Shown here: positions 1 through 40,521 of the stretch, one piece after another
Position numbering within the stretch: the first letter of the stretch is position 1
How the letters are laid out: every line of letters begins with the position of its first letter
The notes under the pieces: model-generated
Told to the model about the DNA's origin: nothing
The model's input: the letters and a program-made list of their open reading frames with translations, nothing else
Databases searched by the model: none
Made by a program: the position numbers and the translations under genes
Source of the DNA: a virus
DNA length: 40,521 bases
Direction: 5' to 3' (one strand)
IMG/VR virus record: IMGVR_UViG_3300042691_022286
Span: 1-40,521 of that record

Positions 1-1
1 T

Positions 2-646
2 GATTTGATGAGCAAAAAAACCAAGGAATGGTGGGGTATTGAGATTGAAACTGTTTTCAAAACATATAAAGGCGGCTTTGAGGGTCTTGAGGGGGAATGT
101 ATCCGCCGCAAACAACTTCCAAGCCTTGCTTATGGATATAAGGCTTGTTCAATGAAATACAAACAGGAACCGCAGCGAAAAAGAATTAGGGTATGGATGG
201 ACGAAAACAGTCATAAAGAGGTAATTCAATCTGTTGGATATGATTTTGGCGAGGGTCACAGGGCAACATACATTGCAAGCAATGATCTTGGAAAGGGAAG
301 GACGGCATTTAATTGGTTTCCGCTCATTGAATGGAAGTGGGGCAGGAAAGAGTGCATTGAAAAAATCATGCAACATGGAATTCCATTGCCGGGAAAGTCA
401 TCTTGTTTCTTTTGCCCCGCTATGAAAAATAGTGAGATTTTGCGCCTGCGGAAAGAACACCCAGAATATTTTGAGCGGGCAATTGAAATAGAAAAAAATC
501 TTAAAATTGATGGTCCCAAAAAAGGATTGAGTTTTGGAGTTAAGTGGAGTGATATTGTTCAAGCCGACGATGAACAATTGAAATTATTTGATTGGCTGGA
601 TAAGCATGACCCGCATCCTATACCTTGTGGGTGCTACGATGGATAA
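2..646 (+). CDS. PAPS reductase-like phage protein, 5' end cut off by window
   Basis: The reading frame is open to the left edge, so the N-terminal part is missing; the TTG/ATG codons at 5 and 8 are probably internal. The visible part has the C-terminal signature of phage phosphoadenosine-phosphosulfate reductase-like proteins: W-K-W-G followed by a Cys pair in KSSCFFCPAMK and then a helix (RLRKEHPEYFERAIEIE). The nucleotide-binding SGGKDS loop of the family would lie upstream and cannot be checked. The family belongs to the adenine-nucleotide alpha-hydrolase (PP-loop) fold; in phages its substrate is usually unknown. A second, complete PP-loop gene lies at 31547. The next gene overlaps its stop by 8 bases. 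Confidence 0.72.
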   Translation, partial: DLMSKKTKEWWGIEIETVFKTYKGGFEGLEGECIRRKQLPSLAYGYKACSMKYKQEPQRKRIRVWMDENSHKEVIQSVGYDFGEGHRATYIASNDLGKGRTAFNWFPLIEWKWGRKECIEKIMQHGIPLPGKSSCFFCPAMKNSEILRLRKEHPEYFERAIEIEKNLKIDGPKKGLSFGVKWSDIVQADDEQLKLFDWLDKHDPHPIPCGCYDG

Positions 647-830
647 AAAGACAAAACAACTTCTAAAGGAAACAAGTTCAGCTATCACGGTTGCACTTGA
701 ATGCTGGAAATCTCCAGATAGTCCAGAAGCATTTTGCTTCGCAATGAAGCATCTAATGATTTTACGAGATAGAATTAATCAGCAATCTTGCAGGCAGCAT
801 GAGAACCGTGACAAGACCCTCTCCCATTAA
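639..830 (+). CDS. small hypothetical protein (63 aa)
   Basis: The ATG at 639 overlaps the end of the preceding gene (ATGGATAA), which suggests translational coupling and decides this start over a more upstream in-frame ATG at 588. The protein is mostly helical in appearance, with two Cys in the middle part and one near the end, and a charged N-terminus (MDKKTKQLLKE). I recognise no family. The 69 bases that follow, up to the next gene, hold only a short imperfect palindrome around tcgcga and an A/T-rich leader before the ATG at 900. Confidence 0.5.
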   Translation: MDKKTKQLLKETSSAITVALECWKSPDSPEAFCFAMKHLMILRDRINQQSCRQHENRDKTLSH

Positions 831-899
831 ATTGGTGACCGGCGGGCGGCATGTTGAAAAGGGATCGCGACCCGTTCCTGCATAAAATTTTAATAATAT

Positions 900-1481
900 A
901 TGCCTAAACCAATAGAAGGATTGATACCCCCCGGAGGACATCACTACATGGAAAGTGATGTCAAGATTTCCGGAAGCAGTTTAAAGAACTTGCTGGACAA
1001 TGTAACGACTTATCGTGCGGAAAACCACATTCCGGTTGGAGATGTTGAAGGTGATGTAACTAACTACATCTGTGGTAACTGGCCACATTTCTGCCATGGT
1101 GTGGACATGGTTGTTGTAACGAGTGTTTCAACACAAACCGCATCCGGCGACTTGATGCAGGATATTGGAACCTGGGCAAGGAATATCCTCCACTCCAACA
1201 AAAGGATCAACTTGGTAAGCGATGAACTTGCGGAGGAACGGGCAAGGATTTGCCGACAATGCCCGAACAATGTGAATTGGCGCGGTGGGTGTTCATCGTG
1301 CGTTGCAGCAACAAACCGCATTTGCGCAAGCATTAGGAACGCGCGGGACACACAATCCTCACAAGTCTTGGGCGGATGCAGGCTGCTTCGGCATGACAAC
1401 AGAAGTGCAATTTTCTTTGACAAGGAATCATTGTCTGCGTCAAATGATTTGCCAGATTTTTGCTGGTTGAATACTAAATAA
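900..1481 (+). CDS. Cys-rich, zinc-ribbon-like phage protein
   Basis: The central part holds C-x2-C-x9-C-x2-C (CRQCPNN ... GGCSSC), followed by L-G-G-C and a final PDFCW. This spacing fits a structural zinc ribbon. The N-terminus (IPPGGHHY ... SLKNLLDNVTTYRAENHIP) and the closing L-P-x-x-C-W resemble a family of unknown function that I know from phage genomes near terminase and portal genes. It ends 2 bases before the portal start, so it is probably translated with it. Its role may lie in packaging or head completion, but that rests on position only. The ATG at 900 is preferred because it keeps the conserved-looking N-terminal GG-H-x-Y segment. Confidence 0.6.
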   Translation: MPKPIEGLIPPGGHHYMESDVKISGSSLKNLLDNVTTYRAENHIPVGDVEGDVTNYICGNWPHFCHGVDMVVVTSVSTQTASGDLMQDIGTWARNILHSNKRINLVSDELAEERARICRQCPNNVNWRGGCSSCVAATNRICASIRNARDTQSSQVLGGCRLLRHDNRSAIFFDKESLSASNDLPDFCWLNTK

Positions 1482-1483
1482 TT

Positions 1484-3901
1484 ATGGCAGATGTCTTAAA
1501 ACCACTACCCGCACTTGTTACCGATACTTACGCTAACAAGGCGCCACGCATTACAGACAACCAGACAAAGCCGAGGCAACTTAACTTTGATGTTGTTGAT
1601 CCGTCCCCAACGAGCAACGGGGATGTTGTTGACCCGAAGACGCTGCAAGTCCGGCGCACATTCAAGGATGCCGCGCAAGCACATTCTGCTTATCGACGCC
1701 TAAAACAACAGAATGTAGAACGAAACCGCAAAAACCAGTTGATCCAAAAGAAGCTCAACAACGAGCCTCCGTATAGTGCGAAAAAACTGGAAAGCATGGG
1801 GCAAAGCTGGAGGAGCAATCGTCCAACAGGGTTCCTGTCCACGATGATTAGTCGAATCCAGCCCCCGTTCAAGCAAGTCATTGAGCAGGCTCCTACGCTT
1901 ACCTATACAAAGTTCCCGATTGAAAGCGTGGATGCAGAACACAAAACCAAAGTGTTCCGAGAAGAGATCACAAAATGCATCCGTGGATGGAGCGGGCATG
2001 ACGACATCGTTGCCCAAGTGGTGCATGAGAATACCACATTTGGGTTCTGTGGGCTTTGTTGGGATGACCTCCGGGATTGGAAACCGGACTTCCTTCGGCA
2101 AGACTACACATTCTTTTCGATTGAGACGCCACAAGAAACCGAAGCAACTCCGATTTGGGCAAGGAAACGACGCTATCAAATTGCAGAACTTTTGCCTGTC
2201 CTTGAAGACCCGCAAATGTCTGCCATGGCGGGATGGCATATCAAGAACCTTGTAAAGGCAATCAACAATGCAATCCCTGCTGGACGCACGCTTGATGCTG
2301 ATGACGATGCCCGTCGATACGAAGACTGGATTCGCGAAGGAAGCTACGGGGCAAGCTACGAAAACGATGCAAAGTATGTTGAGCTTGGAGAGCTTTTGGT
2401 GCGCGAACCGCACGGCAAGATAAGCCGGTTCCTGTTTGACGACAAGAGCGGCGACGAGATTTGCACGCAGCTTGACCGCTACAACCGCATGAGTGAATGC
2501 TTGGCATTGTTCAGCGTTGAGATTGGAAGCGGCAATTTGATGTCGAGCAGGGGGGCTGGGCGCGACCTTTACAACACGCACATCGCAGTTGAGAAGGCAC
2601 GCAATCTGATTGTGGACAACTCCTATCTTTCGGGAATGTTGCTCCTCAAGAAAGGTCCGAATGCAAAAGCCGGGGCAGCCCCGTTGACTGTCCACCACCC
2701 TGTTGCCTATGTCGCGGAGGGATATGAGGTCATCCCGCAAAACCTTCCCGCCAATGTGCAAGACTTCTTGAATCTTGATCGTTTCATCTCCGGTCTTGCG
2801 GAAATCCAGATTGGAACATTCTTGCCGAGTTCCGCACTTGGAATGCGCGACCAAAAGGTTACTGCGTCCGAAATCAATCGTGTTGCCGCTATTGAAAATC
2901 AAATCCGAGAAGGAATCTTGATGCGGTTCACGAAACAATACAGCAATGCCGTGGAAAGGATGCAGCGCGGAATTTGCCACCCGGAACATATCAAGGCAGC
3001 TTCCGAACTAAAGACCAAATTGGATATAGCCCGACAAATTGTTCCCAACGCAGTATGGGCGCGTGCAGATGTTGTTGATGCATTTGACCGCAGCGTCATG
3101 GAACTTCCGTCTTTCCTTGTTCCATTCCAAGTTCCCAACCATTTGGACGAAGACGCAATTGCCTGCGTTTTGAACATGCTTGAAAGGAATGTTCCCCCTT
3201 CGGACATCCTTCTTATGGCATATAGCCCAGCAGAAGAGTTGTTGCCGGATACCCAAGCCCAGAACGAACAGATTCTGGACATGATGATCCAGCGATACAT
3301 GGGCAATCCCAATGTCAACCAGGATGAGTTGCTGAAACTCGACTGGAGCAGGAAGCTTGGCGAGAGCATTGCCAATGCAGTTATCCTTCCGAAGGAACAA
3401 GTGGAATCGCTCGCAATTGAAGCAACGCGCCAACAGATCATCGAACTGCAATCCATCATTGCTGGTCAAGAAGTCCCCGTTTCGCCCCGCGACAACGATA
3501 TTGTGCATTTGAATGTCATGGCGCAAAAGCTCATGCCGCTCATAGAAAACGCCCCGGCTGGTTCCCTGCCTCCGGAAATGGTGCAGCCCCTCAACAAGGC
3601 GTTGGAGCATTTTATGGGTCATATCATGCAGGCACAGGCGAAGGGCGTGGATTCAAAGCAAGTTTCGGAATTCCGTTCTGCGGCCGAGAGGGCATTTGCA
3701 CATTTGACCTCTGGGCAGGGAGTGGCGCCACATCCGGCATTGCAACCAGCGGCAGCGCCACCGGCAATGGGTGGATCGCGGGCGGGAAGGGTGAGCCTTG
3801 GACAATCACGCGAAGCCGGCCAAGCCGCAGACGAAATCCCCACACAATTCGGAATGGTGAATGAAGTTGCCAATCCCCCCAAGCCCCCTACTGCCGGATA
3901 A
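1484..3901 (+). CDS. portal (head-tail connector) protein
   Basis: This 805-residue protein would form the dodecameric ring at the head vertex through which DNA is packaged and ejected. Supporting features: an N-terminal helical clip with W-R-S-N-R-P; the segment ENTTFGFCGLCWDD, matching the thumb region in which portals read (T/V)-x-G-x-G; an aromatic W-A-R-K-R-R-Y segment; and a late core segment with LGMRDQKVTASEINRVAAIE, close to the TA-(T/S)-E-(I/V)-x-R signature of podovirus portals. The C-terminal ~80 residues are Ala/Pro/Gly-rich and probably disordered. It is longer than T7 gp8 (536 aa) and nearer P22 gp1 in size. Position before a scaffold and capsid gene supports the call. The A/T-rich leader aaataatt precedes the ATG; no Shine-Dalgarno is visible. 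Confidence 0.82.
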   Translation: MADVLKPLPALVTDTYANKAPRITDNQTKPRQLNFDVVDPSPTSNGDVVDPKTLQVRRTFKDAAQAHSAYRRLKQQNVERNRKNQLIQKKLNNEPPYSAKKLESMGQSWRSNRPTGFLSTMISRIQPPFKQVIEQAPTLTYTKFPIESVDAEHKTKVFREEITKCIRGWSGHDDIVAQVVHENTTFGFCGLCWDDLRDWKPDFLRQDYTFFSIETPQETEATPIWARKRRYQIAELLPVLEDPQMSAMAGWHIKNLVKAINNAIPAGRTLDADDDARRYEDWIREGSYGASYENDAKYVELGELLVREPHGKISRFLFDDKSGDEICTQLDRYNRMSECLALFSVEIGSGNLMSSRGAGRDLYNTHIAVEKARNLIVDNSYLSGMLLLKKGPNAKAGAAPLTVHHPVAYVAEGYEVIPQNLPANVQDFLNLDRFISGLAEIQIGTFLPSSALGMRDQKVTASEINRVAAIENQIREGILMRFTKQYSNAVERMQRGICHPEHIKAASELKTKLDIARQIVPNAVWARADVVDAFDRSVMELPSFLVPFQVPNHLDEDAIACVLNMLERNVPPSDILLMAYSPAEELLPDTQAQNEQILDMMIQRYMGNPNVNQDELLKLDWSRKLGESIANAVILPKEQVESLAIEATRQQIIELQSIIAGQEVPVSPRDNDIVHLNVMAQKLMPLIENAPAGSLPPEMVQPLNKALEHFMGHIMQAQAKGVDSKQVSEFRSAAERAFAHLTSGQGVAPHPALQPAAAPPAMGGSRAGRVSLGQSREAGQAADEIPTQFGMVNEVANPPKPPTAG

Positions 3902-3941
3902 AACAGTTGCACAACAAACAAAACCAAATATAAATAAAAAT

Positions 3942-4208
3942 ATGGGTGGATCAAATACGAGAACCAAACAACCTCCTGTTGCATACAGGGAAGAGGGACA
4001 ACCCCCTGTTTCCGCGCAAGAAGAAGCAACGATTGAAAAGTTGCTTGCACAAGGTATGAGTGGTCCCGCCGACCAGTCTGCTGCAAAATACGGCAACATG
4101 GCTATGTCTGCATTCAGCCAGCTTCGCAGCAAGGCTTCGGAATTGAGTCCCAACCTATTCGGGCGCGATGTTTCCGCTCCGGCTGCTGATGAATCAAAAA
4201 ATAAATAA
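3942..4208 (+). CDS. small MGG-family protein (88 aa)
   Basis: The start at 3942 is chosen because it follows an A-rich leader (ataaataaaaat) and gives an N-terminus MGGSNTRTKQ like those of five other genes in the window; an in-frame ATG at 3861 would overlap the portal gene by 41 bases. The rest is polar and Gln/Ser/Ala-rich, with a probable helix around EEATIEKLLAQG, and lacks Cys. It sits between portal and scaffold, where small head-completion or minor virion proteins are common. No family is recognised and the function is unknown. Confidence 0.62.
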   Translation: MGGSNTRTKQPPVAYREEGQPPVSAQEEATIEKLLAQGMSGPADQSAAKYGNMAMSAFSQLRSKASELSPNLFGRDVSAPAADESKNK

Positions 4209-4211
4209 CAA

Positions 4212-4451
4212 ATGAATTGGAAGAGTGAAGACTCTGCCCAGTTTAGGGACTACTTGCAAAAAAGTGGATTTAAGCTAAAGGCATATCTGCAATCACGAAT
4301 CCCTACTTGTGATGGCAAAACAATTGAAGAAGTTGCATTGCAAGCGAAATACAAAGAAGGATTCGAGAAAGTTTTGAAAGAAATAGATGATATGATTTCT
4401 TTCAATGAAAATGCAGATGATAGCTCTAATGGCAATTTCACAACCATGTAA
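4212..4451 (+). CDS. small hypothetical protein between portal and scaffold (79 aa)
   Basis: The gene starts 3 bases after the preceding stop and ends 2 bases before the next gene, so it sits tightly in the morphogenesis operon. The protein looks helical: AQFRDYLQKSGFKLKAYLQSRIP, then EEVALQAKYKEGFEKVLKEIDDMI, then a short disordered acidic tail. Phages often carry a small helical protein of this size here, but I cannot assign a function. Confidence 0.6.
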   Translation: MNWKSEDSAQFRDYLQKSGFKLKAYLQSRIPTCDGKTIEEVALQAKYKEGFEKVLKEIDDMISFNENADDSSNGNFTTM

Positions 4452-4453
4452 TT

Positions 4454-4879
4454 ATGGGAGGACATTCAACAAACAAGTATCCAGTTGTCCCAGCTAAAGA
4501 TTTAGGACTTGATGAATACTTCAAATCAAATCCAAATGTTGCTGGAATGGCATGGGGTGGCGGGTTGAATGGAAGTAATCCAAATGAACCGAGAGTTGTA
4601 GCAGTAAATGAATATAGTCCTAATCTTAAAACTCCAGAAGCAAAACAAAGCCTAATTCAAAATGAAAGAATTAGGCATAAAATGGATGAAGATAAATGGA
4701 AGGCATCATTCTCCATTACTCCAGAACAATCAGAATGGGCGAAGTCGCTTGGATCTTATGCAAATAATCCAGAAATGTTAAAACAAACTATTGCAGCAAG
4801 GCTTGCTGTTGGCGATTATGTTCCATCACCGACTAAAGAACAGGTTAAATCTGCAATGCAGTTTAATGAGGTAAAATAA
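4454..4879 (+). CDS. MGG-family hypothetical virion-region protein (141 aa)
   Basis: The protein begins MGGHSTNKYP, sharing the Met-Gly-Gly start of five other genes. Its middle has the segment VVAVNEYSPNLKTPEAKQSL followed by NERIRH, an arrangement (N-x-Y/F-S ... then N-E-x-x-R) that I have seen in unassigned phage proteins. A Gly-rich turn (AWGGGLNG) precedes it. There are no Cys and no membrane segment. It lies between portal and scaffold, so a structural or assembly role is the best guess, made from context alone. Confidence 0.6.
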   Translation: MGGHSTNKYPVVPAKDLGLDEYFKSNPNVAGMAWGGGLNGSNPNEPRVVAVNEYSPNLKTPEAKQSLIQNERIRHKMDEDKWKASFSITPEQSEWAKSLGSYANNPEMLKQTIAARLAVGDYVPSPTKEQVKSAMQFNEVK

Positions 4880-4882
4880 ATT

Positions 4883-5152
4883 ATGGCGGCAACCATTAAA
4901 AAACGCTTTACAAAGATTGTAGTGAATAAGGCTACTGGTCGCACTCGCACAATCAAGTATGGTCAGGCAGGGAAAGCAAAAGATGGCAAGGATCGCATTC
5001 GACCGGGGACAGCGCATGGTGACAGCTATTGCGCTAGAAGCCTTGGCATAAAGAAAAGACTTTCAAAAAGCAAGCAAAACGACAAGAACAGTCCTAACAA
5101 CTTAAGTCGGAAACGCTGGAGATGCCGTGGAGCCAAATCCATGAAAAAATAA
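4883..5152 (+). CDS. small basic phage protein with GDSYCARS / NSPNNLSRKRW motif
   Basis: The 89-residue protein is strongly basic, with a beta-like N-terminal half (KIVVNKATGRTRTIKYGQAG). It carries two motifs that recur together in short phage proteins: G-D-S-Y-C-A-R-S followed by N-S-P-N-N-L-S-R-K-R-W-R-C-x-G. The two Cys are held apart by a Lys-rich linker. The motif pair is conserved in many phage genomes, but its role is not known to me; nucleic-acid binding would fit the charge. It starts 3 bases after the preceding stop, with the leader aaaataaatt. Confidence 0.65.
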   Translation: MAATIKKRFTKIVVNKATGRTRTIKYGQAGKAKDGKDRIRPGTAHGDSYCARSLGIKKRLSKSKQNDKNSPNNLSRKRWRCRGAKSMKK

Positions 5153-5198
5153 TAACACAATAAATTTAGTTAACCCAACCAACCAAACAAAAATAAAT

Positions 5199-6488
5199 AT
5201 GGCAGACACAGACGAAAACATTGTCGAATCCGATGTTACTGGATTCGGGAACCCGAGCCTTGATTCGGATAAAATTGATGACTCGACAGAGGATCAAATC
5301 GACAACTTGCTTGATGAGGTCATTAAGCAACAAGAAGGAGATACCAATGAAACAAGCAATACAACAGACAGCACAGGCACTACGGACGATCTACTACAAG
5401 ATCATGTGGAACCTCCTGTGGAAACACAAAGTGAGAGAGCAACTGGCGAGGGTCAAGTTGATACTAAACCCGCAGAACCAGCAAAGCCAGAGCTTGAAAT
5501 CGATCCGGAAATCGCAGCAATTGAGCAACCGCGCAACCTCTCTGAAAAAAACCAAAGCAACTGGCGGAAGCTCCAAGAAACGGCAAGCATCTACAAAAAG
5601 CAAGCCGAAGAAGCAGAGCAACTCCGACAAAAAATTGCACAGCTTGAGCAAAGCCCAGCACAAGTCCCGCAAGACTACGAGGATCTAAAGAAGTTCCGCC
5701 AGATATTTGACATCAAGAACGATCCGGAGTTCCAGTCAAAATACTCCAGACCGATTGAGACTGCCAAGAACAACATCTATGGCATCCTTCGCAAGCATGG
5801 TGCATCCGAGGATGTGATTACCAGCATTGAGAAGGCTGGAGGACCGGACAAGATTAGCGACGAGTTCTGGAGGAATCCGGCATTCCAAAGCCTTCCTTTT
5901 ACGGATGCCGAAAAACTCAAGCGAAACCTTGTTGATGTTTCGGATTTGCGGGACAAACAGGAATCCGAGATACAATACGCCGCAGAAAACGCTGATAAAA
6001 TTCTGCAAGAACGTGAGCTTGAAAAAGGTCAATGGTATGAGAGGACAGTCACAGAGATTGATCAAGAACTTGACAGTCTGACGAAGGATTTGCCCTGGGC
6101 AAGGTTTGCAGATGTTCCGCAGAATGCGACACCGGAGCAAGTCCAGCAAATTGAGGCGCACAACTCTCGCGTTTCAGAGCTTGCCACCAAATTTGAGGCT
6201 GCTCTTTGGCCTACAACCGCCAAGGATCGCACAAACATTGCTGCCGCCGCTGTGTTTAGCCATGTGCTTTCCGACCAGCTACGGACAGAGCAAACGCAAA
6301 AGAACGCACTTCTGGATCAAGTCAAGAAGCTGACTGCCGAGAATAATGCTTTGAAAGCATCAGGCAAGATGCCCAGGCAGTCGATCTCCAATCAAGCTGT
6401 CAACAAGCCTTCAAGTGTAAATGAACGCATCAAGATGAATGCCTCAGATGCCATCGACCTTGGTCTTGATGAAGCTCTTGGTGGATAA
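5199..6488 (+). CDS. capsid scaffolding protein (candidate)
   Basis: This 429-residue protein has the profile of a podovirus scaffold: an acidic, Asp/Glu/Thr-rich disordered N-terminal ~100 residues; a coiled-coil stretch from about residue 110 (QSNWRKLQETASIYKKQAEEAEQL); helical segments through the middle; another coil near QKNALLDQVKKLTAENNALKA; and a short basic/polar tail. There is no Cys. Scaffolds diverge fast and share little sequence, so the call rests on composition and on position after the portal. Unusually, the capsid gene does not follow directly: a five-gene cassette and a non-coding region intervene. The stop codon is part of a hairpin. Confidence 0.68.
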   Translation: MADTDENIVESDVTGFGNPSLDSDKIDDSTEDQIDNLLDEVIKQQEGDTNETSNTTDSTGTTDDLLQDHVEPPVETQSERATGEGQVDTKPAEPAKPELEIDPEIAAIEQPRNLSEKNQSNWRKLQETASIYKKQAEEAEQLRQKIAQLEQSPAQVPQDYEDLKKFRQIFDIKNDPEFQSKYSRPIETAKNNIYGILRKHGASEDVITSIEKAGGPDKISDEFWRNPAFQSLPFTDAEKLKRNLVDVSDLRDKQESEIQYAAENADKILQERELEKGQWYERTVTEIDQELDSLTKDLPWARFADVPQNATPEQVQQIEAHNSRVSELATKFEAALWPTTAKDRTNIAAAAVFSHVLSDQLRTEQTQKNALLDQVKKLTAENNALKASGKMPRQSISNQAVNKPSSVNERIKMNASDAIDLGLDEALGG

Positions 6489-6508
6489 GTATCAATATAC
6501 GATACTTA
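6486..6508 (+). promoter_or_regulatory. perfect 8-bp hairpin over the scaffold stop codon
   Basis: taagtatc (6486-6493) and gatactta (6501-6508) form a perfect stem with a 7-base loop; the first three stem bases are the scaffold TAA stop. No T-run follows, so it is not a classic terminator; it could slow transcription, stabilise the 3' end or mark an RNA-processing site. The next 69 bases, before the glycosyltransferase gene, are very A/T-rich and may hold a promoter (gatataac, cataat), but no convincing -35 is seen. Confidence 0.45.
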
Positions 6509-6577
6509 TACATAAATATATGCAACTATATCCTAAAGTTAGTATGTTTTGATATAACTTCATAATAAATACAACAT

Positions 6578-7570
6578 ATGGAAGTTAAAGTATCTCCAGA
6601 CGAGAAGATTACAATGAATGCACTTGACTCTGCCGACCCGTTTGCGAGGAACGGAAGGTTGAGCCAACCATTAAAACAAAATGTTGCAAGGGTTCCAAAG
6701 CGGGATTTCTCACATTACGACGAACCCGTTGAAAAAAAGGTTCAAAAAATTGAAGCTGAAGAAGAAAAACCAGAAATGAAACAACAAAAGCGCGGCAGGA
6801 AACCAAAGGAAGAGTCAAAAAAAGAGGATGATTTTGTTAATCCAATCATTGAATCACGAACTGGAGAGGGATTGCCGTCATATCGTTGTGAGTTTGCTGG
6901 AAGGGATATTTTTGTGGGCTTCCCTTGCTACAAAACAACCAATCCAGTAACCGCATTTGCCTTAATTGCCATGGCACTTGACTTCGGAAAGGACAAAATC
7001 CGCTTCGATATGTCAATTGGAGATGCGATGATATACCATTCTCGCAATAAAATCGCGCAAAAGTTCCTTGAAACTGATGCCAAGTGGCTTTTGATGATTG
7101 ATGACGACATTATTCCGTGCATTGGCCGTCCAAATTGGATGAAATCCACGGTTGCAAGCGCGAGAAACATGCCGGATGCACCGCTTCAGCGACATGTGCT
7201 GCAAAGACTGATTGGTGCGAACAAAACTTTGATTGGAGGAGCATATTTTGGTAGGCAAGAGGGCGCCCCGCTGATGTGTTCTGATCGCACATTGGAACCA
7301 AAAGCCAGAGCATACCAAGACGAGGTGGCTCCTGTGGATTGGGTGGCTACAGGGTGTATGCTTGTCCATCGAAGGGTCTTTCAGGACATTGAAAATAAGT
7401 ATCCAGAGCTAAAATCGCCAATCGCGAATGGCGCATTTGACTTTTTTCATCCTATCAATTCGGTAACCGGGGAAGATGTGTCATTCTGCAAGCGTGCAAA
7501 GGAAGCCGGACACCAGCCACACATTGATCTTGGTCTTCCAGTCTTCCACGTGGGATTCAAGACATACTGA
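6578..7570 (+). CDS. GT-A fold glycosyltransferase-like protein
   Basis: The N-terminal ~95 residues are charged and low-complexity (Lys/Glu-rich). The remaining ~235 residues look like a GT-A glycosyltransferase: FVGFPCYKTT strand, helix, then L-L-M-I-D-D-D at 175-177, the metal and nucleotide-sugar binding motif; V-D-W-V-A-T-G-C-M-L-V-H-R-R-V-F, as in GT2-type enzymes; GEDVSFCKRAKEAGH, carrying the likely catalytic acidic residue; and a closing H-V-G-F. It would move a sugar from a nucleotide donor to an unknown acceptor. It is the first gene of a cassette between scaffold and capsid. The charged N-terminal extension is unusual for a plain GT2 enzyme and may tether it to another protein. 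Confidence 0.72.
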   Translation: MEVKVSPDEKITMNALDSADPFARNGRLSQPLKQNVARVPKRDFSHYDEPVEKKVQKIEAEEEKPEMKQQKRGRKPKEESKKEDDFVNPIIESRTGEGLPSYRCEFAGRDIFVGFPCYKTTNPVTAFALIAMALDFGKDKIRFDMSIGDAMIYHSRNKIAQKFLETDAKWLLMIDDDIIPCIGRPNWMKSTVASARNMPDAPLQRHVLQRLIGANKTLIGGAYFGRQEGAPLMCSDRTLEPKARAYQDEVAPVDWVATGCMLVHRRVFQDIENKYPELKSPIANGAFDFFHPINSVTGEDVSFCKRAKEAGHQPHIDLGLPVFHVGFKTY

Positions 7571-7572
7571 AT

Positions 7573-8136
7573 ATGAAAAACATCTACGCATTTTACACAA
7601 GCATCCAGCTTGCAGACCAAAACGAAGAGTTTGCTTGTTCAAATTGGTGGAAAACATCTTGGGAAAATCTTGGCTGGAAGGCAACAATGCTAAACCGCTC
7701 GCATGCACAGGGTTCACACTTATACAACAAGATTGCCTCAAAGATGATGAATGCCACTTCAAAGCTTTCGCAAGAACGCAGGAGCGAAGTTGACTGGCTA
7801 ATGGCAAGGTTTTCCCGTTGGTGTGCCTTGCACGCAGCCGGAGGTGGATGGATGAGTGATTATGATGTTTTTAACCATAATTTTACTGTAGAGAAGGCAG
7901 ATGAGATTGAGCAAAAGCAAAGCTTGTATGTCTGTGGTGAGCCTGCATATCTATTTTACGCAACCCGCGATATGTGTTCTGCTGCGATTATGAAATTTAT
8001 CAATCAGGACATTTTTGATTTGACGGAAAAATCCATGGTAAATTCGGTAGATAAAGATTTGCCTGCAAAACTGGTAAAACATTGCCATTCTAATGGAAAA
8101 AAGAAAAGATCTGAAATAATGCAGGGACTCGCGTGA
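7573..8136 (+). CDS. GT32-like glycosyltransferase (DXD sugar-binding protein)
   Basis: The segment ARFSRWCALHAAGGGWMSDYDV ends with D96-Y-D98. It matches the GT32 / glycosyltransferase sugar-binding region in which a helix ending in (A/L)-x-x-x-G-G-x-Y/W-x-D-x-D binds metal and nucleotide sugar. The protein (187 aa) is shorter than typical GT32 enzymes and lacks an obvious membrane anchor. It starts 2 bases after the preceding gene, and its stop overlaps the next start as GTGA, so the cassette is translationally coupled. Confidence 0.66.
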   Translation: MKNIYAFYTSIQLADQNEEFACSNWWKTSWENLGWKATMLNRSHAQGSHLYNKIASKMMNATSKLSQERRSEVDWLMARFSRWCALHAAGGGWMSDYDVFNHNFTVEKADEIEQKQSLYVCGEPAYLFYATRDMCSAAIMKFINQDIFDLTEKSMVNSVDKDLPAKLVKHCHSNGKKKRSEIMQGLA

Positions 8137-8867
8137 ACAGCCCGTTCTACAAAAAAACAACTTTTCTACATACTGGTCACATTGGTGACATTATTGCGTT
8201 TCTTCCAATTTATTATGGCATGGAAGGAACGCACCTAGTCATAAAAGATGGAGATTCATGGATGGCACCCATGAAGGGGTTCAAATACAATTCTCTGAAA
8301 CCACTTCTCATAAACCAAGGCATTAATGTATCGTTTAATGATACAAGTGTCGTTGATTATGATATGACGCATTGGAGGGAATGTTATGAACACCATATTA
8401 GCCTGCTCGACTCACAGGCAAGATTTGTAAACTTTGTTCCAAGGAATACTGGTCATGTTAAAATAACAGAGCCTTGGATAAAGGTTGACCAGGATAGCAA
8501 TATTCTTGGCAAAATTGTATTCAATAGATCTCACAGATACAGGAATCCAGCATTCAACTGGAGAAGGATATATGACGCATATCACAAAAATGCTGTTTTC
8601 ATTGGGACAGAAGAAGAATACAGGGATTTCTGCAATGTTGTAGGTCCAATATCATACTATCCTACAGCAGATTGCTTGGAGGTTGCCATGGCAATAAGTG
8701 CTTGTTCACTATTCGTAGGGAATCAATCTTCTGCCTGCTGGATTGCGATGGCAATGATGAAGCCGCTTATACAAGAGGTTTATACTCCAACCCCAAACAG
8801 CATAATCAAATACAACGGGGCAATCTATGCATTTGATGACAAAATTAAATTGATTGACTTAAAATGA
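8133..8867 (+). CDS. GT9/GT-B-like (heptosyltransferase-like) protein
   Basis: The start is a GTG at 8133 inside the GTGA overlap with the preceding gene. The N-terminus FLHTGHIGDIIAFLP matches the first loop of ADP-heptose:LPS heptosyltransferase-like GT-B proteins (G-D-x-I/V-x-x-x-P). The C-terminal part CSLFVGNQSSACWIAMAMMKP resembles their donor-binding loop (V-G-N-x-S-x-x-x-x-x-A-A-x-x-x-P). At 244 residues it is shorter than bacterial heptosyltransferases (about 320-350), so one or both Rossmann domains are trimmed. A role in moving a sugar onto a surface glycan or a phage component is inferred from motif and context. Confidence 0.6.
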   Translation: MNSPFYKKTTFLHTGHIGDIIAFLPIYYGMEGTHLVIKDGDSWMAPMKGFKYNSLKPLLINQGINVSFNDTSVVDYDMTHWRECYEHHISLLDSQARFVNFVPRNTGHVKITEPWIKVDQDSNILGKIVFNRSHRYRNPAFNWRRIYDAYHKNAVFIGTEEEYRDFCNVVGPISYYPTADCLEVAMAISACSLFVGNQSSACWIAMAMMKPLIQEVYTPTPNSIIKYNGAIYAFDDKIKLIDLK

Positions 8868-9460
8868 ATGCTGTAATTGTAAAAGCAAAAAGACAATCTG
8901 GAATAGTTCAAAATCTTGTTGATTATATTGAACAACTTGATGGGACAAAAGTTGTTGTTATTGATGCAATAGATGAAACAGACCGATACCCGGACAGGAA
9001 CAATTTTGCATTCCATCAAGCTGTTGTTGAAATGGCTGGAGAAACTTTTTTTTGGTTGGAGCCTGACTCTATTCCAATTAAGAAAAACTGGTTGCAGACA
9101 ATAGAAAAGGAATACTTGGAGTCCTGGAAGCAATTCATGCTTTCTTCCGATAAGAATCCTCCGCATGACTTGATTGGTGGAATTGGAGTATATGGACCAA
9201 GAACAAAAGAAATTATTCCAAAACATATTGAAGGAGGTCATGGTTGGGATGGTTGGATGATTCGCAATGTGCCACACTTGATTCACAGAACTCCCATCAT
9301 TCAACACAGCTATGGATTCTATGATCCAAGTGGCTATGCAATTTCACACAGATTCCCAAGGGACATTGATATGATCAGAGAAAACTCCGTAATTTTCCAC
9401 AGAGATAAATACCAAGACTTGATTGGCATAGTAAATCGCCAACAGATCAAGTGTGATTAG
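8864..9460 (+). CDS. glycosyltransferase-like protein of the cassette
   Basis: The gene overlaps the preceding one as ATGA. It has the look of a GT-A core: an N-terminal strand MNAVIVKAK, a helix, VVVIDAIDET, then FFWLEPDSIPIKKNWL, where E-P-D-S takes the place of the DXD loop, and a G-G-I-G-V-Y-G-P segment as in GT2-like enzymes that print a new sugar plane after it. A His-rich C-terminal part (HGWDG ... SHRFPRDID) follows. No standard D-x-D is present, so catalysis is uncertain and the protein could bind rather than transfer sugar. Four sugar-related proteins in a row make the general role likely. Confidence 0.55.
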   Translation: MNAVIVKAKRQSGIVQNLVDYIEQLDGTKVVVIDAIDETDRYPDRNNFAFHQAVVEMAGETFFWLEPDSIPIKKNWLQTIEKEYLESWKQFMLSSDKNPPHDLIGGIGVYGPRTKEIIPKHIEGGHGWDGWMIRNVPHLIHRTPIIQHSYGFYDPSGYAISHRFPRDIDMIRENSVIFHRDKYQDLIGIVNRQQIKCD

Positions 9461-9463
9461 ATC

Positions 9464-9485
9464 ATTGTAGCAAATTTCACTATAG
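9464..9485 (+). promoter_or_regulatory. promoter-like repeat motif, copy 1
   Basis: The 55-base gap before the methyltransferase gene holds ATTGTAGCA, 8 bases, then TATAG; the end reads ttcactatagac, close to the core of T7-type promoters (cactatag). A related copy (ATTGTAGCA, 6 bases, TATAG) lies at 10122-10141, directly before the structured non-coding region. The two spacers differ by 2 bases, which argues against one fixed promoter, so the function is open. Confidence 0.3.
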
Positions 9486-9515
9486 ACAAAGAATAAAACA
9501 ACAAGACCCAATCAA

Positions 9516-10088
9516 ATGAAAGAATCAAGCAAAGCAATGGAGCGTCGGTTTAAGTCCGAAAAATGTAGTCTTTTTTCTGACATATTCCAAGGCAAGGGAA
9601 TTGATATCGGTGCAGGCGACGACCTCATCAATGTTCCCGGCGTTCGCAGATTTGACATGGAGGACGGAGACGCAAACCATCTTGATCAATACTTCCCAGA
9701 AGAATCATTCGATTTCATCCATGCCTCGCAATGCCTGGAGCATATGCATGATCCGAAAGCTGCTCTTGATTCTTGGCTGAAGGTTCTTAAAAAAGGTGGA
9801 TACGCAGTTATTTCAATCCCATCTTGGGAACTCTACGAAGGAATGGTCTGGCCAAGCAGATTCAACCCGGACCACAAGTCAACATGGTCACTTTGGCAAG
9901 AAGGTTCTCCTGCGCCAATTCATGTTAAACTTCCAGAGTGGACTGGATATTTTTATGATTGCGATTTAATCTACTGCGACCTAATCGACACAAACTATAA
10001 TTACAAAATTGGAACATCCGTCGATCAGACATATCCATACGAGAATCGCGTGGAAGCATTCATTGAATTTGTTCTTCGTAAAAGGTAA
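9516..10088 (+). CDS. class I SAM-dependent methyltransferase
   Basis: The segment G-I-D-I-G-A-G-D-D (28-36) is the glycine-rich SAM-binding motif I. It is followed by V-R-R-F-D-M-E-D-G-D-A, motif II with the acidic ribose-binding residues, and then SFDFIHASQCLEHMHDP with C-L-E-H-M, the classical motif found in Methyltransf_11-type enzymes. L-K-K-G-G-Y-A-V-I-S-I-P is the post-motif strand. The substrate is unknown; the setting after four glycosyltransferase-like genes suggests sugar or glycan methylation. It is separated from the cassette by a 55-base gap with a promoter-like motif, so it may have its own transcript. Confidence 0.75.
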   Translation: MKESSKAMERRFKSEKCSLFSDIFQGKGIDIGAGDDLINVPGVRRFDMEDGDANHLDQYFPEESFDFIHASQCLEHMHDPKAALDSWLKVLKKGGYAVISIPSWELYEGMVWPSRFNPDHKSTWSLWQEGSPAPIHVKLPEWTGYFYDCDLIYCDLIDTNYNYKIGTSVDQTYPYENRVEAFIEFVLRKR

Positions 10089-10121
10089 ACACTACACTCG
10101 ATTATCTTATCATTTAAGATA

Positions 10122-10141
10122 ATTGTAGCATTCCAATATAG
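10122..10141 (+). promoter_or_regulatory. promoter-like repeat motif, copy 2
   Basis: ATTGTAGCA, 6 bases, TATAG, ending ccaatatag. It shares both blocks with the motif at 9464-9485 but has a spacer 2 bases shorter. It overlaps the 3' arm of the first hairpin of the non-coding region. If it were a promoter, a transcript would begin near 10141 and contain nearly all of the other stem-loops. Confidence 0.28.
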
Positions 10142-10529
10142 CTCCCGGCAGGCTTGAGGTTGGCGGCTAATTGAGACACTTCGCCTGTTGTGTAGATGAA
10201 GCGTCTCAACCCAATCAACTCCCGTATAGGAATCGGCAGTATGGCTATCTCGACATAATTCTGTTGTCTTTATCGGGCCGCACTAACACTCAATATACAC
10301 CCTCAACAGAACCTTCGCCCGTATCGCTACGGCGTGTATTCAAAGACCATTTTCCTGATGTTAGGAAAATGGTATCTGTGACTGGTTGGCATGGCTACAT
10401 CATTCCAGTCATGTGCGTTCTGCAACGGCAAGTAACCCCGCAGGATCGTTGCCGTGATTTCGGTCATATTTCGCCTACCGATACAGCATCTTTTTCGTGA
10501 TTCCTGTTGCCACCCTTTTGGATTCATGC

Positions 10530-10570
10530 AAAAGAAAAACCCGCCTTGATAGTAGCCATATCAAGACGGG
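10530..10570 (-). terminator. rho-independent terminator, minus strand
   Basis: On the minus strand a 12-pair stem (cccgtcttgata / tatcaaggcggg, one G-U pair) with a 7-base loop is followed at once by TTTTTCTTTT. On the + strand the same stem has a C/A mismatch and no T-run. This is a textbook intrinsic terminator for minus-strand transcription. Part of its stem and its loop can instead pair with 10603-10617, giving a competing 12-pair structure. Confidence 0.6.
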
Positions 10571-10623
10571 AATTTCTGTTAGGGAAATTTGTCCTATGAA
10601 TCTGGCTACGATTCAAGAAAGAT
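10530..10623 (-). ncRNA. candidate ~90-nt minus-strand small RNA
   Basis: A minus-strand promoter (TTGACA at 10657-10652, 16-base spacer, TATCTT at 10635-10630) would start RNA near 10623, and the intrinsic terminator ends it near 10530. The RNA would carry a 5' segment able to pair with its own terminator stem (10603-10617 with 10545-10558, 5 + 7 pairs), so it could be a free small RNA or the attenuated leader of a longer antisense RNA running through 10530-10090. No minus-strand protein gene is convincing here. Confidence 0.42.
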
Positions 10624-10629
10624 GCAAGC

Positions 10630-10657
10630 AAGATAATGGATTTTTCTTTTGTGTCAA
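10630..10657 (-). promoter_or_regulatory. sigma70-type promoter candidate, minus strand
   Basis: TTGACA at 10657-10652 matches the -35 consensus in all six positions. TATCTT at 10635-10630 matches the -10 in four of six, with a 16-base spacer. It points into the minus-strand terminator hairpin. A/T-rich DNA lies just upstream of the -35. A bare consensus match in A/T-rich DNA can be chance. Confidence 0.4.
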
Positions 10658-10696
10658 AATATTTTTTTGAAAAAACCATTTGACGATATTCGATCC

Positions 10697-10852
10697 ATGA
10701 TGGATTTGTCGCAACAGCACGGCGCACCATCTCCGAATGATGGCGACTCGCAGAAGTCAAAAGAATCTGCAAACAGGACGCAACAACAAGCCCAGCGTTC
10801 CGGGGCGATCAAACAACTTGCAGCTATCCAGCAATGGATGTGTCGCACTTGA
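10697..10852 (+). CDS. possible small Gln/Ser-rich protein (51 aa)
   Basis: An ORF beginning with two Met codons (ATGATGG) encodes a polar, Gln/Ser/Ala-rich peptide with a helix-like end (SGAIKQLAAIQQWM). Composition is similar to the Gln-rich virion-region proteins further right. There is no Shine-Dalgarno and no recognised family, and it could be an untranslated part of the capsid leader. The 85 bases between it and the capsid gene show nothing except an A-rich leader (aaaactactaaaATG). Confidence 0.35.
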   Translation: MMDLSQQHGAPSPNDGDSQKSKESANRTQQQAQRSGAIKQLAAIQQWMCRT

Positions 10853-10937
10853 ATGTCGCCCGAAGTTTTCTAAACGGAGGGTAGGTTCAAGCAGAACAAA
10901 ACCCAAACAACAACAATCAAAATAGAAAACTACTAAA

Positions 10938-12146
10938 ATGGCTAACGAATGTATCCCCTTGGCCGCGATCCAAAACTTCGCCTCCAAGGATGTCAACCGC
11001 ATCATCGGACAAATCGGTCGAGTTCTCGCCCGCAAGAGTCCCTATATCAACTCCATCGACGGCGGCACGCTCCCGAATGTTTCGGATGTCGTCCGCAGCG
11101 TCGTTGAGGAAATGGCAGTTCCTGCCGCTTCCCTCGCCGCTCCGACCTTCGTCAATGACACCACCCTTTGCGGCGTTGGTGCCACTCCCGACCAGGTTGG
11201 TTCTACGGAGTATCAGTTCCAACTCCAGACACTCCGTGGAGCCGGTCCCCGTGTTTGCGTCAAGCAAGCCCGCACCGCCTTCAAGGGTTCCTACCTCCAA
11301 GCTCAAGTTTCTCTCGAAAAGACGATCCTCCAGCTTATCAATGCTGACATCCGCTATCAATACCTGATCCAGTCCGGCATCAAGTATGTGGTCAACAGCA
11401 CCCAGTCGTTCTCGCAGAACCTGACTGGTGACATGCAGCAGATCAACACGCAGTTCGCGGCTGTCCTTCCCGACGCCCCGCTTAACTTCAAGACCCTCTA
11501 TCGCATTGGAACCTTCCTCCGCGAAGAGATGCTTGCAGAGCCTTTCGCGTCGAAAGATGGCGAGTTCTTCCAAGTCCTCGCTTCCGCCGACCAGATTGAG
11601 AACCTGCGCAACGATGCTGATGTCAAGGAAGACCTGCTCTACTTGACCGCTGGCAGCTTCAAGCTTGGTGAGGAGTCCATCTCCGGTTACCAGTTCATGG
11701 GCTATCGCGGGTTTGCCTTCGGCATCGACCAGCAGCCGCTCCGTGCGACCGGGTTCGATGGTTCCGGCAACCTGGTCCTTGTTAACCCCATCGTTTCGAC
11801 TGCCGTCACGAACGGATTCGCCCAGCGCCGCAACCCGGCTTGGGTGTCTGCCCCGTATGAAGTGGCATTCGTCATCGCTGGCGAGGCTTTCAAGCGCCTC
11901 ATTCCCGAGCAGTATGTTGGCGAGGGAACCTTCAAATTCGCCCCGCAACTCGCGATGGGTGAGCTTGAGTGGACCTATTTCCGCGACAACGATTGCAACC
12001 TGTATGGCGACTTCGGTCAGCACATCTACCAAGTCTCGCGTGCGATTCAGCCGATTCGCCCGCAGAACGTGTGCGCCATCGTCTACAAGCGTTGCCCGTT
12101 TGACGGCAATCCGCTTCCCTGCTCGACCTCATCGACTGGTCTGTAA
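10938..12146 (+). CDS. major capsid protein
   Basis: This 402-residue protein is placed as the main shell protein of the head. It sits downstream of the scaffold, is followed by a strong terminator-like hairpin, and has codon use unlike its neighbours (mostly C- or G-ending codons), typical of the most highly expressed phage gene. The sequence has a helical N-terminus, an extended charged middle, a long helix region (ASADQIENLRNDADVKEDLLYL) and a beta-rich C-terminal half (AMGELEWTYFRDNDCNLYGDFGQHIYQVSRAIQPI). It contains seven Cys (three in the last 30 residues), which is many for a capsid protein. No specific family is recognised by eye; an alternative is another abundant virion protein. 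Confidence 0.75.
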   Translation: MANECIPLAAIQNFASKDVNRIIGQIGRVLARKSPYINSIDGGTLPNVSDVVRSVVEEMAVPAASLAAPTFVNDTTLCGVGATPDQVGSTEYQFQLQTLRGAGPRVCVKQARTAFKGSYLQAQVSLEKTILQLINADIRYQYLIQSGIKYVVNSTQSFSQNLTGDMQQINTQFAAVLPDAPLNFKTLYRIGTFLREEMLAEPFASKDGEFFQVLASADQIENLRNDADVKEDLLYLTAGSFKLGEESISGYQFMGYRGFAFGIDQQPLRATGFDGSGNLVLVNPIVSTAVTNGFAQRRNPAWVSAPYEVAFVIAGEAFKRLIPEQYVGEGTFKFAPQLAMGELEWTYFRDNDCNLYGDFGQHIYQVSRAIQPIRPQNVCAIVYKRCPFDGNPLPCSTSSTGL

Positions 12147-12165
12147 GAAAGCATAGGTTGGTATC

Positions 12166-12210
12166 GGTGGGGGTAGTTTAATCTGCCCCCACCTCACCAG
12201 CTTATATTTT
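12166..12210 (+). terminator. hairpin after the capsid gene (terminator-like)
   Basis: ggtgggggtag (12166-12176) pairs with ctgcccccacc (12183-12193) over 11 positions with one G-U, around a 6-base loop. It is followed by a weak T-rich tract (tatatttt, 12203-12210). It lies in the 66-base gap between capsid and fibre genes, where phages often place a leaky terminator so that capsid mRNA exceeds downstream mRNA. The T-tract is displaced from the stem, so partial termination or 3'-end protection is more likely than full termination. Confidence 0.65.
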
Positions 12211-12212
12211 CA

Positions 12213-13955
12213 ATGTCTAAAGTTAATTGGATAGCAACTGGTCCGTCTTGTTCAGCGCCATCTTGTGGATGCCTGCCCGGCTCTCAGTGTGATTGCTGTT
12301 GGCCAAACACAGGTGCTACTGGTGCATCTGGTGTTCAGGGCGCTACTGGTGTCCAAGGTGCAACAGGATTAACTGGAGCAACTGGTGCCGGAGCAACTGG
12401 CGCAACCGGTCCCGCTGGAGTTCAAGGTCCACAAGGATTTTCCGGATTGCCTGGAGGACAGGGAGCAACTGGCGCAACTGGCCCTGCTGGTGTAAATGGA
12501 CTTCCTGGAATACAGGGGGCAACTGGTCCCCAGGGCGCATCGGGGTCAGGTGCTACTGGGGCTACTGGGGCAACTGGAGCAACAGGATTAATCGGTTCTA
12601 CGGGTGCTACTGGTATTTTGGGGGCAACTGGCGCAACTGGTCCTGCTGGAATTACTGCGCCACTTTACCAAGCTACATATTATAAAAGCGCAAACCAAAA
12701 TCTAACGAATGGAAATACTGATATTACATTTGACCAAGATGCGGCTTGGAACAATGACAATGGATTAATTACACACACGGCTGGATCAACAGATTTTGTT
12801 GTAGTTCAAGCTGGACTTTATCAACTTGAGTTTAATCTTTCCGTCAATGCAAATGCGGCAACATGGAATACAAGTAATAGCAAAGTTGTCTCAATTGATA
12901 TTACTCGTTCTCCAAACGCAGAACAGGTTGTTATTGGTCAAACTGCTCTTACAGCAACAACTCAAAGCTACACGCAAAGCGTTGTTTCTACTTTCAAACT
13001 TGAGGTTGGAGATGTAATAAATCTTCGTCATTACGGAAACTTCGCAACAGCAACTCCATTTGTTTTAGGTGTTCAAAATACAATTGATCTTAATACTTGG
13101 TTCAGTTGGAGGTTGCTGAATTCTGGAACCCAAGGATTGACTGGATCGACCGGGGCTACAGGAGTAATTGGTTTGACAGGGGCAACTGGTCCTTCTGGAG
13201 GTCCAATCGGAGCAACGGGGGCAACCGGAGCTACAGGTTCTGCTGGTGTTAATGGGGCAACTGGAGCTACTGGTGTCGCTGGTGTTAATGGAGCAACTGG
13301 AGCCACGGGGGCTACTGGACCTTCTGGAACAAATGGTGCAACCGGCGCAACTGGCGCAACTGGACTTGGAACTACTGGAGCAACTGGGGCAACCGGAGCA
13401 ACGGGACCATCTGGATCTGCTGGAACCAATGGCGCGACTGGGGCTACAGGCGCAACTGGTGCGACCGGACTTGGTGCAACAGGTGCAACAGGTGCAACAG
13501 GGATTGGAACAGTAGGCGCCACGGGTGCAACTGGAGTGGCGCCAGCAAATGTTGTTACAACAGATACAGTTCAAACAATAACAGCAAACAAAACATTCGA
13601 TGGGAATGTTAAATTAAAAACTTTTACTGGAACAAGGCAAAATTCAACAATTTCTTCTGGAACCCTCACGCTTGATTTGAGCCTTGCCAATTTTTTCACA
13701 ACTACACTCAGTGCAAATGTTACTACGTTAACTCTTTCAAGTGTTCCTGTAAGTCCAAACCTTTCATCTATTGTTCTTCAAGTATTTTTTAATTCCAATA
13801 CTGTGTTTACAATAACTTGGCCGGCATCATTTAAGTGGGCTGGAGGAACAGGTCCAACACTTACTTGCTTGAATGGCAAGTATGATACTTTTTCGTTTCT
13901 TACATATGATGGAGGAACGACATGGTTTTCTTATACAATTGAGCAAAACCAATAA
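12213..13955 (+). CDS. collagen-like fibre protein with C1q/TNF-like and distal domains
   Basis: Domain order in 580 residues: a Cys-rich head ([19 protein letters not shown]); a Gly-X-Y collagen block at about 34-150, mostly GAT/GPA/GVQ; a beta-rich domain at about 150-300 ([12 protein letters not shown] ... [11 protein letters not shown] ... [16 protein letters not shown]) like the C1q/TNF jelly-roll that follows collagen in bacterial BclA-type proteins; a second GAT-rich collagen block at about 304-445; and a C-terminal domain with F-x-W-P-x-x-x-K-W-A-G-G-T and [11 protein letters not shown], common at phage fibre ends. Collagen repeats imply a trimeric rod. It probably acts as a head or tail fibre for host attachment. 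Confidence 0.8.
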
Positions 13956-13957
13956 AC

Positions 13958-14785
13958 ATGCTTATTTTAATCCCAAGCAAGTCGATTATCAATCCAAGGT
14001 CTGTTCAAGGGTTAAATGTTTGGTTTGATGCAACAACGGGATTGTTTGATGCAACAAGTGGCGGGAATCCAGTTACAACAAATGGAGCTTCCATTGCAAG
14101 ATGGGAGGACCAAAGTGGAAATGGCTGGCATTTAACACAAGCAAGCGGCGGCGCAAGACCAACACTTTTAACAAATGCATTAAATTCAAAAAATGGAGTC
14201 AACTTCAATGGTTCATCCCAATATATTTTTGATTCAACAACTTCTTCTTGCCAGTTAACAAACAACAAGCTATTTGTTTTTTTTGTTTTTAGGTTTGATA
14301 CATATGTATCAACTGCGACTGTATATCCAATGCAAAAAGGTGGTGGATATACAAGCAATGTTAGTGGTCAGTGGAATATTAGGAGGTGGGATAAATCTCC
14401 ATATGGTGGTTCACCCGGAACATTTGAAACACAAATTAATACAAATGGCCTTTGGGAGTTTGGTGCTGCGAACTATTCATCTACATCTTATCAATATGCT
14501 GTTTTTACTTTTCCCAGAACAACAGTAAGAACCGTTAGTGGACAGCTAATTATCAATGATGTTGTAAATACAACAAAAACAGGAATTAGCGACAACGGAG
14601 CGCCTGGTTCTGCAACACTGCACAAGTTTTCAATTGGGTCTGGATTGACTGGAACAGGTTACTCTCCACATTCCTACTTTGATGGAGTGATTTGTGAGGT
14701 TGCAATTTATTTGCGTCAATCAGATTTTACACAAAAACAATATCAAGGTCTTTCAAAATACTTTAGAAAAAAATGGGGCATATAA
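13958..14785 (+). CDS. lectin-like (concanavalin/LamG-fold) virion protein
   Basis: The segment GLNVWFDATTGLFD ... ARWEDQSGNGWHLTQA ... GGARPTLLTNALNSKNGVNFNGSSQYI is the start of a concanavalin A-like lectin/glucanase fold as found in phage adhesins. The remaining beta-strands (RFDTYVSTATVYPM, HKFSIGSG, FDGVICEVAIYLR) follow the usual order and end with a helix-like L-S-K-Y-F-R-K-K-W. It likely binds a surface glycan. A distant paralogue with the same fold lies at 17972. The gene starts 2 bases after the collagen-like fibre stop. The 45 bases after it hold only an A-rich leader. Confidence 0.68.
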   Translation: MLILIPSKSIINPRSVQGLNVWFDATTGLFDATSGGNPVTTNGASIARWEDQSGNGWHLTQASGGARPTLLTNALNSKNGVNFNGSSQYIFDSTTSSCQLTNNKLFVFFVFRFDTYVSTATVYPMQKGGGYTSNVSGQWNIRRWDKSPYGGSPGTFETQINTNGLWEFGAANYSSTSYQYAVFTFPRTTVRTVSGQLIINDVVNTTKTGISDNGAPGSATLHKFSIGSGLTGTGYSPHSYFDGVICEVAIYLRQSDFTQKQYQGLSKYFRKKWGI

Positions 14786-14830
14786 AATTTTGAATTAGAC
14801 AACAAAAGCATAAACGATTAGAAAAACAAT

Positions 14831-15100
14831 ATGAGCGTTCCTTCAATTTTAGATACAGCAAAATTCCGCCACTTGGTTCTTGAGGGCGCGAACGACATTA
14901 CCAGTGCGATTACAAGTCTTCAAGGGTTTCAAATTCCGGAATATGATGAACTGGCTTTGACTTACTATGGAAGCACCAACAACATTGCTACTGTGGCATA
15001 TAAGAAAAGTGCGGCAACTGTTGCAACTCTTACGTTGACTTATTCTGTGCAGCCTCCTGTTGTTGATGATGCAAAACTTGTTGGTGTAACTATTTCTTGA
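14831..15100 (+). CDS. small beta-rich virion-region protein (89 aa)
   Basis: Alternating strand pattern: DELALTYYGSTNNIATVAYKK followed by AATVATLTLTYS. This resembles short phage proteins with the L-T-Y-x-x-x-x-N-x-x-x-V-x-Y-K ... T-L-x-L-T-Y pattern that precede fibre genes whose N-terminus is LKFNPFTGKLD, exactly as here. The stop is one base before the fibre ATG. It may be a fibre chaperone or connector, inferred from the pairing only. Confidence 0.6.
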   Translation: MSVPSILDTAKFRHLVLEGANDITSAITSLQGFQIPEYDELALTYYGSTNNIATVAYKKSAATVATLTLTYSVQPPVVDDAKLVGVTIS

Positions 15101-15101
15101 T

Positions 15102-17078
15102 ATGGGACTCAAATTTAATCCTTTTACTGGAAAACTTGATTATGTGGGAGCGGGGGGCGGTGGAAGTCCTACCGGCCCTGCTGGTGGCGATCTTACCGGA
15201 ACCTACCCAAATCCTACTGTAGACGGATTGCAAGGAAACCCAGTCAGCAATGCCGTCCCAGTCAATGGTCAAGTCCTCCAGTATGACGGAACGAATTGGG
15301 TTCCCGGAAGCATACCATCTGGTGGTTCTGGAGGTGGTGGAGTTGTTTATTATCTCAACTTCAATACGGCGGCAGATGCCCCGCTGACAAACATCCCGCA
15401 GACCCCGAACGCCACAAAGGAACTCGGAATCGTTGGTGACACAGTTGCCACTAGTTACCTCTCCCCGATCCTTTCTACGGCGAGCTATGATTTCCTCGCC
15501 TCGTTTGTAACCGATCTGAATGTCCCCTCAGCAACGGCAATTCCTGCTGGAATTTGGGACTTCAATACCTTTGCAGAAAGCACTACGACCAACTCTGCAA
15601 ACCAAATCTATTTCAAGATTGAGATTTTGAAATACGATGGCGTCAATGCGCCTACCCTTCTTGCTACATCAAACGACACATACATCTACGATCCTACGGA
15701 GATCACCCAATATGTGACATCTGTCGTGATGCCGCAGACGACGATTCTCTCTACAGACCGAATCGTTGTATATCTCTATGGTCGGGCACACCAGAATAAC
15801 AACCGCCTCACATTCCACTTTGGAGGTCAATACCCATCTCACACACACAGCACCATGCCATCCGTCACAGGAACTGGCGTGGTAAAAGTAGTCAATGGTG
15901 TCTTCCAAAGCCCTGCTTCAACAATCGTAAACACTGATGTCTCTGCCTCCGCAGCGATTGACGTCAGCAAGCTGGCAATGTCCACCAACCGCATCCTTGG
16001 CCGCACTACGGCGGGGACTGGTGCTGTTGAGGAAATCTCTGTAGGCACAGGACTCTCGCTTTCTGCTGGAACATTGACAAGCACAGGAATCGGCGGATCA
16101 GTCGGCGCAGTAGATAATGCAGTCCTTCGCGCAGATGTGGGAACTGGCATTGTTCAGAATAGCGGAATCATTATTGACGATGTTGCAACGGCAACGCAAG
16201 ACAATGTGGCTATTCGCAATAATAGTGCAGCCACCAACTCCAGCCTCGTCCTCACGCCGAAAGGCACAGGCGCGTTTATTCTTGGGCCAAAGCCGGACGG
16301 AACTGCGACTGGAGGAAATGCTAGGGGAGCGAATGCGGTCGATTTGCAAACCTCTCGATCAACTAATACACGCGTTGCAAGTGGGGCATCATCTTTTGCC
16401 GCAGGAGCGAGTAACCTTGTTAGTGGCGCTCAAGCAGCAGCTTTTGGTTCTGGATGCACTGCAAGCACATCTTGGTCTTTTTCGTGCGGCCGAGATAACG
16501 CCTCCCAAACAGGAGATTATACCACAACTGTAGGTGGTCAGAACAACATTGCTAATTCTTATAGTTCGATAGTTGCTGGAGGAAACAGCTGCACCGCATC
16601 TGGAAACTATGCTGGAATATGTGGCGGATTTCAAACCCAAGCAGACCGCCATGCAATGCAAGCTCATGCATCGGGTCAATTTTCTGCGCGAGGCGATGCC
16701 CAGCGCGCCCGCTTCGTCCTTCGCTGCAAAACGACAACGAACTCTGCCGTGGAAATGGCACTTGATGGTGGCACGACATATCTCGGCATCCCATCTGGAA
16801 AAGTCATCGCCTGCACGATCAACATCTCTGGCGTGAAGTCAGACGGCAGCGCAGTCGCCCACTATGTCCGCCAATACGCAGTTAAGAATGTCGGCGGTTT
16901 TTCCAGCGAAGTTTACGCGCCAGTAACTATCGGCACCGATAACGCCGCAGGAACAGTCATCGCACTCTCTGCAAACAATACCGATGACACTCTCCGCATC
17001 GCTGTGACTGGCATCGCTTCAGAAATATGGCGGTGGGTAGCCTCGGTGGATGCAGTCGAAATCCTTTACGGAACCTAA
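15102..17078 (+). CDS. tail fibre with YadA-like head repeats
   Basis: This 658-residue protein opens with G-L-K-F-N-P-F-T-G-K-L-D, a common anchor of phage fibres, followed by a Gly-rich hinge and G-G-D-L-T-G-T-Y-P-N-P-T-V, a phage fibre motif. Middle segments repeat short beta-turns (AIDVSKLAMSTNRILGRTTAG). From about residue 400 come YadA/Hia-like head repeats (ASSFAAGASNLVSG, AAAFGSGCTAS, TVGGQNNIANS, SIVAGGNSCTASG), which form left-handed beta-roll trimers. The C-terminal part (ARFVLRCKTTTNSAVEMALDGG ...) is a beta domain and the likely receptor-binding tip. Codons end in C/G more often than in the two lectin-like genes, suggesting mosaic origin. Confidence 0.77.
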   Translation: MGLKFNPFTGKLDYVGAGGGGSPTGPAGGDLTGTYPNPTVDGLQGNPVSNAVPVNGQVLQYDGTNWVPGSIPSGGSGGGGVVYYLNFNTAADAPLTNIPQTPNATKELGIVGDTVATSYLSPILSTASYDFLASFVTDLNVPSATAIPAGIWDFNTFAESTTTNSANQIYFKIEILKYDGVNAPTLLATSNDTYIYDPTEITQYVTSVVMPQTTILSTDRIVVYLYGRAHQNNNRLTFHFGGQYPSHTHSTMPSVTGTGVVKVVNGVFQSPASTIVNTDVSASAAIDVSKLAMSTNRILGRTTAGTGAVEEISVGTGLSLSAGTLTSTGIGGSVGAVDNAVLRADVGTGIVQNSGIIIDDVATATQDNVAIRNNSAATNSSLVLTPKGTGAFILGPKPDGTATGGNARGANAVDLQTSRSTNTRVASGASSFAAGASNLVSGAQAAAFGSGCTASTSWSFSCGRDNASQTGDYTTTVGGQNNIANSYSSIVAGGNSCTASGNYAGICGGFQTQADRHAMQAHASGQFSARGDAQRARFVLRCKTTTNSAVEMALDGGTTYLGIPSGKVIACTINISGVKSDGSAVAHYVRQYAVKNVGGFSSEVYAPVTIGTDNAAGTVIALSANNTDDTLRIAVTGIASEIWRWVASVDAVEILYGT

Positions 17079-17082
17079 TACT

Positions 17083-17328
17083 ATGCTACGAACCTACGGA
17101 CTCATATTCGCAGACGGACGCAAAGAACTTGCCTCTGTCGTTCTGGACGATGAAGGCAACCCGCGCATCGACACGATCCGCCCCTACCCAGTTCCCGAAG
17201 ACTGGGTGGACCCTACCCTCGTCCCGCTCATCAAAGCCGATCCTCCGGGGCCGGAGAGTGAATGGGCGAGCCACCTTGAGTGGTTCGATGACCGCGTGGA
17301 AGTGAAATGGGAACCAATTAACAACTAA
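17083..17328 (+). CDS. small hypothetical fibre-locus protein (81 aa)
   Basis: The ATG at 17083, 5 bases after the fibre stop, is preferred to a more upstream in-frame ATG at 17050 inside the fibre gene. The protein is acidic, with a beta-like first half (LRTYGLIFADGRKELASVVLDD), a Pro-rich middle and a Trp-rich end (EWASHLEWFDDRVEVKWEP). No family is recognised. Its place between fibre genes suggests a fibre-assembly helper or a small tail component. Confidence 0.58.
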   Translation: MLRTYGLIFADGRKELASVVLDDEGNPRIDTIRPYPVPEDWVDPTLVPLIKADPPGPESEWASHLEWFDDRVEVKWEPINN

Positions 17329-17333
17329 AAGCT

Positions 17334-17972
17334 ATGCCATCACCAGACAGACATTTCGCAAACGCAGCGATCTTCACCCACTCAGCCAGCGGAATTACCC
17401 CGAACAGCGGAGACGCGGCACTCTACATCAAGAGTGACAATAAAGCCTACATCAAAGACTCTGCTGGAAATGAAGCGGGGTTGACTTCAACCAACATCTG
17501 GATTCCCGCCAGCGCATGGATTCCACGCACGACTACGGGCTGCGGAGTGGATAGCCGCGAGACTACGACAAACGACCAGAACTTTGACGAGCTTCTCTTT
17601 GACGCTGGCACGGACGAGTTTGCCCAAGCCCTGACGATCCTGCCAAACAACTACAATCTCGGAACCATTACTGCACGATTCTATTGGACTGCGGCATCTG
17701 GAAGTGGAGCAGTAGTGTGGGCGATCCAAGGCCGAGCATTCGCAGATGACGATGCTTTGGACACCGCATTCGGCACAGCACAAACCGTGACAGACACATT
17801 GTTAGCAGCAGACGATATGCACATCTCTGCCGCTACCAGCGCCGTAACGATTGGCGGAACACCAGCAGCTAACCGCCCCATCCAATTCCAAGTCTACCGC
17901 GATGCGGATGCTGGCGGCGACACCCTCGCTACCGACGCCCGGCTCCTTGGCGTGGAAATCGTTTTCAACTAA
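17334..17972 (+). CDS. jelly-roll-like virion protein (212 aa)
   Basis: The N-terminal ~50 residues (GDAALYIKSDNKAYIKDSAGNEAGL) follow a pattern common at the base of phage fibres. The rest has T-I-T-A-R-F-Y-W-T-A-A-S-G-S-G-A-V-V-W-A-I and a C-terminal R-P-I-Q-F-Q-V-Y-R-D segment. I have seen this combination in phage structural proteins that carry a small beta-sandwich, with the role of fibre tip or decoration unproven. The stop overlaps the next ATG as TAATG. Codon use is G/C-rich at third positions, like the fibre before it. Confidence 0.62.
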   Translation: MPSPDRHFANAAIFTHSASGITPNSGDAALYIKSDNKAYIKDSAGNEAGLTSTNIWIPASAWIPRTTTGCGVDSRETTTNDQNFDELLFDAGTDEFAQALTILPNNYNLGTITARFYWTAASGSGAVVWAIQGRAFADDDALDTAFGTAQTVTDTLLAADDMHISAATSAVTIGGTPAANRPIQFQVYRDADAGGDTLATDARLLGVEIVFN

Positions 17973-18727
17973 TGAGAGCGCGACAACGACATTTTAATCC
18001 GGCGCACGCAGGGGCGGGAATCGTTTTGGACTCGCGATTTATAAATCAAGCAGATGGAAGCGCGGTTAGCACTTGGGCGGATCGCAGCAACAATGGGCGA
18101 AATGCTACGCAGGCTAATGCCGCCAATCAACCAACCTTTGAAACTAATGAGCTAAACGGAAACCCTATTGTTCGTTTTGACGGAAACGATGATATTTTAA
18201 TTTTAACATCTGTGGCTAACAGCTACTTAAACAATGTTGGTTATGGCGCCATTATTTCAGTTGTAAAAGATAGATCGCCAGCGACAGGGGATGACACCCA
18301 TCAGGTTATGTATTGGAGCAGAAACGGGAATAGCTCGCAATTTCGACTTGGTTTAGCAACAAGGGGAGTGGGACTTAATGTATTTCGTGCGGGTGCAAGG
18401 CGATTGGATTCAGATGCTCTTACGGGAGCGAGCGTAGCCTCAAATTCAAACTTCAACATTTTAACCGCAATAGGGAATTATTCAGCAGGAACAATTTCCA
18501 TTGAAGTCAATAACAAACAAGAGGATTTATCGAATTTGCCATCAAGCGGAAATACATCTTCAACAAATAGCGATGCTGTAGTTATAGGCGCTACAATAAG
18601 CTCTAACGTTGGCGATAACCCAATGGATGCTGCGCTTTTAATGGCATTTAACGCATCCTTGAGCTTGGCTCTATTAAATAAAATTCACAGATCAGCCGCC
18701 TTTTCCTTCAAAATCGCCTGCAACTAA
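17972..18727 (+). CDS. second lectin-like (LamG-fold) virion protein
   Basis: The segment GAGIVLDSRFINQADGSAVSTWADRSNNGRNATQA ... QPTFETNELNGNPIVRFDG has the same order of signatures as the lectin-like gene at 13958 (W-x-D-x-S-x-N-G-x-x-x-T-Q-A, then a V-x-F-D/N-G strand). Later strands (GDDTHQVMYWSRNG, ISIEVNNKQ) complete a concanavalin-like fold. It probably binds glycan. Its DNA is clearly more A/T-rich than the genes on both sides, suggesting it was acquired separately. A small C-terminal helix (LSLALLNKIHRSAAF) matches the helix ending the paralogue. Confidence 0.64.
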   Translation: MRARQRHFNPAHAGAGIVLDSRFINQADGSAVSTWADRSNNGRNATQANAANQPTFETNELNGNPIVRFDGNDDILILTSVANSYLNNVGYGAIISVVKDRSPATGDDTHQVMYWSRNGNSSQFRLGLATRGVGLNVFRAGARRLDSDALTGASVASNSNFNILTAIGNYSAGTISIEVNNKQEDLSNLPSSGNTSSTNSDAVVIGATISSNVGDNPMDAALLMAFNASLSLALLNKIHRSAAFSFKIACN

Positions 18728-18729
18728 TT

Positions 18730-19101
18730 ATGAAAACCCACCTCCGCTACTCCGACCAAACCCGCACAGAAACCGACCAAAGCGTCATCGACAACCTCGT
18801 CCGCAAAGGCTGGGAAATCTACACGCCCGATCCAGAGCCAGTTATTCCGCCGACATACACGGCAGACCAATGGCTCTCTAAAGAAGGCTACGGCCCCACC
18901 CAGTTGGTCACATTGCTCGACCTCGCCGCGCAACTCCAAGCCGCAGGCAAGGTGAGCGAGAAGCTGAACGCGGTGAAAGCGTGGACGAATACGATCCTCG
19001 CGGAGTATGTGCAGTCTCCGGAGCCGAAAGAAAACTGGGGAGTCGCACCATTCTCGTTCAACGAGACAGTCATTGAAGCCTATCACGAACTTGGACAATG
19101 A
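18730..19101 (+). CDS. small hypothetical fibre-locus protein (123 aa)
   Basis: The N-terminal third reads MKTHLRYSDQTRTETDQSVIDNLVRKGWEIYTPDPEP, a beta/helix pattern followed by Pro-rich linker, as in short proteins accompanying phage fibres. The C-terminal two thirds are helical (TLLDLAAQLQAAGKVSEKLNAVKAWTNTILAEYV). The layout recalls tail-fibre assembly chaperones, but no key residue supports that firmly. The gene is G/C-richer than the lectin-like gene before it. It overlaps the next gene as ATGA. Confidence 0.52.
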   Translation: MKTHLRYSDQTRTETDQSVIDNLVRKGWEIYTPDPEPVIPPTYTADQWLSKEGYGPTQLVTLLDLAAQLQAAGKVSEKLNAVKAWTNTILAEYVQSPEPKENWGVAPFSFNETVIEAYHELGQ

Positions 19102-19292
19102 ACACGCCTGATAGCAACTTCGTATCACACGGCACGGGATTTGCAGGGACAATATTTAGCCTTGTTGCTGTAGCTATTTCTATGCTCCCAGAACTTGACA
19201 TTTGGTTTAGAATTTTAGCATCTTTTAGCGCAATCATTGCAGCTTGGGTATCCATCTATGTGATGATTTCCAAGCTCCGCAAAGACAAATGA
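19098..19292 (+). CDS. holin-like protein with two membrane segments (64 aa)
   Basis: Two hydrophobic stretches are visible, about 14-31 (GFAGTIFSLVAVAISML) and 35-58 (IWFRILASFSAIIAAWVSIYVMI), joined by a short turn and ending in a basic tail (SKLRKDK). This is the size and layout of class II holins, which form lesions in the inner membrane and release endolysin. It overlaps its neighbours on both sides (ATGA) and opens a four-gene lysis cassette. It could also be a pinholin or a holin partner. Confidence 0.6.
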   Translation: MNTPDSNFVSHGTGFAGTIFSLVAVAISMLPELDIWFRILASFSAIIAAWVSIYVMISKLRKDK

Positions 19293-19516
19293 AATACATA
19301 ACAATATTGTTTGCATTTTCGCTGACTTCATGCGTCAATGTGCCAATACCTCCAGTTGGACAAAATCAAGGAAAACTTGGTTCTGTTCAATTAAAGCTGG
19401 CAGTATCATACATCCCATACATCAATCCAGATAAACCAACACAACAAAAAGAAAAAATTGATCCAAGTGTCCAGTATGCTTGGGAACATTTTTCAAAAAC
19501 ACTAAAAGACAAATAA
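19289..19516 (+). CDS. small lipoprotein, possible outer-membrane spanin
   Basis: The start at 19289 overlaps the previous gene as ATGA. The N-terminus MKYITILFAFSLTSC has a short hydrophobic core and an L-T-S-C lipobox with Cys 15 as the lipidation site. The mature part, about 60 residues, is polar and Pro-containing, as in Rz1-like outer spanin subunits. It lies between two holin-like genes and the endolysin, which supports a lysis role. A partner with a single N-terminal membrane helix and periplasmic coil is not obvious nearby, so the spanin call is tentative. Confidence 0.55.
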   Translation: MKYITILFAFSLTSCVNVPIPPVGQNQGKLGSVQLKLAVSYIPYINPDKPTQQKEKIDPSVQYAWEHFSKTLKDK

Positions 19517-19517
19517 T

Positions 19518-19694
19518 ATGAAAATTGTAAATGTTATCCTTGATAAATTGAGCGAGAACAGCACTTGGCGTGGACTCATCTTGGTTGGGACTGCACTTGG
19601 TCTTAAACTTGATCCCTCCATGCAGGAAGGAATTCTTGCAGCAGGGTTGAGCCTTGTTGGATTGATTAACATCATCCGCAAAGATAAAAAATAA
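19518..19694 (+). CDS. small membrane protein, holin-like (58 aa)
   Basis: Start ATG at 19518, one base after the preceding stop; the gene ends just before the endolysin ATG. The protein has N-S-T-W-R-G followed by a hydrophobic stretch (LILVGTALGLKL), a D-P-S-M-Q-E loop, a second hydrophobic stretch (GILAAGLSLVGLINII) and a basic end (RKDKK). This W-R-G ... L-D-P ... G-L-I layout is frequent in short phage proteins next to endolysins and fits a small holin or antiholin. Confidence 0.6.
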   Translation: MKIVNVILDKLSENSTWRGLILVGTALGLKLDPSMQEGILAAGLSLVGLINIIRKDKK

Positions 19695-20216
19695 ATGATC
19701 GAAAAACTCGTCGCCATCGCCTCTTCAGAGGTTGGCGTTAGAGAGATTGGTGGCAATAATCGCGGGGACAGAATCCGCGAATACCAGTCTGCCACCGATT
19801 TGCCTTCGGGCGCATGGCCATGGTGTGCTGCATTTGTTGATTGGTGTATTCGAGAGTGGATTGAAATACCACAGGTTGCGATGTGGTTAAACTTGCAACG
19901 CAGGACTCCTGATGATTGGCGTCCCAAGACTGCACTTGCATATGGGTTGACAGCATGGGCAAGGCAACGCCCAAACACTACAAGGATTCTAACGGAGAGG
20001 GCGCCAGCACTCCCTGGAGATATTGTGACATTCGATTTTTCCCATGTTGGGTTTGTTGTTTCAGAAAGCAGGGGGTCAATTCAAACAATAGAGGGAAATA
20101 CGAACGGGAGGGGCGATAGGGATTCAGAATCCGGTGATGGTGTTTGGCTAAAAGTTAGAAAAAAAACGCTTGTAAAAGATTTGATTAGGATTAATGCGAG
20201 CATGTCCACCAGATAA
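19695..20216 (+). CDS. CHAP-domain endolysin
   Basis: A cysteine-histidine dependent amidohydrolase/peptidase that cuts peptidoglycan at lysis. Visible features: G-V-R-E-I-G-G-N-N-R-G at the start; W-P-W-C-A-A-F-V-D-W with catalytic Cys 44; P-G-D-I-V-T-F-D-F-S-H-V-G-F-V with His 117; and I-E-G-N-T-N with Asn 135. The order and spacing are those of a single CHAP domain without a separate wall-binding domain (173 aa), typical for phages of Gram-negative hosts. It has no signal peptide, so it would need a holin to reach the wall. The gene directly follows a holin-like gene (TAA-ATG). Confidence 0.82.
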   Translation: MIEKLVAIASSEVGVREIGGNNRGDRIREYQSATDLPSGAWPWCAAFVDWCIREWIEIPQVAMWLNLQRRTPDDWRPKTALAYGLTAWARQRPNTTRILTERAPALPGDIVTFDFSHVGFVVSESRGSIQTIEGNTNGRGDRDSESGDGVWLKVRKKTLVKDLIRINASMSTR

Positions 20217-20220
20217 ATAA

Positions 20221-20967
20221 ATGCCAAATATCACGCACAAGTGGAAACGGATACTCGCTGTGTCCTGTAGCCACGCAAAATATTGCGACAAGGAAGCACT
20301 CAATGCGGTTTTAAAATTCCAGTCAGACTTCAAACCACATACTACAATTCACCTTGGGGATTTTGTTGACCTAACGGCACTCATGTCAAACGCCAAGGGA
20401 TCAAGCGAGGCGGAACCACTCATTCCGGATATTGATACCGGACTCATGCATCTAAAAATACTAAAAGCAAATGTTGTGCTTTGTGGAAACCATGAAGACA
20501 GGGCTTGGAGACTGCGTGAACACAACAACGCTATTGTTGCCCATGCTGCGCACAAGATTGTTGAGGCAATTGAAGATTGTTGCCACAAGCTTCGCGCCCC
20601 GCTTATTCCGTGGGATGGTGTCTTCCAGATGTATGACATTGCAGACATTGGATTCCAGCATGGTGTCTTGTTCAATGAGATGGCTGCGCGGGACACGGCT
20701 GAAGCATTTTGCAACAGCACGCGCAGGAAGATTTGTTTTGGCCATACACACAAGGTTTCCATGCAATCCGGACGCAACCTTGTTGGCGGAACAGGATACA
20801 ATATCGGATCGCTCACAAAACGGGCGGCTATGGAATATGCAAAGAACAGGCGGGCGACATTGGCATGGCAACAGGGATTTATGTGGGGCGAGTATTGCGA
20901 TGAACTAAAGCAATCCAGTATTCACATCACCACACGCGAATCAAACCAACCCTGGAGACTTCCATGA
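20221..20967 (+). CDS. calcineurin-like metallophosphoesterase
   Basis: Four of five metallophosphoesterase motifs are intact: H-L-G-D-F-V-D (D47, D50), C-G-N-H-E-D-R (N90, H91), F-Q-H-G (H147) and F-G-H-T-H (H175, H177). Motif I, usually D-x-H, reads C16-S17-H18, so one metal ligand Asp is replaced by Cys. I have seen a C-(S/T)-H variant in a phage subgroup. The enzyme would hydrolyse a phosphoester in nucleic acid, nucleotide or protein; the substrate is unknown. It lies right after the endolysin, with 4 spacer bases, and overlaps the next gene as ATGA. Confidence 0.78.
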   Translation: MPNITHKWKRILAVSCSHAKYCDKEALNAVLKFQSDFKPHTTIHLGDFVDLTALMSNAKGSSEAEPLIPDIDTGLMHLKILKANVVLCGNHEDRAWRLREHNNAIVAHAAHKIVEAIEDCCHKLRAPLIPWDGVFQMYDIADIGFQHGVLFNEMAARDTAEAFCNSTRRKICFGHTHKVSMQSGRNLVGGTGYNIGSLTKRAAMEYAKNRRATLAWQQGFMWGEYCDELKQSSIHITTRESNQPWRLP

Positions 20968-21266
20968 CACCAAATGATTTTTTAAGAATCATACAACAGC
21001 ACGAATGTGCGATAGATAATGTTCCAGAAGGGTGGTATAGTGTTCAAGATTTGGCAAAAGAGTGGAAGTGTTGTGTTTCTGTTGTTCAAAAAAAAATAAA
21101 AAAGGGTAAAAATTTTGGATTAGTATCACAATCATCATTCCCAATCAGAAGGAATGGGAGGAAAATGGTAATACCGCACTATAAATTCCATGAAAAAGAA
21201 AACAGTCAAAAAGACAATAAACGGCAAAACATGGAAAATACAATACGGTTACGCAGGAAAGACTGA
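20964..21266 (+). CDS. small basic protein with HTH-like segment (100 aa)
   Basis: The middle reads V-P-E-G-W-Y-S-V-Q-D-L-A-K-E-W-K-C-C-V-S-V-V-Q-K-K-I-K-K-G, which looks like a helix-turn-helix (S-V-x-x-L-A-x-x-x ... S-x-x-x-V-x-x-x-I). A basic beta segment follows (FPIRRNGRKMVIPHY). It may bind DNA or regulate the late operon. The last 77 bases overlap the next gene in another frame, and the C-terminal 25 residues are low-complexity, so the true end may matter less. It overlaps the preceding gene as ATGA. Confidence 0.5.
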   Translation: MTPNDFLRIIQQHECAIDNVPEGWYSVQDLAKEWKCCVSVVQKKIKKGKNFGLVSQSSFPIRRNGRKMVIPHYKFHEKENSQKDNKRQNMENTIRLRRKD

Positions 21267-21462
21267 TGGCGTTGAGAATGATGGAATCTGCGATTACGAC
21301 AAAAGGACAATATTTATCAACCCAAAGTCAACAAGGAACCTTCTGAATGTCCTGTCGCACGAACTGCTACATGCCAGGTTCCGCGATCTTGAGGAAGATG
21401 CCGTAGAGGAAATGGGAACACTCATTGAAGAAGCCTACGAAGAAATACAAAAGATTTCTTGA
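21190..21462 (+). CDS. HExxH metallopeptidase-like small protein (90 aa)
   Basis: After a basic beta-hairpin (KKKTVKKTINGKTWKIQYGYAG) and I-F-I-N-P (a short strand before the helix) comes V-L-S-H57-E58-L-L-H61-A, the zinc motif of gluzincin/metzincin-like peptidases, followed by E-E-D-A-V-E-E-M-G, where a glutamate can be the third ligand. I know this small arrangement from phage and bacterial SprT/ImmA-like minimal peptidases. Its target is unknown. The ATG at 21190 lies 77 bases inside the previous gene in a different frame; no later in-frame ATG precedes the HELLH motif. Confidence 0.65.
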   Translation: MKKKTVKKTINGKTWKIQYGYAGKTDGVENDGICDYDKRTIFINPKSTRNLLNVLSHELLHARFRDLEEDAVEEMGTLIEEAYEEIQKIS

Positions 21463-21468
21463 TATTCT

Positions 21469-21496
21469 TTGACACAACAATAAGAAACCATTAATT
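21469..21496 (+). promoter_or_regulatory. weak promoter candidate before fibre/tail genes
   Basis: The 45-base gap between the HExxH gene and the next fibre gene holds TTGACA (21469-21474), a 16-base spacer and TTAATT (21491-21496), which matches the -10 consensus in three of six positions. It is one of the few gaps in the late operon large enough for a promoter. Strength cannot be judged. Confidence 0.25.
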
Positions 21497-21507
21497 GAGT
21501 AAAAATT

Positions 21508-22722
21508 ATGTCATGCAATTGCAATAGTTCCAGCTACTCCAGCACCAGTTGCCCAGAGGTTCCATATCCTGTCATTTCCCCAGAGTCAGTTCCCTCTCTG
21601 ATCGACAATCTTGTTTACGCCCTATACGGAACTATTAACAAAAGTGTTTCGTCTGGTCGCGTTGTTTGGAACATTCCATGCGATCCAGCAACAACTCCAG
21701 CAGAAGTACCTGGCATCCCAAGGCAAGATGGAGAAGGGCTGCTTTGCTATATCATTCGCGTTTTTCAAGGCAGTGTTGCTGTCATACCAAATGTTGTTCA
21801 GACAAATACAGTTCAGACAATTACCGCTCAAAAAACTTTTACACAAAACATTATTGGAAACATTATTGGATCTGCATCGCTGAATGTTTTGAAGTCTGGA
21901 GACACGATGTCTGGAGCATTAACGGCAAATGGTGGCGTTATTGTTCCTGCTGGTCAAACTGGATCGTATGCACCAAGGGCGGGTGAAGTTGTTTTGAACA
22001 CTGGGGCGCAGTCCATGTCTGGGTCGCTCTCTGTTGCTGGTGGGATTACTGGAACACTTACTGGAAATGCCAGCACAGCAACCACCGCAAATACAGCAAC
22101 TACTGCGAATACAGCTTCTACGCTTTCAAACGTAAGGACTTTTTCTCTTTCTGGTCCTGTTTCCAGCACATCTGCTCAAAACTTTGATGGTTCTGTAAAT
22201 GTTATCATCCCAACACAAATCGCCTCTGGAGCAACGCTAACATCTCCCAATTTTGCCGGGACCGCGACTGGCGCCTTGACCACAAAGATAATTCAAGGCG
22301 TTACTGATGGAAGCTCTGCCGCCGCTGGATACATTGGTCAGATTTTATCTGCAACCACAACTCTCACAAGCATTGGTTCAAATGTTACTGCAAATGGAGC
22401 AACCATTACATTGACACCAGGAGACTGGGAAGTATACGGAAGTGCAACATTTAACTTTACTGGAGTTAGTTGTGTTGCTGGTGATTTTCTTGGCGCAGCA
22501 ATAAGTTTAACATCATTAACGCTTCCTGATCAACAAAGGCAAATATTGCTTGTTCCGGCACTTACAACAATAACACAATCCCCTGCATATGCATTTGTTA
22601 TTCCAAGGGTTAGATTCCTTGTAACTTCAAATACACAAGTATATCTTGTTGTTCAATCACCAACAATAACGGCTGGGACAATGGAGTTTTCTTCAATTAT
22701 TTCTGCAAATAGGATTCGATAA
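21508..22722 (+). CDS. tail fibre-like protein with Cys-rich N-terminus
   Basis: The 404-residue protein starts MSCNCNSSSYSSTSC, a Cys-rich head comparable to that of the collagen-like fibre. It is followed by VVQTNTVQTITAQKTFTQN, also found as [16 protein letters not shown] in the collagen-like fibre, so the two share a segment. Then come S-G-D-T-M-S-G-A-L, a phage fibre motif, and T-G-N-A-S-T-A-T-T-A-N-T-A repeats as in long tail fibres. The C-terminal ~140 residues form a beta domain (TPGDWEVYGSATFNFTG ...) of the type found at fibre tips. It probably forms a trimeric fibre. Confidence 0.7.
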   Translation: MSCNCNSSSYSSTSCPEVPYPVISPESVPSLIDNLVYALYGTINKSVSSGRVVWNIPCDPATTPAEVPGIPRQDGEGLLCYIIRVFQGSVAVIPNVVQTNTVQTITAQKTFTQNIIGNIIGSASLNVLKSGDTMSGALTANGGVIVPAGQTGSYAPRAGEVVLNTGAQSMSGSLSVAGGITGTLTGNASTATTANTATTANTASTLSNVRTFSLSGPVSSTSAQNFDGSVNVIIPTQIASGATLTSPNFAGTATGALTTKIIQGVTDGSSAAAGYIGQILSATTTLTSIGSNVTANGATITLTPGDWEVYGSATFNFTGVSCVAGDFLGAAISLTSLTLPDQQRQILLVPALTTITQSPAYAFVIPRVRFLVTSNTQVYLVVQSPTITAGTMEFSSIISANRIR

Positions 22723-22724
22723 TT

Positions 22725-23126
22725 ATGCCATACGAAAAATCAAAAATTAATCTGCCTTCCGGGTTTGTTGACTTAAGTGAGCCAATCAAGGCTATGGAAA
22801 TCGACGTTTCTGAAGCAAAGCCAACTTCAGACTATCACTATCCTTCTCTTTATTTTGAAAATGCAGAAGGTCTTGAGAAGTTGCCCAAGGAGGGAACTGC
22901 TACGATTTACTTCAAAAAGACCATGGAGCGCAAAGAGACTGTGAGTCGAAATGGTAAAACTGAAAAACGCCATACAGTTGAGCTTTGCATTTGTGGCATC
23001 AAACCAGATGGAGAGTCTTCCGAATCTGAAATGGAAGAAGAAGAGGATGATGAGGATGCAATTGAAATGGGATTGAAGGCTGCCGAGGAAAGCGGCGAAG
23101 ACAACGAGGAAGAGGACGAGGATTAA
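22725..23126 (+). CDS. small protein with very acidic tail, capsid-associated candidate
   Basis: The first ~95 residues form a beta-type domain: Y-H-Y-P-S-L-Y-F-E-N-A-E-G-L-E-K-L-P-K-E-G-T-A-T-I-Y-F-K-K ... V-E-L-C-I-C-G-I. The Y-P-S-(I/L)-Y ... L-P ... G-x-A-x-(I/V)-x-(Y/F)-x-K pattern resembles small phage proteins thought to sit on or staple capsids. The last ~35 residues are almost all Glu/Asp. This region is 10 kb from the capsid gene, so the assignment is cautious; it could be a minor head or tail component. Confidence 0.55.
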   Translation: MPYEKSKINLPSGFVDLSEPIKAMEIDVSEAKPTSDYHYPSLYFENAEGLEKLPKEGTATIYFKKTMERKETVSRNGKTEKRHTVELCICGIKPDGESSESEMEEEEDDEDAIEMGLKAAEESGEDNEEEDED

Positions 23127-23130
23127 ATTT

Positions 23131-23451
23131 ATGGCAGATCGAACCATGCCTCCAACAGAGGCTCCTACACCAACAACAGAAGCAATGCCGGGTGAAATGG
23201 CTGCACAAACCCCTGACACGACCGCTGGAGGACAAGTCATGGTTCAGATGCCCTCTGACGCATTTGACTCCATCTACACTCTTGTTACACAACTTGCTTC
23301 TGGTCTTGAGTCTTTGAAGGCTGAAGTGGAGGCGCAAAAAACTGGTTCTACTGGTTCTGAAAAAATGACAGAGGCGGTTCCATCTGAAGAGTCTTTAGCT
23401 GGTGACGAAGAGTTCCTAAAAAGCATTGCAGAGCAAGGTTCGATGCGATAA
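23131..23451 (+). CDS. small hypothetical protein (106 aa)
   Basis: A Pro/Thr/Met-rich, probably disordered first ~35 residues is followed by a helical stretch with heptad-like leucines (DAFDSIYTLVTQLASGLESLKAEVEAQK) and an acidic end. No family is recognised. It has no Cys and no membrane segment. It lies between the acidic-tail protein and the tail-tube gene in a tight run (4 and 9 base gaps), so a minor virion or assembly role is likely. Confidence 0.55.
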   Translation: MADRTMPPTEAPTPTTEAMPGEMAAQTPDTTAGGQVMVQMPSDAFDSIYTLVTQLASGLESLKAEVEAQKTGSTGSEKMTEAVPSEESLAGDEEFLKSIAEQGSMR

Positions 23452-23460
23452 TGTCGCGCC

Positions 23461-26400
23461 ATGTTTGTATCGCAGATTTACGATGAATGCGCTGAAATTT
23501 TAGGAACGACAGACCAAAACAAAGTCTTTCGGAAAATTCAGCAAGCTGTCCAGACGCTTTTGGAGTCTGGTCACTGGACGCACGCAACGGCTGAAGTAGA
23601 TGTCTGCACGGGATGGGATGGGTGTAGTCTTGCATTGCCCCGTGGAGTTGATGTTCCCCTTGCTGTAAATATTGATGGAAGTCCCACCTACTTTAGGAAT
23701 CGTCTATTCCAATATCATGTAAACAAGGGTGGGATGTTCAATTCTGTTGAATGGGCATGGGATGACCGTGGATATGTCGCTACACTCATGGACATTATCC
23801 AACCATCTCAAATTGTTGCAGTTGCAGAAAGCAATAATGATGTTGGGAAAAAGATTCGCGTCCTTGGATTAGACCAAAATAACCGCACCCTTCGATCACA
23901 AACACAAGGTGGTTCTGGTGTTGATGGAATCCTGGTTCCAATCCACTCACAGCAGGATTTCACTTATGGCTTAATTTCTCCAGATGATGCTACAATTGCC
24001 ACTCGCAATGTTGCAATTACTCCAATCAATACATTTACAACAACGAACCCGCATGGGCTAACATCTGGAATTGGAATGTCTGCGCGTGTGATTAGTGGAA
24101 CGATTCCGGTTCCATTGAATGATGGTCAAGTATATTATGTTGGGGTTATTGACGCATATGCGCTTCAGTTGTTTCCGGACTCTCTTAACGCACAATCCCT
24201 GCAATATCCAATCGCATTATCAAGCATTGTTGGGTTTGGTCAGATGGAATTAAGGAATAGCAGGAATGCCAGCGTTGTAACATCCTTGGAATTTGGTTCT
24301 ACTCCATCTTATTCTATTGACTCCCCGAATGAGGTTGTGTTTCCAAATGCACCTCTTCCGGCACCACTTGAGGCAGATAAGACATACTACGCACAACCAA
24401 TTGATTCAACGCACATCAATATATTTGGATCTCTGTCTGATGCACAAACAAACACCAATCCGATTTATACTACTGGATCAATGGTTCCAATTGATATTGA
24501 TATTCGGAAATCAATTGTTCCAGAAACAAAGTTGGTTTTTTCCGTAAAGCACTACTTTAATGATGGTGACCAGGTGCAAGCGTTTACATCTGGAGGAACA
24601 CTTCCGCAGCCCCTAATTGAGAATCAGAATTACTTTGTAAATGTCATTGATGATGTATCTGTTTCCTTGCATGAAAACCAAGCAGATGCAATTGCGTCCA
24701 GTCCTACTAATTTTGTAAATCCCATAAAGATTTCTACTTCCGGATCTGGAACAAATTCGCTTGTAAAGTTGATTCAAGCTACATCCACAACTGGAGAAAA
24801 CAATCAAATCACTTGCCAAGGATTGTCTATTTCTCCCCCGTCTGGTTCTGGCGCATCATTCTCTGCTGTTGTTGTTGGGTCTGTCACAGACATATCAATA
24901 ACAGCCGCTGGAAGCGGATATACATCTGCACCGAATATCACGTTTTCTGCACCACCTCCAGTTCCATCTGGAAGCCCAATTACTCCAAGAACCGCGACTG
25001 GATATGCAGTTAGAAACCCTCTTAATAATACTGTTTCTGGGATTGTTATCACAGATCCCGGACTTGGATACATCAAATCATCTCCGCCAACAATCACGAT
25101 TGACCCTCCTCCGATAAGTCCAACAATTTCTGTTTCCACATTGACTGCCGGAGGAACAACAACGGCAACTTGCACCACAGCTACTGCCCACGAATTTACA
25201 AGTGGAAACTCTGTTAGAATTTCTGGCGCCACTCCATCAACCTATAATGGAGACTTTGCTATTGCTGTTACTGGACCGACAACATTTACTTACACGCTTC
25301 CTTCTGCTGTTACCCCTGCTGCGACTGGAGTTATTACTTGTAGTTTGACTCCAGGAACTCAAGCTGTTGCTACATGTGAAGTAACCACATCATTTATTTC
25401 ACACTTCACTCTTGTTTCTGGCGGCTCTGGATATACCGAACCTCCACAAGTAGAAATTCAAGGCGGAAATGGGACTGGTGCCGCAGCTTCAGCAAGTATT
25501 AGTGCTGGGGCAGTAACAAGCATAAGCGTTGTGGCAACTGGTTCTGGATATACAGACATTCCATCTGTTGTAATCACTCCATCTACCGGGGTATTTATTA
25601 ACTTCTCATCAACCGGATCATTGCCTGCCCCTCTTCAGTTTGGCGTTACTTACAGGGCGGAATCTCCAGATCCTATTGCCAAAACATTTACTGTAAAGAA
25701 TACAGACTTTAGCAAGGTCAACATAACCTCTGGTTCCACTGGAACATTTTATGTTGTTCTTTCAAGGTCTTTTGGAATTGATTTTACAAACAACTGGATT
25801 GGCGATTTTACAAGCATTTCAAGTGGTCAACAGGTTTATTTTGGAACAAATTATATTCTCCCAACGACAACCCCATCCATTGATAATGGGGTCACGCCAT
25901 TCTACCTGGTTCCATCTTCCAGCATACTTGCGAAAGCATACTCTGATTTAGGTCTGACAACAATTGTAAACATTGATTCATTTGGAACAGGTCAAACATA
26001 TTATGCCATTAGAGATCAAGTATCGCCATCCGTTGATGCAAACCTTATCAATCCAATTAACTTGGCATATTTAAGCGAAGATCAAGTTGTAAGATTTTCT
26101 TCATCTGGAACACTTCCATCTCCATTGGTTTCCGGGTTTGATTACACAATTAAAATCATTGGAGATTCTGTTCGTCTATACAATGGCGCCACACCGGTTA
26201 CCTTGTTAAGCACTGGAGCCGGACAACTCAGCTTGGATATTGTTAGGGATATTACAATCCAACCATCAACAAGTATTGCAGCCAGTTCTTCGCTTTACGA
26301 AACAGGAACTCAACTTGTGGCAAGGGCAAATACTGGGGATGTCCTTCCCAATGGTCTTGTTGCCAGCACAAACTACTATGTTCGCAGGATTGATAACAAT

Positions 26401-26961
26401 TCCTTTGAGCTTTACGATACACCTGCAAATGCGAGGAACACACCATCAACAAATGGTCGCAGGAGCTACACAACCACTGGGAACTCTGCTTCATCCACAT
26501 TTTTTGTTGATGCCATTTATGATCCCACATTTGTGAAGAGCGTTGCTCATATTGAGAAGCCTATTACAGATGGATATGTGAGCCTCTACGCATGGGATTA
26601 TGGTCGCGGTAATGACATGACTCTAATCGGTCAATATCACCCAACAGAGGTGAATCCCACATATCGTCGTATCCGTGTTGGCAAGCCATGTTCTTGGGCA
26701 AGGATTATCTACAAAGTTACTTCTCCAAGTATTTCAAGTGTCTATGATTTTATTCCGCTTGAGCAGGAAAGGGCGATTATTGCCGCTGTTCATGCTGTTG
26801 ATCTGGAAGATAAAGACTTTGCAGATCAAGCTGCCCGCTATTGGCAGATTGCCTATGCTTATCTAAAAAACCAACAGGAATCTATTGATGGACACGCGAT
26901 GGTGACACCGCAGATCAATGGAATTTGTTATGGAGACGAGTCAGATCCGGTAATGTGGTAA
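23461..26961 (+). CDS. tail tubular protein A-like adaptor with very large internal insertion
   Basis: The ends match the head-tail adaptor/tail tube A (T7 gp11-like) protein: N-terminal helices (QIYDECAEILGTTDQNKVFRKIQQAVQTLLESGHW), and a C-terminal part from about residue 1020 (ITDGYVSLYAWDYGR ... YRRIRVGKPCSWARIIYK, FIPLEQERAIIAAVHAVDLEDKDF). T7 gp11 has 196 residues; this has 1166. The extra ~830 residues (about 190-1015) hold repeated beta modules: at least six copies of an L-P-x-P-L-x ... Y-Y-V-x-x-I-D ... motif (near 210, 295, 378, 719, 881, 959), and four of G-x-G-Y-x-x-x-P (near 481, 534, 655, 693). The insert probably projects from the tail as an adhesin or enlarged collar. Confidence 0.7.
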   Translation: MFVSQIYDECAEILGTTDQNKVFRKIQQAVQTLLESGHWTHATAEVDVCTGWDGCSLALPRGVDVPLAVNIDGSPTYFRNRLFQYHVNKGGMFNSVEWAWDDRGYVATLMDIIQPSQIVAVAESNNDVGKKIRVLGLDQNNRTLRSQTQGGSGVDGILVPIHSQQDFTYGLISPDDATIATRNVAITPINTFTTTNPHGLTSGIGMSARVISGTIPVPLNDGQVYYVGVIDAYALQLFPDSLNAQSLQYPIALSSIVGFGQMELRNSRNASVVTSLEFGSTPSYSIDSPNEVVFPNAPLPAPLEADKTYYAQPIDSTHINIFGSLSDAQTNTNPIYTTGSMVPIDIDIRKSIVPETKLVFSVKHYFNDGDQVQAFTSGGTLPQPLIENQNYFVNVIDDVSVSLHENQADAIASSPTNFVNPIKISTSGSGTNSLVKLIQATSTTGENNQITCQGLSISPPSGSGASFSAVVVGSVTDISITAAGSGYTSAPNITFSAPPPVPSGSPITPRTATGYAVRNPLNNTVSGIVITDPGLGYIKSSPPTITIDPPPISPTISVSTLTAGGTTTATCTTATAHEFTSGNSVRISGATPSTYNGDFAIAVTGPTTFTYTLPSAVTPAATGVITCSLTPGTQAVATCEVTTSFISHFTLVSGGSGYTEPPQVEIQGGNGTGAAASASISAGAVTSISVVATGSGYTDIPSVVITPSTGVFINFSSTGSLPAPLQFGVTYRAESPDPIAKTFTVKNTDFSKVNITSGSTGTFYVVLSRSFGIDFTNNWIGDFTSISSGQQVYFGTNYILPTTTPSIDNGVTPFYLVPSSSILAKAYSDLGLTTIVNIDSFGTGQTYYAIRDQVSPSVDANLINPINLAYLSEDQVVRFSSSGTLPSPLVSGFDYTIKIIGDSVRLYNGATPVTLLSTGAGQLSLDIVRDITIQPSTSIAASSSLYETGTQLVARANTGDVLPNGLVASTNYYVRRIDNNSFELYDTPANARNTPSTNGRRSYTTTGNSASSTFFVDAIYDPTFVKSVAHIEKPITDGYVSLYAWDYGRGNDMTLIGQYHPTEVNPTYRRIRVGKPCSWARIIYKVTSPSISSVYDFIPLEQERAIIAAVHAVDLEDKDFADQAARYWQIAYAYLKNQQESIDGHAMVTPQINGICYGDESDPVMW

Positions 26962-26964
26962 AAA

Positions 26965-29070
26965 ATGAAATCCAATGAAATTGCCACAGGCAGACTGACA
27001 AAGGTTTCTGGCGGATGGACGCAAGGTGTAAACAGCGTTCGCAATCCATGGGCGTTGCCAGAGAACCAAGTCAAGTGGGCAGTCAACTGCCAATTTCGAG
27101 GCGGAATTGCACAAACAAGGCCAGGGCAGTCCATGCGACTGTCATTGCCACCGGGCAACTTCCAAGGTGGAATCTTGTTTCTTGCAAACAAACAAGCTGC
27201 TGCGGCAACAGAAAATACACCCGCAAAGATTTTTGATGTTAATGGGAATGGAGTTGAAGAGAGCGAACTTCCATACATTGTTTTTGCTGTAAATGGGAAG
27301 GTTTATTGGAGTCCATTCCCATTAACACAACCGAAATCATGGAAAGAATTCCAACTTACTGGAATTTCTTTTGATCCGAATGTGAAACAAGTTGTGTTCG
27401 CTCTTGCAACACAATCTGCAAATGTTTCCACAGGCGGAGATGTAACAGTCACTCCATCCCATCGCCTTGTTTTTATTCAAGACGGAGAATCAAGTCCTGC
27501 ATATTGGGATGGAAGCAATAAGACCGGAGTCCAGTCACCCAATATTCCTGTTGGGACATGGATGGCATATTCTGGAAACAGGCTTTGGATTGCCAACAAG
27601 AATATTGTATTTGCTTCCGATCTTGGCGACCCTACAAGCTGGCAAGACCGCACAACCGGAGAAGGACGGGGGGACTTCTCATTTACTCGACCTGTCACAG
27701 CACTTGTAAATTATGTCGGTCAGAACAATGATGTGAAGCTCTATGTTTTCACGGATCGCGAAACATTTGCCCTTTCAAGCGGAATCTACGACAGGACAAC
27801 CTGGGCAAACACTCCAAACTTTCAGACGATTCTTTTTCCAAACATTGGTTGTATTGCTGGAAAATCAATTGCATTCCAAGCTGGACAAATGTGGTGGTTT
27901 TCTCAAGGCGGTCTTGTATCGGCGGATGTCGCCGGAAACGCTTATTTGTCTTCACAGGTTCTTTACAAGGATGTCGAGATGGTCCGTGCCAAGGCATACA
28001 TGGCTGGAGATCAAACGGGAATCTGTGCAACATCGTTTGAGAACTATCTTCTTTACAGTATTCCATACCTTGAACCGCTAAACTCTGTGACGATGGCCAT
28101 GGATTGGGCAATTGCAGCAGAAATGGGTTCGCAGAGGCAACCGGCATGGTGTGGAGTGTGGACAGGAACCCGCCCGGTTGAGTGGACTACTGGGGTTGTG
28201 AATGGTCAACCCAGGTGCTTTCATTTTTCAATTGATTATTCAGCCACAAGCGATGGCTCTTACGTTTCACTTTGGGAATCATTCATGCCAAACAAAGTTG
28301 ATTCCTATTTGAGCATCAATGCCAATGGCACAACGACAGAAATATTCAACAGGATTTATTCTCAAGTTGAAACAGCCCTTCTTGGAGATGGGTTCGACTA
28401 CAAGCAATTTGTTTATTCAGAGCTTGAGTGTTCTGAAGTTGGTGGAACTGTTGATGTCCATGTATCGTATCGTGGAAGCAAGGGGCAGTATCAAAAGATT
28501 TTGGAGACAAGGATTCTTGCCGTAACGGAGGACTATCAATGGCAGAACACGCCATACGAAACTGAAATCAAAAAACTTGGGTTTCTCAATAGCCAATACC
28601 GCAGGCTTATTACCGAATCCGCGACCAGAAATGCATCCTCCGAGACTTGTGAGTCACACTTGACGGCAGACATTGACAAGGGATTTTCTCTTTTGGTCGA
28701 GTGGTGCGGCGAGATGGGCGTTGAGGCAATCAGAATGTTCCAAGACCCGTGGAGTGAGAAATCAACCGGGATTCCTCAATCCGATGAAACAAAGTCTTGC
28801 TTGCTTGCACAGGATGGGACAACATTGACGCTTGATCTCTTGCCAAGCCCATATGAAGATCCAAAAGCAGATCAACAAAGCTGGTTCGCCAAGGTCTACA
28901 AAACTGTGACAATTCCCTGCATAAGCGGATCTCCACTTATTTCCGCAACAGCATCCGCATCCTTTCTTTCAAGTGTTTCGTTTACGCACGCGGAAGAGCA
29001 GGCCGGTATTCTTGCAGAGCAAGCCGCCAATGCAGCGGCACAACAATACAGGAAACAAAACCCTTGCTGA
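26965..29070 (+). CDS. tail tubular protein B-like nozzle protein
   Basis: Follows the tube-A-like gene by 3 bases, as gp12 follows gp11 in T7. The N-terminus V-S-G-G-W-T-Q-G-V-N-S-V-R-N-P-W-A-L-P-E-N-Q-V ... N-C-Q-F-R-G-G-I-A-Q-T-R-P-G matches the nozzle family start, which threads an extended loop into the tail. Beta-propeller-like segments follow (G-N-R-L-W-I-A-N-K-N-I-V-F-A-S-D-L-G-D-P-T-S-W, L-Y-V-F-T-D-R-E-T-F-A-L-S-S-G). The C-terminal part is helical and Ala/Gln-rich. The protein (701 aa) would be the distal tail tube through which DNA leaves. Confidence 0.74.
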   Translation: MKSNEIATGRLTKVSGGWTQGVNSVRNPWALPENQVKWAVNCQFRGGIAQTRPGQSMRLSLPPGNFQGGILFLANKQAAAATENTPAKIFDVNGNGVEESELPYIVFAVNGKVYWSPFPLTQPKSWKEFQLTGISFDPNVKQVVFALATQSANVSTGGDVTVTPSHRLVFIQDGESSPAYWDGSNKTGVQSPNIPVGTWMAYSGNRLWIANKNIVFASDLGDPTSWQDRTTGEGRGDFSFTRPVTALVNYVGQNNDVKLYVFTDRETFALSSGIYDRTTWANTPNFQTILFPNIGCIAGKSIAFQAGQMWWFSQGGLVSADVAGNAYLSSQVLYKDVEMVRAKAYMAGDQTGICATSFENYLLYSIPYLEPLNSVTMAMDWAIAAEMGSQRQPAWCGVWTGTRPVEWTTGVVNGQPRCFHFSIDYSATSDGSYVSLWESFMPNKVDSYLSINANGTTTEIFNRIYSQVETALLGDGFDYKQFVYSELECSEVGGTVDVHVSYRGSKGQYQKILETRILAVTEDYQWQNTPYETEIKKLGFLNSQYRRLITESATRNASSETCESHLTADIDKGFSLLVEWCGEMGVEAIRMFQDPWSEKSTGIPQSDETKSCLLAQDGTTLTLDLLPSPYEDPKADQQSWFAKVYKTVTIPCISGSPLISATASASFLSSVSFTHAEEQAGILAEQAANAAAQQYRKQNPC

Positions 29071-29071
29071 T

Positions 29072-29329
29072 ATGCCATCAATTGTTGACGCTTCCATAAC
29101 TGTTACACAATTTCCGAATAGGTTTATATCTCCATTTGGAGATGATCCCGTCACGCCACTTTATTCGTCTGTTCCCATATTTGTTGATTCCCAAAGTTGT
29201 CTTCCTTGTGTTGTTTGCGGAAACTATGCAAATAGAAACAAAGTGATTCAGCAACAGGCTGAAAAATTCAAAGATTATGTTCCAACAGAAATTTTAGGAA
29301 ACGAAATATCCGTTGGTAGATACTCATAA
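29072..29329 (+). CDS. small hypothetical protein with Cys pair (85 aa)
   Basis: The ATG at 29072, one base after the preceding stop, is chosen over an in-frame ATG at 28973 inside the nozzle gene. The protein has an F-P-N-R-F-I-S-P-F-G-D-D-P stretch, a centre with D-S-Q-S-C-L-P-C-V-V-C-G-N-Y-A (three Cys), and a helical end. C-L-P-C-x-x-C could bind metal or form disulfides. No family is recognised; position right after the tail nozzle suggests a minor tail protein. Confidence 0.55.
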   Translation: MPSIVDASITVTQFPNRFISPFGDDPVTPLYSSVPIFVDSQSCLPCVVCGNYANRNKVIQQQAEKFKDYVPTEILGNEISVGRYS

Positions 29330-29331
29330 AT

Positions 29332-29721
29332 ATGAAACCAGTAATAGACTATAAATGCGTAAGATACGGGACAAACGAATTTTATGAACTTCAAGACTTT
29401 GCTGAATCGTTTGACCACAAGATTGTCGAACATCCGAACGTCAATGTTTACGCTCATTACAGGAATGGTGAGCTTTTTGGCTATTCTGACCATGTTTTTC
29501 TTCCTGTTGTCTATCCAGCTTTTCACCCGGATAATACTCGCCCGCAGGATGTAATACAGGTTATGCGAGACTGGAGGGCGCACGCACAACTTTCTGGTGG
29601 ACTTGGATATATTGGAGTTCCGCTTATTAATGACAGACCAATGTTCACAAACGAAGTTATGTCCAAATTAGGATTGACTAAAATGGATAGGGAAATTTAT
29701 AGTTACGATTCATTGACTTAA
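29332..29721 (+). CDS. hypothetical protein, possibly GNAT-like (129 aa)
   Basis: The gene follows the preceding one by 2 bases (leader ataaat). The protein has alternating strands and helices: P-N-V-N-V-Y-A-H-Y-R-N-G-E-L-F-G-Y-S, a Pro-rich V-Y-P-A-F-H-P, a helix (QDVIQVMRDWRAHAQ), G-G-L-G-Y-I-G-V-P-L, and a last helix/strand (SKLGLTKMDREIYSY) as found at the end of GNAT acetyltransferase folds. The acetyl-CoA loop (R/Q-x-x-G-x-G/A) is not clear, so the call is weak. I have seen similar phage proteins without known function. Confidence 0.5.
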   Translation: MKPVIDYKCVRYGTNEFYELQDFAESFDHKIVEHPNVNVYAHYRNGELFGYSDHVFLPVVYPAFHPDNTRPQDVIQVMRDWRAHAQLSGGLGYIGVPLINDRPMFTNEVMSKLGLTKMDREIYSYDSLT

Positions 29722-29722
29722 A

Positions 29723-30727
29723 ATGGGTGGAGCCAAAACAGTAAACGCAGGCGATTACATCAAACCACGCGATACAGCGAGGGATGTGGCTGTTATGACC
29801 ATGATGATGGAGGCTCAAGCACGGCAGCAAGCCGAGCAAGAGAAGATGCTCCAGCAATATGCCGCTTTGGCTCCACAGGTTCAAACATTTGATCCAAGGG
29901 AAATTTCGCAGCGTGCTACTGAACTTGGTGCAGCAAATATTTTAAGGCAACGCGAACTTGAAAAACTGACTGCCCCAGAAGCGGCAGAAATGCGACTTGC
30001 CCAGTCCAAAGAGATTGAACAACTAACCGCACCAGAAAACGTCAGGCAATACATGAACGAGTATATGCGGACACAGGGACTTCCCGCACAATACATAACT
30101 GGGCTTGGAGATTCTACGATTGGTCGAGCGGCAATGTATGATCGTGCATTGCAGGCAAAGCAAGCATACGAAGAAGGCCTTGCAGCACAACAGCAGGCAT
30201 ATTTGGCTGCGACACAAGAACCGGTTGGTGGAATTTCACCACAAGCGGCAATCGCAGCACAACAGCAACTTGAGGCTCAAAACCTTGCTGCACAAGAAGC
30301 ATACAAGCAAAACATTCTGCAATCTGCTGGATTGCTTGGTCAGTCTGGTGCAGATATTGCCGGTCAGCAATTTGCCAATCTCTCAAGGATGCAACAGGCA
30401 CAACAACAGTCTGAACTTGGAAGACAGCAAGCAATGATTGAAAGTGCGGCACAAAATCAAGCTGCACAAAATGCCATGACTGGTGCATACATCCAAGCTG
30501 GAGGGCAGATTGCATCGTCTGCGATTGGCGCCGCTGGTAGTGCCGCAGGGGCGGGCAAAGGAATGACATCCCAGGGATTCTATAGAAATCCTGCGGAAGC
30601 TTCTACTGCATTCAATATGCCAGTTGGTGCCTTGTCTTATCAAAAACCAACAGGGTTGGGAGGATTTATGGGTCTTGGTCAACAAGGAGGATACTACTAC
30701 AACCCCGCCGGGCCGTTTGGAAGATAA
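29723..30727 (+). CDS. MGG-family internal virion protein, paralogue 1
   Basis: This 334-residue, Gln/Ala-rich helical protein starts MGGAKTVNAG. Shared with its right-hand neighbour (30732): Q-T-F-D ... L-G-x-x-N-x-x-R-x-R-E-x-E-x-L-T-x-P-E-A-A-x-M-R near residue 55-95; Y-L-A-x-T-x-x-P-V-G-G near 145-155; and A-(L/M)-T-G-(S/A)-Y-I-Q-A-G-G near 250. It alone has a Gly/Tyr-rich C-terminal tail (GYYYNPAGPFGR). Low Cys content and a long helical Ala/Gln composition are typical of internal (ejection) proteins. The role is inferred from composition and position before the large internal proteins. Confidence 0.6.
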   Translation: MGGAKTVNAGDYIKPRDTARDVAVMTMMMEAQARQQAEQEKMLQQYAALAPQVQTFDPREISQRATELGAANILRQRELEKLTAPEAAEMRLAQSKEIEQLTAPENVRQYMNEYMRTQGLPAQYITGLGDSTIGRAAMYDRALQAKQAYEEGLAAQQQAYLAATQEPVGGISPQAAIAAQQQLEAQNLAAQEAYKQNILQSAGLLGQSGADIAGQQFANLSRMQQAQQQSELGRQQAMIESAAQNQAAQNAMTGAYIQAGGQIASSAIGAAGSAAGAGKGMTSQGFYRNPAEASTAFNMPVGALSYQKPTGLGGFMGLGQQGGYYYNPAGPFGR

Positions 30728-30731
30728 TATT

Positions 30732-31547
30732 ATGGGAGGCGCAAAAGCAAGCACAGGTGGAATAAAAAGACCAGACGATGCACCTATGTATCAAATTCTT
30801 GCTGCAAGGCAGGATGCGACACAAAGATATTTGCAGAATCAAGGCAATCTTCTTAGGATGTCATCCCAGCTTCCTCCAGCAATGCAGACATTTGATACTG
30901 GTAGGGTTTCAAAAGAAGCAGCGGAGCTTGGGGTAGAAAACACAATTCGCTCAAGGGAGATTGAAAGGTTGACAGATCCGGAGGCTGCAAGAATGCGGCA
31001 TGAGATGGGGAGCCGGGTTGCCGAACTAACAAGCATGGAAGCTACACAGCAAGCCATGGATGAATGGGCTAAAAAACAAGGAGTTTTTTCTGGATATGGA
31101 AAAGAAGGCCGTGGAGTAATTGGTAGATCTGCCACATATGATGCAGGAACTGAAGCTGGACGGCAAGCCAGGTTGAGAAACCTTGCGCTTCAACAGGGTT
31201 ATTTGGCACAAACTCCAGCACCAGTTGGCGGGCTTGACCCTGCTACTGCTATCCAAGCTGAAATGGCAGCAAAGGCAGCAAACCTACAGGCTATGCAACA
31301 ATTCCAGCAGAATGTTCTTGCTGGTGGACAGCAGTTGCAACAATCCACATCTGATTGGATCAATCAAAATCTTGGTGATTTGTCTAAAGCAAATGATGTT
31401 GCTGCGCAAAACAAGAGGGCATATGAAGAGGCAATGTATAAGGCTGCTGTTCAGAATGCGGCATCACAGAATGCCCTTACTGGGTCATACATACAAGCGG
31501 GTGGTGCAGTTGCTGGTGCAGCATTAGGAGCGGCAATTATTATTTAA
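30732..31547 (+). CDS. MGG-family internal virion protein, paralogue 2
   Basis: Start 30732, after a leader gataatatt, is preferred to an in-frame upstream ATG at 30624 because it yields MGGAKASTGG, aligned with the start of the paralogue at 29723. The 271-residue protein shares the same landmark blocks (Q-T-F-D, E-L-G ... N, E-R-L-T-D-P-E-A-A-R-M-R, P-V-G-G, T-G-S-Y-I-Q-A-G-G) but lacks the Tyr/Gly tail; instead it ends in a hydrophobic Ala/Gly stretch (GAVAGAALGAAIII) that could sit in a membrane. A tandem duplication with diverged ends is likely. Its stop overlaps the next ATG (TAATG). Confidence 0.6.
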   Translation: MGGAKASTGGIKRPDDAPMYQILAARQDATQRYLQNQGNLLRMSSQLPPAMQTFDTGRVSKEAAELGVENTIRSREIERLTDPEAARMRHEMGSRVAELTSMEATQQAMDEWAKKQGVFSGYGKEGRGVIGRSATYDAGTEAGRQARLRNLALQQGYLAQTPAPVGGLDPATAIQAEMAAKAANLQAMQQFQQNVLAGGQQLQQSTSDWINQNLGDLSKANDVAAQNKRAYEEAMYKAAVQNAASQNALTGSYIQAGGAVAGAALGAAIII

Positions 31548-32383
31548 TGAGACATCACCTAATAAATAAAACAATAAATAGAATAAAAGAGTGGAATAAA
31601 AGATGGCCGAGAGCAGTTGTCTTGTGGAGTGGAGGTAAGGATTCAACAGCATTGCTCCATCTTATTCGATACGGAGCAGAGATAGACATTCCAGTTATTC
31701 AATATCGTCAACCTAAATTCCGTGAGCGATATGCTTATTCGGATTACCTCATCAAAGAATGGGGGCTTGAGGTATATGAATATCCTCCAATGAAGGTTGC
31801 CCTTGCTGACGGACCTGATGTCAATACTGGAGAGGTGCGATTTGATATGCTTCACTACTTCCAATGGGGAAAAAATTGTGTTGTGTTGTCGCTTGGAACA
31901 GAAAATCCAAAAGAAGGAGAAAAGTTTTTGTGCGGCGTGACAGATTTTTTACAGCGTCCTACAGGAACATTCAACTGGCCTTGGGGAGCGGTTTATATTG
32001 GAACCAAGTATTGCGACACAGACTTGATCAAGGGCCACGTCCCAATTGCCCAGGATATTAGGATTGTTGATGGCGCCCCCGTGTCGTTATACGCCATGCG
32101 GGACTGGTCTGATGAGGACATCTTTTCCTATCTTGAAGAAAGCGGAGTTGAGCCAGACCCGACAAGGTATATCAAGGTTCATGGAAATTGGATCAACAAT
32201 CCAGACAAGTCACTCAACGCAGACTTTTATCCTACTTGCTTCAATTGTGTGAATCGCCACTTGGGCCGTCATGTTCACTGCCCAAAACTGAATGCTACGA
32301 TTACAAATATCAGCGATATGGTGGAATATGAGGATGTTGTTATTCCAGACCTTGGATTCAAGCCAGTTGAGTGGAAAAAGTAA
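31547..32383 (+). CDS. PAPS reductase-like PP-loop protein
   Basis: Nearly complete for the phage PAPS reductase/adenine-nucleotide hydrolase family: R-A-V-V-L-W-S-G-G-K-D-S (PP-loop at 28-33), the F-R-E-R-Y-A-Y-S-D-Y-L segment, G-V-T-D-F-L-Q-R-P around 125-135, a D-W-S-D-E-D-I motif near 183, and a C-terminal zinc-like cluster Y-P-T-C-F-N-C ... H-C-P-K near 228-248. The family binds ATP or PAPS; in phages its acceptor is unknown. It overlaps the next, Cys-cluster gene by 13 bases, which argues for a joint function. It sits inside the internal-protein operon, not near metabolism genes. Confidence 0.75.
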   Translation: MRHHLINKTINRIKEWNKRWPRAVVLWSGGKDSTALLHLIRYGAEIDIPVIQYRQPKFRERYAYSDYLIKEWGLEVYEYPPMKVALADGPDVNTGEVRFDMLHYFQWGKNCVVLSLGTENPKEGEKFLCGVTDFLQRPTGTFNWPWGAVYIGTKYCDTDLIKGHVPIAQDIRIVDGAPVSLYAMRDWSDEDIFSYLEESGVEPDPTRYIKVHGNWINNPDKSLNADFYPTCFNCVNRHLGRHVHCPKLNATITNISDMVEYEDVVIPDLGFKPVEWKK

Positions 32384-32658
32384 CGCAAGATGATTGTATA
32401 TTCTGTGGGGCGTGCTGTTCATACAAGTGGTCTTGGCCTGTTCTTAAAAGAGACAGATCGGATGCTGATGGCATTCCCAAAGAAATGCAACGAGATGATT
32501 ATCCATTGATGAAGACACAAAACAACAGATGCGTTGCACTTTCTGGTGTTGTTGGAAGCTGTGTATCATGCTCTATTTATGACTCAAGGCCAGATTCATG
32601 CAGAAAATTCGTTGCTGGTTCGCAACTTTGCCTTGAAGCAAGGAAAAAAAATGATTGA
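32371..32658 (+). CDS. YkgJ-like Cys-cluster protein
   Basis: Begins at GTG 32371 inside the end of the PP-loop gene. The N-terminal C9-x2-C12-x2-C15-C16 and later C54, C64, C67, then R-P-x-S-C77-R-K-F and C87 match the YkgJ-type cysteine cluster, thought to bind metal. YkgJ proteins usually read C-x2-C-x2-C-C ... Y-x-x-R-P-x-x-C; here Y-D-S-R-P-D-S-C is intact. The pairing with a PAPS reductase-like gene suggests a metal- or sulfur-linked reaction, but this is inference. About 40 A/T-rich bases separate it from the next gene. Confidence 0.66.
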   Translation: MEKVTQDDCIFCGACCSYKWSWPVLKRDRSDADGIPKEMQRDDYPLMKTQNNRCVALSGVVGSCVSCSIYDSRPDSCRKFVAGSQLCLEARKKND

Positions 32659-32701
32659 ACAATATAATTTTAAATGATAAAAAAATTACAAATATTTTAA
32701 C

Positions 32702-33088
32702 ATGGGCGGATATAATTCACGACAACTTAGGTTACAAAAACAACGTCAACAACAATTGGCTGCTGACCAAGAAAGAATTAATAGGGAGGCTCCACAATCC
32801 GAAGAGTTCAAAGTTGCTCAACGTATGGCGCAACAAGCTCCAATTTCTGTTCTTCCACAAGCGCAACAACCCCAGGGTCAACAACAACAAGTCCAGTCTG
32901 TTACCGGAATGACTGGAGGATATAGCGCACAACAAACAAAACCAGAAGCCGCCCAACAAATGATGGGCACGCCAGCAGTGGGAGGAATGGCACAGCAAGT
33001 AGCAAATCAAGGCATTGGAGGAATGCAACAGCCAGTCAATCAATTTAAACTTCCGTCCGCAGCAGGACTGGCATTTGGAGGAGCATAA
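32702..33088 (+). CDS. MGG-family Gln-rich virion protein with FGGA tail (128 aa)
   Basis: Starts MGGYNSRQLRLQKQ after an A/T-rich leader. Very Gln-rich (several runs of Q), Met/Gly/Ala-rich, without Cys, and probably disordered. It ends N-Q-F-K-L-P-S-A-A-G-L-A-F-G-G-A, matching the ending of the next gene (N-L-F-T-L-P-S-Y-S-D-I-Q-F-G-G-A). Shared N- and C-termini with unlike middles suggest conserved end tags. Likely a minor internal or packaged protein; the function is not known. Confidence 0.6.
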   Translation: MGGYNSRQLRLQKQRQQQLAADQERINREAPQSEEFKVAQRMAQQAPISVLPQAQQPQGQQQQVQSVTGMTGGYSAQQTKPEAAQQMMGTPAVGGMAQQVANQGIGGMQQPVNQFKLPSAAGLAFGGA

Positions 33089-33090
33089 TT

Positions 33091-33594
33091 ATGGGAGGAA
33101 GCAAAAAAAAATCAACACCAGCGCCGCCAAAGCCCGATCCTATGATTGAGCTTATGAAGCAGATGCAGGATCAGCAGCGTGAACAAGCCAAGTCTGCCGC
33201 TGAAGCCCAAAGACAGGCACTCATTCAACAACAAAATGTAGCTGGAGAACAATCACAGCAGATGGGCGAGCAAGCGGCGCAAAGGCAACTTTCACAATTT
33301 GGTGCCATGCAAGCCATCCGTGATGCGAATGCACTTGCTGCTGCCAAGCAGGCACAGACATTTGCCGGCCAGCAAGCTACTGGTGGTGGGCTTGATATTG
33401 GTCGCGCCCGTGAAGAGTCTTTGGCTAACCTTGGAGTTGCGAGAACAGCGATGCCTGCAATCGCGGCTGGTATTCCTGCTGCAATTAGGATGCCCGCTAC
33501 TGCGCTTCCATCAACCACAACCAATCAAGCAGCAAGACAAGCAAACCTATTCACGCTTCCATCATATTCTGATATTCAATTTGGAGGCGCGTAA
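33091..33594 (+). CDS. MGG-family helical virion protein with FGGA tail (167 aa)
   Basis: Starts MGGSKKKSTPAPPKPDP, a basic Pro-rich head, then a Gln/Ala-rich helix (DPMIELMKQMQDQQREQAKSA ... RQALIQQQ), a Gly-rich linker (GQQATGGGLDIG), and the C-terminal motif L-F-T-L-P-S-Y-S-D-I-Q-F-G-G-A. The last 14 residues share the F-x-L-P-S-x(4)-(L/I)-x-F-G-G-A pattern with its left neighbour. The stop overlaps the next ATG (TAATG). Probably one of several internal virion proteins ejected with DNA. Confidence 0.6.
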   Translation: MGGSKKKSTPAPPKPDPMIELMKQMQDQQREQAKSAAEAQRQALIQQQNVAGEQSQQMGEQAAQRQLSQFGAMQAIRDANALAAAKQAQTFAGQQATGGGLDIGRAREESLANLGVARTAMPAIAAGIPAAIRMPATALPSTTTNQAARQANLFTLPSYSDIQFGGA

Positions 33595-35312
33595 TGGCTG
33601 AATATTCATTCACTCCCCAATTCGCCAATCTTTCTGGATTGGCTCCTCTTCCTGCTGTTGATGTGACCCGTGGTGGAGAATTGCAATTCCAGCCATTGGG
33701 TGCGATTGAAGTTCCTTCTGCAAGACCAGAGCTTGTTGGACAAGGAATGGCAAATGCACTTCAAAGCATTTCTGAGGGGTTATTTGGTGGAATTAAAGCA
33801 AAGTATGCAGAGGAAAAGGAACTTGAAAAAGAAGAGCGGAAGCATCAACGCGCACTCGAAATTTACGGGGCTAAAAAGAAATCAGAGAACAAAGAGTATT
33901 ACGCCCAGCGAAGAGCCGAATTTATAGCAACAAATGCCGGAAGAGCAGATTTGCCTGAACTGCTTAAAACTTTTGATGCAGCTTTTTCTGAATTTTCTGG
34001 TCGTGTTCCAGAAAGTATTACAGTAAAGAAAAAAGAAGAGAAACCATTGGCTCCCACAACAGTAGAGAAACCAGTTGCTGCACAACCAGAAATTATTGAA
34101 CCAGAGCTTCCAACTCCAGACTATTCAATATATCCAGAAGAGGCTGCACCTATTTCTGCAGCAGCAGAAAAACCACTTCAACCACTTCAGGTTCCTACAC
34201 AAGTTCCTGAAGAAATACCTGTCCCCCCTGTATTATCTGGCGTTCCTGCTGCGAAACCAGTGATGGTGACACCGACTCCAGAAGACATTTCTGGTGTTCC
34301 TAAATACCTTGCAAACCAGCCTCAAGACCCGATGCAGCCAAGGAATCTTGCTGGAATTGAGTTTATGCCGAATCAAAAATCTCAAGCGTTTGATGCGGCT
34401 ACAAAACTTACTACGCCATATCAACGGGTCATTGCTGAACAAGATGAAAGAAGTGGAAAGTGGACGCTTCGACAAGAAGATACTTCTGCTGATGTTGAAA
34501 AGATCGGCATTGACAGGGCTAGGCTTGTTTTGGAGCAAAACAAAGCAAAGATTGAGGCTGAAAAAGCAGATAGGGAAAGGCTGGAGGCTGAAAAAGAAAA
34601 ATTAAGAAAAGACTCTACATATCTTAATTCTCAAAAAGCCAGAACAGATGATACATTAAACAATATTTCATTAATAGATAGGGCAATTGAATTGATTAAT
34701 CAAAATCCAGAGTCTGTTGGTGTTATATCAAAAATATTTCAAGAAGGAAAGCCTTTGCCTGTGATTGGAGATATTGGTGGTTGGTCAAAATTGGCGGCAG
34801 CTAGTGGATTTACACCATCAAAAGAAAGACTGCAAAAAATTGAAGATGTGGCTCAGGCTCTTGAATCAGTAAAAGCAAACATTGGTTGGGACAAGCTTGG
34901 CGAAATGAAAGCCCTTTCTCCCACTGGTGCTTCTGGGGCGGGTGCGCTTTCCGATCCAGAAAGGCAGTCGCTTCAAGCCACAAAGGGAAGTCTGGAGCAA
35001 TCTCAAAGTCTTGAATCGCTTTTATATACGCTTCACAACATTAGAAGCGGTGTTATCAAATCTACTGGTAATGCCATTTCAGCAATCAGGGAAGTTGAAC
35101 CAACCTATACACCCATTGCTTCTTTGCCTACATTGGAGCTTACACCAGATGAACAGTCAAGGCTTGCAAGTGCAGTAGCAAAAATTGAATCTACACCAGA
35201 GTCAGAAAAACAAACAGAAGAATATAAGAAAGCACTAAAGCAGCGTGATGATATTCTTTCAAAGTATGAAAGAATAAAAAGGTTCAACGAAAAATATTTT
35301 CTGCAATACTGA
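33594..35312 (+). CDS. internal virion protein, Pro-rich/coiled-coil (572 aa)
   Basis: Domains by composition: residues 1-70 a mixed N-terminus, 70-110 a charged helix (AKYAEEKELEKEERKHQRALE), about 145-225 a Pro-rich linker (PLQVPTQVPEEIPVPP), 300-345 a long coiled coil (ARLVLEQNKAKIEAEKADRERLEAEKEKL), and a C-terminal helical domain ending in T-L-E-L-T-P-D-E-Q-S-R-L. No Cys is seen. It directly follows the MGG proteins and precedes the largest protein in the window, the usual place for ejection proteins of podoviruses (T7 gp14-16 order). I cannot recognise a catalytic domain. Confidence 0.6.
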   Translation: MAEYSFTPQFANLSGLAPLPAVDVTRGGELQFQPLGAIEVPSARPELVGQGMANALQSISEGLFGGIKAKYAEEKELEKEERKHQRALEIYGAKKKSENKEYYAQRRAEFIATNAGRADLPELLKTFDAAFSEFSGRVPESITVKKKEEKPLAPTTVEKPVAAQPEIIEPELPTPDYSIYPEEAAPISAAAEKPLQPLQVPTQVPEEIPVPPVLSGVPAAKPVMVTPTPEDISGVPKYLANQPQDPMQPRNLAGIEFMPNQKSQAFDAATKLTTPYQRVIAEQDERSGKWTLRQEDTSADVEKIGIDRARLVLEQNKAKIEAEKADRERLEAEKEKLRKDSTYLNSQKARTDDTLNNISLIDRAIELINQNPESVGVISKIFQEGKPLPVIGDIGGWSKLAAASGFTPSKERLQKIEDVAQALESVKANIGWDKLGEMKALSPTGASGAGALSDPERQSLQATKGSLEQSQSLESLLYTLHNIRSGVIKSTGNAISAIREVEPTYTPIASLPTLELTPDEQSRLASAVAKIESTPESEKQTEEYKKALKQRDDILSKYERIKRFNEKYFLQY

Positions 35313-35324
35313 TAATTTAATTAA

Positions 35325-38300
35325 ATGACTGTAGAAGAAAAACAGAAGCTTACGCAGGAGGCTTTGGAGAGATATAAGCTGTCTCCCGCAAAACCATCCA
35401 CACCTGCTGCTGCTCAAGTTCCATCTGGTCGCAAAGAGGCGACAGGAGAAGAGCCTTCAATTGATGTTCGTGGAGCTGTTGGGGCAGTTACTCGTGGACT
35501 TACTGTTCCTGCGGCCCAATCATTAGCAGGAGCAGTTTTGGGTTCTCCGCTTGGCCCACCGGGAATGATTGTTGGGGCTGCTGCTGGGCCTATTGTTGCT
35601 GGGCTTGCTGATCTTACTATTGAGGGTGTGAACTCTTATTTCGGAACTGATTTTGAAACATCCCGTGGTGCAGTAACAAAAATACTTGATTATTTGGGAA
35701 CACCCAAACCAGACACGGCAGCAGAAAGGGTTCTTGAGGCCGTCACAGAGGGTGTCACAGGTGCAGGCGCACCAGCTACCATTAAATATGGAGCAAAAGC
35801 ACTTGAAAAAGTTGCACCATCATTCGTTCAAAAAATTACTGCAAAGCCTGCGGTAGAAACTGGGGCAAAAAAGGGAATTGAAAAAGCTGCTCAATTTTTT
35901 CAAGAAAGACCACTTGAGCAGTTGGCTATTGGTGGTGTTTCTGCTGGTGCTGCCGCTGGAGCAGAAGAACTTGGTGCTGGCCCAGTAGCGTCTCCTTTGA
36001 TTGGAATTGGCGCCGGGCTTGCAATACCGGGAACAAGGGCTGCATTTAGAACAATTCGACCAAGCCAAGCAATGAAGGAAGGTATGGCACTTGAAAGATT
36101 GCAAGGACTTTACCAAAAAATCATTCCAGAAGAGGCTGAAAAAGTAAAAATTATTCAACAATTGAAAGAGTCAGGAAAGGCAGCAGATCAGGACGTTCAA
36201 TTGATGTCTGGAGAAGTTACTGCCAATGATGCATTGCTTTCCATTCAAAGGGCATTGGAGTCATCGTCACAAAAAGTTGCAGAAAGAAGGACTCAAAATA
36301 TAGCTGGTCTTGCAAGAAGGCTTGGGCAGAAACTTGAAGAAACTGGAGCAAAGCCAGAAGAGACAGTAAGATTTTTTGAAAACGAATTAAACTTCTTAAA
36401 GAAGGTTAAAGATGATGCAGAACAAAACTTAAAGCTTGCAGGAACAGATGTAAGTGAAGAATTTAACGCTGCAAAAAATGCTGTCGATCAGGCTGAAGAA
36501 GCATATAAAAGTGGATTGATAACATCTCAAGAGGCACATCAAAGGGCCAAGTCTGCCCTTGATGATTATTTTGAGATAGAATCACAAAAGGTATCAGATA
36601 GACGAATGGGAGAAATATCAACTCAAGCTTCTGATGTTTTTGAAAAACAAAAAGAACAAGCAATTAATTATGCTACTTCATTGTATAGTCAGATTACAGA
36701 TGTAAAGCCATTTGTTCAACCAAATACGAAAAAAGCCATAGATGATTTAATAGCAAGAACCCCAGAAGGAAAAGGCGGCAGAAAAGACATACCTTTAACT
36801 ATTCAAGATATTTATGCAAATATAGTTGATGAAAAGGGAAACTTAAAAAGTAAAATACTTAATGAGCCTGTTTATTGGAGGCAAAAATTAAATGATTCTA
36901 TTGATAAAGCAATTAGAAGTGGAAGCAAGCAAGAGTCAAGAGAGCTTATTCTAATCAAACAAGCAATTGACCAAGATTTAAAAAATCTTGAAACAGCATA
37001 CCCACAAATTAAGGAAGCTAATAAATTTTATGAAGAATATTCAGACATTTATCAATCAAAGTTGGCAGAAAAAGCATTTAAAGAAGGCGAACCATTAACT
37101 GATGTTTTAAATAAATTTTCATCATCTGAAGAAGGTCTTGAAAATTTACGAAATGCTATTTTAAACCACCCGAAGGTTGGTTCAACACAATCTGCTAGCG
37201 AGTTAAAAATTGAAGGTCTCCGAAAAATTGATGAGTGGATAGTTTCAAAAGCTATTCAGGCAATGAGAAAACCTGTTGCAGACAAAAAATATACATCTTC
37301 TTCTCTTAAAAAATGGTTAAATCAAGGCGAAGGTTCTGTTATATTTAAGGTATTTGGAAATGATTTAAAGGAATCCAAATCAACAATTGAAGAATATATT
37401 TCTAAATTTGAAAAATTAGAAAAATCTGCTTTAGACGCAAAGAAAAATGTTGATTTGACCAAGGCTCAAGCACTAACTGAAGGAAGTTCACTAAAAGTAG
37501 CATACGAAAATGCTAAAGAGGCTAAAAGATTAATAGACCAATCGCTGGAGGATTCCAGAAAACAATTGGTTAAAGAGTTTGAGGAGCAAACCAACGAAGC
37601 ATTGAATCCTGCAAATAGGTTTCTTGGAGGAAGGGATGCCGGCAATGTAGTTGGAGAAATTATTTCTCAAGGCAACCAACAAGAAATGAAAAATCTTTTG
37701 GATTCAGCATCAAGGGATACAACTGGGAAAGCGGTTGAAGGACTTAAAAATGCTGGAAAAGTATGGCTTAATAATGAGTTTAGAACAACAGCAAAATCAA
37801 CAACAACAAAAGGAATGTCAGACCCAGTTCTTCTTGTTAATAATTTGCAGGTTGATCTTAAAAAAGCACAAGACCTCCTTAAATTTGGAAGCCCGGAGAG
37901 AAATACAATTGAAACATTGTTTGGAAAAGGTTCAAAGGAGATGGCTGCGTTGGATCAGGCGCGCGAAACCATTGATATTATGAGTAGATCAACAAGCCTT
38001 GCTGCTTCAAATTTGCTGGGCATGGATGTAAAACCGAATGAGGTTCTTGATGCATTGATTACAGTTGGAGCAATTCAAGTTGGACAAGTTAAAGGATTCG
38101 TTGTTTGGAAACTAATAGAAACAATGAGAAAACTTGGCCGCGTCTCAGAAAATGAAATCAAGGTTTTATTTGAAGATGTTTTGGCAAAATCCCTTTATGA
38201 TCCAAAAACTGCTGAAGTTGCATTCCAGCCAGTAACAAAAGAAAGCTGGCCTGCAGTAAAGAGGCTTGCAAAAAATTTAGGAATTAGCGCGAGGGCAACT

Positions 38301-38351
38301 GATTTTGGTTTGGAAGAAGAACCAGAAAAACAAGATGAGACTCAAAAATAA
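35325..38351 (+). CDS. large internal/ejection protein (1008 aa)
   Basis: After a short polar head, residues about 50-110 hold a Gly/Ala-rich, membrane-like segment (AVGAVTRGLTVPAAQSLAGAVLGS, GMIVGAAAGPIVAGLADLTIEG), and another Gly/Ala segment follows near 200-240. The remaining ~750 residues are almost wholly helical and highly charged with coiled-coil pattern, with DNA much more A/T-rich than the head genes. Size, helicity and Gly/Ala blocks fit the largest podovirus ejection protein, which crosses the envelope and helps form the DNA channel (T7 gp16 is 1318 aa). No transglycosylase motif is seen, unlike T7 gp16. Confidence 0.65.
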   Translation: MTVEEKQKLTQEALERYKLSPAKPSTPAAAQVPSGRKEATGEEPSIDVRGAVGAVTRGLTVPAAQSLAGAVLGSPLGPPGMIVGAAAGPIVAGLADLTIEGVNSYFGTDFETSRGAVTKILDYLGTPKPDTAAERVLEAVTEGVTGAGAPATIKYGAKALEKVAPSFVQKITAKPAVETGAKKGIEKAAQFFQERPLEQLAIGGVSAGAAAGAEELGAGPVASPLIGIGAGLAIPGTRAAFRTIRPSQAMKEGMALERLQGLYQKIIPEEAEKVKIIQQLKESGKAADQDVQLMSGEVTANDALLSIQRALESSSQKVAERRTQNIAGLARRLGQKLEETGAKPEETVRFFENELNFLKKVKDDAEQNLKLAGTDVSEEFNAAKNAVDQAEEAYKSGLITSQEAHQRAKSALDDYFEIESQKVSDRRMGEISTQASDVFEKQKEQAINYATSLYSQITDVKPFVQPNTKKAIDDLIARTPEGKGGRKDIPLTIQDIYANIVDEKGNLKSKILNEPVYWRQKLNDSIDKAIRSGSKQESRELILIKQAIDQDLKNLETAYPQIKEANKFYEEYSDIYQSKLAEKAFKEGEPLTDVLNKFSSSEEGLENLRNAILNHPKVGSTQSASELKIEGLRKIDEWIVSKAIQAMRKPVADKKYTSSSLKKWLNQGEGSVIFKVFGNDLKESKSTIEEYISKFEKLEKSALDAKKNVDLTKAQALTEGSSLKVAYENAKEAKRLIDQSLEDSRKQLVKEFEEQTNEALNPANRFLGGRDAGNVVGEIISQGNQQEMKNLLDSASRDTTGKAVEGLKNAGKVWLNNEFRTTAKSTTTKGMSDPVLLVNNLQVDLKKAQDLLKFGSPERNTIETLFGKGSKEMAALDQARETIDIMSRSTSLAASNLLGMDVKPNEVLDALITVGAIQVGQVKGFVVWKLIETMRKLGRVSENEIKVLFEDVLAKSLYDPKTAEVAFQPVTKESWPAVKRLAKNLGISARATDFGLEEEPEKQDETQK

Positions 38352-38353
38352 TA

Positions 38354-38671
38354 ATGGCAAGCATTGTCACAGTTAGCCGCATTTATTCCAGCCCAAAAGC
38401 AAAGAATGAGGAGAGGATTGTTTCTGCGACATATACTGACCCAAAGACAAAGAAGGTGAGTGAAGGAGAAGATCACCAGAAAGCATACCCGAATGCGCCC
38501 AAAAACAAGAAGAGCCGGGAGACACCAGAATATGGGTTCAAGACATCATCTGGTCGCATCGTGAGTCGCAAAGAGGCTTATGGTATTGCGAAGAAGGCAA
38601 ATCAATTAAAGTCATTGCAATCGAACAAAATTTTACATACAAGCAACCTCAAACAAAATAGAAAGAAATAA
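38354..38671 (+). CDS. small basic phage protein (105 aa)
   Basis: A Lys-rich protein with a first beta-like segment (VTVSRIYSSPKAKNEERIVSATYTDP). The motif G-F-K-T-S-S-G-R-I-V-S-R-K-E-A-Y-G-I-A-K-K-A-N-Q-L follows, which recurs in short phage proteins (G-F-x-T-S-x-G-R-(F/I)-(V/L)-x-R-x-E-A). Function unknown to me; possible nucleic-acid binding from charge. It starts 2 bases after the ejection-protein stop. Confidence 0.6.
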   Translation: MASIVTVSRIYSSPKAKNEERIVSATYTDPKTKKVSEGEDHQKAYPNAPKNKKSRETPEYGFKTSSGRIVSRKEAYGIAKKANQLKSLQSNKILHTSNLKQNRKK

Positions 38672-38672
38672 T

Positions 38673-38834
38673 ATGCCTATCCGTAAATGTGCCTCACAGA
38701 ATTGTTTCAAAAGGAATGTTGCTGCCGAAATTCGCTCCGGCAAACCTGTTAAGCAGGCCGTAGCCATCGCTTACAGCGTTCAGCGAAAAGCCCGCGCAAA
38801 GAAGGCTGCAATGACCCGGAAGCGGGGCAAATAG
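38673..38834 (+). CDS. small basic phage protein with KPVKQAVAIAYS motif (53 aa)
   Basis: Encodes a 53-residue basic peptide with R-S-G-K-P-V-K-Q-A-V-A-I-A-Y-S-V-Q-R-K-A. This G-K-P-x-K-Q-A-V-A-I-A-x-S-x-x-R-x-A pattern is seen in many phages as a tiny conserved protein of unknown role. Two Cys (6 and 11) lie near the N-terminus. The gene starts one base after the preceding stop and is followed 2 bases later by another mini-gene, so this is a chain of very small genes. Confidence 0.7.
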   Translation: MPIRKCASQNCFKRNVAAEIRSGKPVKQAVAIAYSVQRKARAKKAAMTRKRGK

Positions 38835-38836
38835 CC

Positions 38837-38932
38837 ATGGCACATGATTCCATGGTTTCTCTTGTTGTTGCTATTGCTACTTTCGTTGGAGGTGGATATG
38901 CAATGGCATCAGCGTTCTGGTGGGATCAGTAA
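38837..38932 (+). CDS. 31-residue membrane peptide
   Basis: ATG 38837 to TAA 38932 gives MAHDSMVSLVVAIATFVGGG followed by YAMASAFWWDQ. One hydrophobic stretch (VSLVVAIATFVGGGYAMASAF) would span a membrane, and the ends are short and polar. It follows the preceding gene by 2 bases. Such a short ORF could be chance, but the strongly biased hydrophobic content and the tight spacing support it. It might be a small membrane regulator or an accessory lysis peptide; no evidence decides. Confidence 0.45.
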   Translation: MAHDSMVSLVVAIATFVGGGYAMASAFWWDQ

Positions 38933-38958
38933 GGATTCTAAAAAAGATAAATAAATAA

Positions 38959-39555
38959 ATGAAGTTTGAAGCGAAGTCAGTTGATCCATCGCTAATTCCG
39001 TTTAGTGACTGCGAGATTATCGGGGACCATCTGATTATACCTGTGGTTGATTATGGTGCCATGGAAGACCATTCGTTCCTTGTAGCACTTGGAAAACTGG
39101 TGGAAACTTTCCTCCGCTCAAAGTCGATTGGAGGAGTGTCCATTGCCGATGATGTCGAAAGGATGGTCTGTGAAAAAATTGGGTTGGATTGGGATAATCA
39201 TTGCGACTGGGTTCAGAGGGCATTGGATGAAGCGGATCGCAGCCTATCACAATCTGTGATACTGCGAGATGGACCAAGGCTATGGGCTGAATTCCACTTG
39301 TTTTCTTTAAGGAACAAAAACTGCCATGATTATGAATTTATCAAAAACTGGTTTGACAATTGGCAGGAATCAATTCCATGGAATGGTTGCCCGTGCCAAC
39401 AACATTTTGAAGATTATTGCAACCAGTTTCCTATTGATTATTCCAACTTGTGGAAATGGGGAGTTGACTTGCACAACAATGTCAATGAAAGAATCGGGAA
39501 ACCAACAATTTCACTTTCAGAAGCAGAGCAACTATGGACAAAAAGACTATTGTAA
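38959..39555 (+). CDS. hypothetical protein, weakly like Erv/ALR thiol-oxidase segment (198 aa)
   Basis: The C-terminal half reads F-I-K-N-W-F-D-N-W-Q-E-S-I-P-W-N-G-C-P-C-Q-Q-H-F ... N-L-W-K-W-G-V-D-L-H-N-N-V-N-E-R-I-G-K-P ... S-E-A-E-Q-L-W. The W-G-V-D-L-H-N-x-V-N-x-(R/K)-x-G-K-P block resembles the helix following the redox C-x-x-C of Erv1/ALR-type proteins, and in phages I have seen it with C-x-C-like pairs before it. Here the pair is C-P-C, so oxidase activity is doubtful. The N-terminal half is a mixed alpha/beta domain of unknown type. The A-rich leader (ataaataaat) before the ATG is typical of this genome. Confidence 0.45.
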   Translation: MKFEAKSVDPSLIPFSDCEIIGDHLIIPVVDYGAMEDHSFLVALGKLVETFLRSKSIGGVSIADDVERMVCEKIGLDWDNHCDWVQRALDEADRSLSQSVILRDGPRLWAEFHLFSLRNKNCHDYEFIKNWFDNWQESIPWNGCPCQQHFEDYCNQFPIDYSNLWKWGVDLHNNVNERIGKPTISLSEAEQLWTKRLL

Positions 39556-39734
39556 GCGATTCGGCAAATGACCACAAAAGGTCTGGATTTGATGGCAAGG
39601 ACTATGATCCCTGGTTCTATGAGACTTGCCGGATGGTCAACATAGCCTGTGATAAATTCTGGACAAAAACACCCGAGCGGGTTAGGTTAAACGAAATTTA
39701 CTATAAATTGAGGGCAGATAGATATGGTTTCTAA
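39534..39734 (+). CDS. small hypothetical protein (66 aa)
   Basis: Overlaps the preceding gene by 22 bases. The protein has an acidic/basic N-terminal stretch, D-G-K-D-Y-D-P-W-F-Y-E-T-C-R-M-V-N-I-A-C-D-K-F-W and R-V-R-L-N-E-I-Y-Y-K-L. Two Cys and several aromatic residues suggest a small folded domain. No family is recognised. It overlaps the next gene by 11 bases, so the three are probably translated together. Confidence 0.5.
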   Translation: MDKKTIVSDSANDHKRSGFDGKDYDPWFYETCRMVNIACDKFWTKTPERVRLNEIYYKLRADRYGF

Positions 39735-39975
39735 ACCGAATATATTGAGCAACAACCATCCTGCATTTCCCGTGCAGGCGTATCCTGGGGATGCTTCTAA
39801 CCCAAAGGTTCGCCCCAATACCGGCATGAGCATTAGGGATTACTTTGCAGCGCAGGCAATGGTTGGAATCCTTTCCAATCCGGAGGAGTTTGGAGAGACG
39901 GTACCTCCAAAAGAAATTGCAGATTTTTCTTTTCAAATGGCAAACGCCATGCTTGAAAGGCGGGAGAATCTATGA
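39724..39975 (+). CDS. small phage protein with GMSIRDYFAAQAM motif (83 aa)
   Basis: N-terminal S-N-N-H-P-A-F-P-V-Q-A-Y-P-G and then T-G-M-S-I-R-D-Y-F-A-A-Q-A-M form a motif pair (A-F-P-V/x ... G-(M/L)-(S/T)-(I/L)-R-D-(Y/W)-F-A-x-Q-A) known from many phage hypothetical proteins; the function has not been established. A helix (EIADFSFQMANAMLERR) ends it. The stop overlaps the next ATG as ATGA. Confidence 0.68.
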   Translation: MVSKPNILSNNHPAFPVQAYPGDASNPKVRPNTGMSIRDYFAAQAMVGILSNPEEFGETVPPKEIADFSFQMANAMLERRENL

Positions 39976-40118
39976 AATGCAACACATCCGCGAGCCTCAA
40001 ATATGGGACTCCAACGCTGAAAACTTCGGCCCAAACAAAGCCGAAGAAAACAAACATTCGTGTTTCTATGATGAAACCGAAGAAATCAAAAATAAATATC
40101 ATTAAAAGGAAGAAGTAA
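39972..40118 (+). CDS. very basic small protein (48 aa)
   Basis: Begins inside the ATGA overlap with the previous gene and stops one base before the next ATG. About one third of residues are Lys or Arg, ending I-N-I-I-K-R-K-K, with only one Cys. Such small Lys-rich peptides often bind nucleic acid, but with this length the composition alone cannot prove a function. Support comes mainly from tight spacing on both sides. Confidence 0.45.
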   Translation: MKCNTSASLKYGTPTLKTSAQTKPKKTNIRVSMMKPKKSKINIIKRKK

Positions 40119-40119
40119 T

Positions 40120-40365
40120 ATGTCGGAAAACAACAACGAAATTAACAACGAACAACAACCGGAACAAATCAGCGAGGACCATGCCAAGGCACTTGAGCAT
40201 GTGATTTCGCAGATCGACTTGTCCTCTGTAAACAAGGAAGATGTTTTCCTTGATTTTATCGGGCGCCTTCGCCGGTTTAATTTCGAGGGAATGGTTGCAT
40301 TGCGATTGCTGGAAAAGATTGCCATCAAGGAGAAGTCTGAAGCCAATGAAGATGAAGGACAGTGA
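40120..40365 (+). CDS. small acidic protein (81 aa)
   Basis: A Asn/Glu/Gln-rich disordered N-terminus is followed by a helical block (DHAKALEHVISQIDLSSV) and D-V-F-L-D-F-I-G-R-L-R-R-F-N-F-E-G-M-V-A-L-R-L-L-E-K-I-A. Its strongly acidic charge contrasts with the basic neighbours on both sides, and they could pair with one another. No family is recognised. It overlaps the next gene by about 20 bases. Confidence 0.55.
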   Translation: MSENNNEINNEQQPEQISEDHAKALEHVISQIDLSSVNKEDVFLDFIGRLRRFNFEGMVALRLLEKIAIKEKSEANEDEGQ

Positions 40366-40516
40366 TTGGAGCAGGAACGGAAAAGGCGACAAGCCTCGCA
40401 CAAAAACCTGGGATCGGAAATGGCAGGAAAACTACGATGAGATTGATTGGTCTTCCCATCGCAAAAAAAACAAACACATAAATAAAAACAGAAAGAAGAA
40501 ACATGGCGTATACTAA
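40346..40516 (+). CDS. small basic phage protein with DWSRNGKGDKPR start (56 aa)
   Basis: Two in-frame ATGs (40346 and 40352) give MKMKDSDWS or MKDSDWS. The protein reads D-S-D-W-S-R-N-G-K-G-D-K-P-R ... W-Q-E-N-Y-D-E-I-D-W and ends in a Lys/Asn-rich basic tail. Short phage proteins with D-W-S-R-N ... (Y/W)-x-x-x-Y-D-x-I are common; their role is unknown to me. The gene overlaps the preceding acidic gene and probably the next one. Confidence 0.58.
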   Translation: MKMKDSDWSRNGKGDKPRTKTWDRKWQENYDEIDWSSHRKKNKHINKNRKKKHGVY

Positions 40517-40521
40517 ACCAT
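40503..40521 (+). CDS. start of a further gene, cut by the window
   Basis: ATG at 40503 (aaagaaacATGGCG) gives MAYTKP before the sequence ends. The position inside the end of the previous gene fits the overlap habit of this operon. Only six codons are visible, so no product can be named and the start is a guess. Confidence 0.3.

Follow-up and report, generated by a model that had tools for sequence, protein, structure and literature searches.

What occupies the long gap in front of the capsid-like gene of this phage? The window analysed, the whole stretch of 40,521 nucleotides of the IMG/VR record IMGVR_UViG_3300042691_022286, contains an 849-base gap (positions 10089-10937) between the stop of a methyltransferase ORF (9516-10088) and a capsid-like ORF beginning at 10938. 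The original prediction placed here a large structured non-coding RNA, probably on the minus strand, similar to the GOLLD and ROOL RNAs of phages and matched to neither. The gap was found to consist of two parts, a minus-strand structured RNA whose extent, corrected from that first given, is about 10622 to about 10134, and a remainder that holds divergent promoter-like sites and the leader of the capsid-like gene.

The region 10089-10640 folds better than every one of 100 dinucleotide shuffles on both strands, and more strongly on the minus (z -6.82) than on the plus strand (z -4.32). The ORFs inside the region (10171-10500 on the plus and 10327-10527 on the minus strand) carry in-frame stops in 21 of 21 homologues of type A, the type to which the RNA of the window belongs; the region is therefore non-coding, and a reading as coding sequence was rejected. 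About 40 distinct relatives with covarying helices were found in IMG/VR, and 40 sequences were left after removal of near-duplicates. The fold relative to shuffles, the unconserved ORFs and the extensive covariation establish a large structured non-coding RNA, as had been predicted. No family in Rfam 15 matched the window at gathering score, and the region gave only chance-level matches at E up to 10. The element is thus well supported as a real structured RNA family outside Rfam; the papers searched gave no account of it either, subscription journals being mostly outside that scope.

The strand was tested on stems picked by Watson-Crick majority alone, a choice that is neutral between strands, by counting cells that read as G-U on the minus strand against those that read as A-C on the minus strand (G-U on the plus). 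The ratio of minus-type to plus-type cells was 37:17 in type A, 18:2 in type B and 19:10 in the 5' domain. A covariance model, R1, scored 94.1 bits on the minus and 24.2 bits on the plus strand of the window; as R1 was built from minus-strand sequences including the window itself, this score is a consistency check. The wobble cells, the model and a conserved TTGACA promoter-like site show that the RNA is encoded on the minus strand, and a plus-strand RNA, with its weaker z, lower model score and contrary wobble evidence, was rejected. Two long imperfect stems, in which A.C mismatches on the plus strand were said to become G-U pairs on the minus strand, were both confirmed: at 10540-10570 the A.C is a U-G on the minus strand in 30 of 31 relatives, and in most relatives the stem at 10174-10206 occurs in a form that is Watson-Crick throughout.

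The RNA is about 490 nt long (10134-10622, minus strand). Its 5' end near 10622 is inferred from the promoter-like site TTGACA-16-TATCTT (10630-10657, minus), whose -35 box is near-invariant in 34 aligned relatives, and its 3' end at about 10134 is the limit of conserved sequence; neither was mapped experimentally. All further parts lie on the minus strand. Hairpin H1 (10597-10615), supported by covariation, has the stem TGAATC/GATTCA and the loop GTAGCCA (10603-10609). Hairpin H2 (10540-10570), supported by covariation and a terminator scan, has a 12-bp stem, the shape of an intrinsic terminator and the loop TGGCTAC (10552-10558), which is the exact reverse complement of the H1 loop. The scan also detected the U-run TTTTTCTTTT behind H2 (10530-10539), so that the window meets the intrinsic-terminator criterion of a GC-rich hairpin with a U-run; two relatives, L136 and L214, lack the run and do not meet it. 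The hairpin P3 region (10495-10535) follows, where the window has an altered form of the common motif ATGAAGC..GCAGTTCCC. The 3' domain of type A (10134-10490) comprises about ten covarying helices, the final hairpin being that at 10174-10206. Direct repeats (GGAG... on the minus strand) at 10134-10149 and 10210-10225 flank this last hairpin; they co-vary among relatives and are unexplained.

The strongest feature, missed by the original prediction, is the pair of complementary loops of H1 and H2. Across the whole structure of the 5' domain (31 sequences), 94.4% of cells are paired, against 36-50% with the partners slid, and the covariation score is 0.333 against 0.131 in shuffles. In the loop-loop helix, for which fixed alignment columns were used, both sides have changed in 7 of 7 pairs and 96.2% of cells are paired (31 sequences); a scan blind to structure ranked this loop pair first. 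The loops stay complementary across more than 20 different sequences in related phages, and so do those of distant members whose stems differ. Of the 28 distinct loop pairs in a wider set, 27 are complementary throughout; when partners were permuted, the mean was 1.2 and the maximum 6. The loop words of its distant members (L136, L137, L082, L083, L214 and L169), and several loops not of 7 nt, were chosen for complementarity, so that the tally illustrates the pattern and does not test it. Sequence comparison thus shows that the two loops form a loop-loop (kissing) helix of 6-9 bp kept by compensatory change, the best-supported tertiary contact of the RNA; the sequence does not tell an intramolecular from an intermolecular contact. 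The pseudoknot first proposed, 10149-10153 with 10183-10187, is not supported: it has 5 pairs in the window, nearly all relatives retain only 3-4 of them, and no compensatory change is seen. Since H2 resembles a terminator in most members and not in L136 and L214, its conserved role is likely to be the loop contact, with termination as a possible second role. Identity is 0.46-0.50 in the loops and 0.93 in the H2 stem. Among close relatives the loops often remain the same or are exchanged as a unit, which makes recombination as likely as diversifying selection; a faster evolution of the loops under diversifying selection was not established.

The common 5' cassette precedes alternative 3' domains. 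In type A (20 sequences, 55 pairs) 29 of the 55 pairs have changed on both sides, and in type B (16 sequences, 72 pairs) 19 of the 72; the alignments used for the counts also served to predict both structures, so that the counts lean towards them. No sequence homology between the two 3' domains was detectable beyond a weak motif. In L002 (type B) and L004 (type A) the flanks are almost the same, whereas the 3' domains differ. An HNH-like gene begins directly behind the U-run of H2 in L059 and L006, replacing the 3' domain, and one of the same family lies 3' of the complete RNA in L117 and L134, so that genes of one HNH-like family adjoin the element in two contexts. One copy is present per matching record, apart from a record of 68,965 bases (L115, L122), which has a type B copy at one end and a type A copy at the other and is perhaps two strains joined in assembly.

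Of the 80 loci retained from a search with the capsid protein, about 20 have the whole element or a part of it upstream; most others have at that place only a leader of about 220-250 nt, or another gene, and many close relatives with the same capsid are without the RNA. Further relatives elsewhere were found by pattern scans and profiles, and several of the phages bearing the element have no recognisable capsid relative, and in others that relative is merely distant. At least three genomic contexts are represented among the copies of the RNA, one of them a tRNA neighbourhood. In L117-L134 it adjoins what we take to be a dCMP deaminase-like and a glycosyltransferase-like gene, the names having been read from translations and not from a database. 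In L169 the element sits behind tRNA-Gly and tRNA-Arg. About 0.8 kb there (L169 7085-7860, fold z -2.3) is without a convincing gene; it opens with an H1/H2/P3 cassette with complementary loops of 9 nt, is then unlike types A, B or C, and is possibly a further type of the family. Matches to the abiF RNA (RF03085) lie upstream of the element in L005 (4099-4135) and L007 (3951-3987). INPHARED gave no relative of the window region, of type B, of the L169 element or of the capsid, and PLSDB none of type B. In bacterial genomes the type B core had a single exact match, in Streptomyces, which the model did not confirm and which is taken as chance.

The remainder of the gap (10680-10937, plus strand) holds a conserved -35-like TTGACG at 10680, identified by alignment of relatives and with a -10 box that is weak in the window, and the capsid leader. 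A structured leader was rejected, as no excess folding relative to shuffles was found in 10700-10840 (z +0.2 on the plus and +0.8 on the minus strand). Neither Pfam nor PHROG nor INPHARED gave a match for the ORF at 10938. Among the top PDB fold matches of its predicted model (pLDDT 49, low confidence), almost all are phage capsids, the best with E 0.006; the capsid label is a fair guess, predicted from a weak fold match. A gene with collagen triple-helix repeats (12213-13955) lies right behind it, and an Erv1/Alr family thiol oxidase domain, here in a phage, is encoded at 38959-39555.

Several known systems were compared. The GOLLD RNA (RF02032) is likewise a large structured phage RNA with one conserved and one variable half and a covarying loop-loop contact. 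Members of GOLLD often lie near phage tRNA genes; here the relative in L169 has two tRNAs beside it, and no tRNA gene was found in the window. GOLLD differs in that its model gave no match, in that many of its members exceed 800 nt against about 490 nt here, and in that its shared part is the 3' part (PMC12286853), whereas the 5' part is shared in the new RNA. The ROOL RNA (RF03087) is of similar size class, and its kissing contact was first seen by covariation and later shown to form between molecules (PMC12286853); there is no model match and no shared sequence was detected. The silence of the GOLLD and ROOL models in eight records is weak evidence alone, as control genomes were also silent; the predicted resemblance without a match nevertheless held. 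The packaging RNA (pRNA) of phi29 also carries two hairpin loops that are complementary to each other, but it has no Rfam match here and differs in size, context and distribution. Intrinsic terminators and RNA attenuators share a promoter-proximal hairpin with a U-run; here, however, the loop of the terminator pairs with a loop upstream of it, and about 360 nt of conserved RNA domain then follow. A HEARO or IscB guide RNA (no Rfam match, HNH protein at only few loci) and a group I or II intron (no Rfam match) are not supported.

The explanation favoured, as somewhat more likely than not, is a stand-alone, phage-encoded, minus-strand structured RNA of about 490 nt from a family not in Rfam; its expression, its action in trans and any oligomerisation are inferred. 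Transcription would start from the promoter-like site at 10657-10630 and pass through H2 into the 3' domain, and the product, folded and stable, would act in trans. The contact between H1 and H2 may clamp the fold or may join monomers head to tail as in GOLLD and ROOL, oligomers being suggested by analogy only. The RNA may work like the large ornate phage RNAs without being a member of a described family. No minus-strand gene lies downstream of the RNA in the window, which makes a pure cis leader unlikely there. Against this explanation stand the many phages with the same capsid and no RNA, the terminator-like H2, because of which full-length transcription has to be assumed, and the lack of expression data.

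The rival that survives best is an attenuator, which remains possible. H1 and the terminator hairpin H2 would form a transcription switch, the loop contact setting stop or read-through into the large RNA, an HNH gene or the dCMP deaminase operon. In its favour are the strong terminator match of H2 with its U-run in the window, the recurrence of the U-run in the distant L082/L083 and L169, the cassette directly upstream of the HNH gene in L059/L006, and the downstream gene on the same strand in L117-L134. Against it, L136 and L214 retain the kissing loops without a proper U-run, no minus-strand gene follows the RNA in the window, the kissing contact does not obviously block formation of H2, and the 3' domain is itself strongly conserved. 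A bolder reading, considered unlikely, treats the loops as an intermolecular self-recognition code, by which the RNA of each phage would assemble only with its own kind and the 3' domain would be an exchangeable payload; the loop pair would diversify so that co-infecting relatives stay unmixed, as antisense loops do in plasmid incompatibility.

Two further rivals have very little support. For a packaging-type RNA, in which H1 and H2 loops would pair between molecules into a ring as in phi29 pRNA, speak the two different, mutually complementary hairpin loops and the adjoining capsid gene in the window; against it speak the absence of any Rfam match, pRNA included, the far larger size, the members far from capsid genes and the many related phages without the RNA. 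An equally improbable mobile or homing element, an intron-like or guide-like RNA spread by an HNH endonuclease, could draw on the same HNH family behind the RNA (L117/L134) and behind the H1/H2 leader (L059/L006) and on the swaps of types A and B between near-identical phages, but most copies have no HNH gene, the element is intergenic with no intron or HEARO match, and the link is accounted for just as well if a free-standing HNH gene has inserted at a conserved locus.

Only a few large ornate RNAs have been described from phages, and what they do is poorly understood. The present element adds to them a family in which the kissing loop covaries with unusual clarity, with a common 5' cassette, interchangeable 3' domains and at least three genomic settings. 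Its natural swaps of types A and B, its loop variants and its close relatives without the RNA offer ready comparisons for the study of function and assembly.
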